Shown piece after piece: positions 1-64,000 of a stretch of 64,000 nt of DNA. The notes below the pieces were generated by a model. That model was not told the origin of the DNA. It worked only from the letters and a program-made list of their open reading frames with translations, and searched no databases. Source of the stretch: Ulota crispa. Taxonomy: Eukaryota > Streptophyta > Bryopsida > Orthotrichales > Orthotrichaceae. The DNA is taken from NCBI GenBank assembly GCA_963920765.1, contig OY987243.1:7564001-7628000 (forward strand). Reading direction: 5' to 3'. A program made the translations under genes and the position numbers. The stretch's first letter is position 1. Every line of letters starts with the position of its first letter.

Positions 1-2563
1 GCTGAATCCTGTTGAGAATCAGGAACTTTAGAGAGCAAGAGGGTCTTGACAAGGATTCCAGCAACTTTCCGATTAGCGTTGTCAGTGAAGTCCAGCATTG
101 TGGCCAAAAGTACGAGCTGTCGTGCCGCAAAACGGTATTTTGGTCCTACAGTAAATGACAGTGCAACCAGATTTGTGTTCATCAGATCAGAAGGCCAGAG
201 CCGCCAATTCTCAAGAGCAAGGAGCTGTTTAGTTCATCGTCTGGGGAAGTATTGCTATACCTACCAAAGCTTTCAGCGTTCACAAGCTACTCATATGACC
301 GCAGACAAATACAGACTCTCAGCGTGAATATAAAGATGTATATGTAGAGAAATAGTCTACCTGCATTTAAGTGTACTTTGACCAGTTCAACGTATGATGA
401 AACAGTCGGAGGAAGGATCGAGTCGAGTACTTCATTAGCATTACCAGCTGCTGCTGCATTGAGCACAGACTGTGCGCCTCCTGTATTAGCTGCTTCATTA
501 CCCTTGGCCTGCAAAGGTATCACCAAAAGTGGGAATTAGAATCTGTGAAAACATACAAATCATGTTTCCACAACAAAGGCAGTATGAAGCCGACAATATT
601 GACATTGACAAATATCCTGCACAAATTGAAGTTGAGACCTGCACTAGATCAAATAGATTGGGCTAAGAGTCAGAACGTGCTCCAGCTACATCGACAAAGT
701 ACTGTTTAGATACCTGCGCTTCTGCGTGCAAATTGGTGCATACAATGCGCCAATATAGAGCTTGCTCTGCCCCCATAAGTTGGACTTCGTGCTCTTCATT
801 TTCTGGAACAACGTAACTGTTAAGAATTTAAGACGATAGGTCATTTGTCAGAAGGTGAAACTTGTAGCAGCGTAGAATTGATTGTTTGTTAGAGATATAC
901 CTGCACTATCGGCAGTCAAAGGTAAGAGGAATTGCCGAAGCCCCACTCCTTCATTGACTTTGAGTATGCCATGCTTCAGGAGCTCGTTCAAGACTGACTC
1001 GCCCACCTTCTCATTCGTCTCAACGTCCAGATAGTGAAGCAGAGCGATGACATCTCCATCACAGTCCCGATTTAACCATGACGTTTTAAGCATGTTGACA
1101 CATTCAGCTTGGACTGGTGGTACGCGATCAGCCAATCCTCGTTGGAGGATTCTTGCTCTTTGCATGATGCTGCAAATATTGCAATACCGTGCCATCTCGT
1201 TCAATGATATAACGCCTAATGATTTAAACCTCTTTTCTGCATGCAGCTAAACCCGAACATCATAACTCTTCTAAACAGCCAAGAAGACCATGAAGACCAA
1301 TGAAGAGAATGAAAAGCATTTGACCTGAGCATGTTGACAGGCAGCTTGCTTCCAAGAACAGTGTAGGCTGCTCTCCGCACACTATCACTGACGTCCAAAG
1401 TGTGTTCAAAAACTTGTGGAATCGTGGAGTCAATAAGAGGAATCGACAGGATCACCATCTTGCGCACGTCCTGCACACAGCACGTGGTTTAGTGCTCATA
1501 AATTGAACTGAAAGGGACTTCTAGGTTTTTTCGGGCCTTAACAAGAGGATAGAACATGGTTGCGTGAGGAGAGAAGTTTTTACCGCACTTCGGTCAGTCT
1601 CTAACGCTTGACGATAAACAGCCACAGTGGAGTCATTCTCATCGCCAGATACCAAACGGGCGAGGGCCCGAGCTGCATTCACGCGCACGGCAGGCACCTT
1701 GTCTTCCATGCGTGTTTGCATGCTTCCAATCAATTCCTCCCATAGCTCATCGCTTAGCTCCACATCATCTACTAACCGTGTCATAACCTGAATACGTTCA
1801 CATTTTGGATTCAACGCTAATCCAATATAAGGGAGAGAAATTTGGTTTATAGTCATTGAATGCCACAACCAAAAAATCATGTTACCGTACGGGGACTAGA
1901 TTTCAAGTACTATCAGATCTTCCATAATGACAGCATAAGTCATTCTTTATTACATCAAGTCATCCTCCATCTCGCAATGTATCTCTATACTCGAAATTTT
2001 GCGTACATTTCATTCCCAAGCTTACTACCTTCCACAAAATTGTAGACTAAATGATTGGTATACATCAAACAAGGACGTAGCGATGTGATTCTTAAAATTC
2101 AGGTGGTGCGACTATGTAATCTAGCCTGAAAATGTAATATCCTAATCAAGAACAAGTACAGAAGAGGAAACGCTACCTCTGCGATCAGCTGGCAAGCCCG
2201 AAAGCGGACAGTCTTGTTGGCGGAGTCCACAAACGCCAACAAATGCTTCAAAAAGTCCTCCGCGAACGAATTGCAGTCCTCCGCATGCTCCTCATTACGG
2301 TATGCAGCAAAAGCGGATACATACTTCACAACCCTCTCCACGCTTGGCTCCTTCTCCTGGACGAGGAAAATAGGGCGCAGCGAGTCGCATAAAATGGAGA
2401 AGAAAGTCTCAAGATGCTCTGACCGGCATTTCACGAGCTCCCTAATGGAGCGTAGATGCGCAGTCTGTGTGTGTTGACACTCGTTCAGTGTCCGCGGGAT
2501 GAGTACTTCCGGACGTTCGCTTGGCTGGGAAGCACGGCGCTTCCCAGACGCCCCTTGGCACAT
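1..2563 (-). CDS. CAP-G: Condensin I subunit CAP-G (5' part, continues beyond window)
   Basis: Non-SMC HEAT-repeat subunit of the condensin complex, which compacts mitotic chromosomes in the nucleus. Exons read on the minus strand: 2563-2177, 1787-1584, 1470-1325, 1169-901, 816-714, 508-361 and 145-1 (running off the window). All boundaries are GT-AG. Joined, they give the CAP-G order: an N-terminal stretch with VERVVKYVSAFAA, a helix with NKTVRFRACQLIAE, then DKVPAVRVNAARALARLV, an ILQRGLADRVPPVQ segment, HYLDVETNEKVGESVLNELL, EQALYWRIVC and finally RQLVLLATMLDFTD. These match land-plant CAP-G in order and spacing as I know the family. The start is the ATG at 2563, just upstream of the conserved LNECQ segment. 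Oddity: joining exon 4 (phase 1) to exon 5 at the only nearby acceptor AG (817-818) is out of frame by one base, so that junction is uncertain. The C-terminal half is outside the window. Confidence 0.9.
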
Positions 2564-2854
2564 TATGGCTGATGTTTCTATTCTTCTCCACGAAATAGAT
2601 GTCCGAACTTCAAATCAGGTCAACCGAGCAATTGCTCTTAATCAACTAAGCAGACACAAAGAGACAGAAAAATAACATGCGCACACTCCGACGCCCTTGA
2701 CAAACACCAATCTATTCACTCACGCCATAAACCTCGCCAATCGGCGTTTTGCAACTCGCTTTATCCAACAACCTAAACCTCTCCGTTCTACTTCTTCCCC
2801 TTCCTGCCACTCCAAGCTGCTCCTTACTCCGTCCTCTAGACCTCTACATTACGA

Positions 2855-3257
2855 AATGGCGACACTTCAACGGCTAATCTCCTAGCAAAGAACCAAGATT
2901 TTCAATGAACTCCGCTCCAAGGGCAATAACATCGATTCTCTGTCAGTTCTTTTTCGAGCTAACTGCAAATGTAAGGCAATCAAGATGCACACCGACAGAA
3001 ATGGAATCAACAGCGGATTCGGAATTACAAGACCCGCCGCAGATCAACGAAAAACGGCAACAATGCACAGAACTGGCGTGAAGGATTCGAAATGTGAAGA
3101 AGACGATGAAGGAAAATTTGAATTCCGAGCGGGAGATGGAGTGGAACTCGGATGAAAAGCACGTGATGGAGACTTTCATTGCTGAATTCTTGGAGGATGA
3201 AAAACTAAAACGAAAACTGAACATGTGTTCCAGAACATTCATCTGTGTTTCGGATTG
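2855..3257 (+). pseudogene. Possible decayed reading frame, divergent from CAP-G
   Basis: About 290 bp upstream of the CAP-G start, on the other strand, is a codon-like stretch. An ATG at about 2855 opens a short peptide (MATLQRLIS) that stops at TAG, and the same frame then continues as QRTKIFNELRSKGNNIDSLS. Near 2950-2990 the protein-like signal moves to another frame, which starts MESTADSELQDPPQINEKRQ, has one TGA after about 27 codons, and then runs as a Lys/Glu-rich helical stretch with MEWNSDEKHVMETFIAEFLEDEK to about 3257. Both stops are one C-to-T change from a sense codon (CAG, CGA). I do not recognise the family. It could be a pseudogene, an unrecognised small gene with an intron, or chance. 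Base composition is richer in GC than the flanking repeats. Confidence 0.3.
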
Positions 3258-3616
3258 ACAATCGTCCAATCTTTCATCCGTGGTAAATGGTAATATGGTT
3301 GAATCGTCCATGATTCTGGTATTTCCGTTCGTAATCTTGGATGACGACTGTTAGATGAAGAAAAATGCTTAAGTAAGACTGGAGAATGAGTAGAGAATGT
3401 TAGTTCAATTTCCATTTGAGCTGGAGTAGCTATAAATTCTCACAATTCTTACCAAAGGAATTTGCCATTTAGTAGTTAGCTAGCAGTTGGCGCTTGCTAA
3501 GTTACTCATTCACAGTTAGAAATTTAATCATTAGAAGTTTATTACAATTTTCATATGTTAAATAGAATGCAAAGTAACAAATTTAATAAGTTTTCAAATT
3601 GTATCTATGTGATAGT
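3258..3616. other. Intergenic DNA, nothing recognised
   Basis: AT-rich spacer between the possible decayed frame and the solo LTR. I see no ORF, inverted repeat or RNA motif here. Confidence 0.5.
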
Positions 3617-3981
3617 TGTCATGTGATGTGGCATTGTGGCTACGCCACATCAAATGTATGTCATTAGTGGATGATTTTTGTTTTTGGTAGTTTTGGAGAA
3701 GGTTAGGGCATTGGCACCTCATTTCCTTTGGCACTTTATTTCTTTTGGCACCTCATTTGAGACCACTTAGGGTTTGGAGGTAGTTTAGGCACGTTACATT
3801 CTTGGCTTGACATTCTTTGCCAAGTCAAATCTTGTGAGGTGTTTTGAGAGAGGCTACGCTGGTGTTGTTTTCCTAAATTTATACCATCTTTCATGTTTCT
3901 CCTTGCGCTCTTGGATTCTCCCGCGACGGAGTGAGAGGTAGCTTGACTGATGCTTAAGTGCTTAGATTTTGTATCTTATCA
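3617..3981 (+). repeat. Solo LTR of the same family as the retrotransposon at 55.5 kb
   Basis: About 365 bp aligning over its whole length with the LTR at 55484-55835. Both start TGTCAyGTGATGTGGCAT, carry TTAGGGTTT (3767-3775 here), then a CTTGACATTCTTTG segment, and end in GTATCTTAwCA. No gag or pol follows, so this is most simply a solo LTR left by LTR-LTR recombination. I could not find a matching 5-bp target duplication, so the exact ends may be off by a few bases. Confidence 0.75.
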
Positions 3982-4184
3982 TTGAGAGCATATTTGTATA
4001 TATGTTTTTGGGTTACATCTTTGTTTTTATTTGCTGTTAGTGATAGTACATGATGTGTTGTGTTTAGCAATATCTATTTACACAACATAGTGGAAATAAA
4101 ATGTTATAAATGTCAAGAGTGACATTATAGAGGTCCTTGTGATTTTAGTATTATGATTAGTTACCATAGAAATTTTGGAGATCC

Positions 4185-5161
4185 TTAACCCCTAAATGCC
4201 CAAGGCACCCAATTTGGGTGTCCAAAAAACTTCAAGAAACTTTGAAACTTTGTTGAAGGTACGGATTTTCTCATTTTCACGTTCTTTTTTTTAGAAAAGT
4301 TGTGTGCTCAAGTTAGCTCCACCGTTCAAATTTAACTTCCTCTGTATCTTATTCCAATTTTTTTTGGTAGAAGGTTAACTACCAGCATACATTTTGTGAC
4401 ATGAATAGTGTTGTGAATAGTGTCATGAATAGTGTCGTAAATAGTGTCATGAATAGTGTCGTAAATAGTGTCATGAATAGTGTCGTGAATAGTGTCACAA
4501 AGCCTATGAGAAGTTGCCACATTGAAAAGGTGGGCATCAAGTTGAGCAAAAGGTGAAGATTTCCCTTGGGCACTCCCTTGGGCAATAAGGGCCTTTTTAC
4601 TAAAATTTTGACATCTAACAAAATCTAAAAGTGCTTTTGGACTAATTTCACTTGGAATGTCTTTTTTATAAAAATTAGAATCCTTTCACCATTGAAAATT
4701 CTTTCATTCATAATGATTTTTGGTCAATAATTGGAGCTCAAAATTTCTTTGTATAAGACGGTTGTGTTTGACAATTGCGTTGCAGGCTCATTTGTGAAAT
4801 TGTGGTCACGGATTTGGAAAGAGGGCCATTGATTTTGAAGTAACAACAATAAACACTAAAGCAATCTAAGTGATTGTTTTCCAATTTTGTATCTAGAAGT
4901 TGCCAATTTGCATTAGAAGTTTCGGGCAGCTCCAAAAAAAGCAAAAATTCTATTCTCATCATCATTCAATTGCAAATATCTTAAAATCCACATGGCCATT
5001 TTGGATTCTTTTTTGGTAGTGCCATCTAGAAGTCTTGAAGTTCAAGATTCAACGGTTTCAATTTTATTTTGATGTTTAATAATGATCTTACAAGGACAAA
5101 TAAAAACTTCAAAATTGCCTTCCAAAAACAAGAAAAACACCCTTGGACATTTAGGGGTTAA
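4185..5161 (+). mobile_element. TTAA-bracketed non-autonomous element, subfamily A copy 1
   Basis: The element proper is 4189-5157, with TTAA at 4185-4188 and 5158-5161. The ends are imperfect inverted repeats, CCCCTAAATGCCCAAGG and CCTTGGACATTTAGGGG. Just inside the left end is a hairpin with 7-bp arms, CACCCAA-T-TTGGGTG. No protein is encoded. A second copy, in the same orientation, lies at 24310-25492. This copy carries an expanded 12-bp tandem array at 4401-4497. Confidence 0.85.
4401..4497. repeat. 12-bp tandem repeat inside element A copy 1
   Basis: About eight units alternating between ATGAATAGTGTC and GTAAATAGTGTC or GTGAATAGTGTC. The homologous place in copy 2 (about 24525-24550) has only two to three units, so the array expanded in this copy after the two diverged. 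Confidence 0.9.
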
Positions 5162-5751
5162 TAAGTTTATGTGAAGTCTAGTTTTTTCTTTTTCTTTTTA
5201 CTAATTTTTAATGCTAAAAGCATAATTCCTAATTTTTTTTCTTTAAAAAAGTACCTTAGAAAGCTCCAAAAAGGAATTGAGATTAAAGGATTGATATTAC
5301 CCTTTCTTAATATCAAAAATTTTACTCACTCAAGAAACTATAAGGAATGAAGGTATCAAATTCAAAATTCACATTTCAACCTTACAATTACACTTTGTAA
5401 TTTTGCAAAAATATGGAGACAATATGAAGCAGAGAACTTATTGAGTATAATTTTTTTTGAAGCTACCTCAATAACTGTTTGTCTCAAAAAGAAAAATTTA
5501 TGTCACTTTTGCATGTGGCATTGTATAATATCAAAGTTACCATACTTCTTAGTAGTTCAATTTTGTGGCAATAGAGAAGTCAACTTTGAATATGTGATAT
5601 TCATGAAGGAGAATTTACAATTTGATAATCATTAAATCAAGTACTTCTATCATTATTTTGAGTTGTTTCATTTCAAAAGGTATTTGACATTGTCCAAATT
5701 TCCCAAATTAAAAAGAATAAAATTTTTTAGATGCATTTTACAAGAATGACA
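5162..5751. other. AT-rich intergenic DNA, nothing recognised
   Basis: Spacer between a TTAA element and a Tourist-like MITE. Only short chance ORFs; no similarity recognised to other parts of the window. Confidence 0.5.
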
Positions 5752-6164
5752 TAAGGGCATCTCCACCCGTCCAGTCAAATCTTGACTTGGTGAAACATTT
5801 TGAGTGAGCCCTAAAGTGCTCTTCTGCGCGGGCAGAGGAGGCAATCTCCACCGGTGAAAACGCACTATTGCTCCATTATAGGTTTCACGGTGTCAGGCGG
5901 GACCACAAGGCACCAAGGACTTAGGCTAGGTCAGCTCCAAGGCACCTTTCCAGAGAGCAAGGACAAAATCTTGAGACAATGACAGCAAATTCAGCTTGCT
6001 AGAAATGACAAGCCTCTTGGAAGGTCACTATCTCTGAGCCCTCGTATGGTGAGGTCGCTCTAAAATTTGAGCAAGTGGAGTCACCGATGGAGATCCGCAG
6101 TGCAAATAAAACTCACTAGCCACATTATTTGCCCATGTTGAGTCAATGGGTGGAGATGCTCTAA
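5752..6164. mobile_element. Tourist-like (PIF/Harbinger type) MITE
   Basis: The element proper is 5755-6161. It begins GGGCATCTCCACCCGT and ends with the inverted form ATGGGTGGAGATGCTC. It is flanked by TAA on both sides (5752-5754, 6162-6164). A 3-bp TWA target duplication and a GAGCATCTCCA-like terminus are usual for PIF/Harbinger-derived MITEs of plants. No coding capacity is seen, and the interior has a higher GC content than the flanks. Confidence 0.75.
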
Positions 6165-6238
6165 GAATAACATTCAAAATGGAAAATAGTTGTAAGTTGT
6201 GACCCATAGATAATGTCCAAACAAAATGATGTATTACC

Positions 6239-7190
6239 TTAACCCCTAAAGGCCCAACCCTCCCCTTGGAGGACAAATGGGGTTTTGGGCAAGTTCTTAC
6301 AGCTAAACTACTTTGTGTGATTTTTTGAATATTTTTTAGAAGATGGAGAATTCAAAGATCTGCATGCGCATTTAGTTTTTTCTTAATTCTGACATTTATT
6401 GAATAAGTTATGCATGAATTTCTGGAAAACAAGGAATGCAGGTAGCCCAAAAATTTCTTTATAAATTGCATTTTTATAAAATACGAATCTGAAAATTGGT
6501 TCTTTAGACTTTTATAAACATGGGAAGCTTTGAATCATTTAGGTTTGATTGCATGTTGAGTGAGTGAGAAGTTTTTGTTTGCTGGTAGGTATGGGACTCC
6601 CAAACCTCCATTCCTTTTGCCCCCTGTAAAATTTGGTACTTTACTTTTTTGAGCTCTTTGTGATTTTTTTTTTTACTTTTTTTTTTTTTCAAGTTGTAGT
6701 AGACTAAGATCCCTTGGTTTTTACCATTTTGATCAAAGAAACTCAAACTTCAAAAATTTTAAATAAATTGTCTAATTTTGTTTAGTGTATATGCAAATTT
6801 CATGAACTTATAGCATTGCAAGATTTTACAAAGTATGATTCACACCACCAATTCATTTGAAAATACTCCTACACTTACCTAACATGGTCTTCTACATGGA
6901 TAAAATAAACCTCAACTTTGCGTAGAGCAATTTTTTTGATATGGGAGCGGTCAAAGGCTTTTGAAATTTTTGGGCAACACAAAAAAAAACTTTTTTTTTT
7001 CACTTCAGATGTCCATATCTCACTCATGTACATCTAGAATGAGCTGATTTTTTTCCCACAAGTACCTCCCATAGTCTAGGGCAAGATCTTATGGTTGGAT
7101 TTCCAAAAAAACTTTTTTTCCTAACTTTCTACTCATTCCCCCAAAAGTGGCAGTTTTCAGTGACTTTCACAGAAAAAGAGCTTGGGCCTT
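6239..7190 (+). mobile_element. TTAA-bracketed element, subfamily D, right end lost
   Basis: Starts with TTAA (6239-6242) and CCCCTAAAGGCCCAACC, then a hairpin CCTCC-CCTT-GGAGG and the subfamily D segment ACAAATGGGGTTTTGGGC. The interior follows the copies at 19.9, 20.9 and 54.1 kb, including the stretch with CCCCCAAAAGTGGCAGTTTTC near the right side. It stops matching after GAGCTTGGGCC at about 7190, so the right terminal repeat and its TTAA are gone. Confidence 0.75.
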
Positions 7191-8254
7191 TCAAAAATTC
7201 TAAGATTGATAGAGAATCAAATATTAGTGATTCTTGCAATACTTATTACTGTGGTTCTAAAATGTAAAAGTTAACACTTCTATGCAACATGAAAGCACAT
7301 TTCTGAACTAAAACTTGAACACAACAAACCTTCGTTTTATAGAATACCTATAAAGAAGAGTTACGTACAAATGATGAGAAACATGCAGATAACATATAGA
7401 ATTGCATGCTGAACCTGCAAACCAGCACGATGGCAGTATTCTCAGCTTCTGAATCATGTCGAAGGTAATAAATAAAAAACTGCTTACAGGTCTGTCAAGT
7501 AGCAAAATGATTTTCAATTGGAACGAACCCACATATCAAGGAAAGGACGATTCAAGCTGCCGGGCGACAGCCACTGTTCACTGAGCCTACGGACACCAAA
7601 ACTCCAAAGAGCGGATCTAAGATAGTTGCTTGCATGAATCACTTTGTTGGGCTCTTACAATTGACCACTAAGATGATCCGGGGAAGACGTGGAGGCAGGA
7701 AAGCTCAGGCATGCAAGCTTGAGGGAACCCGTGGCGCAATAGGGCAAAAGGGAAGGCTCCACACGAACCTTGTGAAGAACCAGAGGAAATAGCATTCATG
7801 ACACTAAGAATGGCAATAACTACGCCACTGTTGAAACAACATTTGCATTCCTTCGTGATTTCGCATGTAAATGGTACAGCATGCTCAAAAGCGACACAGG
7901 CGATCAATCCCGTATTTCGAGGGAAAAAATGGTGCATGGCGAAGTGCAAATACTGTAGCCGGCAATCATTCTTCTTTATATAAGGACTATCGGAGTGTTC
8001 TGTAATTTTGAATTTAGAATCAGACTCTTGTGTTTGAGGAAAGGGAAAGAACGAAAGAACCTTTTGCTTGCTGTCCTCGGGGCATTTCTTTTTACGACAT
8101 ACTGCAAAAACAAGAGATAGCGTCAGAAACATCCTTCACTGGAACTATGAAACCGGTTTCCTTCGGGTGGCATGTCAAAACACCAAGTCTACTATCTATA
8201 AAAAAACTCACGTCAACCTGTCTGTTCGGTCGTCCTTTACCTGTCTTACCGGCT
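7191..8254. other. Unrecognised mid-GC DNA downstream of the carotene hydroxylase gene
   Basis: From about 7500 the sequence is less AT-rich than the repeats and contains open frames on both strands (longest 154 codons, minus strand, 7668-8132). None matches a family I know. It could include 3' untranslated or regulatory sequence of the gene at 8804, or remains of another gene. Confidence 0.35.
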
Positions 8255-8392
8255 CCACATGGGGGACATGGCGCATGGGGGACATGAGCGCATGGGAGAC
8301 ATGGGCGCATGGGGGCCATGGGATGGTTAGAATTTCTTTTAAAGATTATACTCAGGCCTGCATTTACCTTGGTAAATGGGTTTACAGGACTC
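8255..8392. repeat. ATG-rich minisatellite plus a shared 45-bp segment
   Basis: About four units of 16-18 bp of the form GCGCATGGGGGACATG (8255-8322), followed at 8345-8392 by a segment containing CATTTACCTTGGTAAATGGG. The same segment next to CCATG-rich simple sequence occurs inverted at 31145-31240, so the two loci belong to one repeat family. Confidence 0.7.
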
Positions 8393-8803
8393 GTATTCTA
8401 TTATAATACAACTGGGCAGTGTTTGGAAGCAATAATGCCATAATGCCATACATGATGCAGACTAAGAGTAAGTTTTGAATTGCAAATGGCATACGGCCAT
8501 AGCGTAGTAACAAATCACCTATTGTACAACATGATGATTCACATCACACTACCCCAAAGGCTGAACACTCGACATTTACTGCAGTTAAAGCCGAAAAAAA
8601 TAGTGTAGTGTACAATGGTACCAACAACTCTTAGAGTGAACAGCACTACCACTAATACAAACGTTGGTTTATATCGGACCACTTAGTGCTGTCTACTTGC
8701 TTGTATAATAAGTTCTGAACAGCGTTTCAGACTACGAAAATTGGGATTGAGTCCTTGAAAAATGGCGTCAAATTGACATAACAAGGACCCGCGCTGTAGT
8801 TGA
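8393..8803. other. 3' flank of the carotene hydroxylase gene
   Basis: About 410 bp of moderately AT-rich DNA holding the presumed 3' untranslated region of the gene that ends at 8804. No poly(A) signal was chosen with confidence. Confidence 0.4.
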
Positions 8804-10846
8804 TTAATTATCTTTGCGCTTGAATTTCGCTTTCAAAACCTTTTGAAGCTCCTTCTCACCTCCAACATTCTCGAGTTCCTGAATCATTCCCGCATATATT
8901 CTATAGTAATTAGAGAAAACGTCGGGATGTATAATAACTGAAGTAAACAGATACTCCACATAAATAAAGAGTATGTTACAGACGAATACCTGAGGGCCAA
9001 GAAAAAGCCCGTATGGAACGCCACCGAAAAGATCAGCATGATGTAGCTGAAACACAAACAGTATACTATCAGCATATGGTAACTCTGAGAGGAACATACC
9101 AGTGCGTGCAACGAAACAGTGCCTGTTGACTGCTGCGTATGTTAGACAAAAAGTAAAGAGAGCTCGGAATGGAACAGAAAATACCTGATGTGCAGCTGCA
9201 ACTTTTTGGAGGTAAGGAACGTCTGCAATAGGTCCAACAGGGAATCTTCGGTGAACTAAGCCATCGTGGACAAACATATATGCCATACCAAACATTGTGA
9301 TCCCAAGGCCCTGCACGAACAACCAAGATTTCTGTCACGTTACATCAGACACACGAGACCAGATTGCCAACAACATTTAGGAGATCCCGAGAACTCCCCG
9401 GAACCAATGGCATCCTCATACGCAATCAGAACTAACGAACGGCAGTTCTAAAGAGTCGTTAGGTGAAATTGGGAGGCCAAAGTGACTTACTGCTCCGAAG
9501 CAAAGACCAGGGACAAGGCCTGTGTGAAAAAAACCGTACGCCAAGAGCAATATGGCTGGAACGGCGTTGATGATCGCGAAAACGTCGTTCATTTCAAAAG
9601 GTCCTTCTCGTGGTTTGTGGTGTGACTGTCCAGTTCAGAGACCGTATTGTTAGTCATAGAATTTGAAATAATCATCCACAACAACGTGCAGATAGATAGA
9701 TTTGGTGGATTGAGTAAATTTAGGTGCCTCACCTCGTGCATGTTCCATAGAGAATCGTGCCAGAGGGCTCTGTGAGCCCATCGCGCCCAATACTCCATAC
9801 CCACCTGAAGGTCACCACAGATTGGAATTTTAGACGATACCACATGAGAAGTAGAGTAAAGAACGGAATTAAATGCACACGTGGAAATCGTGACCTTGTG
9901 CAAGACGTGTACAGCAATTAGGTGGGATAGATTGACTTTGACTTAAAGACAACACATCACAACGGATTGTGTATTGATATACTATAACGAAGGATCCTTA
10001 CCGCAGCGCCGACGGCTAACAACAATGTCCCAAGTATTTCCGAGTAAGGCACCTCTGTTGAGCCCTGCGGGGACCAGAGGATACATTAGATAAATACCTG
10101 TCTCCTGTGAGAGGGCGCTGACATTGCATGCGAAAAAACATAAAAAACTATGAGGACAGGCTCCAATCCTCACAAATAGGCATGGTGCACAAATGCTGTA
10201 GTCGTTCCTTGTCTTTGAGGCTCTGCATTCTACAAAAAACAAACAGACAAACAGTTGCTGCCGATACTTTCTAACCCTCAGTAACTTGATTAACTTCTCG
10301 CAGAGAGCTGTAATGCAGAATTCAATAATCATATCCAGAGAAACAAACCTGCATTTGCCAATAGAATCGATAGTATACAGCGCCAGCAGACATGGCGATG
10401 AAACCAACGCTGGAGGCTATGGCTGCCAAGAAGTACGCCTCTCGTTCTCCTTTCGTGTTCCTTTTCTTCTTCCCTGGCGGATCAATCTTGGTAGACGAAT
10501 CAAAGCTGACAGCAGAAACCATTGACGACGCAAAATCAAGCGTTGATGTCGAAGCATTTTGAACCTCATCCATAATGCCACTGTCACGTTCCTCCTCCGC
10601 TTCTACCAAACGCTGATTTGGTTCTTGCGAGGAGTTACTGGCAACAATGCACAAATGTCTCCGCTTGTACGGGAAATCAAATGGTCTACCACTAATCCTC
10701 ACCGATAGCAACCTGCTTCCCAAAGGATGGAACAAATAGGCACCAGCTGGTGCATTGCGAAGCTGGTTGCAAGAATGCGCAACACTCAAGGACGGCCGAA
10801 TGCTCCTGCTAACAACGCACTGCAAATTGACTACACACTCCGCCAT
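8804..10846 (-). CDS. BCH: Beta-carotene 3-hydroxylase, plastid, non-heme di-iron
   Basis: Adds hydroxyl groups to the beta-rings of beta-carotene, giving beta-cryptoxanthin and zeaxanthin in plastid membranes. Seven exons join in frame, all phase 0: 10846-10349, 10064-10002, 9804-9733, 9625-9491, 9310-9185, 9046-8990 and 8878-8804, giving 341 residues. All four histidine clusters of the family are present: HRALWH (198-203), HESHH (210-214), HDGLVH (271-276) and HQLHH (297-301). Two of these clusters are split by introns. Hydrophobic segments lie around 141-160 and in exons 2, 4 and 5. The first roughly 90 residues are Ser/Arg-rich and lack the catalytic core, as expected of a transit peptide. 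The RRFPVGPIADVPYLQKVAAAH and VPYGLFLGPQ blocks are diagnostic of the plant enzyme. The start at 10846 is the first ATG of the open first exon. No frame damage is seen, so the gene looks functional. Confidence 0.95.
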
Positions 10847-11811
10847 GGTACCAAAAGAGCTTCGAATCGAGCTTCGAAACTCAAGCTGAATGCAGAACTC
10901 ACCTCATATGCTAAAAGCGCGATAAATACAAATGAACTCACTGCATCAATCCTTGCATGAACACGACCATAAATAGCTCACTCTACGCCAAACTTCAATC
11001 CGCTCTTGCACGATCTATAGAAATACAGCGAAAAGACTGCAAGTGCAAACAGCTCACTGACAGCTGACAATACCAAAACGCAATACTGGAAAACTATCCA
11101 CCTAACTCAGTAGCGCACTTCCAGCCACACGATGAAGGCCATTCTGGAAGGTACGAGAAAACCTCAACGCCGTGTCCCTCTCTCTCCCTCGAGCTCCCTC
11201 TCGAACTCTCTCTGGATCCAAAAATGTTTCACATTTGTTCCTCGACACTCTTCAAAGTCTCAATCCAATCGATTCACCAGGAGGCATTCACAAAACGGCG
11301 ATTACGGTACCGCATTAATGAATGCGCGAATGCGCGGATGTGCGATTATTATGGACAATCAAGGTTATAAATAAGAAACATGACGCCTCAGGCACAGTCA
11401 GGCCAGGCGTGCGGACGTAGTGGCGAGATAAATCGAGCACCTAAACAATGGTAGGATCAACGGAACAAGGACGAAGGACGGAATCCAGAAGGTTGAAGAG
11501 GAGAAAGGGGAGAAAAGGTCGGACGGAGGGTTTGGCGGGACAGAGAGAGGGCGCTGTGTTGGATTGGATAGGAGGAGTTTCGAGCTTTGATGTGGATTGG
11601 TCGGGGTAGAGCAGTCTGACGACGTGGCCGCTTCATGACGCTCGGCTATTGCGTTGCCATATTTGCGCGTCATCCGACCCTCTGTCTTCTGTGCGAGCGC
11701 TCACAGCCACACTGCGCTTGGAAACTGGCCCACTGCCTGTTCGCAGTAACAGTTTGGTAAGTTAGTTGGATCAAAAACTTTCATACTTGGAATAACTTAT
11801 TATAAGGTAGT
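10847..11811 (-). promoter_or_regulatory. Upstream region of the carotene hydroxylase gene
   Basis: About 960 bp, clearly richer in GC than the repeat belt beyond it, lying upstream of the BCH start. It includes CGACGTGGCC at about 11618-11627, an ACGT-core motif of the kind bound by bZIP factors, and several ATTGG/CCAAT motifs. ORFs of up to 91 codons here look like chance. Assignment as promoter rests on position and composition only. Confidence 0.35.
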
Positions 11812-11873
11812 CTGCTCATATTCTGCTCATATTCTGCTCATATTCTGCTCATATTCTGCTCATATTCTGCTCA
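11812..11873. repeat. 11-bp tandem repeat
   Basis: About six near-perfect copies of TGCTCATATTC in a row. It directly abuts the imperfect hairpin at 11874-11975, whose left arm begins GGCTCTAAAACTGCTCACCTC and so continues the TGCTCA theme. Confidence 0.95.
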
Positions 11874-11975
11874 GGCTCTAAAACTGCTCACCTCATCAAG
11901 TGTACTCTGTTGGTACATATCGTTGTTCATGGTCTTTCAACAATGTACAGGTGAGGTGGGCAATTTTAGAGACCT
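11874..11975. repeat. Imperfect long hairpin
   Basis: The left arm GGCTCTAAAACTGCTCACCT pairs with the right arm AGGTGGGCAATTTTAGAGAC, with a second inner pairing GTACATATCGTTGTT against AACAATGTAC. It could be a small MITE or a foldback transcript. There is no coding sequence. Confidence 0.6.
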
Positions 11976-12299
11976 ATGGCTTTTCCACTTCAAAATTTCA
12001 TAACTAATTTCACAAAACTTCAAAAAATATGAAACAACTTGGGTTAAATGTCAAATTTTCCTTTCTTTCAAAAAAAATTTCACTAAAAAATAGTTCAAGA
12101 AGTTTCACCTCCTCAAAATTCAGTTTCAACCCTTAGCTAGACAATTTATGAGCACACTACCTTAATTGGAAATCTAAGGGTATGTTGACACTTGGTGTTA
12201 AGAGTGATATTAGTAATATGAATGCAATTCAAAGGTGTATCCATATGTATCGAATTTTTCTTTGCTACTACCCCTCTAAACACCAAGTGTGAACATATC

Positions 12300-13216
12300 T
12301 TAACCCCTAAATCCCTGGGGCCTTTATTTTGTCAAAAGACACTCAAAACTGCCACTTCTATTGCAAAGAGTAAAAAAGTTTGAAAATTGGTCTTTTTGCA
12401 TATCTAACCGTACGATCTTGTACTAGACTAGTATAAGAATGTGGAAACAAAAATTCAAAAACTCTGACCGCATAGATTGCAAGATATTTGCATTTAAACT
12501 GTCAAAAACAAATTTTTTTGCACCTTGAATGACTAGATTATTTGACTTTGATCTTTTTTGACTTAATTTTTTTGCACCACAGAGTTTTGACATTTATTTT
12601 TCAATGGTGAAAAATTGAGTTGAGAATCTTTTGAAAAAAACCAAAACAAAAAATACTTAATTTTCATTCTTTAAAAAAACATTAGGTAGAAGAAGGTATG
12701 AGACCAAACAAAAACTTAAATTGTTAATAACCCTGCAATGGAATTGAAACGCAATAATCCCAATGGTGAGATTGTTCTAGAAAGCAAACTTCACCATTTC
12801 CCAACAATATGTTTTGAAAAAATGTTAAATTTTGTTCAAAAATGAAGATTATAAATCATTTTTTCAAGAAGATGCTTAAGGTGCCCAAAAAACAAGATTG
12901 TCCATAACTTTCTCATAACTAGTCCAAATGGAATGAATCAAATTTTCAGATCTAGGAAAAATTATAACCTACGAGAGGAAAAAATAAAAATAAAATCAAA
13001 ATAAAAATAAAAATTGTAAAAAATAATTATGCCCAATCTCCTTAATTTTTTGCTTATCTAAGCATAACTTTTGCTTTTGGTCATAGATTGGGATAAAAAT
13101 TATATTCCCTAAAAGCTAATGTGTTTTTCTATCTATAGAAAAAGTTTCAAAAAATCAAAACAAAAATTGAATTCCCATTTGTCCCCCAAGGGGACACTCA
13201 AAGATTTAGGGGTTAA
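12300..13216 (+). mobile_element. TTAA-bracketed element, subfamily C copy 1
   Basis: The element proper is 12304-13212 (909 bp), with TTAA at 12300-12303 and 13213-13216. Ends are CCCCTAAATCCCTGGGGCC and GACACTCAAAGATTTAGGGG, with a hairpin GTCCCC-CAA-GGGGAC inside the right end. The inverted copy at 37764-38678 is almost the same length (907 bp). The sequence outside the two TTAAs is CATATC on the left and GATATG on the right, so the inferred empty site is a 16-bp palindrome. No coding capacity. Confidence 0.85.
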
Positions 13217-15639
13217 GATATGGATTGATTTACTGCACATACATTGATGTGGGACCCAGATGGACAAGCTCTAATTTTTCACCAGCCAGAAAATGTAAGA
13301 GCTTACATGTTTACCATCAGTTAGGGATATCTGAATTCATATTTGGATTGAGAGATCTTGATTTAATTCAAAACCATGGGGAGGATACAAATGAACAACG
13401 CCAGAGTAGCGAGGAAAATATTAACTTACTGGTACCCTTGTTTGCAAAAGAAGCTGAGATTTCCGCCTTGGCCCCACGTAGACACATGAGCACTAAACCG
13501 AGCCCTAATGTATGTGCACCAGGCCGCCCACCAGAAGCAATCCAAAGTTGAGTTTTTTTGAGAAACGGAAGGTCTCAGTTCAACTGTCTTGAATCCCTTC
13601 TTATCCTTCAAGTGGGCCCAAGGGTGAAAATTTTCAAGAATTTCATAAGGGAATATACTAAGATTATAAAAATAAATAAGTTTTAGGTTAAAATTTGAAA
13701 ATCTTGAATTTGTATTTGGATTTGAAGACCCTTAATTAGTGTACAAGGGTTAAACTTGGAAGAATTGAACAATTTCAATAGAGGGGCATGTTTTTACGAT
13801 TTTCTGGTTAGTGAAAAGTTTGTAACTTTTTGACTATTTGGCTTATGAAAAGGGAAAGAGGGAATATAGGGAAAGATGGATGCAAGCCTTGCATTTAGTG
13901 AAAAAAAAGCCAGATTTGGATTGCCTCTAGTGCACAACTAACTCCGACATTTTGCATTTTAGAAAGAAAAAATAAAAATAACAATAACAAACAAACAACA
14001 AAAAGATCAACTAAAAGGACCAAAAACATTAAAAAAAACTACAAACTAACTAAATACACATAAACAAAGTAAGCAACTAAGAAAAAGAAAAGCCCTAATG
14101 GAAAATCCTTGTGTAGCACCCCCCCTTTAGTACAAGGAAATATGACTAAACTTTGTGATAGGCTTTTCACCATAAACATACATATTGATGGCATCATTTA
14201 TTTATGTTGCTGGAATATTCAAGTTTATAACATATACAATGAATGGTGGAGGAGGACTTGGTAGAATGCCACCATAGAAGACACCATACAGAGGTCTCAA
14301 TATGTATATCCACCATTTTGTGTGTACATTATTTTATTTCGAACATGTGTACAGTTAATTCGTGGGTAGCCCAACTATCATTTAATGGTGTTCATTGAAA
14401 AAATCATCGGATGAAATTCTCTCTCCACTTTCAATTTAAAATTCTCTAATTATGCTTGACAACGTTTGTTATTCAAGTTTTTGTGAGAAATGCACATGGT
14501 TCCTATGATCCAATTTTTGTTTTTTTACTTAATATCAATACTGGCGATTATGGATTCTTGTACTTTGAACAATTCAATTTTTGTTGTTTTATGTACTATT
14601 ATTTCTTCATGTATGATCATTCTTGTTCTTGGATAATGATAATCATTCACATACGTAAATACAATGATAAGTTTTCATTGTCAAATTCAAGTCAAAATCA
14701 CTCAAGCATTAAAACTAAAACAAGATAGAATCTGAAGGAATAATATATTTATAGACATACTGTACACACTTAAATAACATAATTTGCAAATACGATTTGT
14801 AATATCATTCAAATGTGCAAATATTGAATACATTCCTCGATACATTCTACAGGTTTTTTCAATTATTACTGCTAATGAAATGAAGCTTGTCACTAAAATA
14901 TATCTTATGATAACCGTGTACATATAACACTAAAGTTTGAAGAAGAATGACATTTCAAATTATCATATTCAAAACTAATTAACATTTCAAGTATTTTATA
15001 CAAATAGAATACGACACAATCAAACTTTCAAGTTGATTTACTGCATGTTTGAATGAGGGCAAAAACACTCTATATTTGAAAAAGTATATTAAAAATCAAC
15101 GCTATGATATTAGACATTATGTTGTTTTAACACATGTTATTTAATTTTGAGTATATGCAATTCAAAAAGGGTAATTACAAGTACATCGTAGGTATCAGAG
15201 GCTTTAAAATAATGTTTATCATTGTATAGATTCTTAGTGTACAAATACATGCATACACAAATGTACGCACTTGCACACGTGCACACATACATACATATCT
15301 ATTGTTTACTTATGTATTGCACTAAAAATCCTTATCTGACTCACTAATACCATACTGATAAGTATGAGTGTCAGTTTAGTTTATAAAAATCCATATTTTG
15401 TATTCAAAAGATTTTTTTATGAAAACCACTATGTTCTATTGGAGCAAATATGACACATGTGACATGTATTTTGGAAGACTTCTTCAACACATTGCATAAA
15501 GATAAGGATTAACAGTTGTATGTATAGAATGTGGATTTCAAGTTGAATCTAAAGTGGAAAGTTAGCTTCTAAAGAAGATGGATATTTGGGAAGGGTGGAA
15601 ACTTTTTAATGTCTATTCATGATACTCTATTGTTTAACT
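13217..15639. other. AT-rich intergenic DNA, nothing recognised
   Basis: About 2.4 kb with A-rich stretches near 13960-14100 and a CA-rich simple stretch near 15250-15295. ORFs are short and give low-complexity or unrecognised peptides. I see no terminal repeats. Confidence 0.5.
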
Positions 15640-16030
15640 GGTTTTTGGTGAAGTAAATATCTCTTCATGCACTATGGTACAAACTTAATCACAATATATT
15701 AATCAAATTAAAAAATTTCATTATTATAAAGAAATGTCTATTTTACAAAAGTAGTCATCATGGTTGCCTCAACATTAAAATCTCCATGGAAGGAATTTTG
15801 AAGCTTTTTTGGAGACGGCTTATTGAAAAGAAAGATGTGTGTTTGGATGCTTTTTAAATATTCATGCAATCAAATCTCAAAAATTCATCACTAATGTTGT
15901 TTAATGAAAAACCATAGATACTATATAAAATAATTCACTGAATATAGAATTTTGGTTTTTTGAAACTCAAAATTTGGTATGCTTGATTGGAATTGTGTAA
16001 ATATTAAATACCACTCATATAGATAATGAA
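15640..16030 (-). repeat. Dispersed repeat X, copy in reverse orientation
   Basis: Reverse-complement similarity to 28480-29390, for example the stretch with ATTCATGCAATCAAATCTC and the block AAATTTGGTATGCTTGATTGG. Function unknown; boundaries approximate. Confidence 0.55.
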
Positions 16031-17310
16031 ATGCAGTTGCATTTCATAAAACGACCAGTAGCTTGAATAATAGAACACGGTGTATGCAAAGATTTGCAAG
16101 GGCAATATACTAGACTACTCGCAAATGGTGCAAGGCTTTCCAATTGATGCTTTGCTGAGCAACATTTAGGGAGAAGTTTTATTTTTATCTACCAAAATTA
16201 GGCATTTCTCATTTTCAACCAATTTTTGATGGGCACGCATTGATTGTTTCTTTTAAATCCCCTATATTTATATAATAATATATCATGATTGGTTTATTTT
16301 GAAAATCTGATTGGCATTCTATCCCATCTTTTTGAGCTTGAACATTATTTTTGAAATTTCAACTACGTGACAATATACTAAACGTCGGTTCTTTTAGGAC
16401 CCTAACTGCTGGGCACCGCACATCCGATCAAAGGCTCTTAGCCAAGGTCATAGCAGCAGGGCGCAGAACATCAATAGGATCTCAGAGAAGGCCGAACCTT
16501 TAACGACCAGCTAGAATTGATTTGTAGTGTATTTTTGTTAAAGGGTTAAGGTAAACACAACTAATTTTAAGTGGCATCTAATTTTGCACCTTAGATTTGA
16601 GGGTTTCATAGTGCACTAATGAACCCCAAGTGAAGCAGTGAATGTTGCTTGCACAATCAAGTGAATTATGTCACATGTCAGTTGTTAAGTTGTTTTAGGA
16701 GAGTTAGGATTGGGATTGCCAAGTGCTATTATAGAAACACATCAAAGCAATTTCAAGGTTAGTTTAGAGTTGCTTTTAGGGACTCTATGAGCTGTAACTT
16801 TTCCCTTTAATATAAAATATTCTACAATGTTTTTTTTACAAAATTGGTGTTTCATGATAGGTTGTTGAAAGACTAACCCTACTAATTTTTTCATGAATTT
16901 TCTTAGGCCTTGAAGTATCCTAAACCCTTAAACGCTTGGATATGGGTAAGGTTGCCTTAATGTTGTTTTACGGTGGCCAACAGTAGAACACTATCCTCAA
17001 CGTGTGTGCAATTGGGAGAGTTACTAATGCACATCAAAGCGCACTAAGCTTACAATGCTCCAATTTGGCGAGCCATGTGCTTAACCCTTAAAGGACAATA
17101 GGACATAGTATATATGCTACCGTATAATCGGTATTTGCTACCACTAAGAAGTTTTAATTTGGGATCTCAAGTAGCTCACTATAACGGCTTTGATCCATTC
17201 TCCAACTTCTTTATTGATCTCAAATGCAATAAGGGTGTGAATCTATTTCAAATACAAGAAAAACACCTTGTATTCTATTGGTTGCAATGGCACGCTACGT
17301 CCTTTAGAGA
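16031..17310. other. Intergenic DNA with one GC-richer patch, nothing recognised
   Basis: Mostly AT-rich. A patch at about 16385-16505 is richer in GC, with CGTCGGTTCTTTTAGGACCC near its left side and GGCCGAACCTTTAACGACC near its right, which look like a weak inverted repeat. I could not assign it. Confidence 0.4.
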
Positions 17311-17548
17311 TTAACCCCTGAGCGCCCGGAGTTGTTTTAGGGTTTAGGAGAAAATGAGGGGTTTAATGGCCACCAAAGCTTGAAAAATTACATTAAAAAA
17401 AAATGATCGTAGGATTTGAAATATGACTACCTTCTCTGCTAATGTGGACCAGCCACAACTATTTTCAGTGTACAAATTAAGAAAAAGAGTGAGATCAAGT
17501 TGTGATCCCCAACAACAGGATCCTGTCACCGGGGCGCTCAGAAGTTAA
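17311..17548. mobile_element. Short TTAA-bracketed element, type I
   Basis: The element proper is 17315-17544 (230 bp), with TTAA at both ends. The inverted ends are CCCCTGAGCGCCCGG on the left and CCGGGGCGCTCAGAAG on the right, a diverged version of the CCCCTAAA terminus. Non-coding. Confidence 0.75.
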
Positions 17549-17902
17549 TGTGCTAAAACGCATGAGCGGATGTTTAGTTCTTTTGAGTATTTTCCACTTG
17601 GCATGCGCTGTGGTGGCACTGTGGATCTCACGTTTCGCCGCATGGCGAACAATAGCTGCAGCTCCCATTCCTTGTGGCCGCGTGACTACGTGGCATTCCT
17701 CGTTGCCGCTCTGAACGCTCTCCGTCCACGACTGCGTGGAGGCAGCAACTGACAGCGGTCCAAGACGAAGACCTGAACGTCATCTCTGTTTTCCTCCGAC
17801 ATCGATGCTAGCCAATCGGCATGCCCCGAGCACAATTATAGGTGCCTATCAGGAAAGAGCCCCAAGTACCGGAGTTCAACATTGGACTGATAAACAGAAG
17901 AT
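17549..17902. other. GC-rich island between two TTAA elements
   Basis: About 350 bp, with GC estimated by eye above 50 percent between roughly 17600 and 17880, much higher than the surrounding belt. Open frames of 60-70 codons run on the plus strand but give no recognisable protein. It may be a remnant of host sequence between inserted elements. Confidence 0.4.
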
Positions 17903-18133
17903 TTAACCCCCGAAGGGCCCTTGGGCTCTGGAGCTACTGTACCAAATATGGTCGCAACTAATATTCAGAAGTTTGAATTAGCTGCAAATCAAGTGTTACA
18001 ATCATACATATTGAAGGTTTATATGATGGTGAGTGCATAATATTTTTGGAAAATCCTCAAAGCAGCTCAAATATGTATGTACATACAACTGTACATACAG
18101 TCGCAAAGGGCTTTCGGGCCATTCACGGGTTAA
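17903..18133 (+). mobile_element. TTAA-bracketed element, type J copy 1
   Basis: The element proper is 17907-18129 (223 bp), with TTAA at 17903-17906 and 18130-18133. The left end carries the perfect palindrome AAGGGCCCTT. The same element, inverted and interrupted by a Stowaway-like MITE, is at 18900-19710. Non-coding. Confidence 0.8.
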
Positions 18134-18189
18134 GCTTAATCCCAATTCAAGTTTTGAGCCTCATCACTGGCGCACAAATAAAAAAGAAT

Positions 18190-18693
18190 AATTGTTAAAA
18201 CCACTACACTTTTTTGCTAAATCCACCACATTGTATCATGTTTAGGAATTATAAACAGAGCAAATTTCATATTTTTTGAATGACCATTTAATAGGGGGTT
18301 TCAAATATGGGTTTCCACCCTAGTTTCATTCATGTGAACAAGTGGGATTTAACAACCGGACCAAGTCACTTGGTGAACTTGCCATGACGACCTCTCAAAG
18401 GTCGTCACTGCATATTCACCGATGAATGAGCACATGTTCACAATCATTTGTTCAGTGATTCTTTCAAACATCTGAAACCCCCTAATGACAATGGCTTGAC
18501 CACTTTTCCTTTTCTTCTTTCTTTTACTTGGCTTAACTTTCACAACATTGAGTATATTTAATCTTGAAAAAGTATGATTGTCATCATCATTAAATAATCA
18601 CTTGGAAAATATGAAATCAATCCTTTTTTAATAGAACTCCTAAATATGATACAATGTAGTGGATTTAACAAAAATTGTGGAGATTTAGCAATT
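18190..18693. mobile_element. MITE with long terminal inverted repeats
   Basis: Terminal inverted repeats of about 100 bp. Both arms begin AATTG and share TAAATCCACyACATTGTATC and TTTAGGA in order. The middle has an unrecognised 64-codon Lys-rich ORF on the minus strand. Superfamily not assigned. It lies between the two inverted J elements. Confidence 0.7.
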
Positions 18694-18899
18694 CCCTAAA
18701 AAAGATTGACAATTTTTGAATAAATTACTATTTTTTCTATTTGAATCTAGTTCCATTTTGATCCAATGTCTAATTTTAGGGATAGACAACAACGATTGAT
18801 ATTATGCACATACGTGTTTGTGAAGGAAAAACTCAAATGTGTCTATGTACAAGGATAAAAGCAATAATTTGTTCCTATTTTGGAGTTGGTCATTTTGCT

Positions 18900-19710
18900 T
18901 TAACCCCTAAAAGAGCCCGAACGCCCTTTGCGGCTATATGTATAACCGTATATACAGACGTATTTGAGCTGCTTTGAAGGCTTTTCAAAAAGAATTATGC
19001 ATCCACACAACCCTTCAATATGTATGGTAGTACTCCCTCTGTCCCAATATAAAGTTCCATATTAGGCATAGTTCTTGTCCCACTAAAAAGCTCCCTTTTG
19101 CTAATTTCAATTGCTGAGAAAGCATTTGTCATGTCTAATGATCTCATGGGGACAAGTTAAGCAGTTAAAGAGCATTCCTCCCCTAACAAGCTTGGCCTTG
19201 CCCATATGAGGTACCATTGTTGCTACTAATCTTTAAATCATCAATAATGAGGAGCTAGCAACATATATAAATATGGTACTTTTTGCATGGAATTTGGGTG
19301 CTCAAACAACAACATCAAAGTTGGAGATTTTGCACACATTTGGTAGATGGTATATTGATTCTAGAATGCATGTGCCATCATTACAAAGACTAAAATAATG
19401 AGGAGCCAACAGTCTTCACAAACAATGCACAAATATGGTACTTTTTGCATGGAAATTGGGTGTCTAAATGGAAACATAAAAACTTGCAATTTTGCAAATA
19501 TTTGGTAGGTGGTATATTGATTCTAGAATGCATTTGTCACTAGCATAATGACTAAAAATATAATTAATCCCTCATGGAGAAGTTTTTTGGAACTATATAT
19601 TGAGACAGAGGGAGTAACATTTAATTTCCAACTAATCCAAACTTTTGAATCTTGGTTGAGACCGTATTTGGTACCGTAGCTCTAGAGCCCAAGGGCCCTT
19701 CAGGGGTTAA
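18900..19710 (-). mobile_element. TTAA-bracketed element, type J copy 2, interrupted
   Basis: The element proper is 18904-19706, with TTAA at 18900-18903 and 19707-19710. It is the inverted relative of 17903-18133: the right end carries AAGGGCCCTT and the left part shares the GAGCTGCTTTGA segment. It is split by a Stowaway-like MITE at 19033-19614. Confidence 0.8.
19031..19616. mobile_element. Stowaway-like MITE (Tc1/mariner type), nested in J copy 2
   Basis: The element proper is 19033-19614 (582 bp), flanked by TA on both sides. It starts CTCCCTCTGTCCCAATAT and ends with the inverted ATATTGAGACAGAGGGAG. A TA duplication and a CTCCCTC terminus are standard for plant Stowaway elements. The interior contains a duplicated segment with GGTATATTGATTCTAGAATG. 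It is younger than the J element it interrupts. Confidence 0.9.
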
Positions 19711-19909
19711 GGGCTCAATGGCTCATGACTAAATCGGCCTTTGAATCCACATACAAATCCAAAATTTCCAAAATCAGTCTTTTGGATAAAAATCTAAAGT
19801 ATAATTTATTTTGCTAGGTGGAAATTTTTGAATTATTCCACTAAGAACCCATAAATGAGAATTTGCAATATGTCAAGCCATATAATAATGAATATTCTAG
19901 AATTTTTTT

Positions 19910-20853
19910 TTAACCCCTAAAGGACCATTGTCCCTTCAAGAGACTAATGGGATTTTGGGCATGTACCTTTGGATAAGCTACTTTGTGTGATTTTTTGAAA
20001 CTTTTATTGAAGGTGGGGAATTCAAAGGTCTACAAGGGCATCTAATTTTTTCTTCATTTTGACATTCAACAAAGAAGTTATGCAAAAATTTATCAAAACT
20101 AGGGGAGGAGGGGCAATTTGGGCAGCTCAAAGTAACTTCTTTAAAAATGGCATTTAAAAAAATTAATATTTGGAACTAGTTCTTTAGATTTTTTTTATAC
20201 GTGAGAAGCTTTTAATCATTCAATTTCAATCAATGAGATGAAAGTAATGAGGAGTTTTTGTTTGTGGGTAGTTATGGATTCTCTACTTTAAAATAAACTT
20301 TGAAGTCCTTTATTTTACTCAATTTTCTATGTTTTGGAAAAATAATTAAACCAAAGGAAGTGGTTTGTTTATCACAACATTATAATTGTTGGGATTTGCA
20401 TTTTTTATTTCAATAATTAAATTCTGAACAATTTAGTGTTTTGACTCAATCTCTACTTCTTTTTACTTACTATTTTCTTTCCATCTGTTATATAGTTCCA
20501 ATTGATTTGGAATTTATTAGGTGTGTACCTAACTTGATTTCTTTCATGGAAAATTAAAAGCACAACTTTGAGTAGAGCAATTTTTTCCTGTAAGAGTGGT
20601 CAAAGGCTTCTTAAATTTACTAGCAACAAGGAAAAAAACCTTTTCCCTTCACTTTAGATGTAAATATCTCCCTCCTCTCCATCTAGAATGACCTGATTTT
20701 TTTCCCATAAGGTCCTCTTCTAATCTAAGGTAAGATCCTATGGTTGAGTTTCCAAAAAAATAAATATAAATTACCTTCTTAGTCATCCTCTAGAAGTGGT
20801 AATTTTTAGTGATTTTGGCAAATAAAAAAAGGGCTTGGTTTTTTAGGAGTTAA
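19910..20853 (+). mobile_element. TTAA-bracketed element, subfamily D copy 2
   Basis: The element proper is 19914-20849 (936 bp). Left end CCCCTAAAGGACCATTGTCCC, right end GGGCTTGGTTTTTTAGGAG. Its right TTAA (20850-20853) is at the same time the left TTAA of the next element. Non-coding; same interior as 54137-55079. Confidence 0.85.
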
Positions 20854-21772
20854 CCCCTAAAGGACCAAAGTCCCCTGGGGAACAAATGGGATTTTAGGCA
20901 TGTACCTATGGCTAATCTACTTTTTTTAATTTTCTGAATTTTTTTTTGAAGGTGGGGAATTCAAAGATCTACGTGGGCATCTAATTTCTTCTTCATTCCA
21001 ACACAAAGAAGTTATGCACAAATTTATGAAACATGGTGTTCAAGGGGCAACCAAAAACTTCTTTACAAATTTCATTTTTTTCAAATAAAAATTTGAAATA
21101 GGTTCTTTAGACTTATATAGACGTGGGGAGCTTTGAATTATTCAATTTTGATAGATGAGATGAAAGTTATGAGGAGTTTTTGTTTGTGGGCAATTATGGA
21201 CTCTCTACTCTAAAATAAACTTTGAAGTCCTTTATTTTACTCAATATTCAACATTTTGAAAAAAAAACAAAATAAAAGGATGTAGATTGTTTATCACAAC
21301 ATTATAACCGTTGGGATTTGCATTTTTCATTTTAATAATTAAATTCTTAATAATTTAGTGTTTTGACTCATTCTCTACTCCTTTTTACTTACTATTTTTT
21401 CCCATGTGTTGTATAGTTCCAATCAATTTGAAAATTCTCTAACACATACCTAACTTGGTCTCCTACATGGGAAAAATAAACCGCAACTTTGTGTAGAGTA
21501 ATTTTTTTGATCTAAGAGTGGTCAAAGCCTTCTGAAATATCTGGGCAGCAGCAAAAAAAACTCATTTATGCAATTCAGATGTAAATATTTTGCTCATTTT
21601 TATGTAAATTGAGCTAAATTTTTTACCACGTGTACCTCTTGTAGACTACTATAAGATCTTACACTTGAATTCTTTTTAAAAACTTTTTTTCTTACCATTG
21701 TACTTGCTTCCCCAAAAGTGACAGTTTTATGTGTTTTTTACAAAAAAAATAGCTTGATCCTTTAGGGGTTAA
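20850..21772 (+). mobile_element. TTAA-bracketed element, subfamily D copy 3
   Basis: The element proper is 20854-21768 (915 bp), directly downstream of D copy 2 and in the same orientation, with one TTAA between them. It has a TCCCC-T-GGGGA hairpin at the left end and ends GCTTGATCCTTTAGGGG plus TTAA. Non-coding. Confidence 0.85.
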
Positions 21773-22921
21773 GGAGGCATTTTAAAACACAAGTTTTTTT
21801 TTGCCTAATCTATTTTGGATTTTGAGCATGAATCTAAAGTGAAAACTAGAATGAATAAAATGATATTCTCTAAGGTGTCAAGTGTCGTCATGTGTAATGT
21901 TTGATATACCTAATTGTGTTAGAGTTAGGTGCATGCATTCATTATTATTAGGCGAACATTTGCCTAGTTTCAACAGACAATAGCTTGTTTAGTTTATATG
22001 AAATGAAGGTGTTAGGTGCATTATATGGTTCAATATTCATTTTATAATGAGAAATTATAATCTTTCAATAAGTACAGTAGCAAATCAATGTTTTCTTGAA
22101 GACACATATTAATGCTAATGCTAATGTCAACATTGTTCCAATATAGTGTGTGATGTCATCTAGGAATTAGTCTTGAAAGAAAAAAACTGTTCTACGTTAG
22201 GAAATAAGCCGTTGCTTTGAAGTCAAAGATGCTTCCAATCCCAACCTTGTATTTGTTCAATTTTTGAAATCAACCCTCATGCCTTAACACTAGGAGTCAA
22301 GGCCAAAACTTTGAAAAATATTTTATTACTCATATAACAAGATCTAGAGTGGTTCTAATTGCATGAATTAAGTTCATCAAGAACAAAAGGCCCGTTTGTT
22401 GGTTTGGGCCATAACATGTTGAAATGCAATTGTTTTAATAAAAGTATTCTAAAAATAATCAACACTCCAAGATGGGTTGAAATCTCGAGGGATATACTAT
22501 ATTTTTTTCTTCTTTCCATTTCTTTAAACATGTTAAGGCTTATAGTTATGTTTTCAAATGTTAACCTTCAAAACTTTAAACACAAATAATAAGACCCTTG
22601 TTACAGGACCCTTGATAAAATTTTATTGGACTCAGTGTTTGAGATCATTTCTGATGTAGGACAAACTAAAATCTTGATACAAATAGCTCCAAGTTTTGAT
22701 GCCCTCAACTCCTCGTAAAATTGGCCTAAATTTGGATTTCACATTTGATGAATATCATCTTTTTTCATGATTGACCTCGAATTCTTTGAGACTTTCTAAA
22801 CGTGGTGAAAGAAACATTCAAAGATATATTTGAGCTTCACCAATTAATGCTGATCGTTTTGCATCTTCAACAGGTTTTCAGGTGTCCACGCAGGAATCTC
22901 TCAATTTCTATGCTACAATTA
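21773..22921. other. AT-rich intergenic DNA, nothing recognised
   Basis: About 1.1 kb with no gene, terminal repeat or RNA motif that I can support. Confidence 0.5.
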
Positions 22922-23514
22922 TACTCCCTCTGTTTCTAAAAGAAACCCGTATTTGAGAATTTGTGAGGAATTAAGGAATATTAACAACAAATTGTAATTG
23001 GAAGTTATTTGATATTAGGTTTAAATCATTCCAAACCTAATTTTAGTTTTTTTTCTATAATTAAGGTTTTTTAAAAATGAGAGAAAATTAGTACCAAAGT
23101 TTTGAAATTTCAAGTGTTTTGTTATTATCACAAATGGTTAGAAAATTAATTGAAATGAAGTGTGTCAATGCAATTGTAAGTAAAGAATAACTTAGCCTAA
23201 GTGCCCAAGTAGTCCCATCTATAAAAAAACCAAATCTTTTTGTTGATATTACTGTGATGATTCTAGCTTAATGATAGGCAAAATTTGCAATCAAAAATCA
23301 CTAAATCAAGTTTGTAATGCTAACATTAGCAATCAATGAACATAAAAAGCCCAAAAAATATCACCAAACATGCTAAGTAGTTAATTTCATTTTAAAGATA
23401 AGCATAAGATTTATTAAATAAATAAATAAATAAACTCAAGACAGAAACACGGGTTTCTTTCTGAAACAGGAACAAAAGCATGAATCCTGGTTTCCTTCAA
23501 AAACAGAGGGAGTA
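22922..23514. mobile_element. Stowaway-like MITE
   Basis: The element proper is 22924-23512 (589 bp), flanked by TA on both sides. It starts CTCCCTCTGTTTCTAAAAG and ends CAAAAACAGAGGGAG. The terminus matches the nested element at 19033 for the first ten bases and the length is similar, but the interior differs. An internal inverted GAAACCCG / CGGGTTTCTTTC pair lies near the ends. Confidence 0.85.
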
Positions 23515-24309
23515 CAATTTTTGAAAGTTTTGGCTGGCTTTAATCCTATACATTCAAAGTCCAACCTTTTTTTTTGCATTTTCACTTGCCAACAATAGAT
23601 TAACTGCTAATTTTTCTTGAACATTGCTCTTGTAAGATGCTAGCCTCCATGAGAACATAACAAAATATTTATATATATATAATCTAATTACATCCTTTTT
23701 GCCTCTTGAGGAGGGTACGCAAGTGCAATTACAGTAACTCCTTGAAGAATGTATTCAAAACTCTGAACAATGAATGAGAACTAATTTGACGAGTACAAAA
23801 ACATCAAATTTCACTCTCCTTTTTACTTTTAGATTTTTAACATTAACACAATATTCATCAATTTAGAAAAAATCCTCAATTTTTGGGATTTCTCCATTTT
23901 TCATTTTTAAGAGTTTTTTGGTGATTTAGAGTGAACTATACAATGATTTTTTCAACACCTTACATCAATGAGGTAATATCTCGAAGGAATTATCAAAAAA
24001 TTCACTCGGAATCACCAAATAGTCTCACAAATGCAAAATTTAGTATCTCAAAATTCGTTTTGGGAAAGTGCTTTTCCTCAATTATCAAATATTGTGTTTC
24101 ATCGTTCTGCTAAGAATCTGGAATATCGATATCCAAACTTTTTTAGGTAAGTACTCTATAATTCAAAACATACAAGCATGTTTCATATCAAAAATTGTTA
24201 TAAATATGCGTGATATGAGTAGAGCTTGCGAAAAAGGGTGCATTTGAAAATTGAAACCAAGTGTATTCACGTTGAGAGACTTCAGTATATCTCCTAAGGT
24301 TCACAGCTC
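23515..24309. other. AT-rich intergenic DNA, nothing recognised
   Basis: About 800 bp. The only open frame of note (23931-24113) encodes an unrecognised 60-residue peptide and is probably chance. Confidence 0.5.
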
Positions 24310-25492
24310 TTAACCCCTAAATGCCCAAGACATCAGAATCCGGTGTCCAAAAAATTTCAGAAAGCTTTGAAACCTTGTTGAAGGCACAGATTTTATTTTT
24401 TGAGGTTTTATTTTTTGGAAAAGTTGTGTGCTAAAGTTAGCTTCACCGTTCAAATTCAACTTTCTCCATATCTTATTCCATTTGTTTTTGGTGGAAGGTT
24501 AACTACAAGCATACATTTTCTATCATGAATAGTGTTGTGAATAGTGTTGCAGAGCCTATGAGAAGTTGCCACGTTGAAAAGACGGGCATCGAGTTGAGCA
24601 AAAGGTGATGATTTCTCTTGGGCACTCCCTTGGGCAATAACACTACAAGAAAAATGGCTATTTTTTATTAAGGATTTTGACTACCAAAACAATACAACGA
24701 CTGAGGGGTATTTGACTGGTCTAGTATTAGTCAAATAATTTAATTTATGACTACTTGTAGTCATAAATTAAATTATAAATTAAATTATTCATGACTAATT
24801 AAATTATTTAAGACTACATGTAGTCATCTGACTAGTCATTTACTCCAAGTCGTGTTAGTCTTTTTTGTAGTCAAAATCCTTAATCAAAAAAGGCCCTTTT
24901 TCTTGTAGTGTAAGGGCTTTTTTTTAAAATTTTGACATTTAACAAAATCTAAAAGTGCCTTTGGACTAATTTCACTTGGAATATTTTTTTTATACTAATT
25001 AGAATCTATTCACCACTGAAAATTCTTTCATTCATAATGATTTTTGGTTAATAATTGAAGCTGAAAAATTTCTTTGTATTAGACAATTACGTTTTGATAA
25101 TTGCATTGCAGATTCATTTGTGAAATTATGATCATGGATTTGGAAGAGGGGCCATTGGTTTTGAAATTACAACAATAAACACTAAAACATCCTAAGTGGT
25201 TGTTTCCCAATTTTGTATCCAAAAGTTGCCAATTTGCATTAGAAGTTTTGGGCAACTCCAAAAAAAGCAAAAAAATCCATACTCATCATCATTCAATCAC
25301 AAATATCTTGAAATTCATGCGACCATTTTGGATTCTTTTTGGTACCTAGTGCCATCTAAAAACCTTGAAGTTCAAGATTCAACTGTTACAATCTTGTTTT
25401 GATGTTTAATAATGATATTACAAGGACAATTCACAGACTTCAAAACTACCTTCTGAAAACGAGAACAACACCCTTGGACATTTAGGGGTTAA
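24310..25492 (+). mobile_element. TTAA-bracketed element, subfamily A copy 2, interrupted
   Basis: The element proper is 24314-25488, with TTAA at 24310-24313 and 25489-25492. It aligns with 4185-5161 from end to end except for the CACTA-type insertion at 24641-24910 and fewer 12-bp repeat units. Right end CCCTTGGACATTTAGGGG. Non-coding. Confidence 0.88.
24638..24913. mobile_element. CACTA (Spm-type) MITE nested in element A copy 2
   Basis: The element proper is 24641-24910 (270 bp), with inverted ends CACTACAAGAAAAATGGC and CCCTTTTTCTTGTAGTG. TAA is duplicated on both sides (24638-24640, 24911-24913). The empty site GGGCAATAAGGGC is preserved in element A copy 1 at about 4571-4583. CACTACAAGAAAA is a well-known plant CACTA terminus, and the family makes 3-bp duplications. 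The interior is full of TAGTC/GACTA repeats and is non-coding. Confidence 0.95.
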
Positions 25493-26660
25493 GTGGGCCA
25501 CAAAATGATAAACTCAAAAACAACGTCAATTGTGAAAATACCAAAACCAACAAGTTTTTCAAATATTTCCGTCAGTTTCTGCAAAAGAATTCAATGCAAA
25601 ATGCACTTGGTCAGATGCAAAATGCACTTGGTCATGGAAATGCAAAAAGAAGAAGAAGAGTCGCTTATTATCTTTGTGAAAAAACTTGCATGTTTCTTGC
25701 AATTGCCACACCAATGCAAACGAGAATTTTGCTGAGAGAAGAAGAGTCGTCGCCATTAACAGGCGTGATACCATTTGCCTTCGAAAATTATCTCCAGAAT
25801 CAGCGAAACTCACAAAAATCCATAGATACAAGCCTAGTCGCTTTCACTATCGCAAGCGACAATGACTCATTGTCAATGAGCATCAAGCCATATCAGTGCC
25901 TTGTCGTGTGTTCAAGTTGCACCAGAGCAGGAGGAACACTCCAGCACGATTCGCAGTCCAGAGACCTAGTGACCTCTGAAAATGCAAGACGTTTAACAAG
26001 ACTACTGTGAAAACGCGACGCATCGAATCCTTTTGATTCTAGCCCAACTGACGCGCATCTCCACCGAGGAACTGGAAAATGGATGGCTTGCCGCGAAGAC
26101 TGATGACGGAAGCTCGTCATGGAATTTTAGATTGCCCGTCAAATAATATTTAGTTGAGTGCAGTTGAAAGTAACCGCGCTCTTCTCACTTTCACGCCATG
26201 GTTTTTGTCACGGGTAGGAGGTTTGCATTCTGTTCGACATATGATAGGTGCTCCATGGGCTTTTTTTTATAACGTCTTTTGTACTAACTTGAATGCGAAG
26301 CTGTTCTCTGAGCTTGACGCCGTGTGGTCTGCTGTGCAAAATGTTTGAACGAGTAAAGCGAACAGAAACATGTCATGTGAGCTTGTGCGTTGAGTACGAG
26401 ACATCGATTGAAGATCAGCAGGAATAAAAGGCTGTTTGGTAGTGACTCGAATAAGGTATCTAAACGAGAAACGACAGAGAGATTGATAAACGAGGCCTTG
26501 TGAATGATGCTCCGCAAAGCCGATCTGGAGGACAAGTGAAAGTGCATCTTGCAGGTCGGGAGGGGCCACACTGGCACAAACGCCGTTCGAGAACAGCCAT
26601 ATAGTGCATGACGGTTAGCTTATAACCAGCAAAACTCCCGGATTTGAGCTACCTGTCTAC
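25493..26660. other. Unrecognised mid-GC region
   Basis: From about 25580 to 26620 the composition is less AT-rich than the flanks. A 20-bp unit containing ATGCACTTGGTCA is duplicated in tandem at about 25594-25635. The longest open frames (plus 25594-26010, 138 codons; minus 26267-26569, 100 codons) give no recognisable protein. Possibly remains of a host gene. Confidence 0.35.
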
Positions 26661-27741
26661 TGCTTTGTCAGTTTAAAAATATATCAAAAATTCTAAGACC
26701 ACCAGGAACAGGACGAAGTCTAGATTTTGTTCTAATGTAAATTTTGTTCTTCTTGCTGGTGAAATTTTTTTTGAGCTAAGGTAGTACCACCCTCTCACGT
26801 AAAGTGTCGCATAGGTATGTGATGAATGGGTGAAGTGGTTCTTGCATGAACCTCTTTTCATGCCATAAAAGAAAATGTCTATTCTATTGTAAGAGTTTAT
26901 TATATTCCTCAATTTCACCTCATCTCATTATAAGTTGCAAGGGAATAATTTATGAGAGACTTAGAGTCACAAATAGGTGCCTTTTACAAAAAACACCATA
27001 TTCGTTAAATTGGGACAGAAGGTACATTTTGGAACTTTCAAATTTTGAGGTGAAGGGGTTAGGTGGTGTTTTAGGTGATCACCTAAAACCAAGCTCAACG
27101 TTTTTTAATGTACACGTGTCCTCACTTGTCCTCACCTGAGAGGAGAATTTGCAAGGGAAAAAAATTTAGTGGCTCAGACTGAATCTAATACCCTCAAATT
27201 TGGTTTAAGGTAACTTTTTGGGTTTAAGGTGGAGTATAAAGTGGGACACCTCTTTTTCCCAAATTAACAAATATGACGTTAGAAATTTTGAAAATTCATC
27301 ATCAATTCAATCATGCTTCCAAAAAAATGAATAAAATTTGTATTACATTTGCCATCTATTTCTTTTTATCTAAAAATTAATGAAAAAAATTCTATATTAG
27401 AAAGCTCATGAAAAGGTAGATTAGCCCTTAAAGTGACACATTATGAGCTACCTACCTTAATGGGCATATTAGTATATGTGTTATGCTTTACAAGTGTGTC
27501 TTACCTGTGTGATTTCTTGTAACAACAATAGTTGTTGGTTGTAAGTGTCAGTATTGTCATGCATTGTATAGTGGCCTACCAAAAAGACTGACAACTTTTT
27601 TTTATCACTTTTCTCTCATGGATTTGAGGAGCTTTCAAAAATACATACATCAAACTACCATTACTACCATGATATTTCCCAATAAGCAGCTTGTCAAAGT
27701 CAAAAAATAATGTGCCGGCTATTTTTGTTGCCAAAATGAAT
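26661..27741. other. AT-rich intergenic DNA, nothing recognised
   Basis: About 1.1 kb without features I can support. An open frame on the plus strand (26846-27139) is unrecognised and probably chance. Confidence 0.45.
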
Positions 27742-28467
27742 TTAACCCCTAAAGGACCAACTGTCCCCTCAAGGGACAAATGGGATTTCAGGCAAGTACC
27801 TAAGGCTAAACTACTTTGCATGATTTTTTGAAACTTTTATGGAAGATGAGGAATTCAAATATCTATGTGGGCATCTAACTTTTTCTTCATTTTGACATTT
27901 ATTGAAGAAGTTAAAAATGAATTTTTGGGAAAAGGTCCAAATGAGGCAGCCCAAAAATTTCTCAAAATTTGTATTAAAAATAAACAAAAATATGAAATAG
28001 GTTCTTTAGGCTTATTTATAGGTGCAGAGCTTTGAATCATTCAATTTTCATAGATGAAATGAAAGTTATAAGAAGTTTTTGTTTGCAGGTAGGTGTGATT
28101 TTGAGAGAAACCACACCTATCTACAAACAAAAACTTCTCATAAATTTCATCTGATCTATGAAAATTGAATGATTCAAAGCTCCGCACCTATAAATAAGTC
28201 TAAAGAACCTATTTTATATTTTTATTTATTTTTAATACAAATTTTGAGAAATTTTTGGGCTGCCCCATTTGGACCTTTTCCCAAAAATTCATTTTTAACT
28301 TCTTCAATAAATGTCAAAATGAAGAAAAAGTTAGATGCCCACATAGATATTTGAATTCCTCATCTTCCATAAAAGTTTCAAAAAATCATGCAAAGTAGTT
28401 TAGCCATAGGTACTTGCCTGAAATCCCATTTGTCCCCCAAAAGGGGGCTTGGTCCTTTAGGGGTTAA
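27742..28467. mobile_element. Palindromic (foldback) TTAA-bracketed element, subfamily D
   Basis: The element proper is 27746-28463 (718 bp), with TTAA on both sides. Both halves are the left half of subfamily D in opposite orientation, arms about 27746-28097 and 28112-28463, with about 14 bp between them. The arms are so alike that the same 61-codon frame (MIQSSAPINK...) is read from both halves on opposite strands. A transcript across it would fold into a hairpin of about 350 bp. Confidence 0.92.
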
Positions 28468-28479
28468 AAAAATGAACAA

Positions 28480-29415
28480 TAGCAAAGGTGACAATCTCTT
28501 TGGTAGGGCACTGTACAATGCCCTCCAACAAGTTCTCAAACATCCAATTTTGCCTATCAAAGAATTTTGCTAATATGGAATATAATTGGTATTTTTTTGT
28601 TTTGAATCATAGGATTTTGATTCTTATGCAATCCCAATCAAGCATACCAAATTTTGATTTCTCAAAACCAAAAATCCATTTTTGGTGAATTGTTTTGTAT
28701 TAAACTCATAATCTTACATGATAATTGATTGAAAAACATTGGTGATGAATTTTTGAGATTTGGTTGCATGGGTATGTGGGAAACATCCATATGCACATGA
28801 ATCTTTTATGCTACAAAGAATCTTCTTAAGTTACAAAAATTTGACCTACAAAGATTTCATTGTGACTAATGAAGCTATGATATGCCCAAATTTTGTAAAA
28901 TAGATGTTTTTATTTTTTTACTATTTTTTCACCAAGTAAATATAATTATATCATGTTCAAAGGTACAAACTTAGTCATGCTATGTGAATCATATAGCAAA
29001 ATTATTATATAAATTTTTGTATTAGCAAAATCCTTTGAATGACATAACAGGGTTTTTGAGGACTTCTTAGAGGGCACGGTACAATACCAGGCAAGCATGA
29101 ATTGTCCGCTGCCTTACTATTGTTTAAAGAACTTTGCGTATTACATAGTGAAATTAGGATTTTATTGTTTTGAATCATAGATATTGATTCTTATGTAATC
29201 CCAACCAAGTATACCAAATTTTGATTACTAAAAACCAAAATCCTATTTTTGGTGAATTGTTTTGTATTCATGGTTTATATGAAAATTGATTGAAGAAAAT
29301 TGGTGAGGAATTTTTGAGATTTAAATGCATGGATATGTAGGAAACATCCATTTGCATGTCTTTCCTTCCAGCAAGCATTTCCAAAAATAGCTTCTAAATT
29401 CCTTTTATATAGATG
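28480..29415 (+). repeat. Dispersed repeat X, two direct copies
   Basis: Two related direct copies, about 28490-29050 and 29050-29390, share the order CACkGTACAATrCC, GTTTTGAATCATAG, CAAGyATACCAAATTTTGATT, TTTTTGGTGAATTGTTTTGT and GGAAACATCCAT. The second appears to continue beyond the element at 29416. Non-coding; superfamily unknown. Confidence 0.6.
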
Positions 29416-30353
29416 TTAGCCCCTAAAGTCCTAAGCTCAGTTTTTCACCAAAACCGCTCCAAAACTATCATTTCTAGTACAAGTACCACATTTTAGAATA
29501 AAAAACATTTTTTGACAAATGTAGCCATAAGACCTTATATTATACTGTAGTATCAAAAGATGTGGAAAAAATTCAGAAATTTTCACCATGTATATTGTAA
29601 GATATGTGAGTTTGATTTGACAAAAAGCCATTTTCTGTCTTTGCAAAAATCCAGGTAGTTGCACTTCACAAGGTCATATTTGTATGAAAAGATTTCCAAA
29701 ATGATTGTGATTTTCTGGATTTTTCTTCAAACCAAATTGGGCACACACATGAAACTTTTAAATCACTTGAAATTGTAGAACAAATGGGAAAAAACTAGTA
29801 AATAAAAGTAGAGAATGATTCAAAACACTACTTACAAAGAATTTAATTATGGAAATGAAAAATTCCAATCCCAATGGTTGTAATGTTGTTATAAAAAATC
29901 TACGTCTTTAAGTTTTGTTTTTCTTCCAAAATATCAAACATTGTGTAAAATAAATGACTTCAAAGTTCATTTTGTAGAGAATCCATAACTGCTTGCAAAC
30001 AAAATCTCCTCATAACTTTCATCTCATTGATAAAAATGGAATCTCAAAGCTTTCTAAGTCTATATAGATCTAAAGAACCAATTCCAAAAAACAAAATTCA
30101 AAAAATGTAGTTTTTCAGGAATTTTTTTGAGTTGCCCATGGTGCCTGCCAAGCAAAGAAAACTACATATCATGCAATAATTTTTGAACCATGAAGTCCGA
30201 AATTATGAAAATTGTTGGGCCTTAAAGCTACTTTTTGGACACATCATCTGTGAAAATTTCAAAGAAAAAAAAAAAAAAACCCATTAGTAGTGAGCTGCCC
30301 AAAATTGCTACAATATGTTGCCAAAAAAGGGTGTTTAGGACTTTAGGGATTAA
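29416..30353 (-). mobile_element. TTAA-type element, subfamily E copy 1
   Basis: The element proper is 29420-30349 (930 bp). The left bracket is TTAG (one change from TTAA) and the right bracket is TTAA. Ends are CCCCTAAAGTCCTAAGC and TTAGGACTTTAGGGA. It is inverted relative to the copy at 30677 and sits inside dispersed repeat X. Non-coding. Confidence 0.8.
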
Positions 30354-30676
30354 TGTTAGGATGAACATGTCCAGATTTTGTAAAATTGTTGTTTTGTTGT
30401 CATAATCAATATTTTTCTATTTGACATTCACTACAACTAAGTTTGTATCATTGAACATAACCATATGTTTACTTTGTCCTTAGCTAGTTCAAAAATAGAA
30501 TATCTATTTTATAAATTTTGGTCCTACCACAACCACATTGAACTCTTTGTTAATTATGATTTTGTTACTTAAGGGTATCTTTTTAAAAGTAAAAAAGGCG
30601 CATATAGATGTTTCCTACACATCCATGCAATTGAATCTAAAAGATTCATCACCAATTTTCTTCAATCAATTTTCAT
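30354..30676. repeat. Spacer between elements E1 and E2, repeat X material
   Basis: The right part (about 30600-30676) is a reverse copy of the repeat X end with GTTTCCTACACATCCATGCA. The left part resembles about 28865-29000. Confidence 0.5.
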
Positions 30677-31900
30677 TTAACCCCTAAAGTCCTAAATACT
30701 CTTTTTTGGCAACATAGCAATTTTGAGCAGCTCACTACCAATGGGTTTTTCATTTTTTTCTTTGAAATTTTCAGAAATGATGTGTCCAAAGAGTAGCTTT
30801 AAGGCCCAACAATTTTCATAATTTTGGACTTCATGGTTCAAAAATTATTGCATGATATGTAGTTTTCTTTGCTTGGCAGGCACCATGGGCAGCTCAAAAA
30901 AATATCTTTAAAACAACATTTTTTGAATTCTGTTTTTTGGAATTGGTTCTTTAGATCTATAGAGACTTGGAAAGCTTTGAGTCATTTTGTTTTGATCAAC
31001 AAGATGAAAGTTATGAGGAAGTTTTGTTTGCGGGCAATTGTGGATTCTCTAGTCTAAAATAAACTTTGGTGTCCTTATTTTACTCAATTTTTTGATATTT
31101 TGGAAAAAAATAAAGTCCAAGAATGTAGATTTTTTATCACAACACCAGTCATGTAAACCCATTTACCAAGGTAAATGCAAGTTTGAGCATAATTACATGC
31201 CCCCATGTGCCCATGTCCCCCATGCCCCATCCCATGTCCCCATCCAATCCCCCCATCCATCCATCCATCCCCCCATCCATCCATCCATACATCCCCTCCA
31301 TCCATCCATCCCCCCATCCTCCCCCCATCCATCCATCCCCCCATCCCCCCATCCATCCATCCTCCCATCCCCCATCCACCCCCCTCTTACCTGCCAATCT
31401 AGTAGTAATTACCCAACGAACAAGTAAGGTGGGGCATTTTTTTATAAGTATTAGATTACCACCATTGGGATTGGCGTTTTACATTTCCATAATTAAATTC
31501 TTAGCAAGCAGTGTTTTGAATCATTCTCTACTTTTTTTACTTACTATTTTTTTCCTATGTGTTGTACATTTCCAAATGACTTGAAAATTTTCAAGTGTGT
31601 ACCCAACTTGCTTTGAAGAAATAGTCCAAAAAATCACAACCATTTTGTAATTTTTTGCAGCTGCCTAGGTTTTTGCAAGGACAAAAACAGGCTTTTTGTC
31701 AATTGAAACTCAAGTATCTAACAATATACATTGTGGAAATTTTTGAATTTCTTTTCACACCTTTTGATACTAGTGCACTACAAAAACTCATAGTTACATT
31801 TGTCCAAAATTTTTTTTTTCTAAAATGTGGTACTTGTACTAGAAATGGCAATTTTGGAGTAGTTTTGTTGAAAACTTAGTCAAAAGCCTTGAGGGGTTAA
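30677..31900 (+). mobile_element. TTAA-bracketed element, subfamily E copy 2, interrupted
   Basis: The element proper is 30681-31896, with TTAA at 30677-30680 and 31897-31900. It is an inverted copy of E1 but about 290 bp longer because of an insertion at about 31145-31454. Comparison with E1 places the insertion between AACA and TTAC. The right TTAA is shared with the next element. Non-coding. Confidence 0.82.
31145..31454. repeat. Insertion carrying CATCC simple repeats, inside E2
   Basis: Starts with a segment containing CCCATTTACCAAGGTAAATG, shared in inverted form with 8345-8392, then CCCATG-rich DNA, then about 130 bp of C-rich (CATCC)n (about 31245-31375), then a unique tail. The long Pro/His/Ser or Gly/Met/Asp frames here come from the simple repeat and are not genes. 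Confidence 0.75.
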
Positions 31901-32545
31901 CCCCTCACCGCCCAAGGGGCCTGAATTGGGCCCCTCTGAATTTTATTCAAAGTTGTGCGACCTTTTTTCAAGATTTTTTTGTGATTATTGTTATTTTTCA
32001 ATTCTTACTAAAGTCTAGTTTTAGCATTAGAAGTATGATTTTGAAAATGAATTGAAGTGATTTGTCTATTACAGATTTTGTAAAAGGGTGTCCATTGTAA
32101 ATCTTCACTTTCTAGTGTTGACGGCTCTTAGAAATGAGCCTCAAGTACACTAGAATTTGGAGAAAAAATTACATGAAAAAATTGATTTAAAAAATTGTAA
32201 AATAAATTTTGAGAACCTGTAAATTGATTGGGGTTATGCATATTATACTTTACATACTTGTATTTTTTTGGTACCCTTAGTTTTAGGTTTGAGAGGCAAA
32301 AAAGATTGAAAGACTTCAAATCACTTTTGCTATTTTAACAACCTCATGATCAAACATTATAATCTTTCAATCCACAGTGATATTGTTGTGATTTCTTTTC
32401 CTATGTGATCTATAATATGTCTACTTTGAATTTGCATGGTTGCTCTTCAAAGAAAATTGATAAGATTGATCAAAATGCTAGCATTTTGTTCGCTTTCAAG
32501 CGAATTTTGAGATACTCAAAAATACCATGGGCGGTGAGGGGTTAA
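31897..32545 (+). mobile_element. TTAA-bracketed element, subfamily F copy 1
   Basis: The element proper is 31901-32541 (641 bp), with TTAA at 31897-31900 (shared with E2) and 32542-32545. The inverted ends CCCCTCACCGCCCA and TGGGCGGTGAGGGG are perfect over 14 bp. A hairpin GGGGCC-TGAATT-GGGCCCC follows the left end. Non-coding. Confidence 0.88.
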
Positions 32546-34111
32546 GTTAGTTGGGGAACAAACAAAAAACTACTACAAGAGGCTCCGTCTCTTTAACAAT
32601 GCTTTGATTTTTTATTGGACAATGTTATTTTGTGAGGGTAAAATAATGAGCCATGACAGTCAATTTAGGATTTTGTGAGTGGGAACCAATTCTCAACTCA
32701 AAATTAATGAAATAAGTAAAAAAAAAACAAAAAGTTTTACAAGAGTTGTTAGTTTAAAATGCATAATCATAGGGTCATGTGTACACATTAATAGGTGGAA
32801 TGGGGTGGAATTTATTATTTTAACAAAACATCCTTGCTCATTGTTCACGGCTCACAAATCCAAGCTCACAAAATAGCATTCCCCATTTTTAAGTGAAGTA
32901 CATACTCAAAATCCGACATGGTAACATCTCTTGATGCAAAATTTCCTCCCCTAGAATCCACAACTAAAGAATTATCATATGCCCAATGTGCTACATCAAA
33001 GAACAATAGAACCAATGAGCAAGGAGATTTGAAGAAAAAGAAAAAGTCAACCAAACAAAATTACAAAGTCACTGGTTGATATTTGAATTTATCAACTAAG
33101 AACTGGCCAAATTGTTTAATTATTTGATCGTAGTATATATTCAAGCAATATTTGGCCCATGCGCTTCAAAAAAACCGGTTGAAAATGAGATATAGATTTT
33201 TTCCGGATGGAGCTCAACACCTCCCCGGACATTGGGTAGGACTGTGAAGAGGTGGGTGGTTTGACCCAGCAGGGGAGATACGAATTTCCAAAGACATGAA
33301 CACTACTTGCGCTATTTCTCAAGCAAGTTTGCTGATTGGCAGAAAAGGTTCTATAGGGGAATATTAGTATGCCACGTGCAATCACATCTGCTCCAAGCAT
33401 CAGCAAAGTAGAGAACTTGTACCCACATGGTGATCTGTATTGTACAGATCATTTTGAGGCCTCAAAGAGTCTCCAATATTTGACAAAGCAAGCTATTATT
33501 TGGAGCTAGAGCTAGGCATGTTAGCGTGAGTACATAAAGTGTGACTCATATCTATTGTTATTTTGTATGGATCTTAGCTACATGTATAATTTAAAACAAT
33601 ACAAAAAGTATTGCAAAGATAAAATATGTAAATAAATTCATTAGTCATTATCCAAGTATTTTACTCATTTATACAAATAAAGTAAAACAGAATTTATGAT
33701 TTTATTATGTCCGCATTTTTATCCCGGGTAGATCACTTCTTGGATCACTTAGAGCATTTTAGAATTGGCATGCGGCATAATATAGCAAGGGTTTTATTCA
33801 TTTAAGATAAAAATTGTAACAAACTTACAAATCAATAAGAAAACATTCAAAATGCTATATCCAATATAAACAATATAGGTACACTACAAATCTAAGGCAT
33901 TAATTTTTTTACAACTAATGTAGAAGCAAAAGATATGGAGGTATCCTATGCACAAGACTATATTTAGTATGGGTTTATACAAGTAGTTGAGTATTTGAGG
34001 GACCACATTGTATTTGATGAGAAGTCAAAGTAAAAGTGACTTAACAAAAATAATAGGAAGTGAAAAAAACTCAAAATTTGAAACCAACCAAAGTGTCATA
34101 GCTTATATCAT
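32546..34111. other. AT-rich DNA with one GC-richer patch
   Basis: Mostly AT-rich. The patch at about 33150-33430 is richer in GC, with a 96-codon minus-strand frame (33116-33406) whose peptide I do not recognise. It may be a captured or decayed gene piece. Confidence 0.35.
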
Positions 34112-34538
34112 AGCAAAAAGGACTTTGATATGTGTACCACACCCTTTGGACTATTGTACCTCACCCTGAGTAAATTTTAGATTTTTACCATCAAAAGCTG
34201 AATTTGATAATTTTGAATTTAGATTTGGACTCAAAGATCAAGATTTAGTCTAGAACCAAAAAATAAGTTGCAGTTCAACAACATGCAATGAAAAAGCTTA
34301 TCTTTGTTGACAAACCAAAATAAAAATAATATTTTTTTCCCTAGCTAAAGTTTTTCATTGAGTGTTATTGAATTGCAACTTTTTTTATGGTTCTAGACTA
34401 AATTATGGTCTCTAAGTCCGAATTTGAGTTCCAAATTCTCAAATTCATCTTTTTGATGGTAGAAATCTAAATTTTATCCCAAGGGTGTGGTAGAATAGCT
34501 AAAAGGGTGTGGTACACATATCAATTCCCTAGCAAAAA
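34112..34538. mobile_element. hAT-like MITE, copy 1
   Basis: The element proper is about 34121-34529 (409 bp). Inverted ends GGACTTTGATATGTGTACC and GGTACACATATCAATTCCC are flanked by TAGCAAAAA on both sides. Copies at 39711 and 52570 share the ends and the interior (TCTACCATCAAAAA, TCTAGAACCA). Target duplications of 8-9 bp point to hAT, less likely Mutator. Confidence 0.8.
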
Positions 34539-36102
34539 ATATGGTGTCAAAATCAAATATAAATTTAGCTAAAAAGAAGTGTCTAAGCCAAAAAAAAAGG
34601 GATTGAAATAAATATCAAAATTTTGAGTAAACAAAGGTGCCATAACTGAGGTCCAAACAAAAAAATAGAATGAAAAAAAAATGCAAAATCTCACTTTAAC
34701 CCAATCACCAATTAAAATGTATTAACAAAAAAATAGGATGTGAAAGAAATAATAAATTTTCTTACAATATTAAATTTCATATGTTGAATTTTTATATGCA
34801 TTTTTTGTACTTCATACCCAAAATCTTTTATTGTCACTTTGCTTGACAATTCATATTTTCCTTATGAAGAAAATAGCATGAGAAAAAATAGAACCCCTTA
34901 GGCTATATATTAAGTAATTATAAAGTGTCATGATATAGGTCATTTTATCAAATTATATAATTATAAAGGCCCTTTTATTTTTGCCTAGGAGGTAAATAGC
35001 TCCTAGAAAAATACCCCCTTACCACACAAGGGGTACCCAACATATAAAGTGTGATCCACCTAAGATCCTTGTCCAATTGGGATGGCATAAAAATATAACT
35101 TTCATGAATACATAGAACTCAAAGAGTGAGCAGAAATATGGAATCAATGATTTTTTTGTAATTATAAGTACATATTTTAAGATTTTTTTTGAGACTTTGA
35201 AGGGGGCTCTTTGAAGACTTAGAATCTTCCTAATGAAGAGCTTGATTGTAAGTAGTTTAAATCATGTAGACAAACACTTGTCCAATTATTTTGTTGCATT
35301 GCTTTTACACTACCTAACTTTCTTCACCTTCTTCCTAACATGAATTTAACCCTTCAAAGGTTACACAATCTCTACACATTTCAAGATTAGCGACGATGTA
35401 TTGTAAAGAGCACATTGAGAAAATATTTTGGAGTGGATGTGTGAATAAAGTTTGAAGATTTTGAAATTTAGATTTTTACAATCACATTGTATTTATTGTC
35501 ATGATTTTTCTCACAATCTTTGATAAATGAACTAGTGGACCCTTGTACCCGTCGTTTCGGTGGAGGGCCATCACGAGAGGGGGTCCTTGAAAAAAATTAA
35601 CATGATCTTCCTCATAATCACCTTCTTCAAAATTCTTCTCCTTTCCGTTCCAATGAGCTTACCTGTACTATGCCTACCTACACGCTTCGCCTCCTTCTCC
35701 AGGCAACCACCCCTTATTCCCGTGTATACCCCATCTCCAAGGACGACCATAACCGCCACATAACCATAGAAATAAGAATAACCGTCACATAACTGCCACT
35801 TAATCTTCTTGGAGCAACACCCAACTAATAGAGATTTTATTTTATTATAGACACCCAACTACCCAAATAATGGAACCAAGCCTATTATTAGTATAGATGT
35901 ATTGATAGATGAAAAAATCAATGATAATTGTGTCATAACCTTTGTCATAACTTTTTATGAATGAATTAATTCATGATGAAATGTGAACTAGTGAATAAGC
36001 AAAGATTGCTTGAATATAGGCATTTTCAAATGGTGGACTTGCATGTGCACTAGAGTTGAACAACTTCACCTAGATGACAAATGTACTAGAAGTACATTGG
36101 AA
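34539..36102. other. AT-rich DNA, one possible undefined element
   Basis: At about 35530-35870 a GC-richer segment begins ACTAGTGGACCCTTGTACCC and ends with AACTAATAGAGATTTTATTT, which resembles ends of plant repeats I cannot name with certainty. No protein is recognised in the 95-codon minus-strand frame across it. The rest is plain AT-rich DNA. Confidence 0.35.
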
Positions 36103-36631
36103 TTAACCCCTAAACTTCCACAAGGTAAGGGTAAAACATAGGTGCATTATAAAAAGATACTTCTGTAGTTTCAATGAAGTTTGCTTCAAAAGAGAAAACA
36201 ATAATCATGATGTTTAGTAATTATTCATACATTTAAAAAAGGTATTGTACTCTTGTTAATGAATTTAGAAGCATTTACCATTTAATATTCATCAAATTTA
36301 CAAATTTTGTTCAGAGAATTTAAAATTTGGTATGATTGGTTAAAATAAACATTCTATTCTAAAATTCAAAAATGCAATATTTTTGAAGGAAAGAACATCA
36401 CTAGTTTTCCAAAATAGTGAAATTTATAACACTAGCAAATATTGAAGTGTTTGTTTTTGAAAAATTCTCCTTGGTGGAGTTAAACTTGGATTGACAATTT
36501 TCAAATTGGATTAGAAAATAGAATTACTTTCCTATATAAGAATATTTTTTATTTTTTATTTTTTTCATCTTGGGCAACTTGCAAAAAAGGGCAGCGACCA
36601 AAAAATGGTTGATTGGGTGTTTACGGGTTAA
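36103..36631 (+). mobile_element. TTAA-bracketed element, subfamily G copy 1
   Basis: The element proper is 36107-36627 (521 bp), with TTAA at both ends. Ends CCCCTAAACTTCCACAAGG and GATTGGGTGTTTACGGG. It forms an inverted pair with copy 2, about 40 bp away. Non-coding. Confidence 0.82.
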
Positions 36632-36669
36632 ACATCTCTTAAATAAAAACAAGATGTTGGAACTTGGAG

Positions 36670-37211
36670 TTAACCCTTCAACACCCAATCAACCATTTTG
36701 GTTGTTGCCCTTTCTTGCAAGTTGCCTAAGATGAAAAACAATTTTTTTTGAAAAATAAATAAATCATACAAGACAGCAAGTCTACTTTCCAACCCATTTT
36801 GAATCATGTCAATCCAAGTTAAACTCCATCAAGGAGAATTTTCCAAAGACAAACATTTCAATATTTCCTAGTGTTATAAATTTTACTATTTTGGAAAACT
36901 AATGATGTTCTCTCCTTCAAAAATATTGCATTTTTTTGTTTTAGAACAAAAAAATTATCTTTAATCAATCATACCAAATTTTCAATTCTATGAATATATA
37001 TTTTAATTTTGATGAATATTAAATGGTAAATGCTTCTAAATTCATTAGAAAAGAGTCCAAAATCTTTTTTCAATGTTTGATAAAATGGATAATTACTAAA
37101 CATCATGATTCTTGTTTTTTCCTTTGAAACAAACGTTATCAAAGTTACAAAAGTATCGTTTCATACCACATCTATGTTTTGCCCTTACCCCCTTGGGTAT
37201 TTAGGGGTTAA
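36670..37211 (-). mobile_element. TTAA-bracketed element, subfamily G copy 2
   Basis: The element proper is 36674-37207 (534 bp), with TTAA at both ends. It starts CCCTTCAACACCCAATC, followed by a hairpin CAACCA-TTT-TGGTTG, and ends with TACCC-CCTT-GGGTA and TTTAGGGG. Inverted copy of 36103-36631. Non-coding. Confidence 0.82.
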
Positions 37212-37763
37212 ACAACTCCAAGTAGAGGATTAAAATTGAATAAGATATGAATTCATACTTAGAATGCTTCTAAGTGTGAGGAAGACGTTTACTTTGGTGA
37301 ATGGTTCTAGATGGAATTAAGAATAGAAAGCTAAAAGTAGAAAAATAAATCCTAGTGGATCTAAAAGATTGATAGTAATTGGTTGATGGTTTTGACAATA
37401 TAAGATGAAGCTCAAAAGGGTGGAAGGGGATTCTTTTTGGAGACTGACCTCTCTTCATGGTTGGGTGGTTTGAGCTATTTGTGAACATTTTTATCAAATA
37501 AATGTACTTGGTGTTTTAATTGGAGTTTTTTGTCATTTGAAGTTACAAGTTATGGAAGGTTTGTAACATCTACCAATATTACTAGAGATGTATTGATAAA
37601 ACTCTTGAATTTTGAAATTTAAATTCTTTCTCAATTTGAAAACAAATTGCTACAAGAAAATTGTGTCCAAAATGACAATTTGTAATTGACTAAATGTGTC
37701 CAAATTGACAAAAAAATGTCCTAATTGACAAAAACATGACCAAATTGACAATGTTCATTTTTG
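37212..37763. other. AT-rich intergenic DNA, nothing recognised
   Basis: About 550 bp. A short CAAATTGACA-like motif recurs three to four times near 37670-37750. No gene seen. Confidence 0.5.
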
Positions 37764-38678
37764 TTAACCCCTAAAGCCTAACTTGTTATCCCCTTGGGGG
37801 AAAAATGGGATTTCGGGTAGGTACCTACGACCTCAATTTTGTTTTGATTTTTGAAACTTTCTTTGAAGATAGGAAAACACATTAGCTTTTGGGGAATATC
37901 ATTTTTATACCAATCTATGTCCAAAAGCAAAAGTTATGCCTAGATAAGCAAATATTTATGGAGAATGGGCGCCAAATTTGTTTTACAATTTTTATATATT
38001 TATTTATTTATTTATTTCCTTTCTTACATTTTATAGTTTTTCCTACATCTAAAGCTTTGCTTCATTCCATTTGGACTAATTATGAAAAAATTACGGACAA
38101 TCTTGTCTTTCAAGCAATTCAAGCATCTTTTTCAAAAAATAACTTATAAAGTTCAATTTTGAATGCAAGTTTAACATTTAAAAAAAAATATGATTGGATG
38201 GGGTGAATTTTGTTTGCTCAAACAATCTTACCATTGGGATTATTGCATTTCAATTCCATTGCAAAGTTATTAACAATTTTAGTTTTTGTTCAATCTCGTA
38301 CCTCCTTCCACCTAATATTTTTTTTAAGAATGAAAATTAAGAATTTTTTGGTTTGATTTATTTCCAAAGATTTTGAACTCAATTTTCCACTATAAGAAAA
38401 AATACCTCAAAATTCTATGGAAAAAGTTCAAAGTTAAATAATCTAGTCATGCAAGGTGCAAAAAAGTTTGTTTTTTACACTTTAAACGCAAATATCTTGC
38501 AATCTATGAGGTCAAAGTTTTTGATTTTTTTTACTCATTCCTCTATACTAGTCTAGTACAAGATCCTATGGTTAGATATGCAAAACAACCAATTTTCAAA
38601 CTTTTTTACTCTTTGCTATAGAAATAGCAATTTTGAGTGTCTTTTGACAAAATAAGGCCCCAAGGCTTTAGGGGTTAA
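37764..38678 (-). mobile_element. TTAA-bracketed element, subfamily C copy 2
   Basis: The element proper is 37768-38674 (907 bp), with TTAA at 37764-37767 and 38675-38678. Inverted relative to 12300-13216. The outer flanks TTTTG and CAAAA again make the inferred empty site a palindrome around TTAA. It contains an (ATTT)n stretch near 37997-38020. Non-coding. Confidence 0.85.
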
Positions 38679-38788
38679 CAAAAGTGTTGATCAAGTTGGA
38701 ATGAAATTTAGTTGAGATGCATTTGAAATTTGATTATGCCCGTGATTACGTCAACAACGTATAGTAATGATTTTTTGGGTTGCTTTAG

Positions 38789-39673
38789 TTAACCGTACTC
38801 CTAAATGACCAAGGAGCCCACTTTGGGCTTTTGGGATATTTAGGCAAGCATTTCCCAAGTAAATACCTGAGATAAGGTTGTGAAAATAAGGGTATATGTG
38901 CTCATATTAAAAAGTTTACATACCTCCAAAAAAAAAGTGGAATTGAATAAATTTTGAGTGAGATATGGTATTGTATGTGATTTAGATGTCAACACGTGCA
39001 TTCTTAAAAAAACTCAAAAACAAAGGGATTGAGGAAGGGTGTTGCCCAAATAGTGTTCAAAAGCACTTTACAATGGCTTGGTCAATGGGCAAGATTTGCA
39101 ATCAACTCTCCTTGACTGTGTAATAACTTCTATTTTACTTTTTATTTTTAGAAAAAATTTACTTTGGCAACTACTCCACTTAATGTTCTAGGTTTACACC
39201 GTACAAATTTTGTATTTGAGATTTATTTCTATAAGAACCTTTTCCGTGAAATTTTCTTAGTGTAATGACAATTTGAACAAAGCAATTTCTATTTCCAATT
39301 TTTTTCCATTACGTTTTATGCATTGGGTGATCATGAAATTTGTGAGGCATATAGCCAACTTCATGCTCTATGAAAAATTTAAATTGCACAAGAAATGAAG
39401 TGGAAAGTATCATTTTGAATTACCAAAAAAAATTTGACACTTAGAGAAGCTTCAAAAAAAAATTTGCCCCTACTTTGAGTGTTACAATCTAATGAAGTAT
39501 GCCGTCACAAAGTTTTAATTTTTGAGAGGATGTACTTAAGCAAGTGAAAAAATAGATCTTACGGTTAAATTATTGAAAAAAATTCAAATTTTTGATTTAC
39601 TAATCATTTTATTGAGAGAGGTCAATTTTGAGCCATTTGACCATGTAAACACAAAAGAATTTTTAGGGATTAA
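38789..39673. mobile_element. TTAA-bracketed element, type H, diverged
   Basis: The element proper is about 38793-39669. The left end reads CCGTACTCCTAAATGACCAAGG with a hairpin AGCCCA-CTT-TGGGCT. The right end is TTTTTAGGGA plus TTAA. Only one copy is seen, and its ends are more diverged than in the other families. Non-coding. Confidence 0.6.
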
Positions 39674-39710
39674 TGAGTTCAAGGATAGTTTTGAACTAAA
39701 ACTTAGTTGA

Positions 39711-40121
39711 ATAATGTAGGGAATTGATATGTGCACACTAAGGGGTTGATATTTGCACACCCTCCCTAGGGATAGATTTTAGATTTCTACCATCAAAAAG
39801 TAATTTTGAGAATTTTGAATTCAGATTTGGACTTCAAGACCATGATTTAGTCTAGAACCATAAAAGAAAACTTGCAATTGAACATCACCCAATGAAAAAG
39901 GTTAACTAGGGGGGAAGTGTTACTTTTACTTTTGTTTGTAAAAAAAGATAACCTTTTTCATTAAGTGATGTTCAAGTGCAACTTTTTATGTGATTCTAGA
40001 CTAAATCATGGTCTCTAAGTCAAAATCTGAATTCAAAATTCTCAAATTCAAGGTAGAAATCTACGGAGTAAGATTTTTCTCCAGGGGGGGGGGGGGTGCA
40101 CATATCAATTCCGATAATGTA
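39711..40121. mobile_element. hAT-like MITE, copy 2
   Basis: The element proper is about 39719-40113. Ends GGGAATTGATATGTGCAC and GTGCACATATCAATTCC, flanked by ATAATGTA on both sides (39711-39718, 40114-40121). It has a run of 13 G near the right end (40084-40096). Non-coding. Confidence 0.82.
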
Positions 40122-42990
40122 TTTGCATGATCATTTCAATTTTGTAATTTTACTAGTGTGCGTATTCTAGCAATGTTTGATCCCAGAGGTGTAGTTACAA
40201 ATTTCTTTCCACGACACTTCCAAGAACAACAACAAATTTTTTCGCTTATCAATGTGAAAAACAAAAGTTTGAAAACTTTTACAAATCTAAAATAACCTTG
40301 TTGGGCTATTAAGGTTTAATCCCGAAATGCTCAAATTTTGAATGATGAATGAATGTTGACGTATTTCAGGCATCTAAAAAGAAATCATTTTCCCATCCAT
40401 CCATATATTACTAGATCTTCGTGCTTGTTTTAGAATATTTTAGAGTACAAACCTCTAAATGCTTTTTTGGCGACTACTTCGTATTTTGAAAAACTCATGT
40501 TTCACCTCAAATACCAGTTTTCCTAATCCAAAAAAATGGACCTTCAAAAATGATTTCTAAATGAAATTACAATAAATACCTTCAAAAATGACTACAACTA
40601 GAACTCAACATTTCAAACCCAAGCAAAACAAAATCATGTGAAAATCAGTGTTCAATACACAAATACATATATACTTGTTCAAATTTTATGGATAAATGTT
40701 GGCCAACTAATCCAACTATTTGGATAATCCGAAATATCTGTTCGAAAATCATCATTAAGCTTCAAAATGCACTTAATAGCACATCCTCACATTTTTTGAA
40801 ATCTAGAATACTACTGATCATCAAAGGATTAATAAAAGAGACTCAACCTCTTTGTTTGTAACTGCTGTTTGGACTCTCAACATTAACCCTTCATATGTGA
40901 CTGACTTGTAAACATTAGTGTTGTATTTTTTTTTAGAATAATTGGACCCTTGGATTTGGGTGGTTTTGCATTGAAGACTATAAATAAATTCTCCAAAAGT
41001 TGAAAGGGACCCAATGAAGCCTAAAGATTAGATTACAGTGTCCTAGATTTTATTTTTTAGTTGTGGGTGTTTGTAGTACATGTGACATAATAACATTCAG
41101 TAGTCTTAATAGAGGTTATCTTTCCCTCTCTTCAGGTATCATTCATGAATTTCATGAATTTCATCTTAACAAAATATAAATATAAATATAAATATAAATA
41201 TACATGTCTAGGCCCAAACATTGACGTATGTGCATTGGATTGGGCCTCCCTTTCATAAACTCTATAACAAATTCAGCCAAGTATCTCCGTAGTTAAAGAA
41301 TGGTGTGGAACATTCCACACCATTCTCTTGGAGGGAGGGCAGCCTTCACTAGTGCTATTGAATGTTATGGAAGGGATATGGGAGGTTCTTGGATTTTCTA
41401 GCCATACCTAAGGTTGTAAGACCATCACGAGAAGTCACAATTCGATGATTATCTTGGTATGGTTGGTTGATGAGTGATGCAAATAGATTAAGAACACAGC
41501 TTCAAAATATCTCATTGCAGCAAATTCTAATTTTGGGCAATAAAATCTGCCGACCAGCTGAAAAACAAAACGCAACAAAACTAAGTTGTGGCTCTTGATA
41601 TAAGATGCAGCCTTTATGTCCTAGTTCCTGGATTATTAGATCTAGTTTGCTCTACAAGTTTGGAAATTACCAGGTTTACAATCAACAATATTTCGTAGAA
41701 TCGGCTGAATCTATATGAAAGATGATGAAGTAGATGAAATCAATCAAAAAGACGATAAGAGTTAAGTGGATGACTATTTTTAGTGATAAAGGGGAATGAA
41801 ATTTCAAACTAATTGTAGCAATTTAAAGAATATATTTCGAGACATGGCTGCATTAAGAAAAGTTTGAAGTGTGTTGTGCCATGCAAGAATGTGGAATCCC
41901 AACATTTTCCTTCATGGCAATGAGAACGTGGACCGTTTAGCTTTGTCAACATGTCGGTTCTAGGCAATGCGCCAATAGATATGAAATTTTAGCTCCATTC
42001 TCTTGTTACTATATGCTCTTTCTCGTATTTCAGGATTGAGGAAGACCTAGCTGAATGCCAACAATGGTAACAAAGAACACGGGTTAAATATCTCGATAAA
42101 ACCACAATTGCATTACCCTAAACCCTCTTCAATTGCACAATGCACATCCCTGCATATTATGCACAAATTTGATTAGACAACTTCCACATGTCAACACATA
42201 GACGTGCAATTAGAAGCCTATTAATTCTCCAAAGGCAGTGCAAGTAGAGAGGGTCTACTGTGCCAAAAAGAGGAGATGCACACAAGTTTCATGAAGCACC
42301 ATACCATACCATACCAAAGAGAAGAGTACCAAGTTGAGCGGGGTTTATTGAGTAAAAGCAACTAAAACCATGAGAATTATGTCTTAGAGACAGCAATTTT
42401 TACCTGCTATGAAATTCAGAGCTTCATAAGCGCCACAAACGGCTACGAAACTACAGTGTTCTTCCAGTAACAAAATGGCTCAATATTGCGTCTATCAAAT
42501 TTCCAGTCTGTAATTCGACAACCCGGAATTTCAAACAGAAGAGAGCAGCCTATTTGACATAACTGAAAGTTACTTCCAAAGACAAAAGGCCAAGACACAG
42601 GTAGGCAAAAATACATTTCGAAGAGTGTTGTCTGTCATACCCTGCACATTTACCATATCGGACCTTGATCTTGAAGTACTTATGGTAGTCGCAATTTCCA
42701 ATATACACAAATCTCACAACAAAAATATTATCGTCAGTACTTACACTCTCAAAAACGCAGCTTCTCTCTTCGTAATACGTCACAGCGATATAATAGTGAA
42801 ATACAATGAGAACAATGAAACACTATATCTCCTATATACAAAAAAGACAGTTTTGGCTGTATTGTATGGCAAATTAGGGATTATTGTAGATAATCAAAAA
42901 CACAAGATGTACAATTCGTATATTCACAAGACTCATCTTCTAATTATCAGCATTGAAAATTGTCCCCGCCAATAAGTATACTCCAGCTTA
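40122..42990. other. Intergenic DNA before the unrecognised gene
   Basis: About 2.9 kb. It holds an AAATAT simple repeat (about 41171-41200), a perfect 30-bp palindrome at 41297-41326 and no recognisable gene. Composition becomes less AT-rich after about 41220. The stretch just before 42990 should hold the 3' end of the gene on the minus strand. Confidence 0.45.
41297..41326. repeat. Perfect 30-bp palindrome
   Basis: Arms AGAATGGTGTGGAA and TTCCACACCATTCT with CA between them. No neighbouring gene end explains it. Confidence 0.9.
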
Positions 42991-45765
42991 TCACAGTTTC
43001 CTCAGAGATAGCAGCTGCAAAATCACATAATACCAGTAATTAGCACAGTCATGATTACCACGCTGAACACAAAATCCTCTCTCTTGTTTCTGGAGTCCCA
43101 TTTCAACAGTGGGTCTCATAGCATGTCAGATATTTTAATGTAAAAGAGTAACTCATTCGACGAAACTGTTACATGTTCAATCACGAGGGGTTGTAACAGA
43201 AGATTTGACACACCTGACGAGCACCCTGCATCAGCCGTCTGCTATCGCGCGATGACTCCACCACTAAACTGCTCGAGCCATCTACAGCGTCCACTGCACC
43301 ACCTTTCAATTTTGCCAGTGCACTGATTCCCGCAACTTCAATGTCTCCAGCAGATTTTACTTTCTTTCCTTTCACGACAGGACCGTCTAATTTCTCAGGT
43401 GACATATGGTGCTTGCCCCTTCTCCTCCTTGTAGAGCTGCGCCTGAGTACCATTGTCTGTTCAACTAAACTACTCTTCGAAGTATCCGGAACCTTGTTGC
43501 GACGCACAGTACCCTCGTCAGAATTACGTTGCAAGTTACAAGCCGCTTTTTTCTGCTTAGATTGATATTCCTCTTCATCATCGGTTGAGGAATCACTGGG
43601 GTCTTCATCTATAGCTTCTGCCCTCGACGTCGGTCCTGCAAAGCAAGTCCAGACGATGTGAACCTCCCTTTCTAAAGGAGTGTAACATCAAGTTTCTGAT
43701 CATAAGCAGACCCACATTGACATTCTGCAAATTGTGCGTGATTCAGAATAAACTTTAGTCCTGTTGCTGTGTCAATACGTCGTAAAAGGCTAACGTCGTA
43801 AAGTACTGATTTCCGTAGTTGTAGAGCAATACAAAATTCACTAGAAATTAAAACCAACCCTCAGTGGAATAAAGTACTTAATTTGTAACATACCTGGAAC
43901 CCTCTCACCATCTTGCAACTCCTGCGTGGTCGAAGGAATTGGTGAAGCTCCCTGCAAAGTGATGAGTCCCAAAAAGCCATCCTCCATGCCTTCAATGTCT
44001 TCACCATTAATGAAAGAATTATGTTTAGAATGGGACTTCTTTTCAGCATTATGGGAGGGTCCTTCTAAACTGCTGTCATGCTGATCACTTGATTCTTCAT
44101 CAACGCCTGCTGACTTTGAACGAGTACATTTCGATTGAGCTAGGATCGTCATTTGCTCTGCAGCACAGTCCGCTGACAAATTCAATTCCTTGTCACGGTG
44201 ACTAGGAAATCTAAGTGCACTTCCATCATCAAGATGCCTTCGCAACGACCCTTGCTTGTAAGTCGTTGGTGCAGCCCGAGTATAATCATGCACGGCTGAG
44301 TTCTGAGGAGTGGACGGAACTAATCCCCGACCAAGAACTGAATTGGTCCGATCAATCGATGGAGACCTGGTAGGCATCGTCGCCAAAAGGGTGGCAGTGT
44401 CGTCACACTCGTCCTCCAAAAGACCTTCTCCTGGTTGACTAGTTTTGACCTCCATAGGCCTCACTGGAGGATTCCCTTTCCGCTTCTTGGAGACACCTTC
44501 GCTAGGACTCATTAACCCTGATCTATTACCAGCGTCCAATTGAGTTCTCTGCAACTCCTCCAGAATATCCCCTTTTCTCTTCAACTCTGCTTTCATCCTT
44601 CTAATTGTGTCTTGCAAGGTGACAACCTTATATTCTAATTCTTGGGAATGTTTTTTTTCTGAAAGCAGTCTCCTTTCCGCATCAACAAGCTGCTAACACA
44701 TCCAATTATACAAAATTAAACTTATAATAAGATCACGCAGACTTGAGCCAAACCTGTCATGAACCTGATAACAAGAACACCTGGCGAACTTTTGCTGGAC
44801 ACGTACTGCTCAAAAAGAAAAAACCTATACTTTTCCTACATATAATGTTCTTATTTTTTGTAAGTCTATTTTAGATTCTAATAATACTGGTCAAAAACTA
44901 CTCAATTCACATAACAATAGGGTATCCTGAAGGGACATTATGAGAAGAGCTACCGTATATGCTGGCTCATTCTATGAGAACAACTATTACTAGAGAAGGT
45001 TCCTGATATAAACCCGAGCTTAAAGGAAAATAATCATCAAAATGAAAGTCAGATTCTAAAACGACGAAGTTCAGGAAGGAAAAGCCGTTAACTAGCATGA
45101 AGGAGGAACACCATACCATGAAATCCGAACTATGCTTAATGCGAAGCATCATCGCAAGTGCCTGCTGTTTAGTATTCACGTGCTCCTGTTCCAGTACTGA
45201 TGCTCTGCGTTCAGCCCTAACTACTCGAGCGGTTGCATCTTTCCCTAAATTCTCCAAAATTTGCATTACCGCTTGCATCAATGCACTCTGTAGTTTCGCC
45301 TCAAGAGACTCAACAATATGTTGTAATGCCTTCATACCCATATTATCCGCAGCTGCTATGCAAGACCGCATTGCAGCCATGTCCTGCTCAAAAACATTAC
45401 CAGTCATTGAAATTAGCTCATATCGAATTTTTCTAAATCCTTTCGTTTCATTTCGTCATTATTCAGGTTCTTACAAACTCTTTCATGATGAAGAGCAATC
45501 AAGAAGCTCGTTTTAGATCTAGTAGTTAGCAAGTACTATCGATATGTAGAAATACATATTAGAAGTGAAAACATATGCACAATTCTTCGAGGAATCTAGA
45601 ACATACCTGCTCCTTCGGAGTGTCACAGGGCATTAATTTCGGCGAATCGAATACCACAGGTTTAGAGAAATCGGTATTATCAGGAGCTCCAGCATTGAAA
45701 CATCGGGCGGACAGAAGGTCGGCATGCTCTTCCGCGACCACTCGTTCTCTTAACGTATCGGCCAT
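42991..45765 (-). CDS. Unrecognised coiled-coil protein with basic, nuclear-type motifs
   Basis: Five exons join in frame with GT-AG introns: 45765-45607, 45383-45117, 44689-43894, 43635-43214 and 43014-42991, giving 555 residues. The N-terminal part has a motif ARCFNAGAPDNTDFSKPVVF. Residues about 54-175 are rich in Ala, Glu, Leu and Lys without prolines and read as a long coiled coil (MKALQHIVESLEAKL, TIRRMKAELKRKGDILEEL). SKKRKG (about 208-214) and RRSSTRRRRGKHH (about 470-485) look like nuclear localisation signals. The rest is Ser/Asp-rich and probably disordered, including an acidic DDEEEY stretch early in exon 4. I cannot name the family. The start is the first ATG in the open exon; the frame stays open about 30 bases further upstream, so an earlier exon is possible. 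The last exon encodes only LLSLRKL. Single-gene neighbourhood, no clue from context. Confidence 0.7.
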
Positions 45766-47141
45766 TGCTGCCACATCAATTTCAGGATTCCCGCATACCT
45801 TTTAATTCCAACATACTCAAACAATTTTGTATCAAACGAACAACAAGCGTCACTAAACAGAGTAAGAAACATGTAAAACTAAACTATACGCCAACTGCAG
45901 TCGTACAGACACCATGGCACCGCACTATCACACGAATTCCTCTCAAAATTCCACCATCACGCAATCAAAGTCCATATCCAGCTAGACACATTCACAAAAA
46001 CCACCACAGCAACCACTTCCACAGAAAAAGGAAAGAGAAAAACTCGTCTCGCCAATCCATAGTCCAAAATTCGCTATCAGTATAGGATCTAGCACTGTTA
46101 CCATTCCCGCATCGGCCTCACTAAGCAATCGCGCTCACACCGCAACGAACTCCATAACCACACCCCGGCGTCCCCCCGACTCTTCTACAACCCCCTGTCA
46201 TCGCCATACCGCACCAAATCCGAAACTGTCTAGAACTGTGAGCATCTAACTTCGCACGCTTCTAAGATAAGCAAAAAACAAAATTGCAAGCACCGAAGAT
46301 GCATCGGAGTGGCAGCAAAGTATGTCCGCGTGCGTGCCAGGGCAAGCAAAGGCGAGAGAGCAGGGGAGGAAACCGTCGAAACGAGTCCAGCGACAAAGGA
46401 ACGAAGACGGGAAAGAAGGAGGTCACTCCTGCACTGAATGAATGAAACACTCACGGATGAAAGTTGTACTATCGGACGGATGAAATCTGCGAGGAACTTG
46501 GTTCCAGAATCAGGGAACTGCGAGTACTTGAAGATGAATGGCTGGATGAACAGAACTTGGCTCAAAGGAGCTTTCATTCAATCGCCACCGCTGCACCTAT
46601 TCCCGTCCATTATTAGACTTGCTGTTGAATTCAAACGAAGAATGTCGCGAGGAGGATACCCGATTACCCATCTCCGAACTTATAACATGCCACCAGTTTC
46701 TCGTCTGGTCAGGTCCTCACGGGTAACAATATTGTTGACCGATGTTCAACGGAGTTCAATAGTTCATCCGTGATTAGTCAGCAGCATCGGAAAACTGCGC
46801 ATGTTGAAAGGGAAGTCCGACCAACTGGCTGCCACCTCATGCAACGATGGATTCTTGGATAGTGGATGAATTTTTCTGTCCAGTGGCGGACACGTTTCTT
46901 GTATTCTCTGTTAATCCGATCACTGCATGGGTATGGGCAGGTTAGACGTGCAGGTGTCCCGGCATGGTCCGGGCACTTTTGTAGGTGAGCGGGTATGTAC
47001 CCGGGTATGTGATTTGCCCGGGTATTTGTACATGTTTGGGCACTTGTCCATTTATCTAATACCCTGAATTCTTTTTCAATATACGTAGCCAATCCCTTAA
47101 CAGAAGAAGAGAGTGAGGTGATAAGGTGAATTGCTACCTTC
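45766..47141 (-). promoter_or_regulatory. Presumed 5' region of the unrecognised gene
   Basis: About 1.4 kb, richer in GC than the repeat belt, lying upstream of the first coding exon. C-rich stretches at 46100-46230 would be G-rich in the transcript direction. No TATA box could be chosen. ORFs of about 100-125 codons on both strands are unrecognised. Confidence 0.35.
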
Positions 47142-47266
47142 GAGTTTCTACCCATTCGTACGTCTTTGAGTTTCTACCCATCTATATGTCTTTGAGTTTC
47201 TACCCATCTATATGTCTTTGAGTTTCTACCCATCTATATGTCTTTGAGTTTCTACCCATCTATATG
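47142..47266. repeat. 26-bp minisatellite
   Basis: About five units of GAGTTTCTACCCATCTATAT plus GTCTTT; the first is slightly diverged. It lies between the unrecognised gene and the Ccs1 gene. Confidence 0.95.
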
Positions 47267-48343
47267 CCCTACATGTTTCTTCAAAATTGCCCTAATGTAA
47301 TTCGTATCAAGCTATTCACAGTTTATCAAATCATTTCACAAAAACCCTCTACCCTAATACACACCTCACAAAATGCCAACCATCAGGATCAAAAACCTAC
47401 ATTGATACTCCATCTCATACAAGTCAAGCAATCCATATTTTGAAAGTAATGCAAATTACACTAGCTAACATTTGCAGGAGTAGTGCTCCTCAGAATTGCT
47501 GAAAATATTTCGACACGGATCACACTTAATAACAGGAGGAATCAAGCCAAATAAAACTCATATAACTTTCAGGAAAACAGATCCATCAATCACGCAGGAA
47601 CAAAATCCTGCCCAGAATAAAACTACGTTTCTTCCCTACATCTCGATACAGTACAGTAGTCGGTCTCAACAGACCAAACTATAAATACACTCATGAATTG
47701 ATACACCGGAGGTCCAGCACGTAAGAAGAATCGTATTGTGATGGCTGACAATCAACTCCTAATGATAAGCCAATTCCACTTCGGACCCTTTCCCAGGCCC
47801 AAGAAATCTACAAATTGTAAGACTATCTTCTATAAAGTTTCCTTTGTATGCATCTCCAAACTACGAACCAGTGCCACGTGTTGAATATACAATTGGCTTC
47901 ATCTTTCAACGTAGAAAGCTGGGGTGGAAAGTCTCCAATCGCCCTTGAGATTTCTGCAGTTCATACGTGTGCTTTTCAAAGTGGCAAACTGTAGCTTCAC
48001 AGGGTTTCATGGCAGCATCCAGCCACCAGTCGACCGAAAAATGAGATGTCGGCCACTACAACTGCAAGCGAATCTCCTAGTTCTGTTCAATAATCATCTC
48101 AATCCTCCCAGTTATCTAGTTTGTATCGACCTTTCTGTCACCGTTTTTCGGATTTCTCCGGTACTAACACGTAGTTCGCACTGCAACCAAGCTGGTGGTA
48201 GGCTCACCCTTGTCGCGGTATGTAAAAAACCGGGGTGTACTAGTCCATATAACTTCAACGTGGCCAGGCTGCCACCGAGAGATGCTCAACAATTGAAACT
48301 CGAGATCTCAAAAAAGATGGGGTTGGATAGGAAGTTGAAAGTT
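47267..48343. other. Intergenic DNA, presumed 3' flank of Ccs1
   Basis: About 1.1 kb downstream of the Ccs1 stop on the minus strand. The 226-codon plus-strand frame starting at 47924 runs over the Ccs1 last exon and is an antisense shadow. Confidence 0.45.
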
Positions 48344-51221
48344 TCACTGTTGTATTTGATCAACGGGCTGCAGGCTCTTGATCTCCGGCACAAGGTCCAG
48401 CAGGGTATTCAACTCCCGCTCGAAGTCCAGCCTCGCGCGGTTACTCTTCCCACCCACCACCAACCAAGTGCCATCTTGCAGTGCCCATACCTGCGAGTGC
48501 GAAAGGTAGCTAATGATCGTGGTCAGCATGAGTCCACCGAAGCCCGCGTACACCACGGGCACCCCGGGGTCGGACTTGAGCTCCAAGCCCGTGCTGCCGA
48601 TTAAATCCTCCACCACAATGCTCACCTGCGCTTGCGTTGGTTGCACAAAACGTAGTACAAGAATGAGTTCTATATCAGAAACCGTTCAAACCACGGTGTT
48701 CAAATTCATCTTCAAAATAATAAAAATATGGAGGTGTTCAAGTTTATACGCTACTGCTTCAACATAAAATGGATCATATACAACTTTATCTTGGAATAAA
48801 CATATTGCAAGAGAATTGAATCTAAATAGTCGTCTATTGTAAAGAATTTGATAAATCTGTGCAAAGCAGGGCCATCTATTACAGGGCATGTACCTAATAC
48901 CACATTCTTTGTTCTTACTTCTCCAAGAAAATGAGTTTTTTTTTAGTAAACTAATACGTCGTACTGTAGAAGATGCAGGAAGCGTCATTTTAAGGGTTAA
49001 TTTGCTTTTTTTGGGAAGAACTGAACATGTAGGAACATTTTTCAGTGCTTTCTTTCATCTTCAAAGACAAATAGAAGCCACATCTAACCAAGTTTCTGAT
49101 TCACGTTTTTCAGACTCTATGTGACTGCGTTACGAACATTTGAAGTTGGAGTAGCATAGGGTCAAAAATGATTATGGTCACATTTGGTACAAGGAAACTC
49201 GAATATGTGTGTGAGTGTTAGAGGACGCCTTTAGAATGAGGACAGGTTCAGGACTGTTGAATGTAATGTAAAGCTCCGAGCAGGCTAGATGCTCACCTTG
49301 TCAACCTCGATGGCTTTCCTGGAGCCGGGTCGACGAACACCGACAAAATTCCCTTCCTGGTCGTAGAACACTACCGTTTGAAGGTCACGGGCGAGGATAG
49401 AAATCCCCTTCCCCTCCGCCGACCCTGCATCACCGAGCGGCAGAAACGTGCCGAAGAGCTTGTTGTCGCCTTTCTGCAACGCCGCCATGGCCAGATTGTA
49501 CGGCTCGCTGCCGTCCACACGCAGCTGCACAGCAGATATGCCCCAATCCGTCTGGTACATCGTCACGCCTCCAAATCGCAGGGGGTCATTGACGCTGATC
49601 GTTTTCGAAGTGGCGAGCTCGTCCGACGAGTTCACAATTGCGAGGTCGGAGTGGAACTGCCCCACTGAGCCATTCTCCCGGTAATCGATGTAGAATTTCT
49701 TCACTTGGACGCGAGAATCGAGGACCGTGGCGGAGGGTGCGAGAACTCCGGTTCCCACTGCGTCGCCGATCCGGAAATCCAACCCTTGGGGCACCATCAC
49801 CGTGCCCCGAAGACTGCATGCGGCACTCAGTGTTCCTCCTGCGCAATCCAATCTCAGTTTTCATTCCATTAAACTAGGAACTTGGTATTTGCAATGCAAG
49901 TAGAATTCCTAAGCTTATAATCAAAATCTGATCCTTGTAAAAAAATTGGTCCCTAATACCTAAAGTCCAAATAAATCATCTCCAAGATCAAAATTAGTCT
50001 GTTCAACCTTCAAGTTTTAGCAACTGAATTTAACATATGCTAAACGATTGGTACATAGTTTGAGCCGGCAGTATTCAACAATGAACTTTTGACCATGAGG
50101 GCAAAGCTGTTGAGGGCAAGTTTGTGCAGATTAATCTCGGTAGCTGCATATCTTCTAAAGCAAACTAGATACTGAATTGTAGGTGGAGATCACAAGAGCT
50201 TGCATAGTGCATTAGCACTGCGATTAATCCACAGAGGATTAGAGGAGGGTTTACAAAACAATGGGTTAATCGAGAATTGGGATCCTAGCTTACCAGCCAT
50301 AATCAGGAGAAGAGCAGCGTGAACGCCAATAGGTGCGAGTCGCCCAGGTAGACCTTTGAAAGCGTACAATGCGCCGCCTTTTGCAAACACTTGGTAGCCG
50401 TGACTTGATAGCACACTGCCGAGGTCGGAGAGCCGCGCTTGTGGAAGAGAGTCTGTAACTTCCAATTTGGAGAATCCTTGGGGGGTTTTAAGAAAATTCC
50501 ACCGACGAGCAACTTTGACCATAGGGAGCTGCCTGGTGGAAGTGCAGGCCATAAGCGAACCACCGAGCATCACCAAGAGTCCCAAGTAAATCGGCGAAGT
50601 GTACACATGATCTAACCCTAACCCCAAAACCCACTGCCACGAGAGGAACCCCAGCACGGGATTTGAATCTGGGAAATGCTCGAAGTACCACGACGGTCGT
50701 TCCCCTTGCGCAATAACGGTCCCCACTGCGGATAACCCTGCTATGGCGAAGAGCTCTCCTATGGCCAGCGGGAGCGACGCCAGCTGCCGCACTAACTGGC
50801 GCCACAAACGCTGCACTGTGCGGTCCGAGGACACTTGAACTCTCGCCACCTCTTCTTTCGCCTTCTTCAATTTCGGCACTTTTGTATCAATGCTGTTCTT
50901 TACCGCGACTTCGGTCAATGTGGGAGCACTAAATTCCGTGGTGGGTCGAGAGACAGGGGATGCTGGGGCAGTAGATTCCCGCTTGGCTGCTGCGGTCACC
51001 GTTGTTAATCCTCGCCTCTTCCTTCCATTACACGCAAAGCTCAGCAATCTCCCTTCAAATTTTGGTCCGCATACACATCTAAATTGGCTGAAATGCAAGT
51101 CTTCCGGTGTACCCGCCCTCAAACTTGACAAGTTGACCGTGGCATTCGAATGCAGTCCGACGTGCCTACAACGTGCCTGCATCAGTAGCAAATTGGCCAT
51201 CGCTCCTTCTGCTTCCCGCAC
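48344..51221 (-). CDS. CCS1: Ccs1 (ResB-like) cytochrome c biogenesis protein, plastid
   Basis: Part of the system II haem-delivery machinery that attaches haem to c-type cytochromes (cytochrome f, c6) on the lumen side of thylakoids, working with the membrane protein CcsA. Three exons join in frame: 51221-50294, 49838-49297 and 48625-48344, giving 583 residues. Exon 1 supplies an Arg/Ser-rich transit region of about 130 residues, then membrane segments near 148-172, 208-226 and 294-309. Exon 2 is the large soluble lumenal domain (SVNDPLRFGGVTMYQTDWG, GTFLPLGD, ARDLQTVVFYDQEGNFVGVR). Exon 3 has the last membrane segment (512-531) followed by SYLSHSQVWALQDGT. Histidines at 301 and 533, beside membrane segments, are candidates for the conserved functional ones. 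Length is close to the plant family (about 550). A second in-frame ATG at residue 8 could also be the start. No damage seen. Confidence 0.95.
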
Positions 51222-51775
51222 TCACAATTCTGCAACCCAAACACCAAAATCAACACTCCAAAGTCCTAGCAAGCTAAACTGGATGCCTGTCACGAGCTTC
51301 AAGTTAGGAGAGAATTGCAAACTAACCAATTACCCAGAGCTCAAAAACCACCGTCCATTGCCCTGGTAGAACAAAAAGCAACAAATCCGCTACTAAAGAA
51401 TGACTGCAACCACCTCCTTTCCCAGACATCACACCGCACATTCGCCAACTTGAGATGCATAGAGTGACAAACGAAGATCAACGTCGTCGTCACTCCGTCC
51501 TGAATTCCTGCGGTATTCCCAATCTAGAACTACTGGCGTAGAACTTAACGTGGACAAGGAGTGGTTTGGCACTGAATGAGGAGCAATTCAGCATCCTTCC
51601 GGTTCTGTGGTTGGTTTCCGTCCATCATACCGACGTAGAATACGTCAGTTGACGAAGTTGGCATACTCCATGGCTGCTTCGTTCGTTCGTTGGAAGTTCG
51701 GGTTTATGACCGCATCCTTGTCAGGGTAAAGAAAATTCTAAAAAAATGAATAATTCATATAGAAATCCTTTGACC
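51222..51775 (-). promoter_or_regulatory. Presumed promoter region of Ccs1
   Basis: About 550 bp upstream of the Ccs1 start, less AT-rich than the MITE-filled DNA that follows. Identified by position only. Confidence 0.35.
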
Positions 51776-52415
51776 ATAGACCGCCCACGGACGTCCTCCA
51801 ATATCTCAAAATGTGCTCTTGGATGAATAAAATGGCAACCTTACATCATTTTTTAATAAATTGTAGCCGTACAAATTCAAACTAGATATGTTAAAGATCA
51901 CATAGGAAAAGAAAACACAACAATATCACTTATAGATTGAAAAATTATAACATTTGATGAAGAGGATGTTAAAACTGTGAAAGTGATTTGAAGTTTTTCA
52001 ATCCTCTTTTCACATCTCAAATTTAAAATTGAGGATGTCAAAAAAAATATGAGTATGTAAAGTACAACATGTGTAACCCTAATCAATTTACAGCTTCTTA
52101 AAATCTACTCTACAACTTTTTAAATTAAGTTTCTAATGTGATTGTTTCTCCAAGTTCTAGTGTACTTGAGGCTCATCTCCAAGAGCTCTCAACACTAAAA
52201 AGTGAAGATTTGCAATGGACACCCTTGCACAAAATCTTGAATAGACAAATCATAGTCATTCATTTTCAAAATTTTATTTTTAATACTAAAACAAGACTTC
52301 AATAAGAATAAGTTAAAAAAATAACCCCTTAAATTAATCTTCAATTAAAGTCAAAAAATTTCAAATTAAAATGCACAGCGACCACATTCTGTCCCCTTAG
52401 GCGGTCTAGGGTTAA
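51776..52415 (-). mobile_element. TTAA-type element, subfamily F copy 2, left end decayed
   Basis: Inverted relative to 31897-32545. It shares the TAGTGTACTTGAGGCTCAT block and the AGTGAAGATTTGCAATGGAC block. The right end is GGCGGTCTAGGG plus TTAA (52412-52415). The left end reads AGACCGCCCACGG but has lost the CCCC and TTAA. Confidence 0.7.
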
Positions 52416-52569
52416 CCAGGACTTGGGGTGCAGTTTTGAACAAAACATGAATGTTATGTCTCATGCATACGCACTCAAGCTTATTTCATCCAACTTAATG
52501 ATGTTACAGTCTTGCATAGTTTCCTAATAAATGTACAGTACAAATTATGAAAATATCTATTATTTTTTA

Positions 52570-53008
52570 TATTTAAAGGGAATTGATATGTGCATGCATG
52601 GGGTTGATATTTTGACATCCCCTTGGGAGATAAATTATAGATTTCTACCATCAAAAATCTGAATTTGAGAGTTTTGAGAGTTTTTGAATTTAGATTTGGA
52701 CTTAGAGACCATGGTTTACTCTAGAACCATAAAAAGGGTTGCAATAAAATAATACCCAATGAAAAAGCTTATCATTTTTTACAAACAAAAATAAAAGTAA
52801 CACTTTTTTCCCTAGCTAAACTTTAACACTAGGTGTTGTTCAATTGCAACCTTGTTTATGATTCTCGTGTAAACCATGGTCTCTAAATCCAAATCTAAAT
52901 TCTAAATTCTCAAATTCAGCTTTTTGATGGAAAAAATCTATTATTTACCACCCAAGGGAAGGTGCAAATATCAATCCCTTGGTGTGCACATATCAATTCC
53001 TATTTAAA
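52570..53008. mobile_element. hAT-like MITE, copy 3
   Basis: The element proper is 52578-53000 (423 bp). Ends GGGAATTGATATGTGCATG and GTGTGCACATATCAATTCC, with a perfect 8-bp duplication TATTTAAA at 52570-52577 and 53001-53008. Same interior as the copies at 34.1 and 39.7 kb. An 8-bp duplication is the hAT hallmark. Confidence 0.88.
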
Positions 53009-53714
53009 AAGTTAAAATCTTTTTGCATAATTTATTTCAAAAAAAATACTTTCCAATTCAAATTTTGATTTTGAATTGTAAAAAAATTCACATGAATGTG
53101 AGAAAGATAATTCTCTTTAAATGACCACATTTAGAAATCTAAATTTCACAATTTGCATAGGCTTCGTGTAGAACTTTAGATTTCACTTAAAACTAGCTAT
53201 TTTCTTTAAAGAATCACTCTTGCTTAATTCATAATCAATTTTAAACAAAAATCAAATCAAATTCTTTTTTCTAAAATATGTTGACAATACTCATGAGTGC
53301 AGTAGTAAATTTAGATTGTACAGATAGAATCTTTGGATTGTATATTACAACTTTAGTTTCAAAACCACCATTGGCAAATTTTTTTTTGTGCATTTCGTTA
53401 TAACACGTCTTCATAATGTTAGAAATTTGAGTTATCCTGTTGATCGCAGTGAAGTGTTGAAAATACAATGTCATGAGTATTGTGATTGGAAGATTTATGT
53501 ATTAGTTAAGAACAATTTACAATAGATTGAGCCACTCACAGTCTCACACCCATCATAAGAATTGGCCTTGGACTTAAGTAAAAGCAAATTATCTTTTTAT
53601 AATTAATAGGTTAAATTTTTTACTTCAGATACAACGTTTTAAAATCCTATATATCTTTGCAAGTTTCGATACTCATTGTACCAACAAAGGCAAAAATTTG
53701 ATTCAAAGTAAAGT
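53009..53714. other. AT-rich intergenic DNA, nothing recognised
   Basis: About 700 bp with no gene or terminal repeat. Confidence 0.5.
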
Positions 53715-54008
53715 CTCAATGTAAACCATTTTATGCATGTATCCATTTTTCCCATATTGATCATGCGCTAGGACTTAGTGTAAACCACTTAATTTAATTA
53801 TGCATGTACACTTTTCTCTCCTATTGGTCCTTTACTAAAAGATTAAGTGTAAATCACTTTAAGCATGAGCCCCTCTCCTATAGTGGTCTTTTGCTAAAAG
53901 ATTCAATGTAAAGCACTTTACGCATGTATCCCTCTCCTATGTTGGTCTTTTGCTAAAAAAAATTCAACGTAAACCACTTTATGCATATACCCCTCTCTCA
54001 TGTGGTGG
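53715..54008. repeat. Diverged tandem repeat of about 60-70 bp
   Basis: About five units, each with a core like AATGTAAACCACTTTATGCA, then CCCTCTCCTATGTTGGTC and TTTTGCTAAAAGATT. Unit length drifts and the first units are the most diverged. Confidence 0.8.
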
Positions 54009-54038
54009 TTAACAATAAAGTATGACAGATTATTGGAA

Positions 54039-55461
54039 GTTACACTACAATACTCTCTTTTAACCAATTAGATTGAGCTGCTTCACTAGACATTGACATA
54101 TCAATGGCAGTTGCACCACAATAATCTCTTAGCCAGTTAACCCCTAAAGGACCAATTGTCCCCTGAGGGGATAGGTGGTATTTTGGGCATGTACTTACAA
54201 CTAAACTACTTTGTATGATTTTTTGAAACTTTTATGGAAGATGAGGAATTCAAAGACCTATGTGGGCATCTAATTTTTTCTTCATTCCAACATTTATTGA
54301 AGAAGTTATGCATGAATTTCTAAAAAACAGTGGAGATTGGGCAACCAATAACTTTTCTAAAAATAACATTTTTTCAAACTAAAAATCTGAAATTGGTTCT
54401 TTAGATTTATACATATGTGGAGAGCTTTGAATCATTGAATTTCAATTTATGAGTGAAAAGTTTTAGTTTGCGGGCAAGTACAAAACTCCCATACCTCCAT
54501 TCCTTTTGCCTTTTGTGCTTTACTTTTTTGTGCTCTTTGTGAATTTATTTTTTGACTTTTTTTTCCCTTGTTGTAGTAGACTAAGATTCTTTGATTTTTA
54601 CCATTTGGATCAAAGTAATTCACATTTCATAATTTTACATAAATCCTCTGATTTTGCCTAGTGTATATGCAAATTTGATGGTCTTACGGCATTGTAGGAT
54701 TTTACAAAATATGATTCACACCTCCAATTCATTTGAAAATTCTCCCACACTTACCTAACTTGGTCTTCTACATGGAAAAAATAAACCTCACATTTTTGTA
54801 GAGCATTTTTTTATATTTAGAGGTAATCAAAGGCTTCTGAAATTTTTGGGCAGCAGGGAAAAAACTTTTTTTTTTTCACTTTGAAAGTCAATATCTCACT
54901 CCTCTACGTGTAGAATGAGTTGATTTTTTTTTCCACAAGTACCTTCCATAGTCTAGGGCAAAATCTTACAATTGGATTTCCAAAAATACTTATTTTTCCT
55001 ACATTTGTATTCATTCCCCCAAAAGTGGCAATTTTCAGTAACTTTCACTAAGAAAAGGGCTTGGTCTTTTAGGGGTTAAAATGCAGATGCATTCTTTTTT
55101 ATATATACTAGATTACGTATAGGTTGTACCAACGGATTGATAGCATGATGAATCAACTTTATGCCACATCACCCCCTATCCATGTACCCCCTCTATCTTT
55201 GTGTTTCCTATCTCCATGCCCTTCTATCTTGTGCCCTATAAATTTTACTTTATTTCATTTATAAATTTAATTAAATTTGTATTCTACTCTATTTTACTTT
55301 TCATCCAATTTGAGATTCTTTTATATATACTAGATATCAAAAAGTACATCCACATTTTGATTAGCTGAGAGAGTGTTGTGGTGCAACTGCCAATGACTTG
55401 TTGTTAATGTCTGGTGAAGTGGCTCAATCTAATTAGTTTAGAGAAAGTGATGTGGTGTAAC
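54039..55461. mobile_element. Foldback-type element split by a TTAA element
   Basis: Inverted arms at about 54039-54134 and 55363-55461 share GTTACACyACA, AATTAGATTGAGC, CTTCACyAGACATT and TGGCAGTTGCACCACAA. The D element at 54137-55079 lies between them. Ends are not fixed, and I cannot name the superfamily. Confidence 0.6.
54137..55079 (+). mobile_element. TTAA-bracketed element, subfamily D copy 5
   Basis: The element proper is 54141-55075 (935 bp), with TTAA at 54137-54140 and 55076-55079. Left end CCCCTAAAGGACCAATTG with a hairpin TCCCC-TGA-GGGGA; right end GGGCTTGGTCTTTTAGGGG. The best preserved complete copy of subfamily D. Non-coding. Confidence 0.9.
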
Positions 55462-55483
55462 TTGCAATGACCAGTTACGTTAT

Positions 55484-55835
55484 TGTCACGTGATGTGGCA
55501 TCGTGACTATGCCACATCGAATGTATGTTATTAGTGGATGATTTTTGTTTTTAGTAGTTTTGGGAAAGGTTAGGGCCTTTGGCATCTCATTCCATTAGGC
55601 ACCTCATTTGAGGCCACTTAGGGTTTGGGGTTAGCTAAGGCACGATACTTCCTTGACTTGACATTCTTTGTCAAGTCAAGTCTTGTGAGGTGTTTTTGAA
55701 AGAGAGTACTCTTGCTGTGTTTTTTTGAGTTTTATATTATCTTCCACGTTTCTCCTTGCACTCTTGGATTCTCTTGTGAGCGAAGTGAGAGGTAGCTTGA
55801 CTGACCCTTAAGTGCTTAGATTTCGTATCTTAACA
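55484..55835 (+). repeat. 5' LTR
   Basis: 352 bp from TGTCACGTGATGTGG to GTATCTTAACA, so it starts TG and ends CA. Defined by alignment with the solo LTR at 3617-3981. It contains TTAGGGTTT at 55618-55626, conserved in both copies. Confidence 0.85.
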
Positions 55836-55837
55836 AT

Positions 55838-55851
55838 TGGCAAAGAATCCC
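55838..55851 (+). promoter_or_regulatory. Candidate primer-binding site
   Basis: TGGCAAAGAATCCC begins two bases after the LTR. It starts with TGG, complementary to the CCA tail of a tRNA, as such sites do. Which tRNA would pair is not known to me. Confidence 0.45.
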
Positions 55852-57590
55852 ATTTTTGTTTTACTTGTTGAATCTTTGTAGTTTACCGAGATTTGAGTTT
55901 GCTTGAGTTTTTAATTCCAAATTTATGATTGAATGAGTATGAACGCGTTGTTTTTGTTGAGAGTTGTGAGTTTGATCTATACGGAACCATGCGAAAGCCT
56001 TGAGCTGAGCCGTACGAGATCCGTGAGCAGTGCGGGAGCTCCGAAGACGCGCAGCACGCAGCAGCGACGGAGTAAGCCGGCAGCAAGACAACCGGCACAC
56101 AAAATTAGGGTTTTGACAAAGCTGCGGGGATCGGCGTTGTGCTGCGGGAGAGCGCCGGAACGACCAGCGCGGGAGACGCAGCGGAGCTCCGGGCGTTTTA
56201 GGGTTTCGAAGGCAACGGGCAGGGTCGCGCGGGGAAAGTGCTGGCAGGCGACGTCGACGAGCAACGCAGCGTCCGGCCACCAACCACAGACAGGAGCTCG
56301 ACGTGAAAGTTGAGGTTGCGGGGCCTGGTCGAGCGGGAGCCGCGGGCGACGTCGACGACGGAACGGCAGACTGAGCAGCAGGTAATGACCAAAAATTAGG
56401 GTTCCAGTTTCGGAAGCCGTGAACGGGGCCGAAGTCCGAAGGCGGGCCGCGGCAGCGTCGACGCAGCCGCGCAGCTGGAACGGGGAGCAGAGGAACGGCG
56501 ACGGAATTTTAGGGTTTCGAACTGGGGTGAGAAGGCGCGCGGTCGCAGCGCAGCGACGACGGCCAGAGTTGCCCCCAACGGTGCAGCAATTCGGGGAGCA
56601 GTGAGGGCCAGAGCCAGCTCGGCTCACGAGCCAGCAGGGCGATGCCCTCCGGTGGCCAGGGTTTCCTTCCAGGGTCCCTTCCTAAGCTTTCAACCCCAAA
56701 TTTTCACCTATCTCTTACTATTTTTCTCAAATTCAGCCTTGTTTCCCACAACCAGTAGACCGTGAGTACTTAAGGATGTGTTTCTCATCTTCACATTCAC
56801 AGATCTCTCAGATAAATCTGAGGGAGTGGAACTTCAGAAATTTGGTTGGATCTCATTAAAAATTTGGTTCACATAAATCATTTGAATCTTTTGAAATCAA
56901 CCCAATGGACTTTCATATCACCTAAATTCCACAACCAGTTTTTCCAAAAGAATTGTTAAATTTCTTGTGAGACTGGTGGACGTGGAATTTGGAGGCATTG
57001 GATTTGCAGGTTGTTGCATTCTACTTTGTCACTTATCACCAACAGTAAGTGTTTGTTGGTTGTGTGATTTTCTTTTTTGTATATTTGTCGTTGGATGATA
57101 GTTTTGGGCCAGAAAGAGGGAACTCATGTCAGTGACCATATTTTCTTACACGTAATCTTTTGACGGAATGGTAGTAACCTCTTAGAAAAGTGGCAGAAGA
57201 TTAACACGTTTTGATCCTTGCTATGAAACAACGTGGTCCATTTTTTAGACATTATTGGTTGGATGTGCAAGTTTCATTTCTGCTTATTTGTTGTTTGGGG
57301 AGGAAGATCTAAGATTTGTGTTTTGGATTTTGTCCTTTAGTACTTTTTCCGTTTGCGAACATTGTTCTATTTTGTATTTTTGTTGAGGGTGGGCATACTA
57401 TAGAAGTGAGGTTAGGTTGATTGTCGGCGGGACCTTTCTGTATGTATTGGACATGTGCTTACCGCATGTCACTATCGGTGAATCACACAGCTTGCTGGTG
57501 ATTGCAGGTCAGATTGCCTAAGCGTTTAAATAATTGCAGGTACCCAAGTAGTCTGTTTATGGTGCAAACTAAGAATTGATATTATCGGTC
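55852..57590 (+). other. Retrotransposon leader with a GC-rich island
   Basis: About 1.7 kb between the LTR and gag. The part at about 55985-56660 is strikingly GC-rich, many times CG-containing, against an AT-rich background. It holds four (T)TTAGGGTT(T) motifs: 56105-56113, 56198-56206, 56396-56403 and 56509-56517. ORFs here on both strands (up to 216 codons, minus strand) are Arg/Ala-rich products of GC-rich DNA and resemble no known protein. The rest is ordinary AT-rich sequence. Confidence 0.6.
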
Positions 57591-59290
57591 TTCCTTATCA
57601 GACTACTTGGAGGGTGACCACACTGAAGACTTTGGGCCAACGGTAGATACCAACGAGGCTTTTCAGCTTGATTCGACGTCGGATACTATTAGTAGACTTC
57701 GGATCTTGAGTGTAGGCACGTTTGATGACATGAAGGACAATCATTGAAGTTTAGTGTGTAATTGGTTCTCAGAACAAGCAGAGGTGATTTTCCTTCATGA
57801 TTAGAAGCTTCACTTCCGCACATGAGTGAAGGAAATTTGCCAGAGGTCGTCTAATTTCAATGATTGGTTTGTCTTTGAGCTTCTGCCTCAACATTTGGAA
57901 TTTGAGGCCCTTTAAACTTATGAACAGTGGAGTCATACTCACCAGTTTGAGTTTCTCAAGGGGTAGCTTTACTGAAAGACGCGAGTAGAGCTTGTTTTAG
58001 CTCTCAAGGATGGTGCAGTAGCTGCATTAATTTCCTCAACTATGAATGTGAAAGAGAGACCTAGCAAAGGTGAGGTAGCGGCCTTTGAAGATTCTAAGGG
58101 CAAAGCGATAGCTCTGGAACCTATAATAGAAAGTGCCATACTACATTTTATGTCACATATAGCTCAGGCTACTTAGACGGCACTGGCCACAGTTGGTGCT
58201 TCATTTCGGTTCGATCCACTAGCGCAGTTCATTGCGCATTTGGAGGTGAAGTATAGCGGATTTCGTTGTAATCAGATGCAGCGTATTTAAGACTTCTAAA
58301 GAGAGAAAGAGAATACGCCACACATCATGTACACTTGTTTGGCACGGTTTGCTGTTGAATCTGATAGAATTTTTACTGAAAGTCAGTTTGTGAAGATTTT
58401 TTTGTCAAAAATCAACAAGCAGTTGTGGGATTTAGCATCCCCTTGAATTATCCTTGGTTATGAAAATAGAGCTACTTTAGCCTAAGCTTTTGCTGTGGTT
58501 GAGAAGTGTGACTGCGGTCTTTGTAATCATGGCGCTATGGATATGATTTCTTCCATGACAGATTCTTCCAAATCTAAGAAGAGTCTTGCTGTCACTAGTA
58601 GTCTAGCGGACATTAAACTAGAGAGGACCTTGCATTGTTGGAAATGTGGACAAGATGGATATGCCAAAAAGGATTATCCAAAGAAATCTAAAACTTCTTC
58701 TCAGTCATCCAAATCTACTGAAAATGAAGAGGTGAAGAATGAAGCTAAGGTCAAGAAGAAGGCTTTAAAATGCAACCATTGTGGTGACATTAACCATGAT
58801 GAGGATCACTGCTTTCAGCTTCATCCTGAGATAAAATCAGCTAATTTTGTGGCTGCTAAGTCACAAAGGGAGAAGACTCTTGAGGCCAAGGTAGCAAAGT
58901 TGGAGCAGAAGCTTAAGACCTCTGTATCATTGGCTCAAACTTCTAATTTTGGAACATCTTTCAAGAAAATAATTGGTTATTCTAGCTCTGAGCATTACAT
59001 ATTTGGTACATCTGGAGAATTAGCAGCTGCAGCTGCTACCCGATCTCAGACTACTAGAGGATCAGTTGGTTCACCAATGCCGGATGTCATTGCTGTCTCG
59101 CGCGCATGCCATAGTAGTCTTGCTGATTCTATTAGCCAGACACGCATATTATTATCTTTTGATTTGGCTGATACTGTTGCCACGGGTAAATGTTAATTGT
59201 TGCACTTCCACATCTTGGAAGTTCTGCCTCACCTGATTTACTCCAAACCATGATTTTTAAAGTTATACAAATATTATTATTTTTTTGCTT
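57591..59290 (+). pseudogene. gag of the Ty3/gypsy element, decayed
   Basis: Structural protein that would package the RNA. Several stops interrupt the frame before 58495; from there 233 codons are open. Two zinc knuckles lie at about 58635-58680 and 58770-58812. The first, CWKCGQDGYAKKDY, has lost its His and last Cys, both to Tyr, each by one transition. The second, CNHCGDINHDEDHC, is a complete C-x2-C-x4-H-x4-C. A short coiled-coil stretch (KTLEAKVAKLEQKLK) follows. Confidence 0.85.
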
Positions 59291-59579
59291 AGAATTGATA
59301 GCACCTGGTTTTTAGGCCTCTAAAGTCTTTCATATGGTAGTACGTGTTTTAAATGAGAAGGTGGACATGTCACCTCTTTAGGTTTCTCAGACTGTTGCCG
59401 AGACCATTTCAATTTATAATTCAGAGGCTCAAACAAAGCTACAAACTAAGCTTGCAGCTGAAGCCATAGCAGTATTTAGTGAGCATGTGGATGTTCACAC
59501 ACCGCATCATTCTTCTATGGATGCGTCTCTAGCGATAGAAGCAGCTTATCTTGCTAACATTTTAACAAGATCTGCTAAA

Positions 59580-60030
59580 GAGCAATAGATTGTACACTCA
59601 AGTATTGTTTGTTTAGTAAACGACAATGGATGTTTGTGGTTTTACGTGGTGAGAAGCATGAACATTGAGCTACTCCATTTAATGTGATGATGGATTCAAG
59701 TGCCCAGCTAGTTATGATTGGCAAACATTTGGCGGAAAAACTTGGTTTGACTGCTAAGGATTTGGAACCATGTCCGTTCACTATTATCTTTTCAGTCGGA
59801 GGCACAGAATCTGCTACAAGCTATACCAAAAAACATCTACAGCTGATATTTAAAGTAGGGAGAAACCTACATTTTTTTTTTTTTTTGAAGTGTGCTGTCA
59901 CCAATGCTACCAACTATGTTATTTTACTTGGTCAGCAGGCACTTTATCATATTAGTTTTGGTATAGATAACTGGACCAAAGAAGCGTGGATTCGACTAAG
60001 ATGGTCTTCTGGCAATGGTCGGTAGGAGCT
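59580..60030 (+). pseudogene. Aspartic protease domain, decayed
   Basis: The catalytic region reads FNVMMDSSAQLVMIGKHLAEKLGL. The active-site Asp-Ser-Gly has become Asp-Ser-Ser, a single G-to-A change. The flap region and a later VILLGQQAL motif are recognisable. It sits between gag and the methyltransferase as expected for protease in gag-pol. Confidence 0.75.
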
Positions 60031-60339
60031 GATCCCAGTGCCATTTGCAGCTTTAACTATGTCTATGATTGCTGACGCTATGTTCAGATACTCGGCATTT
60101 TTGGAGAGCCTTCCATTTGGTCTTTGACTTTTAGAGGAGACCTTGGCGTTTATTATTGTATATCCAGAGGACCGGCGAGAGTCACTAATCTTGGTGGCTA
60201 CACCTCAGCATTCCAAAGATGCTTTACTATTTTAGACTACCTATTAAGAGTTGTCCCAACGATGTATGGACATTGTAGCTTCTATACCTTTTGTCTCTTT
60301 GGCTTCTTCTCCCATCAATTTATGTTTAGAGGACTAATT

Positions 60340-61310
60340 CATTGGCGTCCATCTCCAACTGGAATCACTTTTGTGGAGCTTTTTGAAGGTATTGGCAACG
60401 GATTTGCAGCCATTTTAGAGGCTGGACTCATGGTTCGCTGATATATTTACGTCGATAATAGTTATGTGCCTATCGAGCAGCACAATACCATTTTCAAAGG
60501 TTGATGGCTCAATTTTCTAAGCAGTCGCTTCCATCATCCATTCATGGATGTTTTGGCCATTTTCATAGAGATGTTACCTTTATTAGTGATGAAAATTTGA
60601 GGAGGTTGGGCCATGTTGATTTGTTTGTGGTAGGATGGCCTTGTTAAGGTCATTTACGAGCAGATGCAGATCAAGGGTTATATGACCCAAAACTTAGCCA
60701 TTTTATAGAGTTGGTGAGGATTACACAACGGTGGTGTAACCATCAAATCACTCCACCTGGGTATATTTTTGAGAATGTACCTCCATTGGGCAATGATTGG
60801 TCAAAGGTGATGGGAGATGGCCATTATATTTATAAAATTTTTGGCCCTCTAACCTTTGTGGATGTTGCTACATTGGGATCATTTATCCATTGACCACAAT
60901 GGCTTTGGACAAACATGATGTCACATTCCATGTTAACTAAGGCGTTTTTACAAGTTATCAAACCTTTAGGGCGAGTTGTGAGAAATATTTTGGATGACCA
61001 CATGAAACCATTGGCATTAGCCAAAAATGATTCATTTCCTTTTGCTTTGGCCAACAATATTAAGAAGTCTTGAGAGGCATTACCAACATTTGTTATATAT
61101 CTTAAATCCTTTGCATTTTGAGCATGTGGACCTGGCATGGTGTGGGATTCTCACAGTTACACTTACAAGGAACCTAATGCGGATAAGCGAGAGCATGCCT
61201 TAGATTTTTCTACTGACACTACAGCAGCTCATGATTTCACTGAAGGTTTACGACACTTTGTATTGAATCAAGCTACTCATACCATGATTTGAACTATTGA
61301 CATTTGTCTT
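60340..61310 (+). pseudogene. Cytosine-C5 DNA methyltransferase domain inside pol, decayed
   Basis: Transfers methyl from S-adenosylmethionine to C5 of cytosine in DNA. Motifs in order: I, FVELFEGIGNGFAAILEAGL (glycine-rich cofactor loop, at 60382-60402); II, YIYVDN; IV, VDLFVVGWPC with the catalytic Pro-Cys at 60639-60644; VI, FENVPPLG with Glu-Asn-Val at 60771-60779; VIII, a HRxR-like site at 60888-60899, where one Arg is now TGA and the other Gln, followed by WLWTN; then a late KEPNADKREHAL segment and a motif X-like GLRHFVLNQAT at about 61245-61290. The ENV and PC context resembles the Dnmt3/DRM and single-domain C5 type. There is a frameshift between 60441 and 60540, a stop straight after the catalytic Cys (60645-60647) and several more stops, so this copy cannot make the enzyme. 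It lies downstream of protease and upstream of reverse transcriptase, in the same frame as reverse transcriptase for its larger part. Confidence 0.88.
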
Positions 61311-61689
61311 GTTGTTCGACAGCGATATGGCCTTTTGTTTATTCTAGAGGCAGATAACAATAGTCAGGGAGCAATGGGAATGCCAATTACTACAATTGAA
61401 GAAGATTCTGTGCTTTGTTTTCATTTTCAGCCGCAACTTTTGGATGAGCTTCTAGCTCAAAAAGCTTTTGCTACTTTAGCCTTAAGTAGCGATGTTGGAG
61501 GCAATGATATTGTCTCTCCTTCTTCTGATTAGCAACCACAAATTGTGTCCACATCTGGTAGTGGTCTATTGATAGAGAAGACTACCACGGAGTTTGATGA
61601 TTGGCCTTTGAGTTTAGATTATCATCTTACAAATATTGAGGCACATAGAATGTGAGCATTCATTCACTCATACCAAAGTTGTTTTTCTT

Positions 61690-62540
61690 TTAACTTTTAT
61701 AACTTGGAGGGTTATAAAGGCAAGTCCATTCACATTCAATTTGAGGATGATAATTCTATATTTTGACGTCTTTATAAGCTCAGTAGTTCTGAGAAGACTA
61801 GTGTTTAAGTCCGATATTATAAACTTTTAGCTGCGGGGTTAATTAGGTTATCCAACGACAAATACGCTTATGCTATGGTAATACCTTCTAAGAAGAATAT
61901 CTTTGGGAATTGGACTGAGAAGAGGATGTGTGGAGATTATTGTATGATCAATAAAAAAATCAAATCAGACCGCTATCCTATGTCAACGCTAGAGGAGTTA
62001 TTTGATACAATAGGATCAGCTCAAATTTTCAGTACATTGGATTTGAGATCTGGATACTGCTAGTTGCCACTATAATTGGAAAATCGTGTAAAGACTACAT
62101 TTTGAGGAGTGGATCAAGATGGTAGAAATCTACTCTATCATTGAAAATTTCTTTCATTTGGTCTTAAAAATGCACATACTGAATTTCAGAGGATGATGGA
62201 CTGTATTTTGACTCGATTGCCATTTGCTCGGTGTTACATTGATGATGTTATTGTCTTTAATAGTTCACCTCAGAATCATGTAAGGCATTTGCAAACCATT
62301 TTTGAGCGATTGCATGAGTAGAATTTGCGCTTGCATTATGGCAAGTGCAAATTTTTCCATGACCGGTTGTTATACTTGGGACTCATAATAGTTTCAGGGA
62401 GAATTGGCGTACAGCAGGCGAAGGTGGATGCTCTTTAAAAGCTTCCAGCATCTTGTGATGTTCCAAGATTGCGTGCATTTTTTGGCCTAGTAAATTATTA
62501 TTGCCGTTTTGTTAAGAATTTCAGCTTGATTGCTAAGCCT
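61690..62540 (+). pseudogene. Reverse transcriptase domain, decayed
   Basis: Ty3/gypsy type. Recognisable blocks: the SKKNIFGNWTEKRMCGDY region, RYPMSTLEELFDTIGSAQIF, STLDLRSGY, then after stops FGLKNAHTEFQRMMD, the catalytic YIDD (CYIDDVIVF, about 62235) and LRAFFGLVNYYCRFVKNFSL near the end. In-frame stops at 62061 and 62073, and further ones at positions where Gln or Trp is expected. Confidence 0.9.
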
Positions 62541-62880
62541 TTGACTATGCTCACTGGCAATGATCAGATTTGGACATGGAGCCGTGAGCAGCAGTTGGCT
62601 TTTGATATGTTAAAGCAGAAGTTGGGCTTAACACCCATGCTTTGACATCCTGATATTACTAGACATTTCCGATTGCACATGAATTGAAGTGCAGCGAGAT
62701 TAAGTGTAGTTTTGACTCAGAAAAATGAAGAAGGACAAGAATATGTTATTGCAATTGCTTTAAAGAGTAACAACTTAGCTGAATTCAACTATTTGTTTTA
62801 TGAAGAAGAAACTTTAGCTGCAATATGGGTCACTTTACATTTTTATCCTTATTTCTATGGACAGCAATGTCCTGATGAAG
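62541..62880 (+). pseudogene. RNase H domain, truncated
   Basis: Follows reverse transcriptase without a gap (PLTMLTGNDQIWTWSREQQLAF). The region where the first catalytic Asp belongs is damaged by a stop. The later EETLAAIWVTLHFYPYFYG block is clear, and similarity then ends at about 62870. No integrase follows. Confidence 0.85.
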
Positions 62881-62889
62881 ATTCCTCCA

Positions 62890-63195
62890 TTACGTAAATA
62901 CTTGTTATTTATTTATGTTTGTGTTGATTTCAATAAATCAACAGTTGAGGCAAAAAAAGTGATCAGGGTGAGAACTATGGTTTGGTAACAGCGCAGCCAT
63001 AGATTCCAGTGCGCTGCACTGTTTTATCACATGTATAGCTCAAGAGGTAGGTAGCAGATTGGCTGAGCTAATTTTTTGCCTCACTAGCTGTCAAGGCGTG
63101 TACCGCCATCACTACTTAACAAGTCCAATGGGATTCAAACCCGAACTGGCGGGCGGCTAGAGACGACCGCTTTTTTAGCCAACCAAGTTCATGAC
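62890..63195 (-). mobile_element. Probable tRNA-derived SINE
   Basis: On the minus strand, TTGGTTGGCTAAAAAAGCGG (A-box-like, about 63170-63190) is followed about 39 bases later by GGGTTTGAATCCC (B-box, about 63128-63140), the spacing of an internal RNA polymerase III promoter. An unrelated tail of about 240 bp follows, ending near where the retrotransposon similarity stops. Target duplications not found; a decayed tRNA-like fragment is the alternative. Confidence 0.5.
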
Positions 63196-64000
63196 TTGAC
63201 GACTGAAGATAAGTGTTTGATGCTATTATATGCACGCAAGAGCACGTGGCCACTTTATGATGATATTTATTTTGTAATTTAATTATTTTTACATGTATAT
63301 CTAAATGTTTTAGAAGGCACATATATTTTGCTTTTGTTTTAATAAAAAATATTAAGGATTTAGAAGTGAATGAAAAATGTGTGAAAGATAAAGGGGTTTG
63401 GCATCTATGGTGGAGTTAGGATGAAGAGGAGCATGGGCTGATGTGTCCCATCTTTTTACCTTAGATAAAGTAGAAGTTAAGGATGAGAGATTTCTTAGTA
63501 TGTTGAAAGTTAGTGTATAAGTGTTGGTGGGAAGGTGGAAGAATTCTCAAAATTTTGATGTAAGAGAATTTTCTGTATATACATGATTTTGAATTGAAAT
63601 TTAGAAAAGTTGTTTCTTGTGTGATTATCTTTCCAACATAAGTTTGCAAGTTTGATTTAGAGTTGTGATGCAAAAGTTATGAGTGTTTGAATTTTGGAGT
63701 CAAAAAACCAAACTTAGAAGAAAAGCCGAGACTTTGACAAGCCATGGCTTATGATCTGTATATCATTTTACAAAAAGATTTGGAAGGAATGTACATTTTA
63801 CTCTTGGCTTTCTAGAAAATCCTTAAACTTGAGATTTAAAACTTGGAAGAGAAAGTTATGGAGGTCTGAAAGATTAGAAATGTGAAAAATTGGAGGTGGT
63901 TGTCCTTTTGTTGAAAGAAGGCCAAAATTTTGAAGAGTTACAATTATTAGACAGTATGAATTTTTTTTTTTAGAATTTTAAAAGTGATAGTTTATTGTTA
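63196..64000. other. AT-rich intergenic DNA, nothing recognised
   Basis: About 800 bp with no gene, no continuation of the retrotransposon and no LTR. Confidence 0.5.

Follow-up and report, generated by a model that had tools for sequence, protein, structure and literature searches.

A Ty3/gypsy retrotransposon family of Ulota crispa with a C5-cytosine methyltransferase upstream of reverse transcriptase and split terminal repeats

As a rule, transposons are on the receiving end of cytosine methylation. The canonical plant Ty3/gypsy element has a Ty3-like reverse transcriptase (RT), the order protease (PR)-RT-RNase H-integrase (IN), a DDE integrase, and two whole long terminal repeats (LTRs). 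DIRS-type elements are not known to leave a target duplication, and to our knowledge the repeat layout A-coding-B-A-B is otherwise known from elements with a tyrosine recombinase. Some DNMT3 members reside in streptophyte and dinoflagellate retrotransposons (PMC12344493). One such element, KnitGypsy-Dnmt3, is a gypsy element of the alga Klebsormidium nitens with Dnmt3 in its Pol ORF; it is described as intronless and multicopy, with repeats "the same as that of a DIRS retrotransposon" and a C5-cytosine methyltransferase (MTase) under purifying selection (PMC5890265). The same 2018 study concluded that the K. nitens lineage had acquired it independently, and observed no MTase activity in yeast, a result that its authors call inconclusive (PMC5890265). 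The MTase of SymbioDIRS-Dnmt3, from dinoflagellates, methylates CG de novo in yeast (PMC5890265). The description of these two elements bears out the statement, in the original prediction for the DNA analyzed here, that MTase capture had precedents in charophytes and dinoflagellates.

We set beside these systems a window from Ulota crispa, by which we mean the whole stretch of 64,000 nucleotides analyzed (contig OY987243.1, positions 7,564,001 to 7,628,000). Positions 55484-62864 of the window hold a dead, 3'-truncated Ty3/gypsy element with gag, protease, MTase, RT, and the start of RNase H. The region 60340..61310, to which attention had been drawn, is only a part of this far longer element. 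Its features are as follows.

55484..55835, + strand: 5' terminal repeat A (A1), 352 bp, starting TGTCACGTGATG; the 5' end of the element
55836..55850, + strand: primer-binding-site-like stretch TTGGCAAAGAATC, directly 3' of A1, putative in function
58486..59193, + strand: C-terminal part of gag, with a CCHC-type knuckle (58636-58680) and a second Cys/His cluster
59630..60286, + strand: retropepsin-like protease and linker, in frame 2, placed by the alignment of protein P0121
60319..61292, + strand: C5-cytosine DNA methyltransferase domain with its motifs in canonical order, placed by the alignment of relatives
61293..61529, + strand: C-terminal tail of the MTase product; the alignment reaches 61508, and the tail is common to relatives with the same endpoint
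61530..61538, + strand: conserved stop in the readthrough context TAG CAA CCA (TAG at 61530-61532)
61533..62585, + strand: RT (core 61914-62585), in the frame of the MTase
62586..62864, + strand: beginning of RNase H; the match to longer copies stops near 62864

A1 of the window matches copies L072 and L074 and the A2 copies, and the primer-binding-site-like stretch after A1 was read by eye in three copies. In gag, the P0121 alignment covers 58804-59187. The zf-CCHC match in the L069 homologue of gag (E 0.0015) is below the cut-off, as is the match of positions 59669-60022 to Pfam gag-asp_proteas (7.3e-5, curated cut-off). Relatives of the MTase align at 60319-60465 in frame 1 and at 60468-61481 in frame 0; the match to P0033 has an E value of 6e-112, and that to P0015, at 60474-61508, one of 1e-118. 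RT and RNase H align at 61533-62843 in frame 0. The alignment of relatives to the window therefore confirms that the MTase lies between the protease and the RT of one gypsy gag-pol region.

The protease is in frame 2, the first 150 bases of the MTase are in frame 1, and the rest is in frame 0, so that two frame changes precede the main part of the MTase. Since both the RT and the MTase from 60468 on are in frame 0, most of the MTase lies in the RT frame. The claim that the two domains share a frame thus holds for the larger part of the MTase, but a conserved stop, the TAG at 61530-61532, separates it from the RT. Seven in-frame stops and one frameshift interrupt the MTase of the window copy, which is dead. 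Its truncation has removed the integrase, a PHD finger, and the B-A-B repeats of the 3' end; the genome search for PHD fingers gave no place near the window RT. An Rfam scan of the window found nothing at the gathering score.

Two further observations concern the surroundings of A1. The leader between A1 and gag, at about 55970-56680, has a GC content of 0.60-0.66 compared with 0.39 in the coding part and long open frames on both strands, and blastn aligns it to the corresponding part of neither of two other copies, although its surroundings do match. A pair of inverted repeats (about 122 bp long, 78% alike) lies at 54012-54133 and 55364-55486, the second touching the start of A1; the pair is possibly a DNA transposon beside the insertion.

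How far the MTase belongs to the element can be judged from the other copies in the genome. Searching with the MTase DNA (best 40 of 90 candidates scored), we found at least 39 other places with 76-80% identity over at least 936 of the 971 bases, so the MTase is not there by chance. A 214-residue piece of the MTase gave 125 matches in the genome, and an RT piece gave 151 matches among those listed (best 150 of 785 candidates scored). After fragments were merged, the RT matches listed fell into 94 places with family RT (at least 45% identity) and 49 with other gypsy RT (at most 41%). Of these 94 family places, 87 have an MTase on the same strand no more than 3 kb upstream; of the 49 others, 0 do. 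Conversely, family RT lies downstream of 88 of 93 MTase places among the RT matches listed. For this count 95 of the 125 MTase matches were used, the other 30 being smaller pieces beside a used one. At wider distances, again among the RT matches listed, the linkage is 88/94 (6 kb) and 89/94 (20 kb): two of the seven RT places without an MTase within 3 kb have one farther upstream, within 20 kb. Two exceptions were read. L062 is a deletion derivative with breakpoints at window positions 60491 and 61637, so the start of the MTase is still kept there; in L050, blastn finds nothing of the element upstream of window position 61579.

These counts bear directly on the alternative that one old gypsy copy acquired the MTase by recent secondary insertion or as a fragment of a host gene. 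That the window copy is broken, with its MTase split over two frames, would fit such an event. However, 87 of the 94 family RT places among the matches listed have the MTase at the same position and distance, and it occurs in liverworts and in other public relatives as well. The contrast of 87/94 with 0/49 among those matches refutes a secondary insertion, and we find this alternative scarcely credible. The same contrast answers the original prediction's own proviso, that family copies lacking the domain would speak against it; that search brought no refutation. Its statement that the MTase is not simply a neighboring gene also stands, given the constant site upstream of the RT across the family (87/94 among the matches listed). 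The MTase is a trait of the whole retrotransposon family, beyond the window copy. Nor is it a pseudogene of a host gene: the host Dnmt3 (L006, L007), DRM (L002, L005), and MET1 (L116) genes are distinct multi-exon or permuted genes.

All 29 host copies examined are broken; none has an uninterrupted MTase, and in 20 of them the MTase is still in one frame. (This count and the MTase codon comparison below omit L011 and L022, which duplicate L010 and L021.) For two elements read at both ends, the K2P distance between A1 and A2 is 0.128 and 0.127, with transitions to transversions of 28:12 and 34:6. We read this as a sign of old insertions that decayed partly through deamination of methylated cytosine. 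When the diverged copy L070 is set against 28 copies of the main group, codon position 3 carries 2.10 times as many transversions in the MTase as positions 1 and 2 do on average; in the RT the factor is 2.72. The corresponding ratios inside the main group, whose differences mostly reflect decay after insertion, are 1.23 and 1.28. These ratios are descriptive and not independent tests, as pairs share sequences. The duplicates form two pairs in mirror orientation with equal scores, L010/L011 (C3:32753337- and 32773849+) and L021/L022 (C4:9402535- and 9413243+, all genome G000). The mirror center of the C4 pair lies inside repeat A. Both pairs are either recent palindromic duplications or assembly artifacts.

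The motifs of the window MTase are FEGIG (motif I, 60382-60396), GWPC (IV, 60633-60644), ENV (VI, 60771-60779), and WTN (VIII, 60906-60914). Column counts in an alignment of 94 sequences give the order I-IV-VI-VIII-IX-X, which is canonical and unpermuted, and so the predicted succession of C5-methyltransferase motifs was recovered: I, IV with its Pro-Cys, VI with ENV, VIII, and X. Motif IV is conserved, with P in 64 of 67 and C in 65 of 68 family sequences that have letters there. PF00145 is above the cut-off in 10/10 relatives of one set and in 8/9 of another, whose tenth member is bacterial. The profile and fold are closest to DNMT3A/3B, as judged from a family model with an unpermuted Dnmt3-like fold; this structure model was built from 94 sequences, an earlier one from 17 having been poor (pLDDT 55). 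DRM is absent among the 50 matches listed. Identity with DRM was rejected: DRM needs the permuted order VI-X then I-IV, as in the host DRMs L002 and L005, and the element MTase is unpermuted. Of the host genes, C4:24075336 and C7:7376917 (genome G000) are multi-exon Dnmt3 genes, and C1:38442224 and C1:1116374, which match the same part of PF00145, may be further ones.

The likeness to DNMT3 could nevertheless reflect only a shared core, with the MTase taken from a bacterial or phage C5-MTase and not from plant Dnmt3. The family profile scores six bacterial Dcm-like proteins at 63.8-82.5 bits and two host Dnmt3 exon sets at 31.2 and 40.4, and the phage family phrog_116 matches P0015 at 2.7e-24. 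A 30-row tree has all 20 element MTases on the same side of a branch with 100/98 support, and the elements group with bacteria at 86/74, which is not firm; their placement relative to Dnmt3 is likewise not firm. We regard this origin as somewhat unlikely. A search for viral carriers gave 38 pattern matches in viral_contigs, none of which was confirmed. P0015 itself is named as a protein of a bacterial metagenome-assembled genome. Because it is 63% identical to L070 over 73% of the query, we take the bacterial label to be contamination.

Protein searches found relatives among public sequences both with and without an organism name. P0035 and P0036 carry protease (PF13650) and MTase in one 715-residue frame, both above the Pfam cut-offs. 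P0056 is recorded from the liverwort Marchantia polymorpha (MARPO_0008s0049) and P0045 from the liverwort Calypogeia fissa; in these two the MTase is the sole Pfam domain found. P0068 joins MTase and RT (RVT_1 5.8e-22) in one frame, so that the proposed Pfam check for both domains on one ORF (PF00145 with RVT_1) came out positive in a public relative. Two NCBI-sourced proteins have other arrangements, RNase H followed by MTase in P0130 and MTase followed by an integrase zinc-binding domain in P0103; they show a second placement of the same MTase family in a gypsy-like pol. No hit named as K. nitens appeared in three protein searches (in one, the best 120 of 207 were listed, and most hits were unnamed). 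Our search of open-licence papers turned up no description of such an element from a moss or a liverwort, which is weak evidence of absence.

The rest of pol is that of a Ty3/gypsy element. The L010 homologue of the RT matches RVT_1 at 1e-25, and the best PDB matches of the element RT are Ty3 RT (3.8e-41) and Ty3 Gag-Pol (2.4e-40), the next type following at 7.8e-22; the RT is thus of the Ty3 type. In L069/L071, RNase H (1.5e-17, RT_RNaseH_2 in the L069 homologue) and rve (1.9e-8) are above the cut-off and H2C2 (0.002) is below it. The domain order in these copies is PR-RT-RNase H-IN with a DDE integrase. After the integrase comes an open piece of 125 residues that matches Pfam PHD at 1.2e-7, above the cut-off, with PHF12, UHRF1, and KDM5 among its best PDB matches. 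Among the RT matches listed, a PHD finger lies within 3.5 kb downstream of 82 of the 94 family RTs and of 0 of the 49 other RTs, and within 9 kb downstream of 89 of the 94 family RTs; this linkage used 97 of 130 PHD matches.

The stop between MTase and RT is also a family character. The codon that follows the MTase tail in 43 distinct host copies, including the window, is TAG (36), TAA (4), AAG (2), or TAC (1). The codon next to it is CAA in 40/43 and TAA in 3/43, and the third is of the form YYA in 40/43. The diverged copy L070 reads TAG CAA TCA. Among proteins, 12 of 21 reach a GG pair near the end of the tail, and all 12 stop exactly eight residues later; a 13th, P0024, has a different tail. 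UAG CAR YYA has been termed a type I readthrough motif (PMC11166343). With a conserved stop of this type, translation probably yields mainly gag-protease-MTase, and RT-RNase H-integrase would arise as its readthrough extension. The leaky stop is not universal, because P0068 joins MTase to RT without one.

We found that the terminal repeats of the family are split. The layout is A-coding-B-A-B: one A of about 352 bp opens the element at its 5' end, and at the 3' end a B of about 97 bp stands on either side of a second A, as in the full copies L069 and L072 and L071, L074, and L075, on C3 and C2. A B-A-B query gave 40 hits, 33 of them complete or nearly so (from base 3 or before to base 532 or beyond, of 572); the others are five with A-B only, one partial, and one B-A without the last B. 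A 5' query that included 50 bp of window flank gave 39 hits outside the window, 33 of which continue past A into internal sequence. These 33 start at query positions 49-57, all within 6 bases of the A start at 51. Since A runs straight into internal sequence in 33/33, there is no B after A1. Nor is there a B end before A1 in any of the 13 flanks read (12 full copies and the window): the flanks match at 11-17 of 33 bases and never exceed the shuffled maximum of 17-20, compared with 29-33 of 33 at 10/10 internal B/A junctions.

The elements end in TG...CA with 4-bp target duplications. We compared the four bases before A with the four after B in 12 full and 5 solo A-B copies: they are identical in 7/17, match at three of four bases in 7/17, and match at fewer in 3/17; mismatched pairs gave 1 identical and 21 three-of-four among 272. 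One of the three failures (C5:15.77) was a script placement and reads CCAT/CCAT by eye; the other two fail. The termini and the short target-site duplication are thus those of Ty3/gypsy elements, whereas a single A (5') and a B-A-B array (3') stand in place of two whole direct LTRs. It could be argued that these are ordinary LTRs in decay, A-B at both ends with B lost after A1, and the solo remnants are indeed A-B, as a plain A-B LTR would leave. However, the direct passage from A to internal sequence in all 33 five-prime ends, the 13/13 flanks without a B end, the presence of B1 before A2 in 33 of the 40 three-prime hits, and the target duplications flanking A-start and B-end all argue against this explanation, which we consider very improbable.

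By eye, the B/A junction reads, with decay, CGACA-GC-TGTC, a palindrome of about 10 bp with two extra bases, and a purine run precedes B1 and the primer-site-like stretch follows A1. The palindromic junction (L069 near 8325-8340; L096-L105) resembles a circle junction. The primer-site-like CTTGGCAAA after A1 in L072 and L074 is complementary, by eye, to a hairpin arm TTTGCCAAG within A. Such complementarity of CTTGGCAAA and TTTGCCAAG would allow self-priming.

Our main reading, to which we give a probability of roughly 0.7, is that of a long-lived bryophyte-type Ty3/gypsy lineage that encodes gag-protease-MTase, a leaky UAG-CAA-YYA, and RT-RNase H-integrase-PHD, and whose MTase, made in gag-like excess, acts on the element's own cDNA. 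It builds on characters read from sequence: the domain order, the linkage, the conservation of the stop, the split repeats, the 4-bp target duplications, and the third-position excess in MTase codons when subfamilies are compared. Encoded ahead of the leaky stop, the MTase would reach gag-like excess. It might then be packaged with the capsid and methylate the cDNA or the new insertion, and this putative self-methylation may lower the damage to the host or mark the cDNA as self. The PHD finger may steer the integrase to chromatin. As for the repeats, we propose as a model only that reverse transcription would yield BA-coding-BA, that a circle would form, and that the integrase would cut the circular cDNA at the palindromic B/A junction to give A-coding-B-A-B. 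Alternatively, the conserved MTase might act on the host, by changing its epigenome or by competing with silencing, with the PHD finger aiding integration only. Both modules are related to chromatin, and an MTase made before the stop could act apart from the RT; on general grounds, however, selection on an element favors effects in cis, and we think action on the host unlikely.

If the reading of self-directed methylation is right, a jumping gene may itself set the chemical mark by which host cells normally silence it. An old and successful land-plant family carries the methylation writer itself and a likely chromatin reader, the PHD finger. This makes it testable whether retrotransposons methylate their own cDNA, whether MTase capture happened once or many times, and how an element with a DDE integrase and split terminal repeats replicates. 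More tentatively, one ancient streptophyte lineage, without repeated captures, may have carried a de novo-type MTase from algae to bryophytes, made it at gag level through the leaky stop, and methylated its own cDNA in particles, its DDE integrase opening a circle at the palindromic B/A junction and the MTase having moved between RNase H and integrase in some relatives.

Compared with canonical plant Ty3/gypsy elements, the Ulota crispa family shares the Ty3-like RT, the PR-RT-RNase H-IN order, and the DDE integrase, and differs in the MTase between PR and RT, the PHD finger after IN, and the split repeats. It is not a DIRS-type element with a tyrosine recombinase, since it has a DDE integrase and target duplications and shares the repeat layout only; no tyrosine recombinase was found among the Pfam matches of the element pieces scanned. 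With SymbioDIRS-Dnmt3, as published, it has in common a Dnmt3-type MTase in an RT polyprotein and A-coding-B-A-B repeats, but that element uses a tyrosine recombinase, whereas ours has a DDE integrase and 4-bp target duplications (PMC5890265). The closest known element is KnitGypsy-Dnmt3, to which we liken it by the published description and not by sequence: both have gypsy domains, an MTase in pol, and DIRS-like split repeats. Unlike it, the Ulota crispa element lives in a land plant and has liverwort relatives, and all of its copies examined are dead. It also has a readthrough-type stop between MTase and RT and a PHD finger, and neither the word readthrough nor the word PHD occurs in the main text of the KnitGypsy-Dnmt3 paper (PMC5890265). 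The structural traits of KnitGypsy-Dnmt3 in a land plant with liverwort relatives suggest, but do not show, that one older lineage joins the Klebsormidium and bryophyte elements. Thus, the Ulota crispa family is a variant of the KnitGypsy-Dnmt3 kind, with a new anatomy of a UAG-CAA-YYA readthrough-type stop, a PHD finger after the integrase, and split repeats with 4-bp target duplications.
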